The translations under genes and the position numbers were made by a program. A stretch of 43,823 nucleotides of DNA from contig JASFYH010000014.1 in NCBI GenBank assembly GCA_030055595.1, positions 1-43,823 on the forward strand. The letters are read 5' to 3'. The stretch comes from Archaeoglobales archaeon. Lineage in GTDB: Archaea > Halobacteriota > Archaeoglobi > Archaeoglobales > Archaeoglobaceae. Of the stretch, positions 1 to 43,823 are shown piece by piece (position 1 is the stretch's first letter; each line of letters starts with the position of its first letter). Under the pieces are notes generated by a model. That model was given only the letters and a program-made list of their open reading frames with translations, made no database searches and had not been told where the DNA came from.

Positions 1-1069
1 GAGCCTCGTTTGCTTCAACATAAACTTCTTCAATTTCAACTCTAAAGATCGCCTCTCCCTTGTATTTCTCAACCACGCCCTTAGCAATTTCAGCAACATT
101 CACAAGCTTTAAAGCTCCCAATGCCTCTTCAAGCGTCTTTGTCTCCTTGATCTTCTCAACAACGCTTTCAAGCCTCTGAAGAGCCTTATCAAGCAGTTTC
201 TCATCTCTAAGCTCAATGGCGGACTTAACTACAGTCAGATCGTTCATTATGTCGTGCCTGAGCATTTTAGAGAGCAGAGAGAAGTATTCGTTGATCCTTG
301 CAAGACTTTCATTTAATTCGTTTATGCGGGTTGTGTCGATCGCAGTTGCGTAAACCGCTGGTTCTCCGTTATACAAGATCCTCGTTGCACGCATCGAGAG
401 CCATCTTATAGCCCGATCTTTCCTTATGATCCTGAAGCTGTAGGTTTCCTGTCCTCTTATTCCCGCTTCTCTCTCAATGTAGCGTCTGTAAACTTCCTCT
501 CTATCTTCAGGATGGACAAGGGAGAAAGGATCCATGCTCAAAAGTTCTTCCATAGAATATCCCGTGATCTCTGAAAGAGCAGCATTCGCAAAGATGAATT
601 TTCCATTTTGTGCAAGGAATACTATGGCGAGAGAATTATCAATAAGTCCTCTATAAAATTCCTCATTTTCCTTAAGCTTGCTTTCGAGCTCTTTAGCTTT
701 CGTAATGTCCACGTAGTTTCCTATTGCATACATCTTCCCTTTATGAACAAGTGGCTTATATAATCCGAAAACCCACCTGACTTCTCCATCTCTTCTTACA
801 TATCTGATCTCGTCAATTACTGCTTCTCCACTCAAGATCTTCTCTACGATCTTCTCCGCCTTTTCAAAGTCTTCTTTATAAACAAGATCTGTAACACGCA
901 TTTTTCTGAGTTCTTTCAAAGAGTAACCTACGGTTTTAGTAAATATTTTATTAGCGTATATATATCTTAGTTGCTCATCGGTGACATAAACTCCTGTAAG
1001 CATACTCTCTACGAGCTCTGATAAAAACTCGAGATCGTAGTCTTTTAAGTGCATCATTATCATACTCAT
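1..1069 (-). CDS. PAS-domain sensor histidine kinase (3' end cut by window edge)
   Basis: The reading frame stays open from the ATG at 1069 (other in-frame ATGs at 1063, 1057 and 1054) to the first base of the window, about 356 codons. Two PAS repeats are visible, roughly residues 10-125 and 130-250; each ends in the typical D-I/T-T stretch (YVDITKAKELE and AIDTTRINELNE). They are followed by a dimerisation helix with the motif LRHDIMNDL, whose His is the expected phosphorylation site in archaeal kinases. The ATP-binding (HATPase) domain should lie beyond position 1. No membrane segment is visible, so it is probably a cytoplasmic sensor. It is transcribed divergently from aroE with 91 bases between them. 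Archaeoglobales carry many such PAS kinases; the signal sensed cannot be told. Confidence 0.9.
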   Translation of the reverse strand, partial: MSMIMMHLKDYDLEFLSELVESMLTGVYVTDEQLRYIYANKIFTKTVGYSLKELRKMRVTDLVYKEDFEKAEKIVEKILSGEAVIDEIRYVRRDGEVRWVFGLYKPLVHKGKMYAIGNYVDITKAKELESKLKENEEFYRGLIDNSLAIVFLAQNGKFIFANAALSEITGYSMEELLSMDPFSLVHPEDREEVYRRYIEREAGIRGQETYSFRIIRKDRAIRWLSMRATRILYNGEPAVYATAIDTTRINELNESLARINEYFSLLSKMLRHDIMNDLTVVKSAIELRDEKLLDKALQRLESVVEKIKETKTLEEALGALKLVNVAEIAKGVVEKYKGEAIFRVEIEEVYVEANEA

Positions 1070-1160
1070 TTTCAGAATTTAAATCTTTCTGATTTGAAGA
1101 CAAACTTTCTGTTTTAAAAATAATTGGATAAAGATTAATAGCCTCCCGAAAACTTCTTCT

Positions 1161-1967
1161 ATGCTATACCTGGGCATAATAGGATCTCCGCTTTCGCACT
1201 CGATCTCACCAAAGATCCACAACGCAGTGATGGAGCATCTTAAGATCGAGGGAAGATACTTAGCATTCGAAGTGAAGCCATCTGAGCTGAAAGAGGCGAT
1301 CTTTGGATCGAGGGCACTAGGTTTCACCGGTCTGAATGTTACTATTCCCTACAAGGAAGAAGTTTTGAAATTCGTTAAGCCAGTCGGTGAAGCCAAACTT
1401 GCGGTTAATACAATCGATCTTAGAAAAATGGAGGGTTATAACACCGATATTTACGGAGTCGAGAGATCTTTTAAAAATGCCGGGGTAGATGTAATAGATA
1501 AAACCGCTCTGGTAGTTGGAGCGGGTGGGGCGGGAAAGGCGATTGCCTTGGCTTTGATGAAATTGGGTGCAAGAGTTGTTTTGACAAACAGGACCGAAAC
1601 GAGGGGAATTGAGGCGGTTAAAGCTCTAAGGGAGTTTGGACACTGCATATTTTGCCCTTGGGACAAAATTAAAGAGCTTAAAGTGGACATAGTCGCGAAT
1701 GCAACTCCTTTAGGGATGAAAGGTTTTCTCTCAGCTCTTCCAATCCCTGAAGAGATCTTAAAGCCAGAAATGATCGTTTTTGATGCGGTTTACAATCCCC
1801 CAGAAACGGAGTTAATCAAGAAAGCAAATGAGAAGGGCTGTAGAACGATAAATGGTCTGGATATGCTCGTATATCAGGCTGAAAAAGCATTCGAGATCTG
1901 GACTGGGATAAAGCCACCAGTGTCGCTTATGAAAAAGGTTGCAATGGAAGTCTTAGGCATTCAGTAA
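1161..1967 (+). CDS. aroE: Shikimate dehydrogenase
   Basis: AroE reduces 3-dehydroshikimate to shikimate with NADPH in the pathway to aromatic amino acids. The 268-residue length is typical. Visible family motifs are the substrate-binding SPLSHSISPKIHN (about residues 10-22), NVTIPYKEEV with the catalytic Lys, GYNTDIYG with the conserved Asp, the nucleotide loop GAGGAGKA, NRT after the second strand of the Rossmann fold, NATPLGM, DAVYNPPET and NGLDMLVYQ near the C-terminus. The ATG at 1161 starts directly on the first beta strand. The 3' end overlaps the convergent small gene at 1953-2207 by 15 bases. It is the only shikimate-pathway gene in the window; its product line leads to tyrosine, a substrate for the nearby CofG/CofH pair. 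Confidence 0.96.
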   Translation: MLYLGIIGSPLSHSISPKIHNAVMEHLKIEGRYLAFEVKPSELKEAIFGSRALGFTGLNVTIPYKEEVLKFVKPVGEAKLAVNTIDLRKMEGYNTDIYGVERSFKNAGVDVIDKTALVVGAGGAGKAIALALMKLGARVVLTNRTETRGIEAVKALREFGHCIFCPWDKIKELKVDIVANATPLGMKGFLSALPIPEEILKPEMIVFDAVYNPPETELIKKANEKGCRTINGLDMLVYQAEKAFEIWTGIKPPVSLMKKVAMEVLGIQ

Positions 1968-2207
1968 GAAAGTCCATGCGATATACCATGAGGAAAGGGT
2001 GATAAAAGAGATACCCGCCCAATCTTTTGGCTGGAGTTCGACTTTAAACTTTGGAAAAATGAATTTCTGGAGATATATGAATAAAACGAGGATTATGATC
2101 CCAAATGCATCTCTTTGTCTTAGATCTTGAGTTATCAAAAAAGAAAAAATTCCCGCAAAGATCCCAAAAAAGACAGGAATTATTGCTTTTATCAACTCCG
2201 CGTTCAT
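1953..2207 (-). CDS. Small membrane protein resembling archaeal EMC6
   Basis: The frame is open further upstream, but the ATG at 2207 is preceded by the site GGTGAT and lies 5 bases after the thrS stop, so this start (84 residues) is preferred. The protein has three hydrophobic segments (about 8-25, 32-50 and 66-82) and a short basic stretch. The C-terminal WTFLLNA and the AGI in the first helix resemble the EMC6 subunit of the ER membrane protein complex, which has an archaeal relative (Pfam EMC6_arch). That link is my recognition of a short, weak pattern, not a proof. If right, it would act in insertion of membrane proteins. It appears to be the last gene of a cofG-cofH-thrS transcription unit and overlaps the 3' end of aroE. 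Confidence 0.7.
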   Translation of the reverse strand: MNAELIKAIIPVFFGIFAGIFSFLITQDLRQRDAFGIIILVLFIYLQKFIFPKFKVELQPKDWAGISFITLSSWYIAWTFLLNA

Positions 2208-2211
2208 CCTA

Positions 2212-4056
2212 TCACCTGAAAGAAGGTCTTGTTGAGAGCAACTTTGGAAGCGTAAGTGGCATGAATGGTTTGCCTTCGTTGTCCTTTCGCAGAATCTCAT
2301 TCAACTCTTCAATCGTAATTTGAATTCTCTTTTGTTTCTCGAGCGTCGACTCTTTTCTTACATTTACGGTTAATTTTCCTTCTTGAATTTCTTTCTCTCC
2401 AAGAACAACTACGTAGGGGATCCATTCGGTGTTCGCGTCTCTTATCTTCTTGTTCAGAGTCTCGTTGCGATCGTCGATGTCAACTCTCGCATTCAGGGAG
2501 TTTGCAACTTCAATTGCCTTTTCAAGGTATTTTTCGCTCACGGGGATTATTCTGACTTGCGTGGGCGAAAGCCAAACTGGAAGCATTGGCAACCTCTTTG
2601 CATCGAGCATGAATTTTGCTTTTTCGAGCAGAGCATACATGACCCTCTCTATCGCACCGCTTGCGGAGCAGTGCAAGATCAGCGGGGTTTTTCTGTTTCC
2701 GTCGGAGTCTACAAAAGTTATTCCGTATCTCTCCGCATTCTCGACGTCGATCTGCACAGTCGATAGAGCGGAAGCTTTGTCGAGGGTGTCGACGAAGTTG
2801 AATTCGAATTTAAGCACGAAATAGAAAAAGCGATGATCCCACATTTCAAGCAGTATTGGCTTTTGAAGCACTTCTGCAAGCTTCTTTACGAATTCTTTGT
2901 TCTGCTCGTAGAAATCTCTTGTAATCCTAATTGCAACCTCGTAATCATCTGGATTTATCCCTATATCGCTCAGAACTTCGACCGCAAGCTTATACTGCCT
3001 AAGAAATTCTTCCATTGCCTGATTCATGTCTTTTACAATTGTATGCATGTCCGGCATTGTAAATGCTCTGAGCCTTCGTAAGCCAACAAGCTCCCCTCTT
3101 TGCTCCTTTCTGAAGGAATACCTCGTGAGCTCGTAAATTTTCAATGGAAGGTTCTTGTAAGTTATTGTCGCATCTGAGAGCATCAAAAATTGCCCAAAAC
3201 ATGCTGCAAATCGCATAAAAAACTCTCTTTTGTCGCCCTGAAGTATATACTGCCTTGCGGGGAATCTCTCAAGGTATTTACGCAACGTCGGATGGTTGCG
3301 ATCATACATTAGCGGAGTTTCGACTTCCATTGCTCCGTATTCAATGCATTTCTGGGTAACAAAGCGTTCTATAAGGCTTTTTATCAGTCTGCCCTTCGGA
3401 TAGAACCTTATATGTCCAGAATCGCTTGCATTCTCGTAATCTGCAATTTCAAGCTTTTGCATGAATTCAACATGAGCCGGAATTGCATCGACCGCCCTTC
3501 TCTTCTCCATTTCATAACTTGCAAATTTTCTCAGGTTCTCAAAGCCCTTGAAGTCGAATTCTTCAACTTTTGTAAGCTCTCCATTTGGTTTGAGGATAAA
3601 CCAGTAGCTTACAACCTTTTTTTCGTCACGCAAAGCCTTTGTGATCTCTGCTTCTTCGCCACCAATCTCCCTTGAGAGCTCGCTTAATGGATGACCTTTA
3701 CAGGAGATTTTGAAAGCCTTATACCAGCCAAATGGTGCTCTTTTCACTTCAAAACCCTTGAGTTCGGACTCAAGCATTTTTAAAATCTTTATCGCAGTCT
3801 CAGAATCTGCAAGATTTGAGGAGAGATGAGCGTAAGGATAAATCAAAATCCTATTCGCTCCAACCTTGTTTGCAACATCCGAGATTTCTTCAACAGCTCT
3901 TTTTGCAATCTCTTCATTATCTCCTTTTTCAACAGACGTAAAGACAACGAGAACTTCTTCAACTCTGTCTCCTTTTCCTTCAAAGTCTTCTGCAAGTTTT
4001 GTTCTTTCCTTCACTTCGTATTCAATGTAATCAGCGTGGATTAGGAGTAGCTTCAT
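2212..4056 (-). CDS. thrS: Threonyl-tRNA synthetase, archaeal type
   Basis: ThrS charges tRNA-Thr. The 614-residue protein begins [15 protein letters not shown], the start of the archaeal N-terminal editing domain (about residues 1-140), which is related to D-aminoacyl-tRNA deacylases and removes mischarged serine. The class II catalytic core follows: Cys in RFAACFGQF, the motif 2 arginine stretch [12 protein letters not shown], His in MPDMHTIV, and motif 3 in [15 protein letters not shown]. The Cys and two His match the zinc ligands known for ThrRS. A C-terminal anticodon-binding domain begins near [17 protein letters not shown]-like box (4077-4085) 21-29 bases before the ATG suggests that thrS can also be transcribed as a leaderless message from its own promoter, besides read-through from cofH. 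Confidence 0.97.
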
Positions 4057-4076
4057 GAAGGGCAGAACGCAGAGGG

Positions 4077-4085
4077 AAAGATAAA
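4077..4085 (-). promoter_or_regulatory. Probable TATA box for leaderless thrS
   Basis: The minus strand reads TTTATCTTT here, centred about 25 bases before the thrS ATG at 4056. That distance is what archaeal leaderless transcripts show, and no Shine-Dalgarno-like site lies before this start. It sits in the 35-base gap between cofH and thrS. Confidence 0.45.
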
Positions 4086-4091
4086 CTTTTC

Positions 4092-5105
4092 CTAATCCAA
4101 TATATTGTAAAGCGTATCTCTCTGCTTTGGAATTCTCCCTGCTCTGATTATGAGCTCTTTTAGCTCTTCTGGGCTGATAAATTCTCCACTCGTAGCTCCT
4201 GCAGACTTTGATATGTTTTCTTCGATTAAAGTTCCACCAAGATCGTTCGCTCCAAAATTCAGCGATGCCTGAGCCAGCTTCACACCAAGTTTAACCCATG
4301 AAGCCTGAATATTCTTTATCTCTGGATAGAGCAAAATTCTTGCAATTGCAATTACAAGAAGATCCTCAAATCCAGAAACCCCTTTAGCTTTAGCTCCGAG
4401 CTCGTTATTTTTCCACATAAAAGATAGCGGTATGAATTCGGTGAAGCCATTCGTTTCTTGCTGAATTCTCTTTAGTAGCATTATGTGTTTTATTCTCTCC
4501 TCCCAGCTCTCCACGTGTCCATACATCATGGTTGCGGTAGTGGGAATTCCAGTGTTATGAGCTTCTTTTATTATTTTAACCCATTCTTGAGTTTTGAGCT
4601 TCATTGGACAGATTTGCTGTCGAACGCAGTCGTCTAAGATCTCTGCAGCAGTCCCGGGCATTGAGCCCAGCCCCTCTTCTTTCAGAATTTTTAGGGTTTC
4701 GAGAGTTGTTAATTTACTGTTCCTTGCCATGTGCATTACTTCCATGGGAGAAAAGGCGTGAATATGGATTTTCTTTGAAACTTCTCTCACCGCTTCGAGT
4801 ATCGAGACGTAGAAGTCTATTTCTGCATTTGGCAAAAGGCCTCCTTGAATGCAAACTTCTGTGCAACCAAGATCTACCGCTTCTTCAACTTTACTTTTAA
4901 GTTCTTCAATAGAAAGAACGTAATTGTTCCTATTCCTGAAAGAACAGAATTTGCAGTCGTTTACACAAATATCTGTGAAATTTATGTTTCTGTTCACGAC
5001 AAAAGTTACAATATCTCCCACTGCCTTCTTTCGCAATTCGTTTGCAAGCTTAAAAGTCTCATAAGGATTTCTGAGAAGCTCATGGGCGAGAGTATCCGTC
5101 ATCAT
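4092..5105 (-). CDS. cofH: FO synthase subunit 2 (CofH), radical SAM
   Basis: CofH is the radical SAM enzyme that joins 5-amino-6-ribitylaminouracil to tyrosine in making FO, the flavin-like core of coenzyme F420. The [4Fe-4S]/SAM motif CX3CX2C is seen as [10 protein letters not shown] near residue 50, followed by [11 protein letters not shown] and [11 protein letters not shown], all typical of the CofH/MqnC family. The frame is open to a TTG at 5120, but GAGGTG lies 7 bases before the ATG at 5105, so that start (337 residues) is preferred. Its 5' end overlaps cofG by about 26 bases, which argues for translational coupling. In methanogens and Archaeoglobus, F420 carries hydride in C1 metabolism. 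Confidence 0.95.
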
Positions 5106-6051
5106 CTGAATACACCTCAATTAGCTCACTCACCGCACTGCCAAACAATTTAAGCTTTACGAATCTTGGGTAAACTGGAAGTCTTTCTCTCAGAATGAAT
5201 TCACCTCTCAAACTTCTCTTTATTTCTTCAATCGCTGGCCATTTCGTCTCGGGATTTATATAATCTGGCGTCACGTCAGATATACCGCCGAGATCGTTTG
5301 CTCCTGCCTTCAAAAATGGGTAAAGATCGTTAACAAGATTCGGAGGAACCTGAATTGCAACTTCTCTCGGCAAGAGCTTTCTTGCGATCTTTACAGTCTC
5401 AAGCATTTCTTCAGCTGAAGGTTCTGGGAATTTCTCCATTTTAGTTCCCTTCTTTGGCTTGAAATTTTGGATTATAACTTCCTGAATGTGTCCAAACTCC
5501 TTCTGAATTTCTGCAAGGACTTCAAGAGAGTATTCCCGATCGTATTTTGTTTCACCTATACCTACAAGAATTCCAGTCGTAAAAGGAATTTGGAGTTTTC
5601 CCGCTTCTCTGATCGTTTTTATCCTTACCTCAGGCTTTTTTCCAATGCTCTCCAAATGGCATTCAAGCTCGACCGCCTGTTCAAGCATTAAGCCAAGGCT
5701 TGCATTGAATGGCTTCAACCTCTTAAGTTCTTCTTTTTCAAGCACACCCGCATTTGTATGCGGAAGAAATCCAAGCCTTATTGCGAGCTTGTTCATATCG
5801 ACAACGTAATCTATGAGATCCGAATAACCCCAATCTCGTAGAATTTTCCTTATTTCAGGGTAGACTTGATCAGGTTTCTCGCCGAATGTGAATAATGCCT
5901 CTTTTGCACTTTTTGCTCTTTCCAGTAGTCCTTTAACATTCTGCTTACTCATTAGATCTACATTATCACTTCGAAAACCACAGTATCCGCATTTATTTCG
6001 GCAGTTTCGGGTTAGAGGAACGAAAACGTTTCGGGAGTATGTTACGATCAC
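5080..6051 (-). CDS. cofG: FO synthase subunit 1 (CofG), radical SAM
   Basis: CofG acts after CofH to close the deazaflavin ring and yield FO. The SAM cluster motif CX3CX2C appears as CRNKCGYCGF, preceded by the typical strand TYSRNVFVPLTR, which starts the family's conserved region. LGFLPHTNAGVL, TTGILVGIGET and GANDLGGISDVTPDYINP are further family signatures. I set the start at the GTG at 6051, just before the conserved strand (323 residues). A TTG at 6126 would add 25 residues rich in Cys and Tyr that do not look conserved, and no ATG is available. The gene leads the cofG-cofH-thrS run and is divergent from the PhoU-like gene. Confidence 0.94.
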   Translation of the reverse strand: MIVTYSRNVFVPLTRNCRNKCGYCGFRSDNVDLMSKQNVKGLLERAKSAKEALFTFGEKPDQVYPEIRKILRDWGYSDLIDYVVDMNKLAIRLGFLPHTNAGVLEKEELKRLKPFNASLGLMLEQAVELECHLESIGKKPEVRIKTIREAGKLQIPFTTGILVGIGETKYDREYSLEVLAEIQKEFGHIQEVIIQNFKPKKGTKMEKFPEPSAEEMLETVKIARKLLPREVAIQVPPNLVNDLYPFLKAGANDLGGISDVTPDYINPETKWPAIEEIKRSLRGEFILRERLPVYPRFVKLKLFGSAVSELIEVYSDDDGYSRP

Positions 6052-6162
6052 ACCAAAAAGTATTCTAACTTCTAAAAAAACTTGTGAATCTGGCTCTTTG
6101 TATCGATAGTAGGAACAACAACACAAATCGAAAGTTATTTTAACACCTTAATATGCCTACGT

Positions 6163-7137
6163 ATGATGGAGACGAGAAAACTTCAGCTGATTGGTGGCTC
6201 AAGCTACATGGTAAGCTTGCCAAAGGACTGGGTTAAGGCAAACGAGTTGGGACAAGGAGACGAAATCATACTTGAAGTTGAAGACAAAGTTATAACGCTG
6301 TATCCAAGGGGGTTCAAGGAGGATCTCAAGGTCTCGAAAGTGGAAATCGAAGATCTTAAGAGATACGACGAAAAGTTTTTGCGTAGATTTATATATGCCC
6401 TGTATATTCAGGGTATTGATGAGATCGTCATAACAGACAAAAATCTAAACCCGAGACTTATTGCAAAGATCAGCGAGATCGTTAAATCCCTAATAGGTAT
6501 AGAGATCATCGATGCAAGCGATAAAGTTGTTCTCAGATGCTTGACAGTAACGGACTTTGACGTTTATGGAGTGGTTAGAAGAATGACGCAGATCGTCTTA
6601 ACGATGATTCACACGATCTTGGACGCAATGGCTAAGAATGACTCTTCCGCTCTTAAGGAGATCAGGAATCTCGAAGTAGACTCGGACAGGCTTTATCTAT
6701 TAGCGGTTAGGCAAGAGCATAGACTTGTCAGGGAGTTTTCAAGTCCAGCAAAGTGGAATGAGTTAAGGCTTATCCTTGGAATCAGAACGGTTGCGAAGCT
6801 TATTGAAGAGATCCTTGACAACCTTGAAAATTTCTCAAAATACGTTGCAGAGCTTAAGGAGAGCAAGGAGAGAGACACGCTGGTCAAATTCCTGCAGAGC
6901 CTTTCTGATGCCTTTGAAATGACCTCAAGAGCCTATTTCAATTCCGATCTTGAGCTCTCCGAAGACTCGATTCAGCTTCTTGAGAGAATTGAGGAGGAGA
7001 TGATAAAGAGCATTGAAGGTTCTTCACAGTATCGTTTGGGCTTGGAAGCTTTGCTAAGCGCTTGCAGACACATTAAATCGATAGGGGAAATTGCACTGAA
7101 CAAATCCGTGAGGGAGACACTAAAAATGATTGATTAG
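6163..7137 (+). CDS. PhoU-like regulator with N-terminal AbrB/SpoVT DNA-binding domain
   Basis: Residues 1-50 form a SpoVT/AbrB swapped-hairpin DNA-binding domain (METRKLQLIGGSSYMVSLPK then GDEIILEVED). The rest is helical with two PhoU-type bundles (about 110-210 and 220-320), which in bacterial PhoU bind metals and link phosphate uptake to signalling. This AbrB-PhoU fusion is a known archaeal form, annotated as a phosphate uptake regulator. No pst transporter genes lie nearby, so the regulated genes cannot be read from the context. The ATG at 6163 is followed by a second ATG; either could be used. The stop overlaps the 3' end of the convergent ribB gene by 4 bases. Confidence 0.9.
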   Translation: MMETRKLQLIGGSSYMVSLPKDWVKANELGQGDEIILEVEDKVITLYPRGFKEDLKVSKVEIEDLKRYDEKFLRRFIYALYIQGIDEIVITDKNLNPRLIAKISEIVKSLIGIEIIDASDKVVLRCLTVTDFDVYGVVRRMTQIVLTMIHTILDAMAKNDSSALKEIRNLEVDSDRLYLLAVRQEHRLVREFSSPAKWNELRLILGIRTVAKLIEEILDNLENFSKYVAELKESKERDTLVKFLQSLSDAFEMTSRAYFNSDLELSEDSIQLLERIEEEMIKSIEGSSQYRLGLEALLSACRHIKSIGEIALNKSVRETLKMID

Positions 7138-7838
7138 ATAAAAAGCTTGGCTTTAACTTCTCTAAACTCTTTGTAGTGCTTTACAATTTCTTTACCTTCA
7201 ACGAATGGGATTCCCTTTTCTTCGGCGTATTTCATGGCTCTATCCTTGCTTAAAGCTTTTCCAGTCTCGCTGTCAAGCATTTCGCAGATAGCTACTGCGG
7301 GAGCTATGCCTGCGGTTTCAGCCAATGCCACACTCAGTTCTGTTTGCCCAACACGATTGTATGTCAGATTTTCTGACGCTCGAAGAATTGCTACATGCCC
7401 GGGACTTCTGAACTCTCTGCCAAAGTCGAAGTTTCCATTCATCATAACAATGTCTACCACTTCTCCGATCCGCTTTATCGTTTTTGCCCTATCTACGTCA
7501 GTTATCCCAGTAAAGGTATCGCGATGGTTTACCCATATTGAAAAAGAACTTCTCGAATCGTATTTTATGTCGAAATTCGATATTGAGGTAAGAGCGGGGA
7601 TTTTCTCGCTTGCAACTCGCAAGACATCATGCATAAAAGGCAGTCCGAGTTTTTTTGCAGCTAACGGGTGGATAGCAACGCAAATAAGCCCACCACCGTC
7701 GTTTCTCAGCATCGCAACATCTTTTGGCTTCACAAACTGAGCGGGAATTGCGATGTCTGTTTCACCTTCACGATCTTCAAAGTCGAAAATAAGCACAGGT
7801 TTTCCCTTTCTGAATGCTTTTAATGCTTCTTCGATCAT
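7134..7838 (-). CDS. ribB: 3,4-dihydroxy-2-butanone 4-phosphate synthase
   Basis: RibB turns ribulose 5-phosphate into the four-carbon unit of riboflavin plus formate. The catalytic acidic loop FDFEDREGETDIAIPA (about residues 18-33), NDGGGLICVA, NHRDTFTGITD, FRSPGHVAILRAS, GQTELSVALAETAG and AICEML are all present in family order, in a stand-alone enzyme of 234 residues without a fused GTP cyclohydrolase II domain. The start ATG has a perfect site GGAGGTGATT directly upstream. Its first bases overlap the stop of ribK (ATGA), so the two are translationally coupled. Riboflavin intermediates also supply the F420 pathway encoded 2 kb away. Confidence 0.96.
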   Translation of the reverse strand: MIEEALKAFRKGKPVLIFDFEDREGETDIAIPAQFVKPKDVAMLRNDGGGLICVAIHPLAAKKLGLPFMHDVLRVASEKIPALTSISNFDIKYDSRSSFSIWVNHRDTFTGITDVDRAKTIKRIGEVVDIVMMNGNFDFGREFRSPGHVAILRASENLTYNRVGQTELSVALAETAGIAPAVAICEMLDSETGKALSKDRAMKYAEEKGIPFVEGKEIVKHYKEFREVKAKLFI

Positions 7839-8482
7839 AGAATCACCTCCAATTCTACCAAATCTCCGTCTTTCAGGTTCAGAACACTTCTAAGCTTTTT
7901 ATCTGAAATGATCTCAAGAACATCTCCGGGATAGTGAGTCCTTTGCGGAATAACGATAAAAGCTGGCAAACCATTCACTTTGCATTTAAATGCCTTTGCA
8001 GAACCAAAAGTCCTGTTTTCGGCTTTAAATCCATCAATTCTTATTCCCTCTTCTGTATCAAGTCTTTTCTTGATGACCATGTCCTCTTTGGCAACTCTAA
8101 GGTTCAGCGTTCCGGGAAATGGATCGATACCCAATTTCTCAATGAACTGCTTTCTGTAGCCCTCAAGAGACACGTAGTAGCTTCCTTCCCCAAGACCGCT
8201 GAAGACTGTGCAGTGGAGCTTTATGGTATTTGCATTTTCGAATATTTTGCGATATTCAGAGTATTCCGCGTATAACATGTCTATACCCTTTTGAGTGAGA
8301 GCGACAAACTGTCCGTCTTTGGTAATGGTTCTTTCTATTAAACCCTGATCTTCGAGCTCTTTCAGTCTCCTTGAAGCGGTTTGAACGCTTTGACCTATCC
8401 GATCTCCAAGATCCTTACAGCTGACTTTAATGACTTCTCTTGATGCGTTCATAAGTGCAAGAACCTTGAGCATTTCGATCAT
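7835..8482 (-). CDS. ribK: CTP-dependent riboflavin kinase with N-terminal winged helix
   Basis: RibK is the archaeal riboflavin kinase that uses CTP rather than ATP to make FMN. Residues 1-80 form a winged helix-turn-helix (GDRIGQSVQTASRRLKELED, then the wing RTITKDGQFVALTQKG), and the kinase domain follows: GLGEGSYYVSLEGY, PFPGTLNLRV, GIRIDGF, the TFGSAKAFKCKVNG strand and IPQRTHYPGDVLEI. Only some archaeal RibK proteins have the DNA-binding half, which suggests self- or pathway regulation in response to riboflavin or FMN. That role is inferred. The ATG at 8482 lacks a clear ribosome site; an in-frame ATG lies at 8473. ribB follows with a 4-base overlap. Confidence 0.95.
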   Translation of the reverse strand: MIEMLKVLALMNASREVIKVSCKDLGDRIGQSVQTASRRLKELEDQGLIERTITKDGQFVALTQKGIDMLYAEYSEYRKIFENANTIKLHCTVFSGLGEGSYYVSLEGYRKQFIEKLGIDPFPGTLNLRVAKEDMVIKKRLDTEEGIRIDGFKAENRTFGSAKAFKCKVNGLPAFIVIPQRTHYPGDVLEIISDKKLRSVLNLKDGDLVELEVIL

Positions 8483-8633
8483 ATCAATTTTGAGATGCTT
8501 CTCGTAAGTGATATAAATTTTTTGTTGGTGTATTGATAAATTAATAATTTTAAATTTGAATAGGAATTATGGGACTTTTAAGTAAACTTTAGATCTTAGG
8601 CTATTTTGAATTTTGTCCTTTTTAGAGAGATTT

Positions 8634-9959
8634 TCAAAGTTCTTCCTCTTCACCTTTAAGTTTTGAGATGAAAAATTGCTTTAGTCCTCTATATAGCCTC
8701 TCCAGATCCTCCAAAAACAATTTTGGCAAATTTATGAGCGCAATACTTGTAGGCTGTCCAAATTCGTCGTAAAGTCTGAGCAATGGAAATAGGAGCAAAG
8801 AAGATGCAAATGAGAAGAGGAATAGAACCAGATACGAATTCCCACCGAGAAATGCAAGTTTTGCAAGTAAGATGCCACCAAAAATGCTGCCCAATGCAGA
8901 AAAGAAGTCCTGCATCCAGTTTCCAATTGCGTAGAAGGGCGCGGAGTGCTTTCTATGTGTCATATCCGCAACAGCGTTCATAAAAGCTATACTTGGTGCG
9001 GATGTGTAGAAACCATGCAAAATGTATGCGATTAAAAGTAAAATTAGAGAAATAATGAAGTCAGAGAGGATAAAAAAGATCGTAGAAAGAGCAAAAGAAG
9101 CCATTGAGATCGCAAATAGAGGCTTGTTTCCAAATCGATCCGATATTGTCCCAGCAAGTCTCAGAGAGTAGATCGACGAGATATGGGCTACAAATGCGAA
9201 TATGAAGATAAACCAAATCGGATATTCAAGAACCTGTAGCACATAAACCGCAAAAAATGAACGTGATGCACTCAACGAAAAGCAAAATGCAGAATTTAAT
9301 AGCGTCCATTTCAGGAAATTTGGATTTTTCAAGGGGACGATAAGACTTGGTTCGCTTATCCTTTTGATTTTAACATCCTCAATATTCCTGAGGAAGTGAA
9401 CACTTATGATCCCAGCCAAGAACGCGCAGAAGAATAAAATTGGAAAGGCATTTTTATCAAGCTCTTCAAAAAGCCAGATCTGTGATATTAAAATTGGAAT
9501 TGCAGCTATCTTCCCGTAGGCAAGCCTCTTCGATAGTCTCTCTCCTAACTGTGCTCCAAAAAAGAGACCACGAGTCCAAGAGCTCCAAGTTACTGTTAGT
9601 AGATCTTCACAGATGTTAAAAATTAAGTAGAATACTGCAAATGCCAAGATCTCGTAAGGTCCGTCTATAAGAGACGCGACTGCAATTGCTAAAACCGAAT
9701 TCTTGGCTACGAAGCTTGCAAAAACTGCAATTTTTTTTCTACTTCGCTTTTCAACGAATTTTGCTGAAACGATCTGAGTTATCGTCGTCGTGTATGGTAT
9801 CGCAACCAAAACTCCGATAAGAAATGGACTTGCTCCAGCAACCGCAAGATATGAGCTTATGATGGTTGCTGTGAGCAATGAAGCGGTTATCTGGGAAAAA
9901 ATCCCTTCTCTAATAAAATTTTTTAGGCTTCTCTCTGGATCGTGAAACTCTACATCCAT
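8634..9959 (-). CDS. MFS-type membrane transporter
   Basis: The 441-residue protein has about 11-12 hydrophobic segments and an overall layout of the major facilitator superfamily, with an inner repeat at about residue 215. The basic loop EKRSRKKIAVFAS after the second segment and AGTISDRFGNKPLFAIS in the second half match the family's signature loop (G-x3-D-R-x-G-x-[RK]). The N-terminus is cytoplasmic and starts MDVEFHDPERSLKNF; the C-terminal tail is charged (KGEEEEL). No substrate can be assigned, and no partner gene is adjacent: ribK lies 150 bases downstream and a gene remnant lies upstream. It may be an exporter or a permease of a kind common in Archaeoglobus. Confidence 0.85.
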   Translation of the reverse strand: MDVEFHDPERSLKNFIREGIFSQITASLLTATIISSYLAVAGASPFLIGVLVAIPYTTTITQIVSAKFVEKRSRKKIAVFASFVAKNSVLAIAVASLIDGPYEILAFAVFYLIFNICEDLLTVTWSSWTRGLFFGAQLGERLSKRLAYGKIAAIPILISQIWLFEELDKNAFPILFFCAFLAGIISVHFLRNIEDVKIKRISEPSLIVPLKNPNFLKWTLLNSAFCFSLSASRSFFAVYVLQVLEYPIWFIFIFAFVAHISSIYSLRLAGTISDRFGNKPLFAISMASFALSTIFFILSDFIISLILLLIAYILHGFYTSAPSIAFMNAVADMTHRKHSAPFYAIGNWMQDFFSALGSIFGGILLAKLAFLGGNSYLVLFLFSFASSLLLFPLLRLYDEFGQPTSIALINLPKLFLEDLERLYRGLKQFFISKLKGEEEEL

Positions 9960-10032
9960 CGCTTGGAGATCGTGGATCTGTTTTTAAAAGCTAAGCAAGA
10001 TGGGATCCTTTATCTCAAAAAAATAAAAATTT

Positions 10033-10261
10033 CTACTCGCTCCTATTTTCTTCTTTGTAGATCTCTGGCAGAAGCTCACCAAGATCGTGGTATTCCTGAG
10101 TGCAATTATGGAAGGTGTGCCTTCCGAGGTCTCTTGGAATTTCCCTTTATTCATAGCGGGTTTGTAACAGCCAGGCAGGATTTTCCTCCAAATCGATCTA
10201 CTTCAAATTTATCGCCGATCCAGAACCACCAGTAGAGCGTTTTGATCGTAACCTTTTGCAT
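10033..10261 (-). pseudogene. Possible decayed gene fragment between MFS and por genes
   Basis: The roughly 400-base space between the MFS gene and porB holds no intact gene. On the minus strand, an ATG at 10261 opens a 36-codon frame (beginning MQKVTIKTLYWWFWIGDKFE) that ends at a TGA. In a neighbouring frame a second stretch begins (REIPRDLGRHTFHNCTQEYH) and runs to the TAG at 10033-10035. The two pieces read like parts of one protein broken by a one-base shift and a stop. I do not recognise the family. Codon usage in the second piece looks coding-like (many Glu, Tyr and His residues), but chance cannot be excluded. Confidence 0.35.
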
Positions 10262-10357
10262 TTTTCAGGTATTTTTCGCATCAAACTTTGACAAGATCCC
10301 CTTTAGATTGGTCTTTCGTTTAAATTGGAAGATAAATGAATTTAAAATAAATTTGTT

Positions 10358-11239
10358 TTATTCTTTTTTAAGATCCAAACCGTATTTTTCTGCGTTCCGA
10401 TCCGCAATTCTCTGGATCTCTGCAATTACCTCTTTGCCTCTTGGATCCGTAAAGAGATGCCTGAATCTGCGTTGTGGCTTAAGATACTCTTCGACGGGCT
10501 TTCGATCTTTTATTTTTCGCACTGAAATGAGTTTTCCGTTTTCGAACTCAACGATTGGATAAAGAGCGGTTTCAATTGCGAGATTTCCGACCTTCACCAC
10601 ATCCTTTCCATCAATTCCCCAGCCAGTAACGCAGGGACAGTGGATCTGAATATACTTTGCCCCCTCAATTCCCGCAGCTTTCTTCACCTTTCTCCTTATA
10701 TCCGCAGGCAATACCGCACTTGAAGTTGCAACATAAGGCGATCCATGAGCTATCGCTATTGCCACCATGTCCTTCTTTCTGCCCATTTTACCAAGTATAA
10801 GCTTTCCCGCTGGCGTAGTGGTTGTAGACTCGCCAAAAGGTGTTAGACCGCTTTGCTGATGCCCTGTGTTCTGATAAGCTTCGTTGTCGAGGCAAATGTA
10901 TATGACATCGTGATTTCTGTCGAACATCCCATGCAAAGTCAGTCCGATGTCCGCAGTAGCTCCATCGCCCGCAAGAACGACAACTTTGCCTTCTTCCTCT
11001 CTTTTCAAAGCCTTAAGAGCTTCAGAGATCCCACATGCAACCGCAGCGGTGTTGTCAAAGAGCGAATGTATGTATGGCACCCCCCAAGCGTTCTTACCAT
11101 ACTGGGAGCTTATGATCTCCAAGCAACCAGTGGAGTTGGCTACGAAGCACCTGCCATCGAGAGCATTCAGAACATTTCGAACCGCGGTAGTTAGCCCACA
11201 TCCAGGGCATGCTCCATGCCCTCTGCCGAAGAACTTCAT
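10358..11239 (-). CDS. porB: Pyruvate:ferredoxin oxidoreductase beta subunit
   Basis: This is the thiamine diphosphate-binding subunit of the enzyme that interconverts pyruvate plus CoA and acetyl-CoA plus CO2 with ferredoxin. Residues 6-20 carry HGACPGCGLTTAVRN, and GDGATADIGL with a downstream LDNEAYQNTG forms the TPP/Mg motif. Conserved Cys residues (ACPGC, and IHCPCVTGWG at about residue 200) are the expected ligands of the proximal [4Fe-4S] cluster. The length (293) is normal. Its ATG overlaps the porA stop (ATGA) behind GAGGAGGTGAT. It closes the porG-D-A-B operon. Other 2-oxoacid oxidoreductases are close relatives, but the alpha subunit points to pyruvate. Confidence 0.93.
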   Translation of the reverse strand: MKFFGRGHGACPGCGLTTAVRNVLNALDGRCFVANSTGCLEIISSQYGKNAWGVPYIHSLFDNTAAVACGISEALKALKREEEGKVVVLAGDGATADIGLTLHGMFDRNHDVIYICLDNEAYQNTGHQQSGLTPFGESTTTTPAGKLILGKMGRKKDMVAIAIAHGSPYVATSSAVLPADIRRKVKKAAGIEGAKYIQIHCPCVTGWGIDGKDVVKVGNLAIETALYPIVEFENGKLISVRKIKDRKPVEEYLKPQRRFRHLFTDPRGKEVIAEIQRIADRNAEKYGLDLKKE

Positions 11240-12402
11240 GGGATCACCTCCTCGAAGTCCTTAGCTCCCTTGAATCCGCTTGCTTCCTTGCCAGCTATTG
11301 CATTTCTGATTAGATTTTCAAGGAACTCCTTGGATAGATCTCTACCGCCCAAGCCAAGGATCATTGAGATGATCTCAGCAGAGAACCCATAAAGAGCGGA
11401 CTTAAGCTCTATGGATAGGTTTCCTTCATAGCCAAGGCTTATAGAGCGATCAAGCACAATGATCTTCTCAGCATCGCCCAAATAGCTCCTAAGCTCCTCC
11501 ACTGGGAAAGGTCTGAAGGTTCTAAGCTTTACCAAGCCTAAATTTATCCCTTCTCTGCGAAGATCTTCAACAACTTTTCTCAGCAAACCCACTATAGAGC
11601 CCATTGCAACAACGAAGAGCTTTGAATCTGGATAAATAACCTCCAAATGCCCGCCCCAGTTTCTGCCAGAGACTTCTGTCCACTCTCTGAAGACTTTTTC
11701 CATTAGATCTTTAGCCCTATCCATAGCATTTTGCATTGCGACTCTGAATTCCATGTAAACGTGAGGCGGAGCATAGCAGCCGAAAGCAAGAGGTTTCTTT
11801 GTCGTCATATAGGCTTTTGGCTTGAAAGGTGGCAAGAAGTTATCTACGACGCTTTGATCAAGCAAATCTATCGGTTCATAAGCGTGCGTTAGCTTAAAAC
11901 CATCCATGCAGACCATAAAGGGCAAAAGGACTCTTTGATCTTCAGCAATCTTATAAGCCTGCGGGATTGCATCATGCGCTTCCTGATTGTTCTCAACATA
12001 GAGCTGAATTATTCCCGCATCTCTTAGAGCCATGCTGTCCTGAAGATCGTTCCAAATGCTCAGAGGAGCGGATATTGCTCTGTTTGGGTTTGCAATTACG
12101 ATCGGCAATCTCATTCCCGCGGCGTTGAATAGGACTTCGCTCATTAAAATTAGCCCCTGACTACAGGTAGCGGTAAAAGTCCTTGCTCCCGTGGCTGATG
12201 CTCCTACGAGAATGCTCGCTGCAGCAAATTCAGATTCAGCGGTGATGTATCTGCAATTCTCAAGCTCACCGTTCGCATACATCTCCGCAAGGTTCTCAAC
12301 TATTTCGGTCTGAGGAGTTATAGGATAAGCGCAGATCACATTTGGCTTGCACAGCTTTACCGCATGAGCAACTGAATAAAATCCCCTGACGACTTTCATC
12401 AT
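11236..12402 (-). CDS. porA: Pyruvate:ferredoxin oxidoreductase alpha subunit
   Basis: The alpha subunit supplies the pyrimidine-binding part of the TPP site and the CoA region. The N-terminal AYPITPQTEIVENLAEM (about 28-44) and AESEFAAASILVGASATGAR are classic. NPNRAISAPLSIWNDLQDS and the LTHAYEPIDLLDQSVVDNFL region resemble pyruvate-specific PorA rather than 2-oxoisovalerate or 2-oxoglutarate forms. The frame extends to a TTG at 12426, but GAGGTGAT lies just before ATG 12402 (a second ATG follows at 12399), so the later start is chosen; 388 residues. The Shine-Dalgarno site overlaps the porD stop codon, as expected for a coupled operon. Confidence 0.95.
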   Translation of the reverse strand: MMKVVRGFYSVAHAVKLCKPNVICAYPITPQTEIVENLAEMYANGELENCRYITAESEFAAASILVGASATGARTFTATCSQGLILMSEVLFNAAGMRLPIVIANPNRAISAPLSIWNDLQDSMALRDAGIIQLYVENNQEAHDAIPQAYKIAEDQRVLLPFMVCMDGFKLTHAYEPIDLLDQSVVDNFLPPFKPKAYMTTKKPLAFGCYAPPHVYMEFRVAMQNAMDRAKDLMEKVFREWTEVSGRNWGGHLEVIYPDSKLFVVAMGSIVGLLRKVVEDLRREGINLGLVKLRTFRPFPVEELRSYLGDAEKIIVLDRSISLGYEGNLSIELKSALYGFSAEIISMILGLGGRDLSKEFLENLIRNAIAGKEASGFKGAKDFEEVIP

Positions 12403-12412
12403 CTTGATCACC

Positions 12413-12706
12413 TCAGCAAACTTCAAGCTTGAAAAGCTCCTTAATTTCCATCCTTATTGCCTCCTTTGGGCAAACCGAGGCACAAACTCCACAGCCTTTG
12501 CAGTATTGGTAGTCCACAACTGCGAACTTCTCCTTTTCAAACTCCTTGACTTCTATGCACCCATCTGGACAGAACTGCTCACAAATTTTGCATGCTGTGC
12601 ACTTTTCCTTATCTACAAAAGCCCATTCAGTTCCCCAGTCGCCAGTCTTTAGCTTTTCAGATTGCAAAGGCTCAGAAATTGCTCCCAAATTGAGTCTCAT
12701 CTTCAT
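12413..12706 (-). CDS. porD: Pyruvate:ferredoxin oxidoreductase delta subunit (2x[4Fe-4S] ferredoxin)
   Basis: This small subunit passes electrons from the TPP site to free ferredoxin. Two cysteine sets of the CX2CX2CX3CP type are visible, CTACKICEQFCP and CKGCGVCASVCP, separated by about 26 residues, giving two [4Fe-4S] clusters. The N-terminal WGTEWAFVDKEKC fits PorD. A GTG at 12712 is in frame, but the ATG at 12706 overlaps the porG stop (ATGA) with a G-rich site 9 bases upstream, so it is preferred, giving 97 residues. It lies between porG and porA. Confidence 0.95.
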   Translation of the reverse strand: MKMRLNLGAISEPLQSEKLKTGDWGTEWAFVDKEKCTACKICEQFCPDGCIEVKEFEKEKFAVVDYQYCKGCGVCASVCPKEAIRMEIKELFKLEVC

Positions 12707-13260
12707 CTGCACATCCCCCTCATGTAATTGTATGCCTCTTCGATAAGCTGTTTGTTCTTTTCAGCCAGAGAACCCTCGAAAAGCTCTTCAACTGTTTCTT
12801 TGAGGGTTTCAAGCTTTAGAATACCAGTAGCACCAACTAATGCTCCAACCATTGCGGTATTCGTTATCGGTCTTCCAAGGATCTTCATTGCAAGCTTTGT
12901 TGCATTTACCGTAAGAACTTTACCTTTAATCTTTAAATCCATTTTTAAATCTTCAGAACCTTTTGGATAATTTGCAATGAGCATACCATTTTGCTTTAAG
13001 CCTGAAACGACATTTACGGATTCAAAAACACTTGGATCAAGCACCACTACGTAATCTGGAGTATAGACTTCATCCCTCACCACGACTGGTTCGTCAGAGA
13101 TCCTTAGAAATGAGGCTACTGGCGTTCCTCTCTTTTCAGCTCCGAAAGTGGGAAATGATAGTGTGTAATAGCCTTCTTTGAAACCCGCCACCGCCAAGAA
13201 ATCCGCTGCGGTGACCACTCCCTGTCCTCCTCTTCCATGGAATCTGACTTCGATTAGCAT
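12703..13260 (-). CDS. porG: Pyruvate:ferredoxin oxidoreductase gamma subunit
   Basis: The gamma subunit completes the CoA-binding part of the oxidoreductase. HGRGGQGVVTAADFLAVA at residues 8-25 is the family's glycine-rich start, followed by PTFGAEKRGTPVASFLRIS and VVLDPSVFE, with TNTAMVGALVGATGIL near residue 135. Length 185 is normal. It is the first gene of the por operon; the ATG at 13260 has GGGAAGGAG upstream. The operon is preceded by a palindromic AT-rich box and an inverted repeat that probably carry its control. Confidence 0.95.
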   Translation of the reverse strand: MLIEVRFHGRGGQGVVTAADFLAVAGFKEGYYTLSFPTFGAEKRGTPVASFLRISDEPVVVRDEVYTPDYVVVLDPSVFESVNVVSGLKQNGMLIANYPKGSEDLKMDLKIKGKVLTVNATKLAMKILGRPITNTAMVGALVGATGILKLETLKETVEELFEGSLAEKNKQLIEEAYNYMRGMCR

Positions 13261-13281
13261 GCTCCTTCCCCAAGGCTACGG

Positions 13282-13317
13282 TTTAAAAAATTTTTTAAAT
13301 CTTGATTGAGCAATCAA
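13282..13317 (-). promoter_or_regulatory. por operon promoter with palindromic TATA region and adjacent inverted repeat
   Basis: Positions 13282-13299 form a perfect 18-base palindrome (TTTAAAAAATTTTTTAAA), 22-39 bases before the porG ATG, in the right place for an archaeal TATA box. Directly upstream in the minus-strand sense, 13302-13317 is a second inverted repeat, TTGATTG-AG-CAATCAA, with perfect 7-base arms. It lies where an activator would bind next to BRE/TATA. The same repeat sits 7 bases past the stop of the enoyl-CoA hydratase gene, so it could also serve as that gene's terminator. Confidence 0.5.
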
Positions 13318-13323
13318 AATTTT

Positions 13324-14085
13324 TTACAATTTTCCATGCCTGCCTTTGCCATTTCTTACAAATTTTTCTGCTTCTTTATAAAGTTCCTCGCTTCTCAAAC
13401 TCTCTAACCCAATTTCAGCCTCAATTCCCAATCCCTCTTCCAATGGCTTTCCTAAACCAGCATAAAGGCTTTTTCTGTCATTTCTAAGCGTTATTTGTGG
13501 AAATGAGGCAATAAGTCTTGCCAACTCAATTGCTCTTTCAAGAGCTCTTCCTTCCTCAACTACTTCGTTTACAAGACCAAGTTCAAGGGCTTCCCGAGCG
13601 GAGATCAGCTTTCCGGTTAGGATCAAGTAAAGAGCATTTCCCACTCCAACAATTCTGGGCAATCTTTGAGTTCCACCATTAATTAAAGGAACTCCAAATC
13701 TCCTCTCAAGAAAGCCAAACTTTGCGGTTTCATCTGCAATTCTCAGATCCGCCCACAAGGCTATTTCCAAGCCACCCGCAACGCAGTAACCTGAGATCGC
13801 TGCAATTACTGGCTTTGAAAGTAAAATTCTTGTAAAACCCAGAGGTCCTTCTTTCTTTGTCGCCCTACTCATCAAATGCTTAAGATCGCCAAGATCCGCT
13901 CCCGCACAAAAATTCCCTCCTTCTCCTGTTATGATCCCCACATAAAGCTCTTGATCTTTTTCAAAATCTTTCCAGACTTTTTCGAGCTCTTCAGCCATCT
14001 CTAAATTGATTGCATTTCTTTTCTCAGCTCTGTTCAACTTAACGATCAGAATTTTGTCTTCTCTGTCCACAACAATATTTGGCAT
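13324..14085 (-). CDS. Enoyl-CoA hydratase/isomerase family protein
   Basis: This is a crotonase-fold protein of 253 residues. The oxyanion-hole segments GGNFCAGADL (about 56-65) and AISGYCVAGGLEIAL (about 95-109) are conserved. The first catalytic Glu of rat enoyl-CoA hydratase (E144) is matched in FGFLERRFG. The position of the second Glu (E164) seems to be Tyr in GNALYLILTG. Family members with a single Glu are often isomerases, decarboxylases or other CoA enzymes, so hydratase activity should not be assumed. It lies upstream of porG on the same strand with 63 bases between. With the acyl-CoA ligase at 23-25 kb it suggests fatty or aromatic acid oxidation, as known in Archaeoglobus. Confidence 0.9.
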   Translation of the reverse strand: MPNIVVDREDKILIVKLNRAEKRNAINLEMAEELEKVWKDFEKDQELYVGIITGEGGNFCAGADLGDLKHLMSRATKKEGPLGFTRILLSKPVIAAISGYCVAGGLEIALWADLRIADETAKFGFLERRFGVPLINGGTQRLPRIVGVGNALYLILTGKLISAREALELGLVNEVVEEGRALERAIELARLIASFPQITLRNDRKSLYAGLGKPLEEGLGIEAEIGLESLRSEELYKEAEKFVRNGKGRHGKL

Positions 14086-14175
14086 GAGCTAAGTTAGCTG
14101 AGGATTTTAAAATTCTATCCGTGAAATTTCAATTTAAAAAGAATTGCTTAAAAATAGTCTACTAAGGTAGTTAGC

Positions 14176-15942
14176 ATGAAATTCGTGCTGATCTTGTTAA
14201 CTCTCCTCCTGATCTTCCCAGTCTCAGGAAAGAATGAAGTTTATATAGATCTCGAAAAAGAACGCGTTGCGCCCGGTGAGTCGATCCGAATTAGTCTCAA
14301 TGTTTCATGCGATTCTCCGAGTTTGATCGAAGTTCTGATCACGGGATCTGGGAATGGTGAATGGCTTTATTTTGAAGAGGAAAAAACTGTAAAATTCAGC
14401 AATACATGGAATTTTCAAATTCCGGACGATTGGGGGGAGGGCACTTATTTAGTTAAGGTCAACGTGATCGAGAATTCCACAACTTATGAGTTTTTCAGGC
14501 AGTTCAAGGTCGTAAAGCCCAAGATCCTTAGCATAGAACCTCTTGAAGTTGTTTATCAAGGTAGGACGAAACTCATTGTGAATGTCGAAACACCTGAAGA
14601 GAATGAAACAACCTTGTGTTTTAAATTCATTGGGCTCAACTTCCGATTTGAATCCGAAGAAGAAGTTAAACCCGAAAAAGGAGTTGCTGAATTAATACTC
14701 GATCTCAGAGAAAGATATGACGCAACAAAAGACATCGACTACGCTTTGAAACCAGGGATCTATGCGATCGAAGTGAAACTCAAATTTAAGGGCAAGCTCT
14801 ATGATAGCAAAATTGCGACAATTGAGGTTATAAAGCCCAAGCTTTCTGTAAAAGTTCCTGAAGAACTTATCAGGGGAGAACCGATTCGCGTTGAGATCTC
14901 GACGAACAGAGTAAATGATTCTCTAGATGGAGCGGGATATTATGATGGGATCATTTTAACTCTGATCGGAGAAAACTACAAAGCAACGAAGATCGTTGAG
15001 TTGAATGAAAAGGGAGAAGCAAATATAACCCTCGAGACCGCGGGACTGAGTGAGGGAGACTACAAGCTATACATTAGGGATACGAGCCTTACACTACGGG
15101 GGGCTGATCTTAAGACTTTTGGGCTTCTTTACTACGATCTCGATCCCAAAGATCCAAAGGCTAAGCAATACTACGCCAATGATGATCTGCTCGTAGTGCG
15201 AGAGATCAAGATCACAAAGGATCCGAATTTGAAGTCGAACGTAATAATATTCTTTGAACCAACGGATCAGAGCGTAGAGGAGGGTGATCTCGTTGAATAC
15301 AAGATCCTTCTGAGTTCTGCTGAAAATGGGCTTAGTGCGTATGAGCTGATCGTCTCTATTTCTAATAGCTCTGTTGCCAAAATCCACAGTATCTCCTTTC
15401 CCGAATGGGCATCTGAAACTCATAGAGTAATTTCCAGTGACTACGCAAGGTTCAGTGCAATCGACTTGAAAGGTGGGATCAATAAGGGGGCAAGCACTGT
15501 TGAGCTTGCAAAGATCAGATTGAAAGCCTTAGAAAAGGGATTTGTTGAGATCGATCTAAGGGCAAACAAGCTCTATTCAGATAATGGAAGTTCGATGAAT
15601 CCCCTCAGCTACAAAGCATATTTGATCGTAGATCCCTTGCCCTTCGTAGAGATCGATGAGCTAAGGGAGTTTTTGAATTCAACCGAAGAATTCGAGAGAG
15701 AGATCTCTGAATTCAGAGAATTAGAAGAAGAATACGAAAAGCTCATGAGTTATATGGCAAATTCTACTCCCCCAAATGAAGATTTTGAAGTTGAGGAGAA
15801 TTCGAGCTCTAAAATTTTAAATGAAGAGACTCTAATACCAAAACCAAAAGAGATCGGAATTGGGCTTGAAGATCTCATTTTAATGGCTGGAACCGGGGCT
15901 GTTTTTGTGCTGGTTAGTGGGAGGCGTAAATTTAGCAAATAA
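14176..15942 (+). CDS. Cell-surface protein with Ig-like repeats and a cohesin-like domain
   Basis: The 588-residue protein starts with a Sec signal peptide (MKFVLILLTLLLIFPVSGK) and ends with a single membrane segment (about 563-580) and a basic tail, so it is an anchored outside protein. Residues 20-320 hold three or four beta-rich domains each ending in a strand such as FKVVKPKILSI or IEVIKPKLSV, as in archaeal S-layer and Ig-like repeats. Residues about 360-500 (FEPTDQSVEEGDLVEYKI to ANKLYSDNGSSM) look like a cohesin domain; cohesins and dockerins are known in A. fulgidus. A Glu-rich stretch precedes the anchor. The mature domain functions are inferred. It is divergent from the enoyl-CoA hydratase gene. 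Confidence 0.85.
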   Translation: MKFVLILLTLLLIFPVSGKNEVYIDLEKERVAPGESIRISLNVSCDSPSLIEVLITGSGNGEWLYFEEEKTVKFSNTWNFQIPDDWGEGTYLVKVNVIENSTTYEFFRQFKVVKPKILSIEPLEVVYQGRTKLIVNVETPEENETTLCFKFIGLNFRFESEEEVKPEKGVAELILDLRERYDATKDIDYALKPGIYAIEVKLKFKGKLYDSKIATIEVIKPKLSVKVPEELIRGEPIRVEISTNRVNDSLDGAGYYDGIILTLIGENYKATKIVELNEKGEANITLETAGLSEGDYKLYIRDTSLTLRGADLKTFGLLYYDLDPKDPKAKQYYANDDLLVVREIKITKDPNLKSNVIIFFEPTDQSVEEGDLVEYKILLSSAENGLSAYELIVSISNSSVAKIHSISFPEWASETHRVISSDYARFSAIDLKGGINKGASTVELAKIRLKALEKGFVEIDLRANKLYSDNGSSMNPLSYKAYLIVDPLPFVEIDELREFLNSTEEFEREISEFRELEEEYEKLMSYMANSTPPNEDFEVEENSSSKILNEETLIPKPKEIGIGLEDLILMAGTGAVFVLVSGRRKFSK

Positions 15943-15974
15943 ACTACTTATAAGCAGAAATTAGATCGGGAGCC

Positions 15975-16142
15975 TTAAATTCTGACCCACATCTTACTTG
16001 CTATCTCCAGAGCTCTTAACTCTCTCAATTCCTCTTCCCTTAAAAAGTTCCTGATCTCCTCTTCATTTTCTTTCACTACCTTATCCCAATTTTCAAAAAC
16101 TTCCTTGAGTTCATACAACAATGGTTTAATAACTTCGCTCAT
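15975..16142 (-). CDS. Small hypothetical protein, 55 residues
   Basis: An ATG at 16142 with GGAGT seven bases upstream opens a 55-codon frame ending in TAA at 15975-15977. The product begins MSEVIKPLLYELKEVFENWD, is highly charged, and would form one long amphipathic helix or short coiled coil (about residues 15-45 are mostly Glu, Lys, Arg, Leu). It follows the orphan 454-residue gene on the same strand, 42 bases downstream, so the two may be cotranscribed. I do not recognise a family. The clean ribosome site and helix pattern make it a likely real gene. Confidence 0.65.
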   Translation of the reverse strand: MSEVIKPLLYELKEVFENWDKVVKENEEEIRNFLREEELRELRALEIASKMWVRI

Positions 16143-16184
16143 ATTTTTAATACTCCTTCAATATTTAAATCTTACTACACATTT

Positions 16185-17549
16185 TCAAATTTCAAGTAAA
16201 TTTGAATAAACGGGTGGATAGGTTCCAACCCTGCATTTGCTCTTCAATCTAAAGACGTGAAGATCGTTTCCAAACCAATGCGCAATTATATGTTTTTCAA
16301 AATCCCCTCTATGTGCGGAGGCGTCTAACAATACGATTCCCAAGAGACCACTTTGATCATAAAACTCAACCACCCAAACATAGTGTGGCATTGGCATACA
16401 ATCAAAGGCATAAACTCCTACTCTAGACATATAAGATTTGAACTCATTCGAATCTGCCAACAGTATTCTCGTTTTAGAGACTTTTTTTACTTTTGAATTT
16501 AATTTTCTAATAGCAAGATCTGCTGTTTTTTCTACGCTTCCCAATGGGTAAAATAACTTGTCAAACTCTACATTAATAGCCAAAAATGATGAAGAGCTAT
16601 TTAAAAAATCCTTTAAACGATCTTTTTCGACTTTACTTGCAAAGGGGCATTCCTTTTTTCCATTAGATCGATCGAGTATTATTTGCTTAATGAAATACCC
16701 TGAGTCATCGTAGATCAAATAGTCCCTTTTCCCATTTTTATTTAAGGTATGCCCGGCTACAATAAAACAATGGCTGTCAACAACCAAGATCGTAGGCAGA
16801 CCTGACTCAAGATATGCATCAATTCGTTTTATAATTCTATCTGTATCATATATTCTATAATTCTTCATTTCACTTTGAGAGGCGTCTATGGAAACGTTAT
16901 ACCCGAGAGAGCTCAAGATCACACACATTTGACTTGCACTTAAGCCGGGACTTGGAACCACCCTTCCAAGAAGGGGTATTGTTCGCTCTATAAAATCGCG
17001 TATTGTTGGACGATTAAGATGGAATTTACGATGCATGTATTCTGTTAGCATCCACATACACGCGTGAGCACAAACTGTGACTGAGGAGTCTTGAGCGTAA
17101 AAGGGAAACGTTTTTATTTTTGGAACAAACGAGCCACCTAAATGAGGTGTGAATTCACACGCAGCAAGGTAGAGTTTCTCTTCTTCGTTTACATTTAAGG
17201 GTTTTTTCATTGGCTTCACCAAAACTTTTAGCAATTTTCCATACTTGATTGGGATCGGTCTTAAAACAAAATATCCGATATAATTCTCTTCCTTTAAGTT
17301 CCTCAACCAATCTTCTGAGTTTACAATTTTCTCTGAAAACATGTGAACCCGAGTTGTAAACTTACTTATATTGTCGTAAAAAGTTTTCGAATAAAATATT
17401 GAATACTCCTCCCTCCAGTCTCTGTCAACATAATTCTCCTCGATTACGAAACTTTTTGCTCTGGCTATGTAGCCACCCAATCTTCGGCTTATTTCGTCAA
17501 TCGTGTCACTATCAAAATGGTCTTCTAACTTCTCAACGATCTTGAACAT
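16185..17549 (-). CDS. Uncharacterised protein with papain-like cysteine peptidase pattern
   Basis: I do not know a named family for this 454-residue protein. Around residue 150-165 it has FYAQDSSVTVCAHACMWM: a Gln followed by a Cys at the head of a helix, as in papain-fold C39-like peptidases. A His follows in the VVDSHCFIVAGHTL stretch (about 255-268) and an Asp in YLIYDDSGYF (about 275-284), giving a possible Cys-His-Asp triad. A second region (about 375-440) repeats the general strand plan, with PHYVWVVEFYD and IVLLDASAHRGDFEKHII. There is no signal peptide or membrane segment. AT content and codon use are a little more A/T-rich than neighbours, which may mean transfer. The function could be peptidase, amidase, or an inactive relative. 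Confidence 0.75.
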   Translation of the reverse strand: MFKIVEKLEDHFDSDTIDEISRRLGGYIARAKSFVIEENYVDRDWREEYSIFYSKTFYDNISKFTTRVHMFSEKIVNSEDWLRNLKEENYIGYFVLRPIPIKYGKLLKVLVKPMKKPLNVNEEEKLYLAACEFTPHLGGSFVPKIKTFPFYAQDSSVTVCAHACMWMLTEYMHRKFHLNRPTIRDFIERTIPLLGRVVPSPGLSASQMCVILSSLGYNVSIDASQSEMKNYRIYDTDRIIKRIDAYLESGLPTILVVDSHCFIVAGHTLNKNGKRDYLIYDDSGYFIKQIILDRSNGKKECPFASKVEKDRLKDFLNSSSSFLAINVEFDKLFYPLGSVEKTADLAIRKLNSKVKKVSKTRILLADSNEFKSYMSRVGVYAFDCMPMPHYVWVVEFYDQSGLLGIVLLDASAHRGDFEKHIIAHWFGNDLHVFRLKSKCRVGTYPPVYSNLLEI

Positions 17550-17631
17550 CGCCCAAGTGCTAACAAAGAAAACATATAAATTTTGCTATTATACTAATGA
17601 ATATAAAATTTAAATATTTTTATTAATAAGA

Positions 17632-17961
17632 TTAAAATCTCATGAGCAAAAATAGCCCGTAAGCTATGGCTAAGATTGCCAGCATCGCTATAGAGACATT
17701 AACAAGCCTTTTTCTTTTCATTCCTCCTTCTGTGTCCAAAATTACCGCTCTCAAGCCGTTGAAGGCGTGGAATGAGACAACGATAAGCAGTAACGCGTAG
17801 AAGAGCTTGTAATCGAAGCTCTTAAGCCTCTCTACCGCACTTTCGTAGCTTAGCAAGTCGTGTGCTGAGTGAGTTGCAAAGAAGTGCACAGTGATCAGAA
17901 AAACCATCGCAATCCCAGTTATCGCCTGCAAAACCCAGGCTAATGGCTCAAAGCCACGCAT
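17632..17961 (-). CDS. sdhD: Succinate dehydrogenase/fumarate reductase membrane anchor subunit D
   Basis: This 109-residue protein has three membrane helices (about 12-32, 52-72 and 86-106) and ends the sdhABCD operon. His residues in TVHFF and SFHAFNGLRAVILD are candidates for heme b or quinone contacts. FHAFNGLR is nearly repeated in SdhC (FHGLNGLR), showing that the two anchors are related. A GTG at 17970 is in frame, but GGTGAT lies four bases before the ATG at 17961, so that start is used. The Shine-Dalgarno site overlaps the sdhC stop. Confidence 0.88.
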   Translation of the reverse strand: MRGFEPLAWVLQAITGIAMVFLITVHFFATHSAHDLLSYESAVERLKSFDYKLFYALLLIVVSFHAFNGLRAVILDTEGGMKRKRLVNVSIAMLAILAIAYGLFLLMRF

Positions 17962-17962
17962 T

Positions 17963-18325
17963 TCAATCACCTATTGCAAGGAACATTATATAGCTTCCAT
18001 AAAGCCATGCAACCACCGCCAAGAGTCCAGTGATTATGAGCACAACTCTTCTGTGTTCATGAGCAAAGCCAAGCTCGTGAATTATTATCCGAAGCCCATT
18101 CAGCCCGTGGAAGACACCGCATAGGATCAACAATGAGTCGAATATGAAGAACTGCTTAGACACGGTAATGCTCGTGAAGAACTCGTAAAGCTCCTTTTCC
18201 TGAAGCGAGGTAAGGTAAGCCAAATGCAGACAGAGATAGAATAGCAGAATTAGCCCAGTTATTCGCTGGAACATGAAGGTCATCCCGAATGGGGAGCGAT
18301 ATTTGAACCAGCCAAGTATTCGCAT
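17963..18325 (-). CDS. sdhC: Succinate dehydrogenase/fumarate reductase cytochrome b subunit C
   Basis: The protein has three membrane helices and the family's start SPFGMTFMFQRITGLILL, in which the Arg and the downstream His (LCLHLAY) are typical of SdhC heme-b anchors. A second His sits in GVFHGLNGLRIIIHELG. The ATG at 18325 lies behind GAGGTGAG and is preferred to the in-frame GTG at 18334; 120 residues. It overlaps no gene but lies 5 bases from the sdhB stop, and sdhD follows with 1 base between. Confidence 0.9.
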   Translation of the reverse strand: MRILGWFKYRSPFGMTFMFQRITGLILLFYLCLHLAYLTSLQEKELYEFFTSITVSKQFFIFDSLLILCGVFHGLNGLRIIIHELGFAHEHRRVVLIITGLLAVVAWLYGSYIMFLAIGD

Positions 18326-18330
18326 TTTTC

Positions 18331-19011
18331 TCACCTCAGCGTTGCCCTTCTTAGCAACTGAATGGCTTTTGCGGGCTCAATTTGCTTCGGGCAAACTTCA
18401 CTGCACTCCATCGCTGAGTGACATCGCCAAACGCCATTAGGCTGAGAAACTATTTTCAAACGCTCCTCTTTGCCATGGTCTCTGCTGTCCGCATTGAATC
18501 TGTATGCAGAAGCGAGTGCCGCTGGACCAAGATAGCTCTCGAGAGTTGCTCCCGCAGGGCAAACGGAGTAGCAGGCTCCGCATTTTATGCAGAGAGTGAA
18601 ATCGTAGTAAGCCTTTAACTGCTTTGGAGTCTGAATCTGCTCCACGGGATTCTCGTAGCTGATCTTCGGGTTAATAAGATAGGGCTTCACCTTCTTGTGC
18701 TTTGCAAAGAAGCCCTCGAATTCGGTAACCAGATCTTTTATAACCGCAAAGTTGTCGAGTGGCTCAATCTTAACTTCTTTGAACTTAGAAAGCTGGGTTT
18801 CGCATGCAAGCCTTGGTTTACCGTTGATCTTAACCGCACAGCTCCCGCAGATTCCCATTCTGCATGAAGCTCTAAAAGCAAGGCTGTTGTCAAGATTTTC
18901 TCTTATGTAAAATAGCCCGTCGAGAACAGTCATTGCAGTCCTCACAGGCACTTCAAAAGTTTGCCAGTAGCTTCCATTTTTTTCATTAAATCTTTTTATT
19001 TTAAACTTCAT
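18331..19011 (-). CDS. sdhB: Succinate dehydrogenase/fumarate reductase iron-sulfur subunit B
   Basis: SdhB carries electrons from the flavoprotein to the membrane anchors. The plant-type [2Fe-2S] domain (about 1-95) shows CRMGICGSCAVKINGKPRL with a later Cys in ACETQ. The C-terminal ferredoxin-like domain has CIKCGACYSVCP and then CHSAMECSEVCPK, giving the [4Fe-4S] and a [3Fe-4S] or second [4Fe-4S] cluster. The 226-residue length is usual. The gene lies between sdhA and sdhC in a tight operon; the ATG at 19011 is 9 bases after the sdhA stop codon. Confidence 0.95.
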   Translation of the reverse strand: MKFKIKRFNEKNGSYWQTFEVPVRTAMTVLDGLFYIRENLDNSLAFRASCRMGICGSCAVKINGKPRLACETQLSKFKEVKIEPLDNFAVIKDLVTEFEGFFAKHKKVKPYLINPKISYENPVEQIQTPKQLKAYYDFTLCIKCGACYSVCPAGATLESYLGPAALASAYRFNADSRDHGKEERLKIVSQPNGVWRCHSAMECSEVCPKQIEPAKAIQLLRRATLR

Positions 19012-19020
19012 GCTTTCACC

Positions 19021-20709
19021 TCAATACTTCCTCTCCACAGGCTTCCACTTCGTGATCGTGACTGGCAGATATTCGAATCTTGGCTCCTTGCCAGTGTAGT
19101 AAGCAAGGGTGTGCTTTAACCAGTGCTCATCGTCTCTCGCTGGATAGTCCAGGCGGTAATGTGCGCCTCTGCTCTCAGTCCTTAGCAGGGCACCCATTGC
19201 AACCACTTCAGCCAGATCAAGCAGGTAGCCGACTTCAAGCGTTGAAAGCAGGGCGACATTGAACTTTCTTGAGCTGTCTGAAATCACTACCCGCTCATAT
19301 CTTCTTTTAAGCTCTCTTATTTCCCGCAAAGCCTCCTTTAAGCCCTCACCAGTTCTGAAGATCCAAAGATGAGTGTCCATTACTTCATTCAGCCTTTTCT
19401 TGATCGCATGCGGATTCTCATCACCTTTGCCAATTTTATCGTATATTCTGCTCTCTTCCTCTTTTATAAAATTCTTTGGGATCTCTGGCTCTTTGGCATT
19501 CTCGGCAAACTTCAAAGCTCTTTCTCCAGCAACTCTGCCAAATACAAGGCATTCAACTGTCGAGTTGCTCCCAAGTCTGTTTGCTCCGTGAATGCTTATG
19601 CAGGCACATTCCCCGACTGCAAACAAGCCCTTCACTGGAGTTTCCGTGAACATATTAGTATGAATGCCCCCCATCGTGTAGTGCTGGACTGGCTTAACTG
19701 GAATTGGCTCTTCAACTGGATCAACGCCAGCAAATTTGATCGCAGCCTCTCTTATCATCGGTAGCCTTTCTTCGATCTTCTCCTCACCAAGATGGGTTAG
19801 ATCGAGAGCGATGTATGGACCATGCTCGCTTTCAAATCCCCGTCCCTCGATTATTTCTTTCCACATTGCCCTTGCAACCACGTCTCTGGGAGCCAATTCC
19901 ATTTTCTCCGGGGCGTATTTCTGCATGAAGCGCTCTCCAAGTCGATTTCTCAAATAGCCCCCCTCGCCTCTGCAAGCCTCGGTCATTAGTATTCCCGACG
20001 GAATTAAGCCTGTTGGATGAAACTGCATGAACTCCATGTCCTTTAATGGAATTCCACACCGATAGGCAATTGCAATTCCATCTCCAGTAACCTGATGGCT
20101 GTAAGTCGTAAATCCATAAAGCCTTCCCGCTCCGCCTGTTGCAAGGATCACCGCTTTAGCTTTAAAAAACTCAAGATCTCCATTTTTGAGATCTATTGCT
20201 GAGATCCCCTGAATTCTGCCATCTGCTATCGCCAAATTTGTCAAAAAGAACTCGTTGAAGAACTCAACATTTTCGTAGCTCAGCAGTCTTTCGTAAAGCG
20301 TATGGACTTCATGAAAACCAGTTCTGTCCGCAGCGAAAACAGTTCTTGGAAAACTCTGCCCACCAAAGGCTCTCTGAGCGATTTTTCCGTCCGCAGTTCT
20401 GCTCCAAGGACACCCCCAGTTTTCAAGTCTTATAATTTCTTTGGGGCATTCCCTCACAAAGAACTCAACCACATCCTGATCCGCTAAGAAGTCGCTTCCC
20501 TTTACCGTGTCCCACTCATGAAGCTCAAAGCTGTCGCCTTCTCTTAGCACTGCTGCACTTCCACCCTCAGCACAAACGCTGTGACATCTGATCGGATAAG
20601 TTTTAGATATAAGAGCGACAGAGACCTTTCTGCTTTTCTCGGCTATTTCAACTCCCGCCCGCATACCCGCAAGCCCAGTGCCGACAATGGCAATGTCGCA
20701 CTCGATCAC
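19021..20709 (-). CDS. sdhA: Succinate dehydrogenase/fumarate reductase flavoprotein subunit A
   Basis: SdhA is the catalytic subunit, oxidising succinate or reducing fumarate. It begins with the FAD loop VGTGLAGMRAG; the His in CHSVCAEGGSAAV is the expected site of covalent FAD attachment. ACRGEGGYLRNRLGERFM carries the catalytic Arg region, and HYTMGGIHTN the conserved His. The 562-residue length is normal. The start is a GTG at 20709 with AAGGTGAT three bases upstream; there is no better ATG. The operon order A-B-C-D matches that of Archaeoglobus and its use in a respiratory or partial citrate pathway is likely, but direction cannot be told from sequence. Confidence 0.96.
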   Translation of the reverse strand: MIECDIAIVGTGLAGMRAGVEIAEKSRKVSVALISKTYPIRCHSVCAEGGSAAVLREGDSFELHEWDTVKGSDFLADQDVVEFFVRECPKEIIRLENWGCPWSRTADGKIAQRAFGGQSFPRTVFAADRTGFHEVHTLYERLLSYENVEFFNEFFLTNLAIADGRIQGISAIDLKNGDLEFFKAKAVILATGGAGRLYGFTTYSHQVTGDGIAIAYRCGIPLKDMEFMQFHPTGLIPSGILMTEACRGEGGYLRNRLGERFMQKYAPEKMELAPRDVVARAMWKEIIEGRGFESEHGPYIALDLTHLGEEKIEERLPMIREAAIKFAGVDPVEEPIPVKPVQHYTMGGIHTNMFTETPVKGLFAVGECACISIHGANRLGSNSTVECLVFGRVAGERALKFAENAKEPEIPKNFIKEEESRIYDKIGKGDENPHAIKKRLNEVMDTHLWIFRTGEGLKEALREIRELKRRYERVVISDSSRKFNVALLSTLEVGYLLDLAEVVAMGALLRTESRGAHYRLDYPARDDEHWLKHTLAYYTGKEPRFEYLPVTITKWKPVERKY

Positions 20710-20739
20710 ATTATCACCTTTTCATTACCCCCGACTACG

Positions 20740-20751
20740 TTTTAAAATATA
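20740..20751 (-). promoter_or_regulatory. Probable TATA box of the sdhABCD operon
   Basis: The minus strand reads TATATTTTAAAA, 31-42 bases before the sdhA GTG start, leaving room for a short leader that holds the AAGGTGAT ribosome site. It lies in the 49-base gap between sdhA and the ABC permease gene, which is on the same strand. Confidence 0.5.
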
Positions 20752-20758
20752 GGTTTTT

Positions 20759-22177
20759 CTAATTTCTCATTTTACGAAAGATAATTGCTAATAGTATCAA
20801 TGATAAGAAAAATGTCAACCCATATCCTCTAAGATCCGCGAAGATCTCGATCGGAGTCATTAGAATTGCTACGAGAAAAGTGCAGAGAATAAAGAGAGTT
20901 GCCATTCTTCTAATACCCATTTCCGGGATCCCTACCTCATCACCCGGATAGTTGAACAAGTAGAGTGCACTCAGAAAAGAGACGGTCATTGGTAGCGAGA
21001 TTGCGATTAGAAAAGCCATTGGTGAGATCTCAAAGAAATATCCGATCATTGTTAGTGCTACCGATCCAGAACAAATGATCAATGAAGTTGTGAAAACCTT
21101 GGCGAGCACAAATTCCTTCTTGGAGACTGGAAGAGCCCTTAGAAAGTCGATCTCTCTACCTTCACCTCTTGTGATCAAACCTAAAATGATCGGGGAGAAG
21201 AGACTGAAAACGGAAACGATCTGGATGAGAAGGCTTTCTTTTCCGCCCAAGCTACCCGCAACAATGATCTGCGGAGCGGTAAGCAGAAATGGTAAAATAA
21301 TACCTACAAGTCCCGAAGGGTGCCGATAAACAAGTTTTAAATCCTTTAAAACCAGTGTTAGGGTTTTACCTCCCCTAAATACTCTGAAAGAGGTTTGTAA
21401 TTGTCTTTCAAATTTAGGATCGAACAAGGCATTAACACCTTTTTTCGATAAAAAGCGGTAGATCGGAAAAAGAAGGGCAGTGTATGCCAAAAGCACAAAA
21501 AAGCCAATTTCAGGTTTGCAGAGAACTGTAAAAGGATAAATGTAGTAGTATTTTCTTGAAATTTCCGGGGCTTCTCCAAAAATTCCTGAATTCACGAATC
21601 CGGGGATCATAAGCAATGTTAAAAAGAGAACGAATCCCGCCATAAAGATCTTGGATAAAATTTTTGATCTCATAGCAATCCTTGCGCCAAACAAAGCTAA
21701 AAATGCCATTCCAACTGTATGCCCAAATAAAATGGCAAAAATTAGCCAAAATAAGAAAATAACCGCATCAAAGAGACTTTGGAGTGCTAACAGTATTACA
21801 GAAGGCACTGCTATGCCTAAGATCGAAAGGGAATCTATAAGAAACAAAATAGAGATCTTTTTTTCCACATCTACAATTGGCATTGCTCTTAAAGGCTCAA
21901 AAACGCCTGAGGCGGTTGTTTGCTGTAGACTTACAGAAGTCATGAAAATGGAGGAGAAGAACAAGAAAAGGGCTAATGAGAGCTTCATCGACTCTTGTTG
22001 CGAATAGGAGTATGCAACAAATATCCCAAGAAAGAGAAAGACTGAAAACAACATTAAAAAACTTTTTCTAACACTAAATCTTCTTATCCTTCTCAATAGA
22101 GTCTCTTCAGAAATTCCCGGGTTTCTCTTCATCATCTGGAAGTGGGCTTCCCTGTAAAGTGCGGAGATCAGACTCAA
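20759..22177 (-). CDS. ABC-2 type transporter permease
   Basis: The 472-residue protein has about ten to twelve hydrophobic segments in two halves, joined near residue 245-270 by a soluble piece (FDPKFERQLQTSFRVFRGGK). The second half holds GREIDFLRALPVSKKEFVLAK, a pattern typical of ABC-2 exporter permeases, where the ALPVS/KEF stretch couples to the ATPase. The start is a TTG at 22177 that overlaps the stop of the ATPase gene (TTGA); an in-frame ATG at 22135 would drop 14 residues. The substrate is unknown. Together with the ATPase it makes a minimal exporter. Confidence 0.87.
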   Translation of the reverse strand: MSLISALYREAHFQMMKRNPGISEETLLRRIRRFSVRKSFLMLFSVFLFLGIFVAYSYSQQESMKLSLALFLFFSSIFMTSVSLQQTTASGVFEPLRAMPIVDVEKKISILFLIDSLSILGIAVPSVILLALQSLFDAVIFLFWLIFAILFGHTVGMAFLALFGARIAMRSKILSKIFMAGFVLFLTLLMIPGFVNSGIFGEAPEISRKYYYIYPFTVLCKPEIGFFVLLAYTALLFPIYRFLSKKGVNALFDPKFERQLQTSFRVFRGGKTLTLVLKDLKLVYRHPSGLVGIILPFLLTAPQIIVAGSLGGKESLLIQIVSVFSLFSPIILGLITRGEGREIDFLRALPVSKKEFVLAKVFTTSLIICSGSVALTMIGYFFEISPMAFLIAISLPMTVSFLSALYLFNYPGDEVGIPEMGIRRMATLFILCTFLVAILMTPIEIFADLRGYGLTFFLSLILLAIIFRKMRN

Positions 22178-22926
22178 GGTTTGATCAAAGCGGAAATTAG
22201 ATCTGATATGTCCTCACCCCTTGTAAGCTTAAGAAATACGTCCTCCAGATCTTTAACCTTTGAGAGATCCTTTAAATCACTCACTTTTCCTTCTGCAACG
22301 ATTCTGCCCTCATAAATTACACCTATTCGATCGCAGAGCATCTCGGCGAAAGGCATAATGTGTGTGGAGAAAATAATGCTTCTCCCTTCGCTACGGAACC
22401 TGAAAAGAAGTTCTCTCAGAATTTTGGCGGATTTAACGTCAAGCCCATTCATAATTTCGTCAAGAATGAGCACCTTGGGGTTATGAAGCAATGCTGAGAT
22501 GATCGCAACCTTCTGTCTGTTTCCAAAACTCAGCGTTGCGATCAGAGAATTCATAAATTCTTCGATCTCAAATGCTTTGGCAAAGTTAGAAACTCTTTTC
22601 TCAAGCTCTTCCTTTTTCAAACCTCTAATCTTTCCAACAAGGTTTAAGAGCTCCGAGACCGTAAGACTTTCGTATAAAACTGGAGTCTCGGGAACGTATC
22701 CCACGATCTCCTTAGTTTTTAAGGGATCCTTCTCGACATTAATGCCACCAACGATTACTTCTCCTTGTGTGGGCTTCAAAATTCCCGCAACGATCTTCAT
22801 CAAAGTCGTCTTACCACTGCCATTCGGTCCGAGAAGTCCGTAGATCTCACCTCGCACTTCGAGGCTTATACCCTTTAAAACCTCTTTTTTCCCGAAACTC
22901 TTTCTGAGATCTTTGATCTTGATCAC
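22174..22926 (-). CDS. ABC transporter ATP-binding protein
   Basis: A full ABC ATPase domain of 250 residues: Walker A LLGPNGSGKTTLMKI, Q-loop in GYVPETPVLYESLTV, signature TLSFGNRQKVAIIS and Walker B VLILDEIMNGLD, then the H-loop His in IIFSTHIMPFAE. The signature reads LSFGN instead of LSGGQ, a change seen among ABC-2 exporter ATPases. The start is a GTG at 22926 without an obvious ribosome site, so translation may be leaderless. The stop overlaps the permease start. It is the first gene of the pair. Confidence 0.93.
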   Translation of the reverse strand: MIKIKDLRKSFGKKEVLKGISLEVRGEIYGLLGPNGSGKTTLMKIVAGILKPTQGEVIVGGINVEKDPLKTKEIVGYVPETPVLYESLTVSELLNLVGKIRGLKKEELEKRVSNFAKAFEIEEFMNSLIATLSFGNRQKVAIISALLHNPKVLILDEIMNGLDVKSAKILRELLFRFRSEGRSIIFSTHIMPFAEMLCDRIGVIYEGRIVAEGKVSDLKDLSKVKDLEDVFLKLTRGEDISDLISALIKP

Positions 22927-23109
22927 AAATTTTAGCCTTATTCCGATTTGAAATTCTTTTCGTAAAATTACGAGTGAGCACTTAGGTTTCCAAATTAAAA
23001 CCAGTAATTAAAATCTCCCCTCAAATGCTATCAAAGAGACCAGAACCAAAATTTTTTAATTTAAAAATTTCTAAACTCTTTGAGTGTCTAAAAAATTAAC
23101 CCCTGAACT

Positions 23110-24801
23110 TCAACTCTCAGAGCTCTTGTTCTCTTCTTCTCTCAAAGCCCTTCTGAGGATCTTTCCAACAAGCGTCTTTGGTAGCTGATCTCTGAACTCG
23201 ACGAGCTTAGGAACCTTGTATGGAGCGAGTCTTTCCCTACAAAAGCTTATTATGTCCTCTTCTCTCACTTTGCCCATATACTCGGGCTTAAGCTGGACGA
23301 ATGCCTTCACGGTCTCGCCTCTATATGGATCTGGAATGCCAATTACTGCAGCTTCGAGCACCGCGGGGTGTTCGTAAAGCACTTCTTCCACTTCTCTTGG
23401 ATAAACGTTGTAACCACCCGCTATGATCATGTCTTTCTTTCTGTCAACGATGTAGAAGTAGCCGTCCTCATCAAACTTCGCCAGATCTCCAGTGAGCAAC
23501 CAGCCATTAATGAGCACGTTCCTCGTCTCGCTCTCCATTTTCCAGTAGCCTTTCATAACCTGTGGGCCATAAACTGCAAGCTCCCCGACTTGCCGTGGTG
23601 GGAGCACGTTGCCCTCTTCGTCAACCACTACAGCGAGCGTGTCCGGATAAGGCACTCCTATGCTTCCGGGTTTGATCAAGCCATAGAGAGGGTTGCAGTG
23701 CGTCACTGGTGATGCTTCGCTCAAACCATAGCCTTCTGCAATTCTTACTCCCGTCATTCTTTCCCATCTCTCCTTTACTTCCAATGGCAATGGAGCTGCT
23801 CCGCTTGTGCAAACCCTCAAGGAGCTAAGATCGAACTTCTGCCTTTCAAGAACTTCCATCATGCCGACAAACATCGTGGGAACAGCGGTGAAGGTCGTGA
23901 CTCTGAAGTTTTGGATCAACTGCAGAGCTAACTCGTAGTTTCTCGGATCGGGGACTGGAATAACCATGCCTCCGACCAGAATTCCCGCATTGAGCATTGT
24001 CATACCGTAGACGTGAAAAACTGGCAGAAGACCTATGCCTACGTCACTCTGAGAGGCTTTAGGATCCCACTCGCGGGCTTGGTAGGCATTAACCACGAGA
24101 TTATAATGGGTGAGCATAACCCCCTTTGGTGTGCCCGTTGTTCCGCCAGTATACTGAAGCATTGCAACGTCTTCTTTTGGATCAACTTGGGCATATTTTT
24201 CCGCTTTATCCGCTTTCATGAGATCTGCAAATGTTGCGAGCTCTTTTCTACTCTCAGCGGGTTCAACTGGAAATGCTCCGGGAATGAAGTCCTGAATACT
24301 GCAGAGAACGACTTTCTTGAAGATCCCCTCACTAACCAGTGGCTCTACGTTGCTGTAGATCAGATCAAGACAGAAAATTACGCTCGCACCGCTGTTTTTT
24401 GCTATAAAGCGGATCTCTCTTGTTGTGTATAGGGGATTGCACTGCACCACCACGCCTCCCGCCTTCATTATTCCAAAGGCGATCGGGGTGTAATGTGGGG
24501 TATTCGGCAGAGAGACGATCGCTTTCTCGCCCTTCTCAAAGCCTATAGACTTAAGAAAACCGCAGATCTTATCAGAACCCTCCTTAGCCTGTTGATAAGT
24601 CAAGTAATTCCCAAAAAAGTATACAAAGTTTCCATTTGGGTTTCTTTTGGCAGTTGATTCGAGCAATTCGTATGCAGGAATTACCGGGTAGTCAATATGC
24701 TCTCTAACGCCCTGATCATAGAACTTCAACCAAATTTTGTTTACTTTATCGGGATCAAGCTCCCTAAGGTTTTCGCCTTCAACTCCGAGGATCATGTTCA
24801 T
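23110..24801 (-). CDS. Acyl-CoA ligase (long-chain fatty acid-CoA ligase family)
   Basis: The enzyme activates a carboxylic acid to its CoA thioester through an acyl-AMP. The P-loop-like motif MLQYTGGTTGTPKGVMLTH (about residues 215-233), GYGLSEASPVTHCNP, WLLTGDLAKFDEDGYF, DRKKDMIIAGGYNVYPREVE and the C-terminal catalytic Lys in PKTLVGKILRR are all present, so all core motifs of the ANL superfamily are intact. The length (563) fits the fadD-like group found in many copies in Archaeoglobus. Substrate chain length cannot be read. The gene stands alone, with a 1.3-kb gene-poor block upstream and the ABC exporter downstream. Confidence 0.92.
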   Translation of the reverse strand: MNMILGVEGENLRELDPDKVNKIWLKFYDQGVREHIDYPVIPAYELLESTAKRNPNGNFVYFFGNYLTYQQAKEGSDKICGFLKSIGFEKGEKAIVSLPNTPHYTPIAFGIMKAGGVVVQCNPLYTTREIRFIAKNSGASVIFCLDLIYSNVEPLVSEGIFKKVVLCSIQDFIPGAFPVEPAESRKELATFADLMKADKAEKYAQVDPKEDVAMLQYTGGTTGTPKGVMLTHYNLVVNAYQAREWDPKASQSDVGIGLLPVFHVYGMTMLNAGILVGGMVIPVPDPRNYELALQLIQNFRVTTFTAVPTMFVGMMEVLERQKFDLSSLRVCTSGAAPLPLEVKERWERMTGVRIAEGYGLSEASPVTHCNPLYGLIKPGSIGVPYPDTLAVVVDEEGNVLPPRQVGELAVYGPQVMKGYWKMESETRNVLINGWLLTGDLAKFDEDGYFYIVDRKKDMIIAGGYNVYPREVEEVLYEHPAVLEAAVIGIPDPYRGETVKAFVQLKPEYMGKVREEDIISFCRERLAPYKVPKLVEFRDQLPKTLVGKILRRALREEENKSSES

Positions 24802-24853
24802 TATTATTACAGAAGGTTAAAAAGATTATTGAATGGTTAGAGGCTATTTTTGA

Positions 24854-25123
24854 AGTATACGGAACATCCGAGTTTGGAGTTCCAGCATAACAAAGATCGA
24901 ACCGAAAAATTATCCACCGCTAAGAAGCTCTCCACTGGGTTTATATTTAATTAACTATGATATTAAGGATTATGCGATTCTGGATAAAGAGGGTCGAATT
25001 TGTTCTTTCTTTAGGCGGGAGGATCAGGTATCACTGGCGGGGGCAAAGTTAAACCTGGGGGAAATCGCAGAAATAGCACACAAATTTGATGGGATTCTTG
25101 GACCAAAGAGAGTTCTCTTGTGA
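24854..25123 (+). pseudogene. Possible gene remnant without start codon
   Basis: An open frame of 89 codons runs from just after a TGA (24851-24853) to a TGA at 25121-25123, yet contains no ATG, GTG or TTG that could serve as an early start. Its C-terminal half reads like a folded protein (YDIKDYAILDKEGRICSFF, then LNLGEIAEIAHKFDGILG), while the first third is less convincing. I do not recognise the family. The likeliest reading is the 3' end of a gene whose 5' part has been lost, as the upstream side is directly against the acyl-CoA ligase promoter region. A chance open frame is possible. Confidence 0.35.
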
Positions 25124-25301
25124 AGAGATCAACAATTGGCGAGGCATCACGTCTTTATGGTCCGTGTTTTAGAATTTGAACACATGTTCTAAATTGGTGA
25201 ATCTGTCTTAAAAACTCTCTCCAGTCAAAGAGATGTTTAAAAACGATTTATGCAAACATAGAGAGTCGAAACCTGAAAATATTAATCCGATAATTTGATT
25301 A

Positions 25302-25327
25302 AGATCATAGAGGGAGATCATAGAGGG
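25302..25327. repeat. Tandem 13-base direct repeat, two units
   Basis: AGATCATAGAGGG occurs twice in direct tandem order without spacer. It is too short to name; it could be a duplicated binding site or a slippage product in an otherwise non-coding block. Confidence 0.8.
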
Positions 25328-25684
25328 GCGGGATCGTCTCCAGCCAAAAAATCAACAATTCCGTGACCTGCGAATGGGGATTGCGTTATTGTATTTTAAA
25401 AACTATTTTAAGACTAATAAAGCGGTTTCAACAGCTTTAAGAGGTTCACGTCCCTTACTTCCACCAAATTATCATTAACTAAAGTTATTTTATGCTTTAT
25501 GTTTCTACGGGTTCTTTTATTTTACATATCCAACTCTCCCTACCCCCTTTGTTTCCTGTGGAACCCATTTTTGTGGACTCTAATGCTCTTTTCAATCAGG
25601 AGATCGTTTTTATTTTGCTATTTTTTCTAAGGAATGGCTATAAATTCAAGACAGGGTATTTAGGCTTTTTAGATCAAATCTTTT

Positions 25685-25770
25685 AATTCAAAAATTCGCA
25701 AAAGGGCGAGAGCTTTTCTTACCTTCGAATAGAGGGTTTTCGAAGATTGAAAAGCAAGAGTTTTTGAATT
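25685..25770. repeat. Nested inverted repeats able to form an 86-base hairpin
   Basis: Three perfect arm pairs are nested in order: AATTCAAAAA at 25685-25694 with TTTTTGAATT at 25761-25770; GCTTTTC at 25712-25718 with GAAAAGC at 25749-25755; and TTCGAA at 25724-25729 with TTCGAA at 25739-25744. The apical loop is about 9 bases. The unpaired part is larger on the left (17 bases) than on the right (5). The order supports a real folded element: a non-coding RNA, a mobile-element end or a strong terminator are possible. Confidence 0.5.
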
Positions 25771-26097
25771 GATTGCCAATTTTGATTCTGGCTCTTAATC
25801 CGATTCTTCTGATTGATCTTCTCATTTTCCGTTTATACTAACTGATTTGGGCTTTTAGAGCTCGTTTTGGACTTTAAAAAGTCGATTTGTTATGTAGAAC
25901 TGCAAAACTTTTGGCTCTTGCATAATTATCTACTGCGATTTCTCTTTAAGCTCTAACCCAACTTGGATTTTTGAACTTCAATCGAAAAGCGATAAATTAC
26001 ACAAATTTCTCCAAAAGGCAGAATAATTTTTTGCTTAAAGGGTTTTTAGAGTTTCACTCCTAACCATAGGTCTCCAGAATGAAATATTTAAAAAATT

Positions 26098-28368
26098 TCA
26101 GTCAATTTTTGGAGCAAATTCAATGCGCAGATATGGTCTCGTCGCAGTATTTGAGTTCTCTTTGGAATTGAAAGTAATTCTCGTAGCCTGATTTTCGTTG
26201 CTTGACTTTATGCACCATCCATAATTTGCGGTTCCGTCAGCGAATAGCTGAACGTCTGTTGTTACATTCCAAGCTAAATAGATATTGTTTGTAGTTGGTG
26301 GGGTTATGCTATTGGTTGGATTGGTTTCAAAGCTTGGTTGATTGTTCCAATTTATTGTTGTTTCCGACCAGCTTGCTAAAACTCTATGAGCACCAAGATT
26401 TATTGTGGTTGGCGTTCCAGAATGACCACTCTTGTAAAGGAAAAGTGTTGCATTCATGATCCTCGCGTCTGTAATTTCAGGGGGGAGATCGAACTTTATA
26501 AACGTCCTCCAAATGTGATTTGGGTTTGTTCTGCCAGAATACAACACTGTTGAACCTCCGTAATTGGTATTCGCTGCTGTAGATCTTACATAGGAGTCGT
26601 AAATTTGGGTGGTGTCTCCTATTTCGATCACCTTTATAACTCCGACATCAGTAAAGACTTCCTGACTGCATGCATTGCTGTCATCGCAAGCTTTTGCATA
26701 AACCCTGATCTTGTTACCTTCTTCGGTTTCACTTATAGCGTAGGTATTCGTTGTGCTCCAGTCTCTTAGCAATGAGTTGAAGGTTAGATCATAGAATCTG
26801 TAGTAGTAGGTAATTGGATCTCCATTTGGATCCGTTGAACCACTCGCAGTAGCGGTAATCGTTTCTCCACTGCGGTAGTATTTCTTATCTGTAACAAGAT
26901 TTGGAATTGTTGGCGGTAGATTCACCGCTCCGGCGTTGACGACTGTTATGTTCAAGATCGCAGAACTATCACCAAGAATTGCAGCTATTGCAACGCTTCC
27001 ATTCATGTTAGCGGTCAAATTAACATAAGCCCAACCCGTGCTGTTCGTTTGCGAGCTTCTGTCAGAAATGCTCACGATTGTCGTGTTGTTCAATACAAAA
27101 TAAATGGGCACGAATGCAACCACTCCCTCTTGGAAAATTGCGTTAACGTAAAAGTTTGTCTGGTTTGTGGTATTTCGAACGTCCCACGTATGATCCCGAA
27201 TTGCTATATTTCCTACTTCTTTATACCATCTAAGCGTAAAAGTCCCCCCTCCTCCACCACCAGAGCTTGGGGGTTGCTCAACGTTTATGTTGAAGGTAAC
27301 CGTGGAACCGTCCGCTACAAAATTGACTAATTGGTTGCCCGTGCAATTTGCGTTGAAGTAATACCAGACCTCGCCCCTTTCATCACTGATTTTCTGAGTG
27401 TCACCATTGCAGGGGTCATTTATAACGACGCCAACACCCCTCACGGGATTTCCATAACTATCTACAACTATTGCTCCGAGACCAAGAGTTGAATGGGGAT
27501 AGACATTAAAACTTGTTGAAGTGATTGCAATTAAATTGTATTGAGCTTGAGAAGGGTTGGGAAGAATTTCTCCAGTTGCTAAAGCATAAGCTTCAAAAAC
27601 AGAAATCGAAAGCGTGATGTTTTTGAGATTTTCAAGGCTAACAACGTTTCCAGCTCTGCTAACCTTTACTTCTGAATTGTTCTCATAAACTTTGCTTAAA
27701 GTTGCATTCCACCATTCCGCAGTCTTTTCGTCAAAGCATTCAAAGCTAATATTGCCACTGAAAAGATTTTTGCCTCCAACAGAGACTGGAATAAATATTA
27801 AGTTTGCACTCTCAGTTGTTGCAAAGCTTTTGAAGTTCGCCTTTATGAGATATAGCGAAATCGAATTATTGCTGAATGAGCTCTGATCGGATTCCCTTAA
27901 AACAACAGAGTCCTCAAGTCTTAAAACCGCTGAGTGCTCGTAGATCAGCTTTGAACGCGATGAATAGAAGTAATTGGGCTCGACAATAATAGCAGAAGTC
28001 GTATTTTCCAATCTGAATTCTCGCCTCTCTCCACCAACCGAAACGTTCCCATCAACTCTTATTCCCAAATCCTTTGCGGAAATCGTTGTCGAAGCCTTTG
28101 GTGGAGAGACAAGGACGTAATAATTCGGGTAATCCACACCCGCCTTTAAAACGATCTTTGCTGGATTTCCTGTTGAAGCGGATAGCGAGACAACTTCGCT
28201 AAAATCCGCAACCCCATACTTCAACTCGCTGAGATGTTTTGCTTCAACCGCCTTATTCCACTGCGGAACCGCGGTTGATTGCAGAATGCCGATTAACCCC
28301 ATTACTATTGCCATCAGCAGTATGAATCCGATCAATGGCGAGACCGCTCTGCAATCGATCTGTTTCAT
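26098..28368 (-). CDS. Large pilin-signal surface protein with C-terminal DNRLRE-type domain
   Basis: The 756-residue product starts MKQIDCRAVSPLIGFILLMA: the class III (type IV pilin) signal of archaeal pilins, with cleavage before AVSPLIG by a PibD/FlaK-type peptidase and a hydrophobic helix that could enter a filament or the membrane. Long Thr/Ser/Asn-rich beta domains follow, with a Gly-rich linker (GGGGGG) near residue 370 and an Ig/PKD-like piece around 490-570 (SGSTDPNGDPITYYYRF). Residues about 585-755 match the DNRLRE (disaggregatase-related) pattern: YDSYVRSTAANTNYGG, then FIKFDLPPEITDARI, LFLYKSG and TTINWNNQPSF. Such domains often bind or stick to surfaces or glycans. It is likely an adhesin. 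It is transcribed divergently from the ferritin-like gene. Confidence 0.85.
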   Translation of the reverse strand: MKQIDCRAVSPLIGFILLMAIVMGLIGILQSTAVPQWNKAVEAKHLSELKYGVADFSEVVSLSASTGNPAKIVLKAGVDYPNYYVLVSPPKASTTISAKDLGIRVDGNVSVGGERREFRLENTTSAIIVEPNYFYSSRSKLIYEHSAVLRLEDSVVLRESDQSSFSNNSISLYLIKANFKSFATTESANLIFIPVSVGGKNLFSGNISFECFDEKTAEWWNATLSKVYENNSEVKVSRAGNVVSLENLKNITLSISVFEAYALATGEILPNPSQAQYNLIAITSTSFNVYPHSTLGLGAIVVDSYGNPVRGVGVVINDPCNGDTQKISDERGEVWYYFNANCTGNQLVNFVADGSTVTFNINVEQPPSSGGGGGGTFTLRWYKEVGNIAIRDHTWDVRNTTNQTNFYVNAIFQEGVVAFVPIYFVLNNTTIVSISDRSSQTNSTGWAYVNLTANMNGSVAIAAILGDSSAILNITVVNAGAVNLPPTIPNLVTDKKYYRSGETITATASGSTDPNGDPITYYYRFYDLTFNSLLRDWSTTNTYAISETEEGNKIRVYAKACDDSNACSQEVFTDVGVIKVIEIGDTTQIYDSYVRSTAANTNYGGSTVLYSGRTNPNHIWRTFIKFDLPPEITDARIMNATLFLYKSGHSGTPTTINLGAHRVLASWSETTINWNNQPSFETNPTNSITPPTTNNIYLAWNVTTDVQLFADGTANYGWCIKSSNENQATRITFNSKENSNTATRPYLRIEFAPKID

Positions 28369-28573
28369 GTGTCTCTCACTATTATCATTATGTTTTTACC
28401 TATATTTAACTCTATTGGTGTATGGCTCCGCTTGAAAAAATTCACCTCTTGACCCCTCTCAAACTACTGGAAATTTTAAAGACCCCTCATTACCATTGAA
28501 AACCCAAAAAAGGATTAATATTTCAAATTCGGGGAAATGGAAAGATTTATCTTGATCGAAAAATAGTGAATAC

Positions 28574-28992
28574 ATGGATCCAAAAACACTCTTAAAGGGA
28601 ATGCTTGAGAAAGCATACAGAATTGAAGCGGGTTTTGAAAGCGAAGCTAATTTTAAAGCGTTTGTGGAAGTCATGGATGAAGAGCAGAAGAAGGTTCTTT
28701 TCCAGCTAATGTCAGACTCCGAAAGGCATAAAGTATTAATTGAAGAGATCGCAAAAAATCTGGGGATCGAGATCGAAAAAAGGGCTGAAGAGTTTAATTT
28801 TCAGATAAGAGGTTTTTCAATGAGATCTACAAACTTGAAACGAGTGCAAGGATTTTATATGAGCAAATTATTCAGAGATTCGGAAGCTTTCTTGGCGAGG
28901 AAGTTGAGAGACTTAAAGAGCTCATAAAAGATGAAGAGAGGCATGCAAAACTTGCGGAGAAATTTGTAGACAAAACTCTTAGAATACTCTAA
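28574..28992 (+). pseudogene. Ferritin-like/rubrerythrin-type gene broken by a frameshift
   Basis: The ATG at 28574 opens a helical protein with a Glu-rich first helix and ESEANFKAF, then SERHKVLIEE (an ExxH metal motif). The frame leaves homology near 28801-28805 (reading FNFQIRGF...) and stops at 28927. In the -1 frame from about base 28803 the sequence goes on as DKRFFNEIYKLETSARIL, then EEVERLKELIKDEERHAKLA with a second ExxH, to a TAA at 28990-28992. Joined, the two halves give about 139 residues with four helices and both ExxH motifs of a ferritin-like di-iron fold. One base appears to be missing. It could be a real pseudogene, a sequencing error, or less likely a programmed shift. A TATA-like box sits 22-30 bases before the start. 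Confidence 0.8.
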
Positions 28993-29008
28993 TGCTTATT
29001 ATTCTGGC

Positions 29009-29016
29009 TATATAAA
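29009..29016 (+). promoter_or_regulatory. Probable TATA box of the coiled-coil/smc/scpA cluster
   Basis: TATATAAA lies 60-67 bases before the ATG at 29076; transcription would begin near 29040. A second TTTATAAA at 29053-29060 is only 16-23 bases from the ATG, a poor distance for a TATA box, and it lies between the proposed start point and the gene. Confidence 0.5.
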
Positions 29017-29075
29017 GCGGGTAGAAAGATTTATTAATACCTTCGAAGCAAATTTATAAAACGGCGGCGGGGTGT

Positions 29076-29456
29076 ATGGAAATGATACCGGAAAAATTAG
29101 AGTTGGAAAGAGTGTTGCCACTAATCCGGAAAGAGATAGAAACATCTGAAGTAGCCAAGAGGATCTTAGAGCTTGACTCGAAGCTTGTAGAGCTGCGAAA
29201 AGCTGTAGAGGGAATCGTAATCGAATTAACGTATATTAAGAGCGAGCTGAAGGATCTTAGAGAGGGGAGGGAGAGAAAGCCAGTTCAGACACAATTGAAA
29301 GAGGAGAAACCTATAGAAAAGTCTGAAAAGCAGTTAAAGTCTGAAGAATTAAAAGTCGATTTGATAAAGAGGAGTGGAGAAGGGCTGGAGAGAAAGGTCG
29401 AGAAAACGGTAGAAGTCCAAAAAGGGGATGAGAAGGATTTAATTATCTGCGACTGA
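29076..29456 (+). CDS. Coiled-coil protein encoded directly upstream of smc
   Basis: I do not recognise a named family. The 126-residue protein has a helical start (residues 1-70, RVLPLIRKEIETSEVAKRIL then VELRKAVEGIVIELTYIKSE), followed by a long Glu/Lys-rich tail. There is no signal peptide. GGGGTGT sits just before the ATG at 29076, and its TGA is one base from the smc ATG, so smc translation is very likely coupled to it. The context suggests a chromosome-segregation accessory, for example a helper of the SMC-ScpA complex, but this is only inference from position. Confidence 0.75.
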   Translation: MEMIPEKLELERVLPLIRKEIETSEVAKRILELDSKLVELRKAVEGIVIELTYIKSELKDLREGRERKPVQTQLKEEKPIEKSEKQLKSEELKVDLIKRSGEGLERKVEKTVEVQKGDEKDLIICD

Positions 29457-29457
29457 G

Positions 29458-32400
29458 ATGCAGGTTACTAAGATCACCCTAAAGAATTTCAAATCTTTTA
29501 GTAAAAAAGTAGAGATCCCTCTATACCCTGGATTTACAGTAATAACTGGACCCAATGGAAGTGGAAAGTCGAATATTATTGATTCAATTCTTTTTTGTCT
29601 TGGTTTATCTACTTCGACAAAACAATTAAGAGCGGAAAGGCTTTCAGATCTTGTTTCAGAAGGTAGAAAAGAGACAGAAGTCTCGATCTCTCTCGGAGAG
29701 GATGGAAAGAAGTATGAGATCACGAGGAGGGTGAAGATAACTGATAAGGGGCATTACAGCTATTATTATTTAGATAACAAACCTGTTAGCTGGACAGAAG
29801 TTCAGAACTTACTATCTCAACTTGGAATTTACAGTGATGCCTACAACATTGTGATGCAGGGAGATGTGACGAGAATTGTCGAGATGTCTGCGGTGCAGAG
29901 AAGAAGGATAATAGAGGATATTGCCGGGATTTCAGAGTTTGATGAAAGGAAAGAAAGGGCTCTTGAGGAGCTTGACATAGTTAGGGAGAATATAGAGAAG
30001 ATCGAGGCGGTGATTGCAGAAGTTGAAGCTATGCTCTCAACCCTTGAAAAGGACAGAAATGAGGCTTTACGCTATAAAGAGTTGATGCTCAAAAAAGCGG
30101 AGGTTGAAAGACAGATCAAAGCCCACGAATTCAACTCCCTAAGATCTACAAAAGAGAAAGTGGAGAGGGATATTGAAAAAATAGAAAGAGAGAAGGATAC
30201 ACTATCCTCTCTTATTCCTGAAATCTCGCAGAAGATCGTTGAAACGAATGGGAAACTTAAAGAAATTGCGGACTCGATTTCAAAGTTTGGAGATGAAAAA
30301 CTGAGTGAGATTCAAACCGAAATTCTCAAGCTTACATCTGAAATTGACTCGATAAAAAAGTTTGAAAGGATCTATCAAGAAGAGATCTCGAGAATTGAAG
30401 AAGACGAGTTGAAGAAGAAGGGTGAAGTTCTAAGATTAAAAGAGGAGCTTGATAAAGTCAAGAAAGAACTTGAGGGCGAAGTCTTAAAGAAGGTTAGTAT
30501 AGAAGAGATCGTCAACGATCTTGAAGGAAAACTCAGCTCATTAAAGCAGAAGCTTGAAAGTGCTGATAAGAGTTATCAGGAGCTTAAAAATAAACTGGTT
30601 GAAAAGAGAGAAGAGCTTGAAAAGCTAAAGGAAGAGAGAAACAAACTCATAACTGAGAGAGACAAACTTCTTGAGATTGTTAGAAGGATCGAGATTGAGA
30701 TTGAAGATGTAAAAGCGGAAAGAGATCGCATTTCAGCAAAGCTCGATGAAGATAAGAAGAGATTAGAGTCAATTTCAGTAGAATTGCTAAGAAGAGAGCA
30801 AGAGCAGAAAAACATCAATTCTGAGTTTTTAGAGCTTGACAAAAAACTATTTTCACTTCGTTCAAGGCTTTCAGATCTTGAAGAGGGATCTAAGCGATGT
30901 GAAGTGGAGCTGGCTAAGATCAAAGCGAAGATTTCAACATTGCAAAGCTATTCAAAACCAGTAGAAACTATTCTAAATGCTAAAGAGAAGAGAGAGCTTG
31001 CAGGAATTTTTGGCACCGTGGCTCAGCTTGGAGAAGTAGATGAGAAGTTTACCAGTGCTATCGAGTCCGCAATTGGAGGGGCTTTGCAGTTCATTGTTGT
31101 AGAAACTGAAGACGACGCTGTTGAGGCTATAAAATATCTCAAAATGCTTCAAGCGGGAAGAGCAAGCTTTATTCCTTTGAGAAAGATAAAGGATCTCAAA
31201 GTTGACCTTGATCGGGGGATATTGGGTGAGAAGGGAGTAATAGATTTTGCTGTAAATTTAGTTAAATGTGATAAGAAATTCCTGCCCGTATTCAAGTTTC
31301 TGCTTCGGGATACTGTTGTTGTTGACACAATAGAAAATGCAAGAAAGTTAATGGATAAAAACCTGAGAATAACAACACTCGACGGAGATCTTGTTGAGAA
31401 GAGCGGTTTAATGTCTGGTGGAAGCAGAGAGAGAAGAGGGTTGTTGATTTCAAAAGAATTGATTGAAAAGGAGAGAGAATTAGTAGAGGAGATATTAGAG
31501 CTACAGAAGGAGAAAGAGGGGGTCTTAGCTGAGCTTAGTAGAGTTGAGGATAACAGAAAAAGTCTTAGAGTAAAATTGGATGAAATTAATGCAAAAGTTC
31601 AGGAGATCAGAGGGGAAATCAAGTTTTTAGAGGACAGGATTCGGAGCTACAGCTCTCAAATTAGCGAGATTGGTAAGAAGATCGATTTGAAGAATAAAGA
31701 GAAAATACAGAGCATAGAAGGGTTGAAAAAGGCTAACAGTAGCATTTCTGAGATCGAAAAGAGAATAAAAGAGCTTGAATTATCGGTGGGAGAGATCGAA
31801 GGCAAATTAAAGGAGAGTAAAATACCGGAAATTCTTTCAGAGCTGGACAGAGTCAAAGAAGAACTCTCCAGAAATAGGGAAATTCTGGTCTCAATAGAGA
31901 CGAGGATCGAGAATTATGATTTCCAGAGATCACAGCTGGATAAAAACCTTGAATCTCTAAATTCGGAGCTTGGACAGTTGGCTAATAGAAGGAATGAACT
32001 CAAAATCAGAATAGAAGAGGGGAGGAAGAGAAGTGGGGAAATTTCGCAGAGGCTGAAAGAGCTGAGAGAAGAAGAGAGAGGTTTGGGAGAGAAAGTCAAG
32101 GGACTTCGAGAGGAGAGAGACAACCTCCTTGCAGAACTCAGAAGGCTTGAAGAGGAGAGGAGTAAGGCGGATTTTGATTTAAAGAGATGCGAGGATAGAC
32201 TTTCAAGTCTTAATGAAAAGCTCGCGTCAATTTTAGAAGATCTCAAAAAGTTTGAGGGGTTTGAGGCTCCAGAAGTTCTTCGGGATCTATCAGAGTTAAA
32301 CAAAGAGCTTTCTGAGATTCAAGAAGAGCTTTCAAAGTTTGGAGAGGTGAACTTGAAGGCTATACAAGACTATGAGAATGTCAAAGCGAGAAGAGATGAA

Positions 32401-32949
32401 CTCGTTCAGAAGAAGGGGATTTTGGATAAAGAAAGGGCGGAAATAATCGACAGAATAGAAAGATACGAAAAGAGGAAGAGAGAAGTCTTCTTTGAAGTCT
32501 TCAATGCGATCAACAAAAACTTCGGCGAAATTTTGGCGGAGCTTGCTGATGGAGAAGGGGAACTGTTCCTTGATAGCGATGATGTATTTAATAGTGGGTT
32601 GCAAATGCGGGTAAGGTTAAAGAATAAGCCGATGCAGAGACTTGAAGCTTTAAGCGGTGGAGAAAAAAGTCTTGTGGCACTTTCATTGATTTTGGCAATT
32701 CAAATGTTCAAACCCGCACCATTCTATGCCTTTGATGAGGTGGACATGTTCCTCGATGGAGTTAACGTTGAAAGAGTTGCAAAGATGATAAAGAAGCGCT
32801 CTAAATCCGCCCAGTTCATAGTTGTGTCTTTAAGAAAGCCGATGGTGGAATCTGCGGATGCTGTTGTGGGTATAACTTTAGGAGGTGACAATTCATCGAT
32901 CGTAACGGGCATCAGACTGAATTCGGAGATCCAATCGAAATCCTCATAG
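29458..32949 (+). CDS. smc: Chromosome segregation ATPase SMC
   Basis: SMC is the coiled-coil ATPase that organises and helps separate chromosomes. In the 1163 residues, Walker A is GPNGSGKS at 31-38, with a Q-loop in VMQGDVTRIVEM near 140. Long heptad-repeat arms flank a hinge at about 505-660 (from REL-AGIFGTVAQLGEV to MSGGSRERRG). The head returns with the signature LSGGEKSLVALSL near 1070 and Walker B APFYAFDEVDMFLDG. All parts are intact. It lies one base after the coiled-coil gene and ends in TAG at 32947-32949. Its 3' end also encodes, in another frame, conserved residues of ScpA (see 32952-33581). Confidence 0.97.
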   Translation: MQVTKITLKNFKSFSKKVEIPLYPGFTVITGPNGSGKSNIIDSILFCLGLSTSTKQLRAERLSDLVSEGRKETEVSISLGEDGKKYEITRRVKITDKGHYSYYYLDNKPVSWTEVQNLLSQLGIYSDAYNIVMQGDVTRIVEMSAVQRRRIIEDIAGISEFDERKERALEELDIVRENIEKIEAVIAEVEAMLSTLEKDRNEALRYKELMLKKAEVERQIKAHEFNSLRSTKEKVERDIEKIEREKDTLSSLIPEISQKIVETNGKLKEIADSISKFGDEKLSEIQTEILKLTSEIDSIKKFERIYQEEISRIEEDELKKKGEVLRLKEELDKVKKELEGEVLKKVSIEEIVNDLEGKLSSLKQKLESADKSYQELKNKLVEKREELEKLKEERNKLITERDKLLEIVRRIEIEIEDVKAERDRISAKLDEDKKRLESISVELLRREQEQKNINSEFLELDKKLFSLRSRLSDLEEGSKRCEVELAKIKAKISTLQSYSKPVETILNAKEKRELAGIFGTVAQLGEVDEKFTSAIESAIGGALQFIVVETEDDAVEAIKYLKMLQAGRASFIPLRKIKDLKVDLDRGILGEKGVIDFAVNLVKCDKKFLPVFKFLLRDTVVVDTIENARKLMDKNLRITTLDGDLVEKSGLMSGGSRERRGLLISKELIEKERELVEEILELQKEKEGVLAELSRVEDNRKSLRVKLDEINAKVQEIRGEIKFLEDRIRSYSSQISEIGKKIDLKNKEKIQSIEGLKKANSSISEIEKRIKELELSVGEIEGKLKESKIPEILSELDRVKEELSRNREILVSIETRIENYDFQRSQLDKNLESLNSELGQLANRRNELKIRIEEGRKRSGEISQRLKELREEERGLGEKVKGLREERDNLLAELRRLEEERSKADFDLKRCEDRLSSLNEKLASILEDLKKFEGFEAPEVLRDLSELNKELSEIQEELSKFGEVNLKAIQDYENVKARRDELVQKKGILDKERAEIIDRIERYEKRKREVFFEVFNAINKNFGEILAELADGEGELFLDSDDVFNSGLQMRVRLKNKPMQRLEALSGGEKSLVALSLILAIQMFKPAPFYAFDEVDMFLDGVNVERVAKMIKKRSKSAQFIVVSLRKPMVESADAVVGITLGGDNSSIVTGIRLNSEIQSKSS

Positions 32950-32951
32950 AC

Positions 32952-33581
32952 ATGGCAAGAAAAGGAGAGATCGATCCTTGGAATGTCGATGTAATTGATG
33001 TTACCGATAAATTTCTAAGAAGACTTGAAGAGGCTAAAAAGCTCGATTTGAGAATTTCTGGGAGGGTTCTGCTTTACGCAGCAATTCTTGTAAGAATGAA
33101 AGCAGATGCAATCACTCCTCAGCCACCACCAGCGGAAGATGAGAGCGATGTAGAGATCATCGAGTGGGAAGAGCTTGAGAGTGAGGAAATAGATCAGATA
33201 AAACTCGAAGATCTTTTGAGAGCTCAAAGAAGAAGAGTGAGGAAGATAAGCACTTTGAAAGAATTGATTGAGGAATTGAGGAAAGCCGAGGTTATCGAAA
33301 AGAGGAGAAAGAAGAAAAGCAGGGAGATCTTGGATATGGATGTTGTAACTTCTATCCCGCATGACGAAAGTATGGAAAACAAGATCAAAGAAGTAGAAGA
33401 GAATTTAATGAGAACATTGCAAAAGAGGGAACTCATAACTCTTTTCTCTTTGGCGAGAAATAAAGATGAGTTGATAGATTACTATTTGTCCTTGCTTCAC
33501 TTAGTTTTGAGAAAAAAGTTTCAGATCTTTCAGAAGGAGATCTATGGAGATATAGAGATCCGACTGTTTAGTGAGAACTAA
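32952..33581 (+). CDS. scpA: Segregation and condensation protein A (kleisin partner of SMC)
   Basis: ScpA bridges the SMC heads. The conserved N-terminal part DPWNVDVIDVTDKFLRRLEE, LDLRISGRVLLYAAILVRMK and a C-terminal winged helix (ITLFSLARNKDELIDYYLSLLHLV) identify it; 209 residues from the ATG at 32952. In frame upstream, the sequence still reads like family protein (FGDPIEILID just before that ATG), matching the start of ScpA in other archaea, yet from the TGA at 32886-32888 onward no ATG, GTG or TTG occurs before 32952. Either the protein is shortened here, uses a non-standard start such as ATA or ATC, or the region has changed by a shift. It overlaps the smc end if extended. Confidence 0.9.
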   Translation: MARKGEIDPWNVDVIDVTDKFLRRLEEAKKLDLRISGRVLLYAAILVRMKADAITPQPPPAEDESDVEIIEWEELESEEIDQIKLEDLLRAQRRRVRKISTLKELIEELRKAEVIEKRRKKKSREILDMDVVTSIPHDESMENKIKEVEENLMRTLQKRELITLFSLARNKDELIDYYLSLLHLVLRKKFQIFQKEIYGDIEIRLFSEN

Positions 33582-33776
33582 GTTCATTTTTAGAATCTTA
33601 GTTGGTTTAAATGCCCCAAATATTAGATCTGTTTGGGATTTGCACTCTCAAGCGAGATAAGAGCTCTTAAACCTACAGATCATGTTTACAGTAACCCTAA
33701 ACAAGCTCGCTCTACACTTCCATGAGAAATGAAGGGGAGGTATTTTAAGATAAAAGTTTATGCTCAATAGAGAAAA

Positions 33777-33785
33777 TTTTTTAAA
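33777..33785 (+). promoter_or_regulatory. Probable TATA box for leaderless message of the CARF-like regulator
   Basis: TTTTTTAAA lies 23-31 bases before the ATG at 33808. There is no Shine-Dalgarno-like site, which fits a leaderless transcript. The 226 bases between scpA and this gene hold no other convincing signal. Confidence 0.45.
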
Positions 33786-33807
33786 CAAGAAAAATTTGCA
33801 ATAAACT

Positions 33808-34458
33808 ATGGCAGAAGTTGTGCATGTTGTGGCAATAGATTCAGAAAGCACAACTGTTCTCGAAAGCATAAAATCGATCGGATATCCAATACATAAAGCC
33901 TATATTGTCTATAGGAGAAAAGAATCTTCAAATGCTGTTGAGACTATAAATCGTGCACTTAGTTCTCTTGTAGAATCCAAAACTCTCAATTTCGAAGGTA
34001 AAAAGGTATACGAGATCGTATGGGAGCTACTCGGGATTGCTAGAAAGGAAGTGGAGATGGAAAATACGATCCTCTTTAACGTCTCTGATGCGGATCGTTC
34101 ACTCTGTCTCGCTCTCACAATAGCAGCACAGATCTCCAATAGCAAGATCTATATCGGTTCTGAAAATGGTGCGAGGTTCTTACAAACTCCCCCGCTTAAA
34201 AAATTCAATGGTGATCGAATCAAGATCTTGAAAGTTCTTGTAGAAGAAGGAGGTTCAGTCGATTCTATAAATAAGCTTATAGAACTCGTAGACGGAAAAA
34301 TTGAAGAGCAAAAGAAATACATGGCTCAAAGAGCGAGAATGAGCTACCATTTGAACGAATTGGAAGAAGATGGGCTCGTGATAACTGAAAGAAAGGGGAA
34401 GCACCTTAAAATTGCAGTAACTGATCTTGGCAAAGCTTATGTAGTGATGTTTGGCTAA
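33808..34458 (+). CDS. Transcription regulator with CARF-like N-terminal domain and winged helix
   Basis: The N-terminal half (about 1-125) is a Rossmann-like alternation of strands and helices: VVHVVAIDSESTTVLESI, HKAYIVYRRKESSNAV, TILFNVSDADRSLCLALTIA, then SKIYIGSENG. This is the layout of CARF-domain regulators related to Csa3 and the HFX_2341 (DUF6293) group. The C-terminal part (about 135-215) is a winged helix-turn-helix (RIKILKVLVEEGGSVDS, MSYHLNELEEDGLVITER). CARF domains bind cyclic oligoadenylates or other nucleotides, so this may sense such a ligand. No CRISPR array or cas gene is in the window. The next gene overlaps or abuts it, and is probably its partner. Confidence 0.82.
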   Translation: MAEVVHVVAIDSESTTVLESIKSIGYPIHKAYIVYRRKESSNAVETINRALSSLVESKTLNFEGKKVYEIVWELLGIARKEVEMENTILFNVSDADRSLCLALTIAAQISNSKIYIGSENGARFLQTPPLKKFNGDRIKILKVLVEEGGSVDSINKLIELVDGKIEEQKKYMAQRARMSYHLNELEEDGLVITERKGKHLKIAVTDLGKAYVVMFG

Positions 34459-34465
34459 TTCAAGT

Positions 34466-35080
34466 ATGCTTTCAGTCTTCATAGTTGCAGATCCAACTCA
34501 ATTGCATCAATACAAGGAACTTGAAGAGTGCTTGATAAATGATTACCATGTTGAATACTCCGATAAACTCAGTTCTGAGCAGTCAGATCTGAGTAAATTA
34601 GAATTTTCGCACGATATCTTTTTTTATCTCAAAATACCCGAAACTAATGAGATCTCTGCAATTTCGAGATTATTAAAAAGCAAGATCTTCATCTTCTTCG
34701 TTAGAAAAGACGGCTTCTCTCCATTACCGCTTAAAAATGAACTTTTGCCAGTAGCGGATAAAATCTTGCTTAAAGCAAGTGCAATGAAGGGAAAGCTTGA
34801 GTATTTCAGAGGAGTTGATGAGATCTTAGCATTGAATGCTTATCACATTGAGCCAAAAGATGCATGCGAAGTGATTCTGAACGGGAACAGGGATTCAAGA
34901 GCCATGCTTGGAGACATAGTCTTTAGAGCTGGAAAGAATGTTGTCTTTGGAGTCAGGAAGAACAACATCGTAGCATTTTCAGCAGATCTATTCTCGAATG
35001 AGTGTTTGAAGACCGCACAGAACTGCAGGTTTTTTAAAAATCTGCTTTCAGAGATGCTAACTGGCGTTGAATTCTACTAA
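34466..35080 (+). CDS. Uncharacterised protein paired with the CARF-like regulator
   Basis: I do not recognise the family. The 204-residue product has an alpha/beta plan: MLSVFIVADPTQLHQYKELE, then KSKIFIFFVRKD, and a C-terminal stretch GKNVVFGVRKNNIVAFSADLFSNE. The end (a strand, SADLFSN, then a helix FFKNLLSEMLT) recalls glutamine-amidotransferase-like or ThuA/DUF4350-type folds, but this is a weak resemblance. An in-frame TTG at 34451 overlaps the regulator's stop and could add five residues; the ATG at 34466 begins on the first strand. The tight spacing argues for one transcript. Its 3' end overlaps the convergent frameshifted gene by 4 bases. Confidence 0.78.
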   Translation: MLSVFIVADPTQLHQYKELEECLINDYHVEYSDKLSSEQSDLSKLEFSHDIFFYLKIPETNEISAISRLLKSKIFIFFVRKDGFSPLPLKNELLPVADKILLKASAMKGKLEYFRGVDEILALNAYHIEPKDACEVILNGNRDSRAMLGDIVFRAGKNVVFGVRKNNIVAFSADLFSNECLKTAQNCRFFKNLLSEMLTGVEFY

Positions 35081-36017
35081 GGCTGAGAGCTTTGCTGATA
35101 GGCGGTCCATTTTAAGTATTTTTTACAGCGTTCTTTTATTGGGCATTCAGAGCAATTTGGATTGATCTCTTGGCAGTAGCCATCTTCATATAGATAAAAT
35201 GCCCCATTGTCCACGTAAAAAGGAATTTTACCGAATTTATTCACAACTTCTTCGATTTTATGTCTCATTTTGCTGGCTTGGATTATGAAAGGTCGTTTAG
35301 ATTCATATAAGACTTCATCGAGCAAACCAGACCTGCAGAAAACTTTACCAACGTGTCCATCTACGATCATTAGAGTGTTCTCCATTTCTATAACTCTAAG
35401 ATCCCAAATTTCATTAAAGAGAAATATAATCCAGTTAACAAACATTCTACATGCTTTGGGATCATTTCCAACCCATCCCGCGCTTAGAACGGGATTCTTG
35501 TTCAGAAAATCAAAAAAGCCAACCGCTCCAAGATTTTTTAGCTTCTCAATAGCTAAGTCAATAAAATTCGTATTTTTGTATTCTAAATCTCTTATAAAAC
35601 CCTCATAAGCTTTAAAACGATATGCAAAAAGTGAGATTGGCTTCCACCAAGAGCCCCCACACGATAGAGAGAAGAACCTTTCTCACCAGCAACGTCTCTA
35701 AATAGTTTAAAGAGCTTTATTTCAGAAATCGCAAACGGTTTGGTTAGCAAGTCGTCACCGAATTCTTCTGAGATTTTAATGGAGATCTCTCTCACTTTTT
35801 CAAATTTAGCTTGTTGATTTAATAAAACTCTTAACAGCAAATATCTCAAAACCCTCTCTTGTTCCAATTTGTTCTTGGATTCAACCTTAAAATTTTTTGG
35901 TATCGCCATATGTTCTTTCCATCTTCTAAACCACGATCTTTTTCCATTATCCTCTAATATATTAAGAACAAGTTCTTTCTCTTCATTAGACGAGTCTTTC
36001 TGCTTTTCTTTTGCCAT
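35077..36017 (-). pseudogene. Divergent EndoIII/HhH-GPD-type iron-sulfur protein, frameshifted
   Basis: Two frames join to one protein of about 313 residues. The first runs from the ATG at 36017 through a helical N-terminus to a run of five T (minus strand; 35626-35630), after which it would end at 35592. One extra T restores a frame that starts with AYRFKAYEGFIRDL, is open to 35077, and holds VDGHVGKVFCRSGL, which resembles the Asp-containing motif (VDTHV-R) of EndoIII/MutY glycosylases. It is followed by CQEINPNCSECPIKERC, an exact CX6CX2CX5C iron-sulfur loop of that superfamily. The Asp would be the catalytic residue. The start overlaps the methyltransferase 3' end by 32 bases, so they form a pair. 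Function: glycosylase, mismatch repair or restriction are possible. Confidence 0.7.
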
Positions 36018-36906
36018 TTTTAACCACCGATTTCTGTTTTTTCACCTTTTCTTGGAGAAATGTTCTGAGATGCCTTGAATCTTCTCTAATTATTATCTCA
36101 ACTTCGTAATCTCTCTTGAAAAACATCTGTTTTAGCCCCATCTTCTCTTTAACAACCTCAAGAAGTTCTAAGTCTATTTCATAGCCAAAACTGTTTCTCT
36201 GCAACCTTAATGCAACTTTGTTGGTTGTTCCAGAACCCATAAATGGGTCTAAGACAGTCTCGCCTTTATGGGAAAAAAGCTTGATCAGCCTATATGGTAT
36301 CTCTTCCGGAAATGCCGCAACACCCTTCTCTATTCGGTTACTAGTGGGCAGGACGTTTGTGATGTTCCAAGTTGTAAGATACCACTTGTTTGTCTGATAC
36401 TCTTCGAGATCTATCTTTGAAGCCTCTTTTATCTCATTTGGGACACTCTTATAGTTGTATTCTCCATTCTGAAATATTAAAATTGTTTCTTGGATGTTAT
36501 CAGGGTAGAAATACATTGGATAAGGATGTTGCAAGAGCACTCCACTTCTTCTACTGATCCTGATATAGCCTTCGGGTTTTATCCAGATGATCTTGTCTCT
36601 ATAAGAAAATCCCGCCTCAAGATAAATCTTTGTAAGGTCAGCAACTACAGGATATTTCTTTCCTTTTATCAGAGTATCATCACAGACTAAACAGACAATT
36701 CGGCCTTCAGCAACAACTCTTTTGAGTTCCTTAGCAATTTTTTTCATTTTATCCAGATATTCTTCATAACTTTCGAAAAGATCAGGGTAATCGAATGGGG
36801 CATTGAAATATGGTGGTGAAGTAACAACTAAGTGCACACTTCGATCTTTAACCTCACTCATGTTTTCAGCGTCGCCGAAAATCAATCTATGATATGTCTT
36901 TATCAT
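35986..36906 (-). CDS. DNA methyltransferase, beta class (N4-cytosine or N6-adenine)
   Basis: The catalytic motif TSPPYF comes first (near residue 30) and the SAM-binding motif DPFMGSGTT near residue 220, the order of beta-class amino-methyltransferases. The Thr/Ser-Pro-Pro-Tyr form is more usual for N4-cytosine enzymes than the DPPY of adenine enzymes. An aromatic segment (YPMYFYPDNIQETILIF) and GYEIDLELLEVVKEK after the SAM motif also fit. The target sequence cannot be read. The start is set at the ATG at 36906; a GTG at 36909 is just before it. It overlaps the EndoIII-like gene, making a modification-plus-partner unit. The genome is also rich in GATC, but no link to this enzyme is shown. 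Confidence 0.93.
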   Translation of the reverse strand: MIKTYHRLIFGDAENMSEVKDRSVHLVVTSPPYFNAPFDYPDLFESYEEYLDKMKKIAKELKRVVAEGRIVCLVCDDTLIKGKKYPVVADLTKIYLEAGFSYRDKIIWIKPEGYIRISRRSGVLLQHPYPMYFYPDNIQETILIFQNGEYNYKSVPNEIKEASKIDLEEYQTNKWYLTTWNITNVLPTSNRIEKGVAAFPEEIPYRLIKLFSHKGETVLDPFMGSGTTNKVALRLQRNSFGYEIDLELLEVVKEKMGLKQMFFKRDYEVEIIIREDSRHLRTFLQEKVKKQKSVVKNGKRKAERLV

Positions 36907-37082
36907 CACAACTCACTAAATTTTTATCCCCCTTTCTGTGTTTTAAAACTTTTGATCTTTTGAATACTCAAAACTAATGCGATTGTAAGTATAGAGATCT
37001 CTGTAATCGGAGGCGTTCCCATTTTGGGGTCAGAGAACAATTTAAAAATTAAAAATTTTAAAGTATTTAAAAAGAATAAAAT

Positions 37083-38087
<1,005 letters not shown>

Positions 38088-38101
38088 TTATACGGATCAG
38101 C

Positions 38102-38686
38102 CTATATTTTTTTTGCTAAGATTAAAATCTCATTCATTGTTTTTCTCCACTCAACTCTGAATTCCATTTTTCTAAGTCGATCTACGATCTCCTCACAACT
38201 TTCAAAAGCTCTCCACCTCTCTTCAAGATGTTCCGCATACTTTAAGCTGATGATCTTTCCAAGAATTTCCTTGGAGATTCTCTTAATCATTTCAGGAGCA
38301 TCTTTATTCAGATCAACAATCAAAATCCATCCGCATTCTCTCAAAACTCTTTTAGCTTCTTCCAATGCACTTTGAATTTCAAGCTCATGCAGAGAATAGC
38401 AGAAGGTTACAAGATCGAAACTATGGGTTTTGAAGGGCAGATATGAAGCCTTCCCCCTTATTCCTCGGGAAATTCTACACATCTCTAAGGAGGAATCGAG
38501 GCAAACGATCTCAGAGTATGGAAACAAATTTTTAAGTTCTTCTGCAAAAATTCCGGGTCCAGAACCAACGTCAAGAATGCATTTAGGCTCTCCAGTAGCT
38601 TTTTTAATCTTCAGCCCGATTCTGTAGTAATACCATCTATTGCTAAGACTCCAAGAATGGTATAGCTTTGCGAGCTCATCCCACAC
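38102..38686 (-). CDS. Class I SAM-dependent methyltransferase, unknown substrate
   Basis: This is a small methyltransferase (194 residues). Motif I is ILDVGSGPGIFAEEL at about 38-52; the acidic strand end is VCLDSSLEMC, and FDLVTFCYSLHELE and RVLRECGWILIVDLN follow as motifs II/III, close to the Methyltransf_11 type. Substrate cannot be inferred. The frame has no ATG before the conserved part; translation seems to start at a GTG at 38686. It precedes ilvC on the same strand with 32 bases between, so the two may be cotranscribed, without an evident biochemical link. Confidence 0.87.
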   Translation of the reverse strand: MWDELAKLYHSWSLSNRWYYYRIGLKIKKATGEPKCILDVGSGPGIFAEELKNLFPYSEIVCLDSSLEMCRISRGIRGKASYLPFKTHSFDLVTFCYSLHELEIQSALEEAKRVLRECGWILIVDLNKDAPEMIKRISKEILGKIISLKYAEHLEERWRAFESCEEIVDRLRKMEFRVEWRKTMNEILILAKKI

Positions 38687-38883
38687 ATCTCTTTTTGTAT
38701 TCTTTCAAAGATAACCTTTTCCGTGATCTTTAACTTCGCCAATCCTTAAGGCTTTGCAGATCCGAGGGATCATCCTGAAATTTAAAATTCATAGGTTTCA
38801 GTATTTTATCTATCTCTCATTCTTCGTAGCAAATTTCGATCATTCCGATAGAGTTAAATTCACACGAGTTCAACGAGAAGGAG

Positions 38884-39690
38884 ATGAAAAGCGAAGGTGG
38901 AGAGAGACTTATAATAAAGAGAACAGGTTATCCTTCTGTGGGTGAGATCGTAGTGGGAACTGTCACAAGAGTATTGGATTTTGGTGCTTTTGTATCATTG
39001 GATGAGTATGAAAATAGGGAAGGGATGGTGCACATAAGTGAAATAGCGTCGGGCTGGATCAAAGACATACGGGAACATGTCAAAAAAGGTCAAAAAGTCG
39101 TTTGCAAGGTTTTAAATGTAAATTCAAAAAGGGGACACATTGATCTATCCATAAAGGACGTCAATGAAAGGCAGAAGAGGGAAAAACTTCAGCAGTGGAA
39201 AAATGAAATGGCTGCTTTTAAATGGCTTGAATTGGCAAACGAAAAGGTTAAACTTAGCAATGAGGAACTGGTGAAGCTTGGAAGGAAACTGCTAAAGGAA
39301 TATGACTCGATTTATTCTGCTTTTGAAGAGGCAGCGTATGAGGGTTATGAAGTGTTAGTAAAACTCGTTGGTGAGGATTTTGCAAAATCAATGGCTGAAA
39401 TTGCGAGAGAGAATATAAAGCCCAAAAAGGTGAAAGTTAGAGGGGTTTTCGAAGTCAAATTTTACCAACCAGACGGTGTGGAAAGAATCAGAAAAGTCTT
39501 CTCCCAAATAAAACCCTCCGACGGTGCAAAGATCGAGATCTCATATATCGGAGCTCCGAAGTATAGGATCGTAGTTGAAGCGGAGGACTATAAGTCCGCA
39601 GAAACTGTGCTCAGAGAGATCGTCGAAACGATTTTGAAATCGGTAAAGAAACTTGCTGGAGAGGCTAATTTTATTAGGGAAGCACTATGA
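38884..39690 (+). CDS. Translation initiation factor aIF2 alpha subunit
   Basis: aIF2 alpha is part of the heterotrimer that brings initiator Met-tRNA to the ribosome. An S1 RNA-binding domain spans about 15-90 (GYPSVGEIVVGTVTRVLDFG, EGMVHISEI, VKKGQKVVCKVLNV), followed by a helical middle domain and the C-terminal alpha-beta domain (KVRGVFEVKFYQPDGVERI, then EISYIGAPKYRIVVEAEDY). Length 268 matches the family. The ATG at 38884 gives about 10 residues before the conserved core; the sequence AAGGAG stands almost against it. The stop overlaps the nop10 start (ATGA). Confidence 0.96.
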   Translation: MKSEGGERLIIKRTGYPSVGEIVVGTVTRVLDFGAFVSLDEYENREGMVHISEIASGWIKDIREHVKKGQKVVCKVLNVNSKRGHIDLSIKDVNERQKREKLQQWKNEMAAFKWLELANEKVKLSNEELVKLGRKLLKEYDSIYSAFEEAAYEGYEVLVKLVGEDFAKSMAEIARENIKPKKVKVRGVFEVKFYQPDGVERIRKVFSQIKPSDGAKIEISYIGAPKYRIVVEAEDYKSAETVLREIVETILKSVKKLAGEANFIREAL

Positions 39691-39863
39691 GATCTTTGAT
39701 TAAAAAATGCTCTAACTGTGGCAATTACACATTAAGGGAAAAATGTCCTAATTGTGGAGGGAGCACAAGAATGCCAATCCCTCCAAGATTCTCTCCAGAG
39801 GATCCTTATGGAAAGTATAGGAGAATGTTGAGGAAGGAGAAAGGCTTCTTTTTTAGAGGGTGA
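39687..39863 (+). CDS. nop10: H/ACA ribonucleoprotein subunit Nop10
   Basis: Nop10 holds the H/ACA guide RNP together in making pseudouridine in rRNA. The 58-residue product begins MRSLIKKCSNCGNYTLREKC and contains two CX2C pairs (CSNC and CPNC) that bind zinc in archaeal Nop10, then PPRFSPEDPYGKYRRM, the conserved linear binding stretch. The gene is too short for many automatic calls but has both starts coupled: its ATG overlaps the aIF2 alpha stop, and its TGA overlaps the next gene's first possible codon. The order aIF2 alpha-nop10-PAC2 is known in many Euryarchaeota. Confidence 0.95.
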   Translation: MRSLIKKCSNCGNYTLREKCPNCGGSTRMPIPPRFSPEDPYGKYRRMLRKEKGFFFRG

Positions 39864-39868
39864 GGAGA

Positions 39869-40648
39869 ATGATAAAGAGAGTAGATGTGCGGTATCTGAA
39901 GGATCCTGAGAGTTTTGGCTTAAAGGATCCAGTCTTCATTGAAGGTTTACCGGGAATAGGGCATGTTGGAAAGCTTGTTGCGGATCACTTGGTGAACGAA
40001 CTTGGAGCGGAGAAAGTCGTGGAGATCTATTCGCACCATTTTCCACCGCAAGTAATGGTTCTTGAAGATGGCACAATTAGAATCCCGAAAAATGAGGTCT
40101 ATGCATGGAGATCGAATGGACCTTCTCCAGATCTCTTGGTCTTAGTAGGTGACTTTCAGAGTATAAGCAATGAGGGACACTTTGAGCTTGTTAATGCTTA
40201 CATAGAGATTGCAAAGAGGTTTGGAGTCAAAAGGATCTACACTCTCGGTGGTTATGGGGTTGGAAGGCTTGTGGAAGAGCCATACGTTGTCGGTGCGTCA
40301 AATTCAAAGGAGATTGTTGAAGAAATGGGGAAGTTCGGAGTAAAATTCGAACCTGGAGAGCCGGGAGGCGGAATAATAGGTGCAGCGGGATTATTACTTG
40401 GAGTTGCAGAGCTTGAAAAGATCGAAGCGGTCTGTCTGATGGGAGTTACTTCTGGCTACATGGTAGATCCAAAAAGCGCAAAGGCGGTTTTGGACGTCCT
40501 CTCCAAGATCTTAGGTCTTAAAGTATCTGTGGAAGCTCTTGAGAAAAGGGCTAAGGAAATGGAGAAGATTATAGCCCAGATAAAGGAGATGCAGGAGCTT
40601 GCGGTTCAGCAGTGGAAGAGCGATGAAGATCTGAGATACTTCAGATGA
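39869..40648 (+). CDS. PAC2-family protein (proteasome assembly chaperone-like)
   Basis: Residues 20-200 show the PAC2 pattern: DPVFIEGLPGIGHVGKLVAD, LLVLVGDFQSISNEGHFEL, TLGGYGVGRLVEEPYVVGAS, GIIGAAGLLLGVAEL and VCLMGVTSGYMVDPKSA. Eukaryotic PAC2 and the archaeal PbaB help assemble or bind the proteasome. The C-terminal 50 residues are a charged helix (LEKRAKEMEKIIAQIKEMQE). The GTG at 39860 overlaps the nop10 stop, but GGTGAGGAG stands before the ATG at 39869, which I prefer. The 3' end overlaps the next gene (ATGA). Place in the aIF2 alpha-nop10 operon is typical. Confidence 0.92.
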   Translation: MIKRVDVRYLKDPESFGLKDPVFIEGLPGIGHVGKLVADHLVNELGAEKVVEIYSHHFPPQVMVLEDGTIRIPKNEVYAWRSNGPSPDLLVLVGDFQSISNEGHFELVNAYIEIAKRFGVKRIYTLGGYGVGRLVEEPYVVGASNSKEIVEEMGKFGVKFEPGEPGGGIIGAAGLLLGVAELEKIEAVCLMGVTSGYMVDPKSAKAVLDVLSKILGLKVSVEALEKRAKEMEKIIAQIKEMQELAVQQWKSDEDLRYFR

Positions 40649-41349
40649 GGTTCTGGGAGATCGACTTTGCGAGGGGAATAGCGGTAATTCTAATGCTAAT
40701 TTTTCACCTATTTTTCGATGCATACTACTTTGGCAAGATCAAGCTTGAAGGCGACTTCTGGTTCTGGTTTCCCCGCTTTATCGGCGGGATGTTCATATTC
40801 ATTTCAGGATTTACATTTAGTATAGTCTATAAAAATTTTAAGCCAGTGCTTAGGAGAACGCTGAGACTCTTGTTGATCGCATTGGGAATAACCCTTGCCA
40901 CGTTCATCTTTGCCCCTGATAAAATGGTTATTTTTGGCATAATTCACTTCTTTGCTTTGTCCTCTTTTTTGGGGTTTGCCTTCATTAGAAAGCCATTTTT
41001 AAGCCTCTCGGTTGGGATTTTGTTTCTCATTGCGAATTTTAAGGTCTCGGAACTACTAATTAAGGAGCCTTACCTTGTCTGGCTTGGAATAATGCCCTAT
41101 GGCTTTAGAACGCTTGACTACTATCCAATGATCCCTTGGTTCGGCGTTTTTTTGCTTGGCATGTTCTTTGGTTCTTATTACAGGCGTGAAAGCTCAAATT
41201 ACTGGAGCAACCCGATAAGTTTTCTTGGAAGACATTCATTGGCGATCTATTTGCTTCAGCACCCAGTCATAGTGCTTTTGCTTCAGCTTTACTATGGGGA
41301 CATCCTTAATGAGCTTTTTTATCTTTTTAGTCGTTCAGCTTTCTCTTAG
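40645..41349 (+). CDS. Membrane acyltransferase-like protein (HGSNAT/DUF1624 type)
   Basis: The 234-residue protein has seven to eight hydrophobic segments and begins RFWEIDFARGIAVILMLIFH, the signature of the heparan-alpha-glucosaminide N-acetyltransferase catalytic family (DUF1624), which moves an acetyl group across a membrane onto amino sugars. The first-helix Asp and Arg, the His in MLIFHLFFD, and FLGRHSLAIYLLQHPVI at about residue 192 are conserved features of the wider acyltransferase group. In archaea the substrate is unknown; cell-surface glycans are likely. It ends the aIF2alpha-nop10-PAC2 run with 4-base overlaps. Confidence 0.85.
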   Translation: MRFWEIDFARGIAVILMLIFHLFFDAYYFGKIKLEGDFWFWFPRFIGGMFIFISGFTFSIVYKNFKPVLRRTLRLLLIALGITLATFIFAPDKMVIFGIIHFFALSSFLGFAFIRKPFLSLSVGILFLIANFKVSELLIKEPYLVWLGIMPYGFRTLDYYPMIPWFGVFLLGMFFGSYYRRESSNYWSNPISFLGRHSLAIYLLQHPVIVLLLQLYYGDILNELFYLFSRSAFS

Positions 41350-41655
41350 ATCCATTACTATAGCTCATATTGGTCCTCAAAAATTTAAAAGCTTTATAGA
41401 TCACCATAAGCAATAGAATTGTTCAAAGCGAGGACTATGAAGCTTTTTTGCATGAAATTACTGAAGGAATAAAAACTGGGAATGATCTACTTTTTGCTTC
41501 GATTCTACCGTTCTCTCTTCGCATTTAAGAAATTTCGAACATTTTCATAGCCTTTGCCAAAAAATTATGTCGATTGCGACGATTTTGAGTGTTGTATAGA
41601 TCATCGAAGCGAAGAATTCGCAAAGCTTAAATTCACAACTCTTTACATGAAGTAA
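41350..41655. other. 306-base gap with short open frames, possible gene debris
   Basis: No whole gene is seen. On the plus strand one frame reads SEDYEAFLHEITEGIKTGND and runs to a stop, and another, closer to the next gene, reads YVDCDDFECCIDHRSEEFAK and ends in TAA right before the ATG of the DUF2162 gene. Both are rich in acidic residues and could be remnants of one decayed gene, but neither has a good start or ribosome site. The likely promoter of the next cluster must lie here too; no clear TATA box stands out. Confidence 0.35.
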
Positions 41656-42363
41656 ATGAAACTTTACAAAACTACAGGCGCACTCATATTTACGGCGGTT
41701 CTGCTTGTGATCGTTGTATACACTCCGCTACTTATGGGAATAGTTGCAAGCTCAGCGATCGTAGCCCTTAAAGCTGGAATTGGATGCAGATACAGTTCCT
41801 TGGGTAGGAGGGTAATTTACTTTCTTGCTCTATTTTACTTCTCTCTTGCTATAGCCCTTGTTTTCCTGTTAGAAAACATTATGGGCTCACTTTCAGGTTT
41901 GCTTAACTACACAATCGCTTTTCATCTAATCGTTGCTTCTCTACTTTTTTTAGCTGGCTACATGACAATTAAAAAAGCCTCGTGCGGAATCGATCTGTCG
42001 AGCAAAACTTCTTTGGCAATTGCAGTTCCTTGCCCTGTTTGTTTTGCCGCAATTTTCATCTCTTGCTATTTCGCTTTGCAAATTCTTGAAATCCCCAGAC
42101 TTGCAATAGGAGCGATCGTTGGGGCTATAATTGCTTTGGGAATTCTTATTTTATCTCTTGAGAAGAAAGAAAATCCCGAAAGGCTTGGAAAGATCATGTT
42201 GCTCCTTGGTGTCTACTACTTCTTTGCAATGCTTTTGATCCCTGCGGTAATTGAGGGCATGAGCTTCAAATTTTCAATTGCAGACTTCTTTAGCCCATAT
42301 TCGTTGATTTTGCTTATTCCAATTACTTTGGGAGCAATAAGGGGTGCTATGAGATATGTTTAG
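41656..42363 (+). CDS. Membrane protein of DUF2162 type (putative transporter)
   Basis: The 235-residue protein has six or seven hydrophobic segments, with the family's IAVPCPVCFAAIF motif (CPVC; about 128-140) and a basic loop CGIDLSSKTS just before it. DUF2162 proteins recall LysE/CcdA-type transporters and occur mostly in methanogens and Archaeoglobales. Together with the two following genes it forms a set that often stands near cobaltochelatase-like cobN genes in methanogens; that comes from memory, and no cobN is visible here. A 306-base stretch precedes it. Its 3' end overlaps the ExbB-like gene by 8 bases. Confidence 0.8.
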   Translation: MKLYKTTGALIFTAVLLVIVVYTPLLMGIVASSAIVALKAGIGCRYSSLGRRVIYFLALFYFSLAIALVFLLENIMGSLSGLLNYTIAFHLIVASLLFLAGYMTIKKASCGIDLSSKTSLAIAVPCPVCFAAIFISCYFALQILEIPRLAIGAIVGAIIALGILILSLEKKENPERLGKIMLLLGVYYFFAMLLIPAVIEGMSFKFSIADFFSPYSLILLIPITLGAIRGAMRYV

Positions 42364-42958
42364 CATTACTTCAGCCATTTATGCGACGATGTATGCGATC
42401 TCGACTTCTCTGCTTTATCCGGTGATCTTAGCCTTGATTCTGCTCGTGATCTACTCATTAATGGAGCTCGGGGCTTTCGTCGTTGAAAGTGCGAAAAGGC
42501 TAAGGAACTTTGAAAGTCTGAGAAAAGTGGCAGAACTTGAAGATCTAAAAGGCATTGAAAATTTTATAGTAACGAGATTGCTAAGACAGTATCTACAGGA
42601 CTTAAAAAAATTAAATCCTCGCAAGGAAGACGTTGAAAAGCTTTTAGAGGAATACGAGTTAAAAGTTGCAAAAGAGCTTGAAATTCCAAGGATCTTGGCA
42701 AGAATTGGTCCAATGCTCGGACTTATGGGGACTCTAATTCCCTTAGGACCAGCTATGATCGCCTTATCACAGGGAAACATACATGAGCTTGCTACAAACC
42801 TAATAACCGCCTTCGCAACTACAGTTCTCGGGTTAATCGTAGGCGGAATAGGCTACACAGTGTTTACGGTCAGAAAAAGGTGGTATCTTGAAGATCTGAG
42901 TGATATGGAGTATGTAGCAAAGATCTGGAGGTATAGGAATGAAAAGAAGGCTGATTGA
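42356..42958 (+). CDS. MotA/TolQ/ExbB-type proton channel protein
   Basis: The 200-residue protein has one membrane helix near the start (LYPVILALILLVIYSLMELG), a cytoplasmic helical stretch (50-105), and two further helices bearing the family core LARIGPMLGLMGTLIPLGPA (about 114-133) and NLITAFATTVLGLIVGGIGY. The Gly/Pro pattern and Thr residues of the core are those that line the proton path in ExbB, TolQ and MotA. The following DUF2149 protein is the likely ExbD-like partner. Such pairs turn ion flow into force across the envelope. It overlaps both neighbours, so all three form one operon. Confidence 0.9.
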   Translation: MFSITSAIYATMYAISTSLLYPVILALILLVIYSLMELGAFVVESAKRLRNFESLRKVAELEDLKGIENFIVTRLLRQYLQDLKKLNPRKEDVEKLLEEYELKVAKELEIPRILARIGPMLGLMGTLIPLGPAMIALSQGNIHELATNLITAFATTVLGLIVGGIGYTVFTVRKRWYLEDLSDMEYVAKIWRYRNEKKAD

Positions 42959-43274
42959 TGAAATTGAGGACGACAATCCGCTTGACTTTGTCTCAAATCT
43001 CTTCGACGTAGCATTAATAATAGCTCTGGCTTTCTTAGTCATGCTTGTCACAGCTTATGATCTTACAGAGCTTTTAACGCCAAACGAAAAAATTACGATC
43101 GTTAAAAACCCCGGCGAAGAGAACATGCAGATCATCGTGAAGGATGGAGAAGTTATAAAGGTGATGAACCTGACCGCAGAGCTTCAAGGCGGGCAGGGAG
43201 AGAAGATCGGCACAGCATACAGGCTTAAGGATGGGACGATCATTTATGTTCCCGAGAAAACTTCGACTGATTAA
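42939..43274 (+). CDS. DUF2149 protein, ExbD/TolR-like partner
   Basis: The 111-residue protein is laid out like ExbD: a short cytoplasmic start (about 1-18), one membrane helix with an Asp near its start (SNLFDVALIIALAFLVMLVT, Asp near residue 23, as the ion-carrying Asp of ExbD), and an outside domain rich in beta strands (ENMQIIVKDGEVIKVMNL, YRLKDGTIIYVPE). DUF2149 is mostly found beside ExbB-like genes in archaea. It overlaps the ExbB-like gene by 20 bases. The pair presumably energises some transport or assembly step together with the DUF2162 protein; the target is unknown. Confidence 0.87.
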   Translation: MKRRLIDEIEDDNPLDFVSNLFDVALIIALAFLVMLVTAYDLTELLTPNEKITIVKNPGEENMQIIVKDGEVIKVMNLTAELQGGQGEKIGTAYRLKDGTIIYVPEKTSTD

Positions 43275-43294
43275 ACTTTTACTTTTTACTCCAA

Positions 43295-43310
43295 AAAGTT
43301 AGCTAACTTT
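43295..43310. promoter_or_regulatory. Perfect 16-base palindrome after the DUF2149 gene
   Basis: AAAGTTAGCTAACTTT reads the same on both strands. It lies 21 bases after the DUF2149 stop codon, within T-rich sequence. It may be a terminator for the cluster or an operator for the gene that begins near 43525. Confidence 0.5.
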
Positions 43311-43487
43311 AAAAGTAAATACCCTTCTTTTTATCCGCAACTCTAAACTCTTCCTCAATTTAAGTCCCCTTTCAAAGTTTGTTTGAACTTTTCTCTTTTT
43401 ATTGCTTAAAAAGTGCTACTAAACTACAGAATTTTATTTCAAATCAAAAACTTCTTTTTACATATATGTCAGCAAGTAGCAAAAACT

Positions 43488-43495
43488 TATATACT
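43488..43495 (+). promoter_or_regulatory. Probable TATA box before the last gene
   Basis: TTATATAC lies about 30 bases before the TTG at 43525. Transcription would begin near 43515, just before the site GGTGAG at 43516-43521. Confidence 0.5.
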
Positions 43496-43524
43496 GCTTG
43501 TGCTTATCTTTGACTGGTGAGAGC

Positions 43525-43823
43525 TTGATCGGCAATTTAGCGACGCCAGTGATTGCGACTAAAATTGCAGAAAATAAGCCAATTCCTGCAAAAGAGAAAT
43601 CTGAATTACATAAAGACATAGAAATTATAAAAATCGACCCAAATCTTGAGAATTTGACACCATATTGGATAATAATAGCTGTTGGAAGTGAAGAAAAGGG
43701 AAGATTGACAACCTTTAAATATATAGATACCAGTAAAAGTCTAAAAGATTATGAAAAAGAGGAGTTGAAAAGATTTTTGCAAGAACTTTGGAAGAAGTAT
43801 CCCGTGAAGACGATTAGAGACAA
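43525..43823 (+). CDS. Unidentified protein (cut by right window edge)
   Basis: The frame stays open to the window end. A TTG at 43525 lies three bases behind GGTGAG and is the best start; the open frame reaches back to 43481 without ATG, partly hydrophobic (IYCLCLSLTGESLIGN), so a longer signal-peptide-like start at TTG 43511 is possible. The visible part holds KIAENKPIPAKEKSELHK, then TPYWIIIAVGSEEKGRLTTF and EELKRFLQELWKKYP. I do not recognise the family; it may be a soluble alpha/beta protein. It is separated from the DUF2149 gene by 250 bases with a palindrome and a TATA box, so is likely its own unit. Confidence 0.6.
   Translation, partial: MIGNLATPVIATKIAENKPIPAKEKSELHKDIEIIKIDPNLENLTPYWIIIAVGSEEKGRLTTFKYIDTSKSLKDYEKEELKRFLQELWKKYPVKTIRD

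Follow-up and report, generated by a model that had tools for sequence, protein, structure and literature searches.

Among the systems that have been described, the closest to the genes considered here is the HmuYRSTUV system of the Bacteroidota. Its protein HmuS is reported to remove iron from heme without ATP, in a reaction for which NADH and His-538 are needed, and the purified recombinant protein alone is stated to carry out 1–2 turnovers (PMC12583661). The last gene of the published hmu operon is called DUF2149 (PMC10434189), and the published gene order is the same as that of the Bacteroidales loci in the present work. HmuU and HmuV have been described as ExbB/ExbD-like proteins that are said to power HmuR together with TonB (PMC10100974; PMC12583661), and a role of HmuTUV in moving heme through the inner membrane has been proposed as well (PMC13227078). 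Matches to HmuS and HmuV in Methanomicrobia have already been counted (PMC10100974, Table 3), and BtuS has been cited as a third type of CobN, which is predicted to be exported and attached to the membrane (PMC6460266). In the open-licence full texts that were searched, no paper was found in which DUF2149 or ExbB is paired with an archaeal extracytoplasmic CobN.

The DNA analysed in this work (the window) is a stretch of 43,823 nucleotides from an Archaeoglobales archaeon, which represents one whole contig and ends 549 bases past the last of three genes on its forward strand. The first of these genes, T (positions 41656–42363), encodes a multi-span membrane protein of 235 aa belonging to DUF2162 (Pfam E 7.5e-39); the second, U (42356–42958), an ExbB/TolQ/MotA-like channel protein of 200 aa (MotA_ExbB, E 1.2e-11); and the third, V (42939–43274), an ExbD-like single-span protein of 111 aa (DUF2149, E 1.2e-31). 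The reading frames of T and U overlap by 8 nt and those of U and V by 20 nt. The overlapping trio of a CPVC protein, an ExbB/TolQ-like protein and an ExbD-like protein, which the original prediction had read from the letters of the window, is thus real, and Pfam agrees with it. No NCBIfam family name was obtained above cut-off for T, U or V, and the score of U was far below the cut-off of the NCBIfam ExbB equivalog. A gene for a membrane protein of the HGSNAT (heparan-alpha-glucosaminide N-acetyltransferase) type (40645–41349; E 2e-59) is located ~300 bp upstream of the trio in the same direction, and no link between the two was seen.

The residues expected of an ion-driven membrane motor are highly conserved in archaeal alignments of these proteins, from which identical and short rows were removed. 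Asp23 of V (43005–43007), which lies inside the membrane helix, is present in 120/120 rows of the archaeal alignment (fetched neighbourhoods plus the window), and it is also invariant among 58 V rows that include bacteria. The membrane Asp that had been predicted for V is borne out by these counts, which refute its absence in most DUF2149 relatives. Thr126 of U (42731–42733), within GLMGTLIPLGPA, and Thr156 (42821–42823) were each found in all 112 archaeal rows, and, from knowledge of the ExbB family, both are taken to be threonines of the ion path. In the CPVC motif of T (residues 126–129; 42031–42042), Cys126 is conserved in 88/88 and Cys129 in 87/88 archaeal rows, and a third cysteine, Cys44, in 84/87. 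For the structure model of T (pLDDT 84.5), a Foldseek search gave no match at E <= 0.001, and the matches by VIA-align (Z up to 6.5), to ZIP, MFS and Nramp-like transporters, were inside the noise band. A CcdA/DsbD-like identity of T, which its CPxC motif had suggested, is unsupported by these fold lists and is left as a guess. The model of V is poor (pLDDT 69.5) and consists of one long helix (residues 14–39); the best Z score obtained with it was 3.7, to unrelated folds, with no ExbD-like fold listed.

Within the genome of this organism (G000), U is the only match to MotA_ExbB, no match to the ExbD family (PF02472) was found, and V matches DUF2149 only. Hence, no candidate partner of U other than V was found here. 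No TonB-dependent receptor (PF00593) was matched in this genome by a search in which the Escherichia coli, Caulobacter and Bacteroides controls were matched. Together with the ion-path residues, this result backs the earlier view that an organism lacking outer-membrane receptors has an energised system of the ExbB/ExbD type. That the partner of this system is not settled inside the window was also stated correctly, as the window is a whole contig and the candidate partner, a CobN-like protein (S) of 1,633 aa, is encoded on another contig (C29). This protein, the only CobN found in the genome, has a signal-like start and a hydrophobic helix at its C-terminus, and the CobN-Mg_chel domain spans nearly its whole length. 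Its gene adjoins no trio and lies directly downstream of two genes on the same strand (L182, 7626–15646), which to judge from their sequences may encode CODH/ACS (cdh) subunits. Two CbiM genes are present elsewhere in the genome. A search for Mg_chelatase (PF01078) gave five weak or partial matches in this genome and a match in 14/14 controls, and it is not diagnostic for AAA+ partners.

A dispersed repeat of up to ~140 bp, with 88–94% identity to the window copy, was noted at five places in this genome. The copy in the window (43428–43569) is just downstream of the trio; another is at 27408–27548 of contig C29, on which the repeat also sits just downstream of the CobN gene, and the remaining copies are on C26, C16, and C18. 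Related copies are found downstream of CobN in the locus of a sister genome (L135). The repeat may have contributed to the break-up of the operon, or it may mark an assembly junction.

Our survey of the phylum points to S as the partner of the trio. DUF2149 was present in 99 of its 324 genomes and CobN-like proteins in 193; CobN was found in 95/99 genomes with DUF2149 vs 98/225 others (Fisher p 4.7e-22, uncorrected for shared ancestry), and the four DUF2149 genomes without it are at most 85% complete. Gene neighbourhoods were compared for 119 stretches of our choosing, which cover 122 of the 142 listed DUF2149 places and 97 of the 99 genomes, with G165 left out and the organism's own genome represented by the window. 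T, U, V, and S were all present in 72/119 of these neighbourhoods. Their order, on the strand of V, was T-U-V-S in 44, T-U-V-S-S in 17 (in one of which, L105, both S are only short CobN fragments), S-T-U-V in seven and T-U-V-S-T-S in one, with S on the opposite strand in three. The remaining orders were U-V (20), T-U-V (12), V alone (8) and U-V-T-U-V (3), and five gene orders occur once each among the 119. The original prediction had counted a scattering of the trio in other genomes as evidence against it; T-U-V is contiguous in most neighbourhoods, though U-V pairs without T do exist. In the sister genome (G063, locus L135) T-U-V-S is contiguous, and therefore the separation of S from the trio in the window's genome looks local. 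Of 12 genomes in which T-U-V is seen without S in view, 10 have a C-terminally anchored CobN elsewhere (for G157 and G319, this S belongs to a T-U-V-S cluster that they also hold), and in the other two (G015 and G035) the CobN match is cut by a contig end. The missing partner of the trio is thus most likely the CobN-like chelatase S. A diphthamide-synthase-family gene (L161, 6284–6967, PF01902 confirmed; a similar gene at L136, 10152–10853) also recurs near U-V or T-U-V, in a BLAST cluster of 17 loci.

The S proteins of these neighbourhoods are distinguished from other CobN proteins by their predicted membrane anchors, which were called from hydropathy alone (Kyte-Doolittle, window 17, cut-off 1.8). 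A C-terminal hydrophobic helix was present in 71 of the 74 complete CobN from DUF2149 neighbourhoods (the S of the window's genome included), and N- and C-terminal stretches were present together in 65 of them. The S of the window's genome passes the C-terminal cut-off, and its N-terminal value of 1.60 is just under 1.8. The three exceptions to the C-terminal anchor are unanchored CobN in L167 and L170 and a partly masked sequence in L134. Neither an N- nor a C-terminal stretch was found in any of 28 complete CobN from elsewhere (0/28), which are the top-scoring loci and not a random sample, many of them being second CobN genes of DUF2149 genomes. In the organism's own family, CobN is present in 31/55 genomes and DUF2149 only in G000 and G063; based upon the best CobN match per genome, anchored CobN is likewise limited to these two, and the best-match loci of 28 other genomes are unanchored, several of them truncated. 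A basic tail after the C-terminal helix agrees, by the positive-inside rule, with a predicted location of the ectodomain of S outside the cell.

A similar separation was observed in a FastTree phylogeny of 142 S proteins (1,122 columns), which was built after the removal of rows under 1050 aa, rows truncated at a contig end, rows with X, and duplicates. In this tree, which was rooted at its midpoint and holds no bacterial cytoplasmic CobN or ChlH among its rows, 90 anchored proteins (84 archaeal and 6 bacterial) are set apart from 52 unanchored ones, with support of 0.93 and 1.0 on the two sides of the root.

The bacterial relatives were collected by a scan with the U alignment, and the named set represents the best 80 of 594 confirmed relatives; as it overlaps the unnamed set, some loci are doubled in counts over both. 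Loci from Bacteroidales, Muribaculaceae, and Phocaeicola have the order S-T'-U-V, apart from one Bacteroidales locus (L252) without S. T'-U-V-S was found in two flavobacterial loci and one Omnitrophota locus, S-U-V without T in one gammaproteobacterial locus, and U-V only in a second Omnitrophota locus (L258). U and V are accordingly the counterparts of HmuU and HmuV of Bacteroidota, a kinship that the original prediction had missed. The bacterial T' gave no match to the archaeal DUF2162 profile, and two HmuT-like proteins that were scanned, out of a set of eight, had no Pfam match. An alignment of archaeal T with all eight by hhalign had a probability of 11% (printed E 0.0028 over 85 columns), and a single family comprising archaeal T and HmuT is unsupported, though conceivable. 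Because the kinship of T to HmuT is unclear and the gammaproteobacterial locus has S-U-V without T, the unit common to archaea and bacteria is, as judged from these sequences, S-U-V.

The best PDB match of the S from the window's genome is HmuS (9d26, E 6.5e-154), followed by CobN and ChlH. At the position of His-538, a His is present in this S and in 76/84 archaeal anchored S. The position of His-1209 is occupied by His in 6/6 bacterial S, and by Asp in this S and in 70/84 archaeal S; that of His-254 is a gap in 69/84 archaeal rows, and this S has no aligned His there. The methionine-rich insertion region (domain IV) corresponds to 122 residues between aligned blocks in this S vs 280 in 9d26. 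Owing to the changes at His-1209 and His-254 and the short methionine-rich region, this S appears HmuS-like by its place and partner and is no HmuS by these marks, and both its reaction and its substrate may differ.

Gene linkage, co-occurrence, the predicted anchoring of S, its HmuS-type grouping, and the conservation of His-538 and of the ion-path residues are features of the sequences themselves; a physical contact of V with S, an action of the motor on S, a role of T and the nature of the substrate are what we infer from them. Taken together, the trio probably makes up the membrane part of an ion-driven machine that chelates or de-chelates tetrapyrroles outside the cytoplasm, and in which it would act on S. 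In this mechanism, U and V would together be a stator powered by protons or sodium ions, whose ion path would include Thr126 and Thr156 of U and Asp23 of V, as conservation and knowledge of the family suggest. V would reach outside by a small domain of ~70 residues and act on S, a secreted CobN-like protein of ~1,630 residues held by one C-terminal helix (on C29 in the window's genome). Since there is no ATP outside the cell for AAA+ subunits of the CobN/ChlH type, the ion gradient would replace their work by opening and closing S, expelling the metal or product, and so allowing turnover. T, by means of its CPxC motif and third cysteine, would probably pass metal or electrons through the membrane, which is the weakest step of the proposal. 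As a genome with no match to a TonB receptor keeps S-U-V, it is most likely the chelatase itself that receives energy from U-V, and not heme import as in the published reading. Counted against an action of the motor on S are the occurrence of U-V without S, often beside other surface proteins, the separation of S from the trio in the window's genome, and the two unanchored CobN (L167 and L170) that are also near U-V; the catalysis that purified HmuS shows to some extent without U-V (PMC12583661) counts against a strict need of the motor in vitro.

The genes that accompany T-U-V-S in some archaea bear both upon the substrate of S and upon the strongest alternative, in which U-V powers transport, T being a metal or tetrapyrrole permease, and the task of S is limited to binding or preparing the substrate outside. 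In locus L136 the genes run T-U-V-S-CbiM-CbiN-CbiQ-ABC ATPase-methyltransferase-two tetrapyrrole methylases and are separated by short gaps or overlap slightly, and both in this locus and in L205 (Methanophagales), which also belongs to family f7, cobalt-uptake and/or corrin genes follow S on the same strand. Pfam scans of representatives confirmed CbiM, CbiQ, and a tetrapyrrole methylase, and the genes that we take to be CbiN, CbiO, CbiT, CbiL, CbiF, CbiA, CbiP, CbiD, and CobT were named by reading their sequence and order. At least two cobalt/B12 genes were found near 12/72 T-U-V-S loci, and near 0/15 T-U-V loci without S in view and 0/29 U-V-only loci. Eleven of these 12 loci are in f7 (putative ANME-1/Methanophagales) and one (L134) is in f17, and they therefore reflect few independent events. 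Of the cobalamin, metal and surface links that had been suggested earlier, each is seen in some lineage: cobalt in the ANME-1-type loci, FeoB- and DtxR-like genes (read by eye) downstream in L104, and, ahead of U-V in L176, an S-layer protein. The idea that cobalamin is the context everywhere is rejected, as cobalt/B12 genes are near only 12 of the 72 loci. The location of the ANME-1-type T-U-V-S inside a cobalt-uptake/B12 cluster suggests cobalt rather than heme, and a cobalt tetrapyrrole is a tentative candidate for the substrate of archaeal S, which we consider somewhat less probable than the other possibilities combined. The adjoining cobalt permease genes in these clusters would suit a transport function, as would the presence of T with U-V in nearly all archaeal loci with an anchored S and the proposal that HmuTUV is an inner-membrane heme carrier (PMC13227078). 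However, the ANME-1-type clusters already hold a separate cobalt permease (CbiM, CbiQ), archaeal T has no clear kinship to the T of Bacteroidota in the hhalign comparison, and T is missing from the gammaproteobacterial S-U-V, so that transport is an unlikely, though not negligible, explanation.

In loci that lack T and S, U-V is associated with other kinds of surface proteins, and it often comes immediately after the gene of a large secreted one. An S-layer protein (PF07752, E 2e-195) is located directly before U-V in L176 (5006–8803); this S-layer/CARDB protein (867 aa) has a weak PGF-CTERM-like end and is followed by its own ExbB-DUF2149 pair. In three relatives (L174, L177, and L178) a protein of 868–873 aa occupies the same place, which in L177 and L178 is like that of L176 in both length and tail, and in L174 in length. 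L145 has a CARDB/beta-helix protein (1,506 aa) and L143 a CARDB/propeller protein (1,966 aa), both upstream of U with a small gene between. Among the upstream secreted proteins, domain scans cover L176, L145, and L143; apart from these and the L176-like ones, the proteins are known by length alone. L145 also has a DUF2162 protein (8570–9775) whose N-terminal part is a fused TPR-like region with a weak Pfam match, and which sits between two U-V pairs and adjoins NosD/beta-helix surface proteins. The giant proteins before U-V in L150, L154, L157, L161, L215, L217, and L222 have C-terminal anchors with a basic tail, of which there are two kinds, one like FYFGY-KEKRAYRR and the other like GIRKERGRYRR. 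In loci without T and S, 37 U genes lie away from contig edges, and for 24 of them the immediately preceding gene encodes a protein with a hydrophobic helix at its C-terminus; these 24 include ordinary membrane proteins and one bacterial case, and some loci are counted twice.

These associations suggest that the U-V motor was re-used with other surface proteins. They also form the case for regarding U-V as a general surface-layer motor, of which S is one link among several, so that the T-U-V of the window might serve another protein: the S-layer protein of L176, the CARDB proteins of L145 and L143, and the hydrophobic helices upstream of U are all consistent with it. However, the U proteins of such loci are mostly in separate clades. 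In the tree of U, a clade of 32 (support 0.957) consists of 31 U from loci without T, two of which lie near unanchored CobN, and one from Omnitrophota; the four U of the S-layer-type loci (support 0.996) are placed within the T+S group, where the surrounding nodes are weak. The U of the sister locus L135 groups with the T+S loci in this tree, which was made without the window's own U. As in the organism's own family an anchored S was also seen only with DUF2149, this explanation of the window's trio is very improbable. A TonB-type energiser of a surface receptor, the role published for HmuUV of Bacteroidota, where these ExbB/ExbD-like proteins are said to power HmuR (PMC10100974; PMC12583661), is just as hard to credit in archaea, since the window's genome has no TonB-receptor match and yet S-U-V is common in its phylum.

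The reading of U-V as a motor of the chelatase S has several consequences. The recurrence of S-U-V in archaea gives these archaeal proteins a partner, and it suggests that in gut bacteria, likewise, the chelatase would be energised by HmuUV; the 1–2 turnovers seen with purified HmuS would then be easier to understand. A further proposal is a route of metal acquisition for methanogens and ANME, whose demand for cobalt and nickel is heavy; Methanosarcina acetivorans, used as a control genome, gave matches to DUF2149, CobN and MotA/ExbB. A broader and more speculative proposal, which we put forward as possible but doubtful, is that ExbB-DUF2149 may be an ion motor with exchangeable clients, through which archaea with a single membrane bring the energy of their ion gradient to the cell surface; the client could be a giant adhesin-like protein, an S-layer protein or a tetrapyrrole chelatase, and its C-terminal helix would replace TonB; its chelatase version would be an ATP-free class I enzyme that frees cobalt or another metal from extracellular tetrapyrroles.

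In comparison with known systems, S resembles the cobaltochelatase CobN and the magnesium chelatase ChlH in the CobN-Mg_chel domain that extends over almost all of the protein, but it is predicted to be secreted and membrane-anchored instead of cytoplasmic, and hence it would be out of reach of AAA+ partners that use ATP in the cytoplasm. U and V resemble ExbB-ExbD, TolQ-TolR, and MotA-MotB by virtue of the MotA_ExbB domain of U and the single span of V with its invariant membrane Asp; they differ from them in that V is outside the ExbD family, U is far under the ExbB equivalog cut-off of NCBIfam, and the genome lacks a TonB-receptor match. The likeness to HmuYRSTUV is the greatest, as in both a CobN-like S with hydrophobic anchors is encoded together with an ExbB-like U and a DUF2149 V, His-538 is kept, and the anchored archaeal and bacterial S are on one side of the tree. 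In contrast to the Hmu system, the archaeal genome has no match to a receptor such as HmuR, its T is a DUF2162 protein that bears CPxC and is not clearly related to HmuT, and its S differs from HmuS at the positions of His-1209 and His-254 and in its short methionine-rich region. By this comparison, the archaeal T-U-V-S represents a version of the Hmu S-U-V machine that lacks the receptor and has a T of its own, and in which the motor would most probably act on the chelatase.
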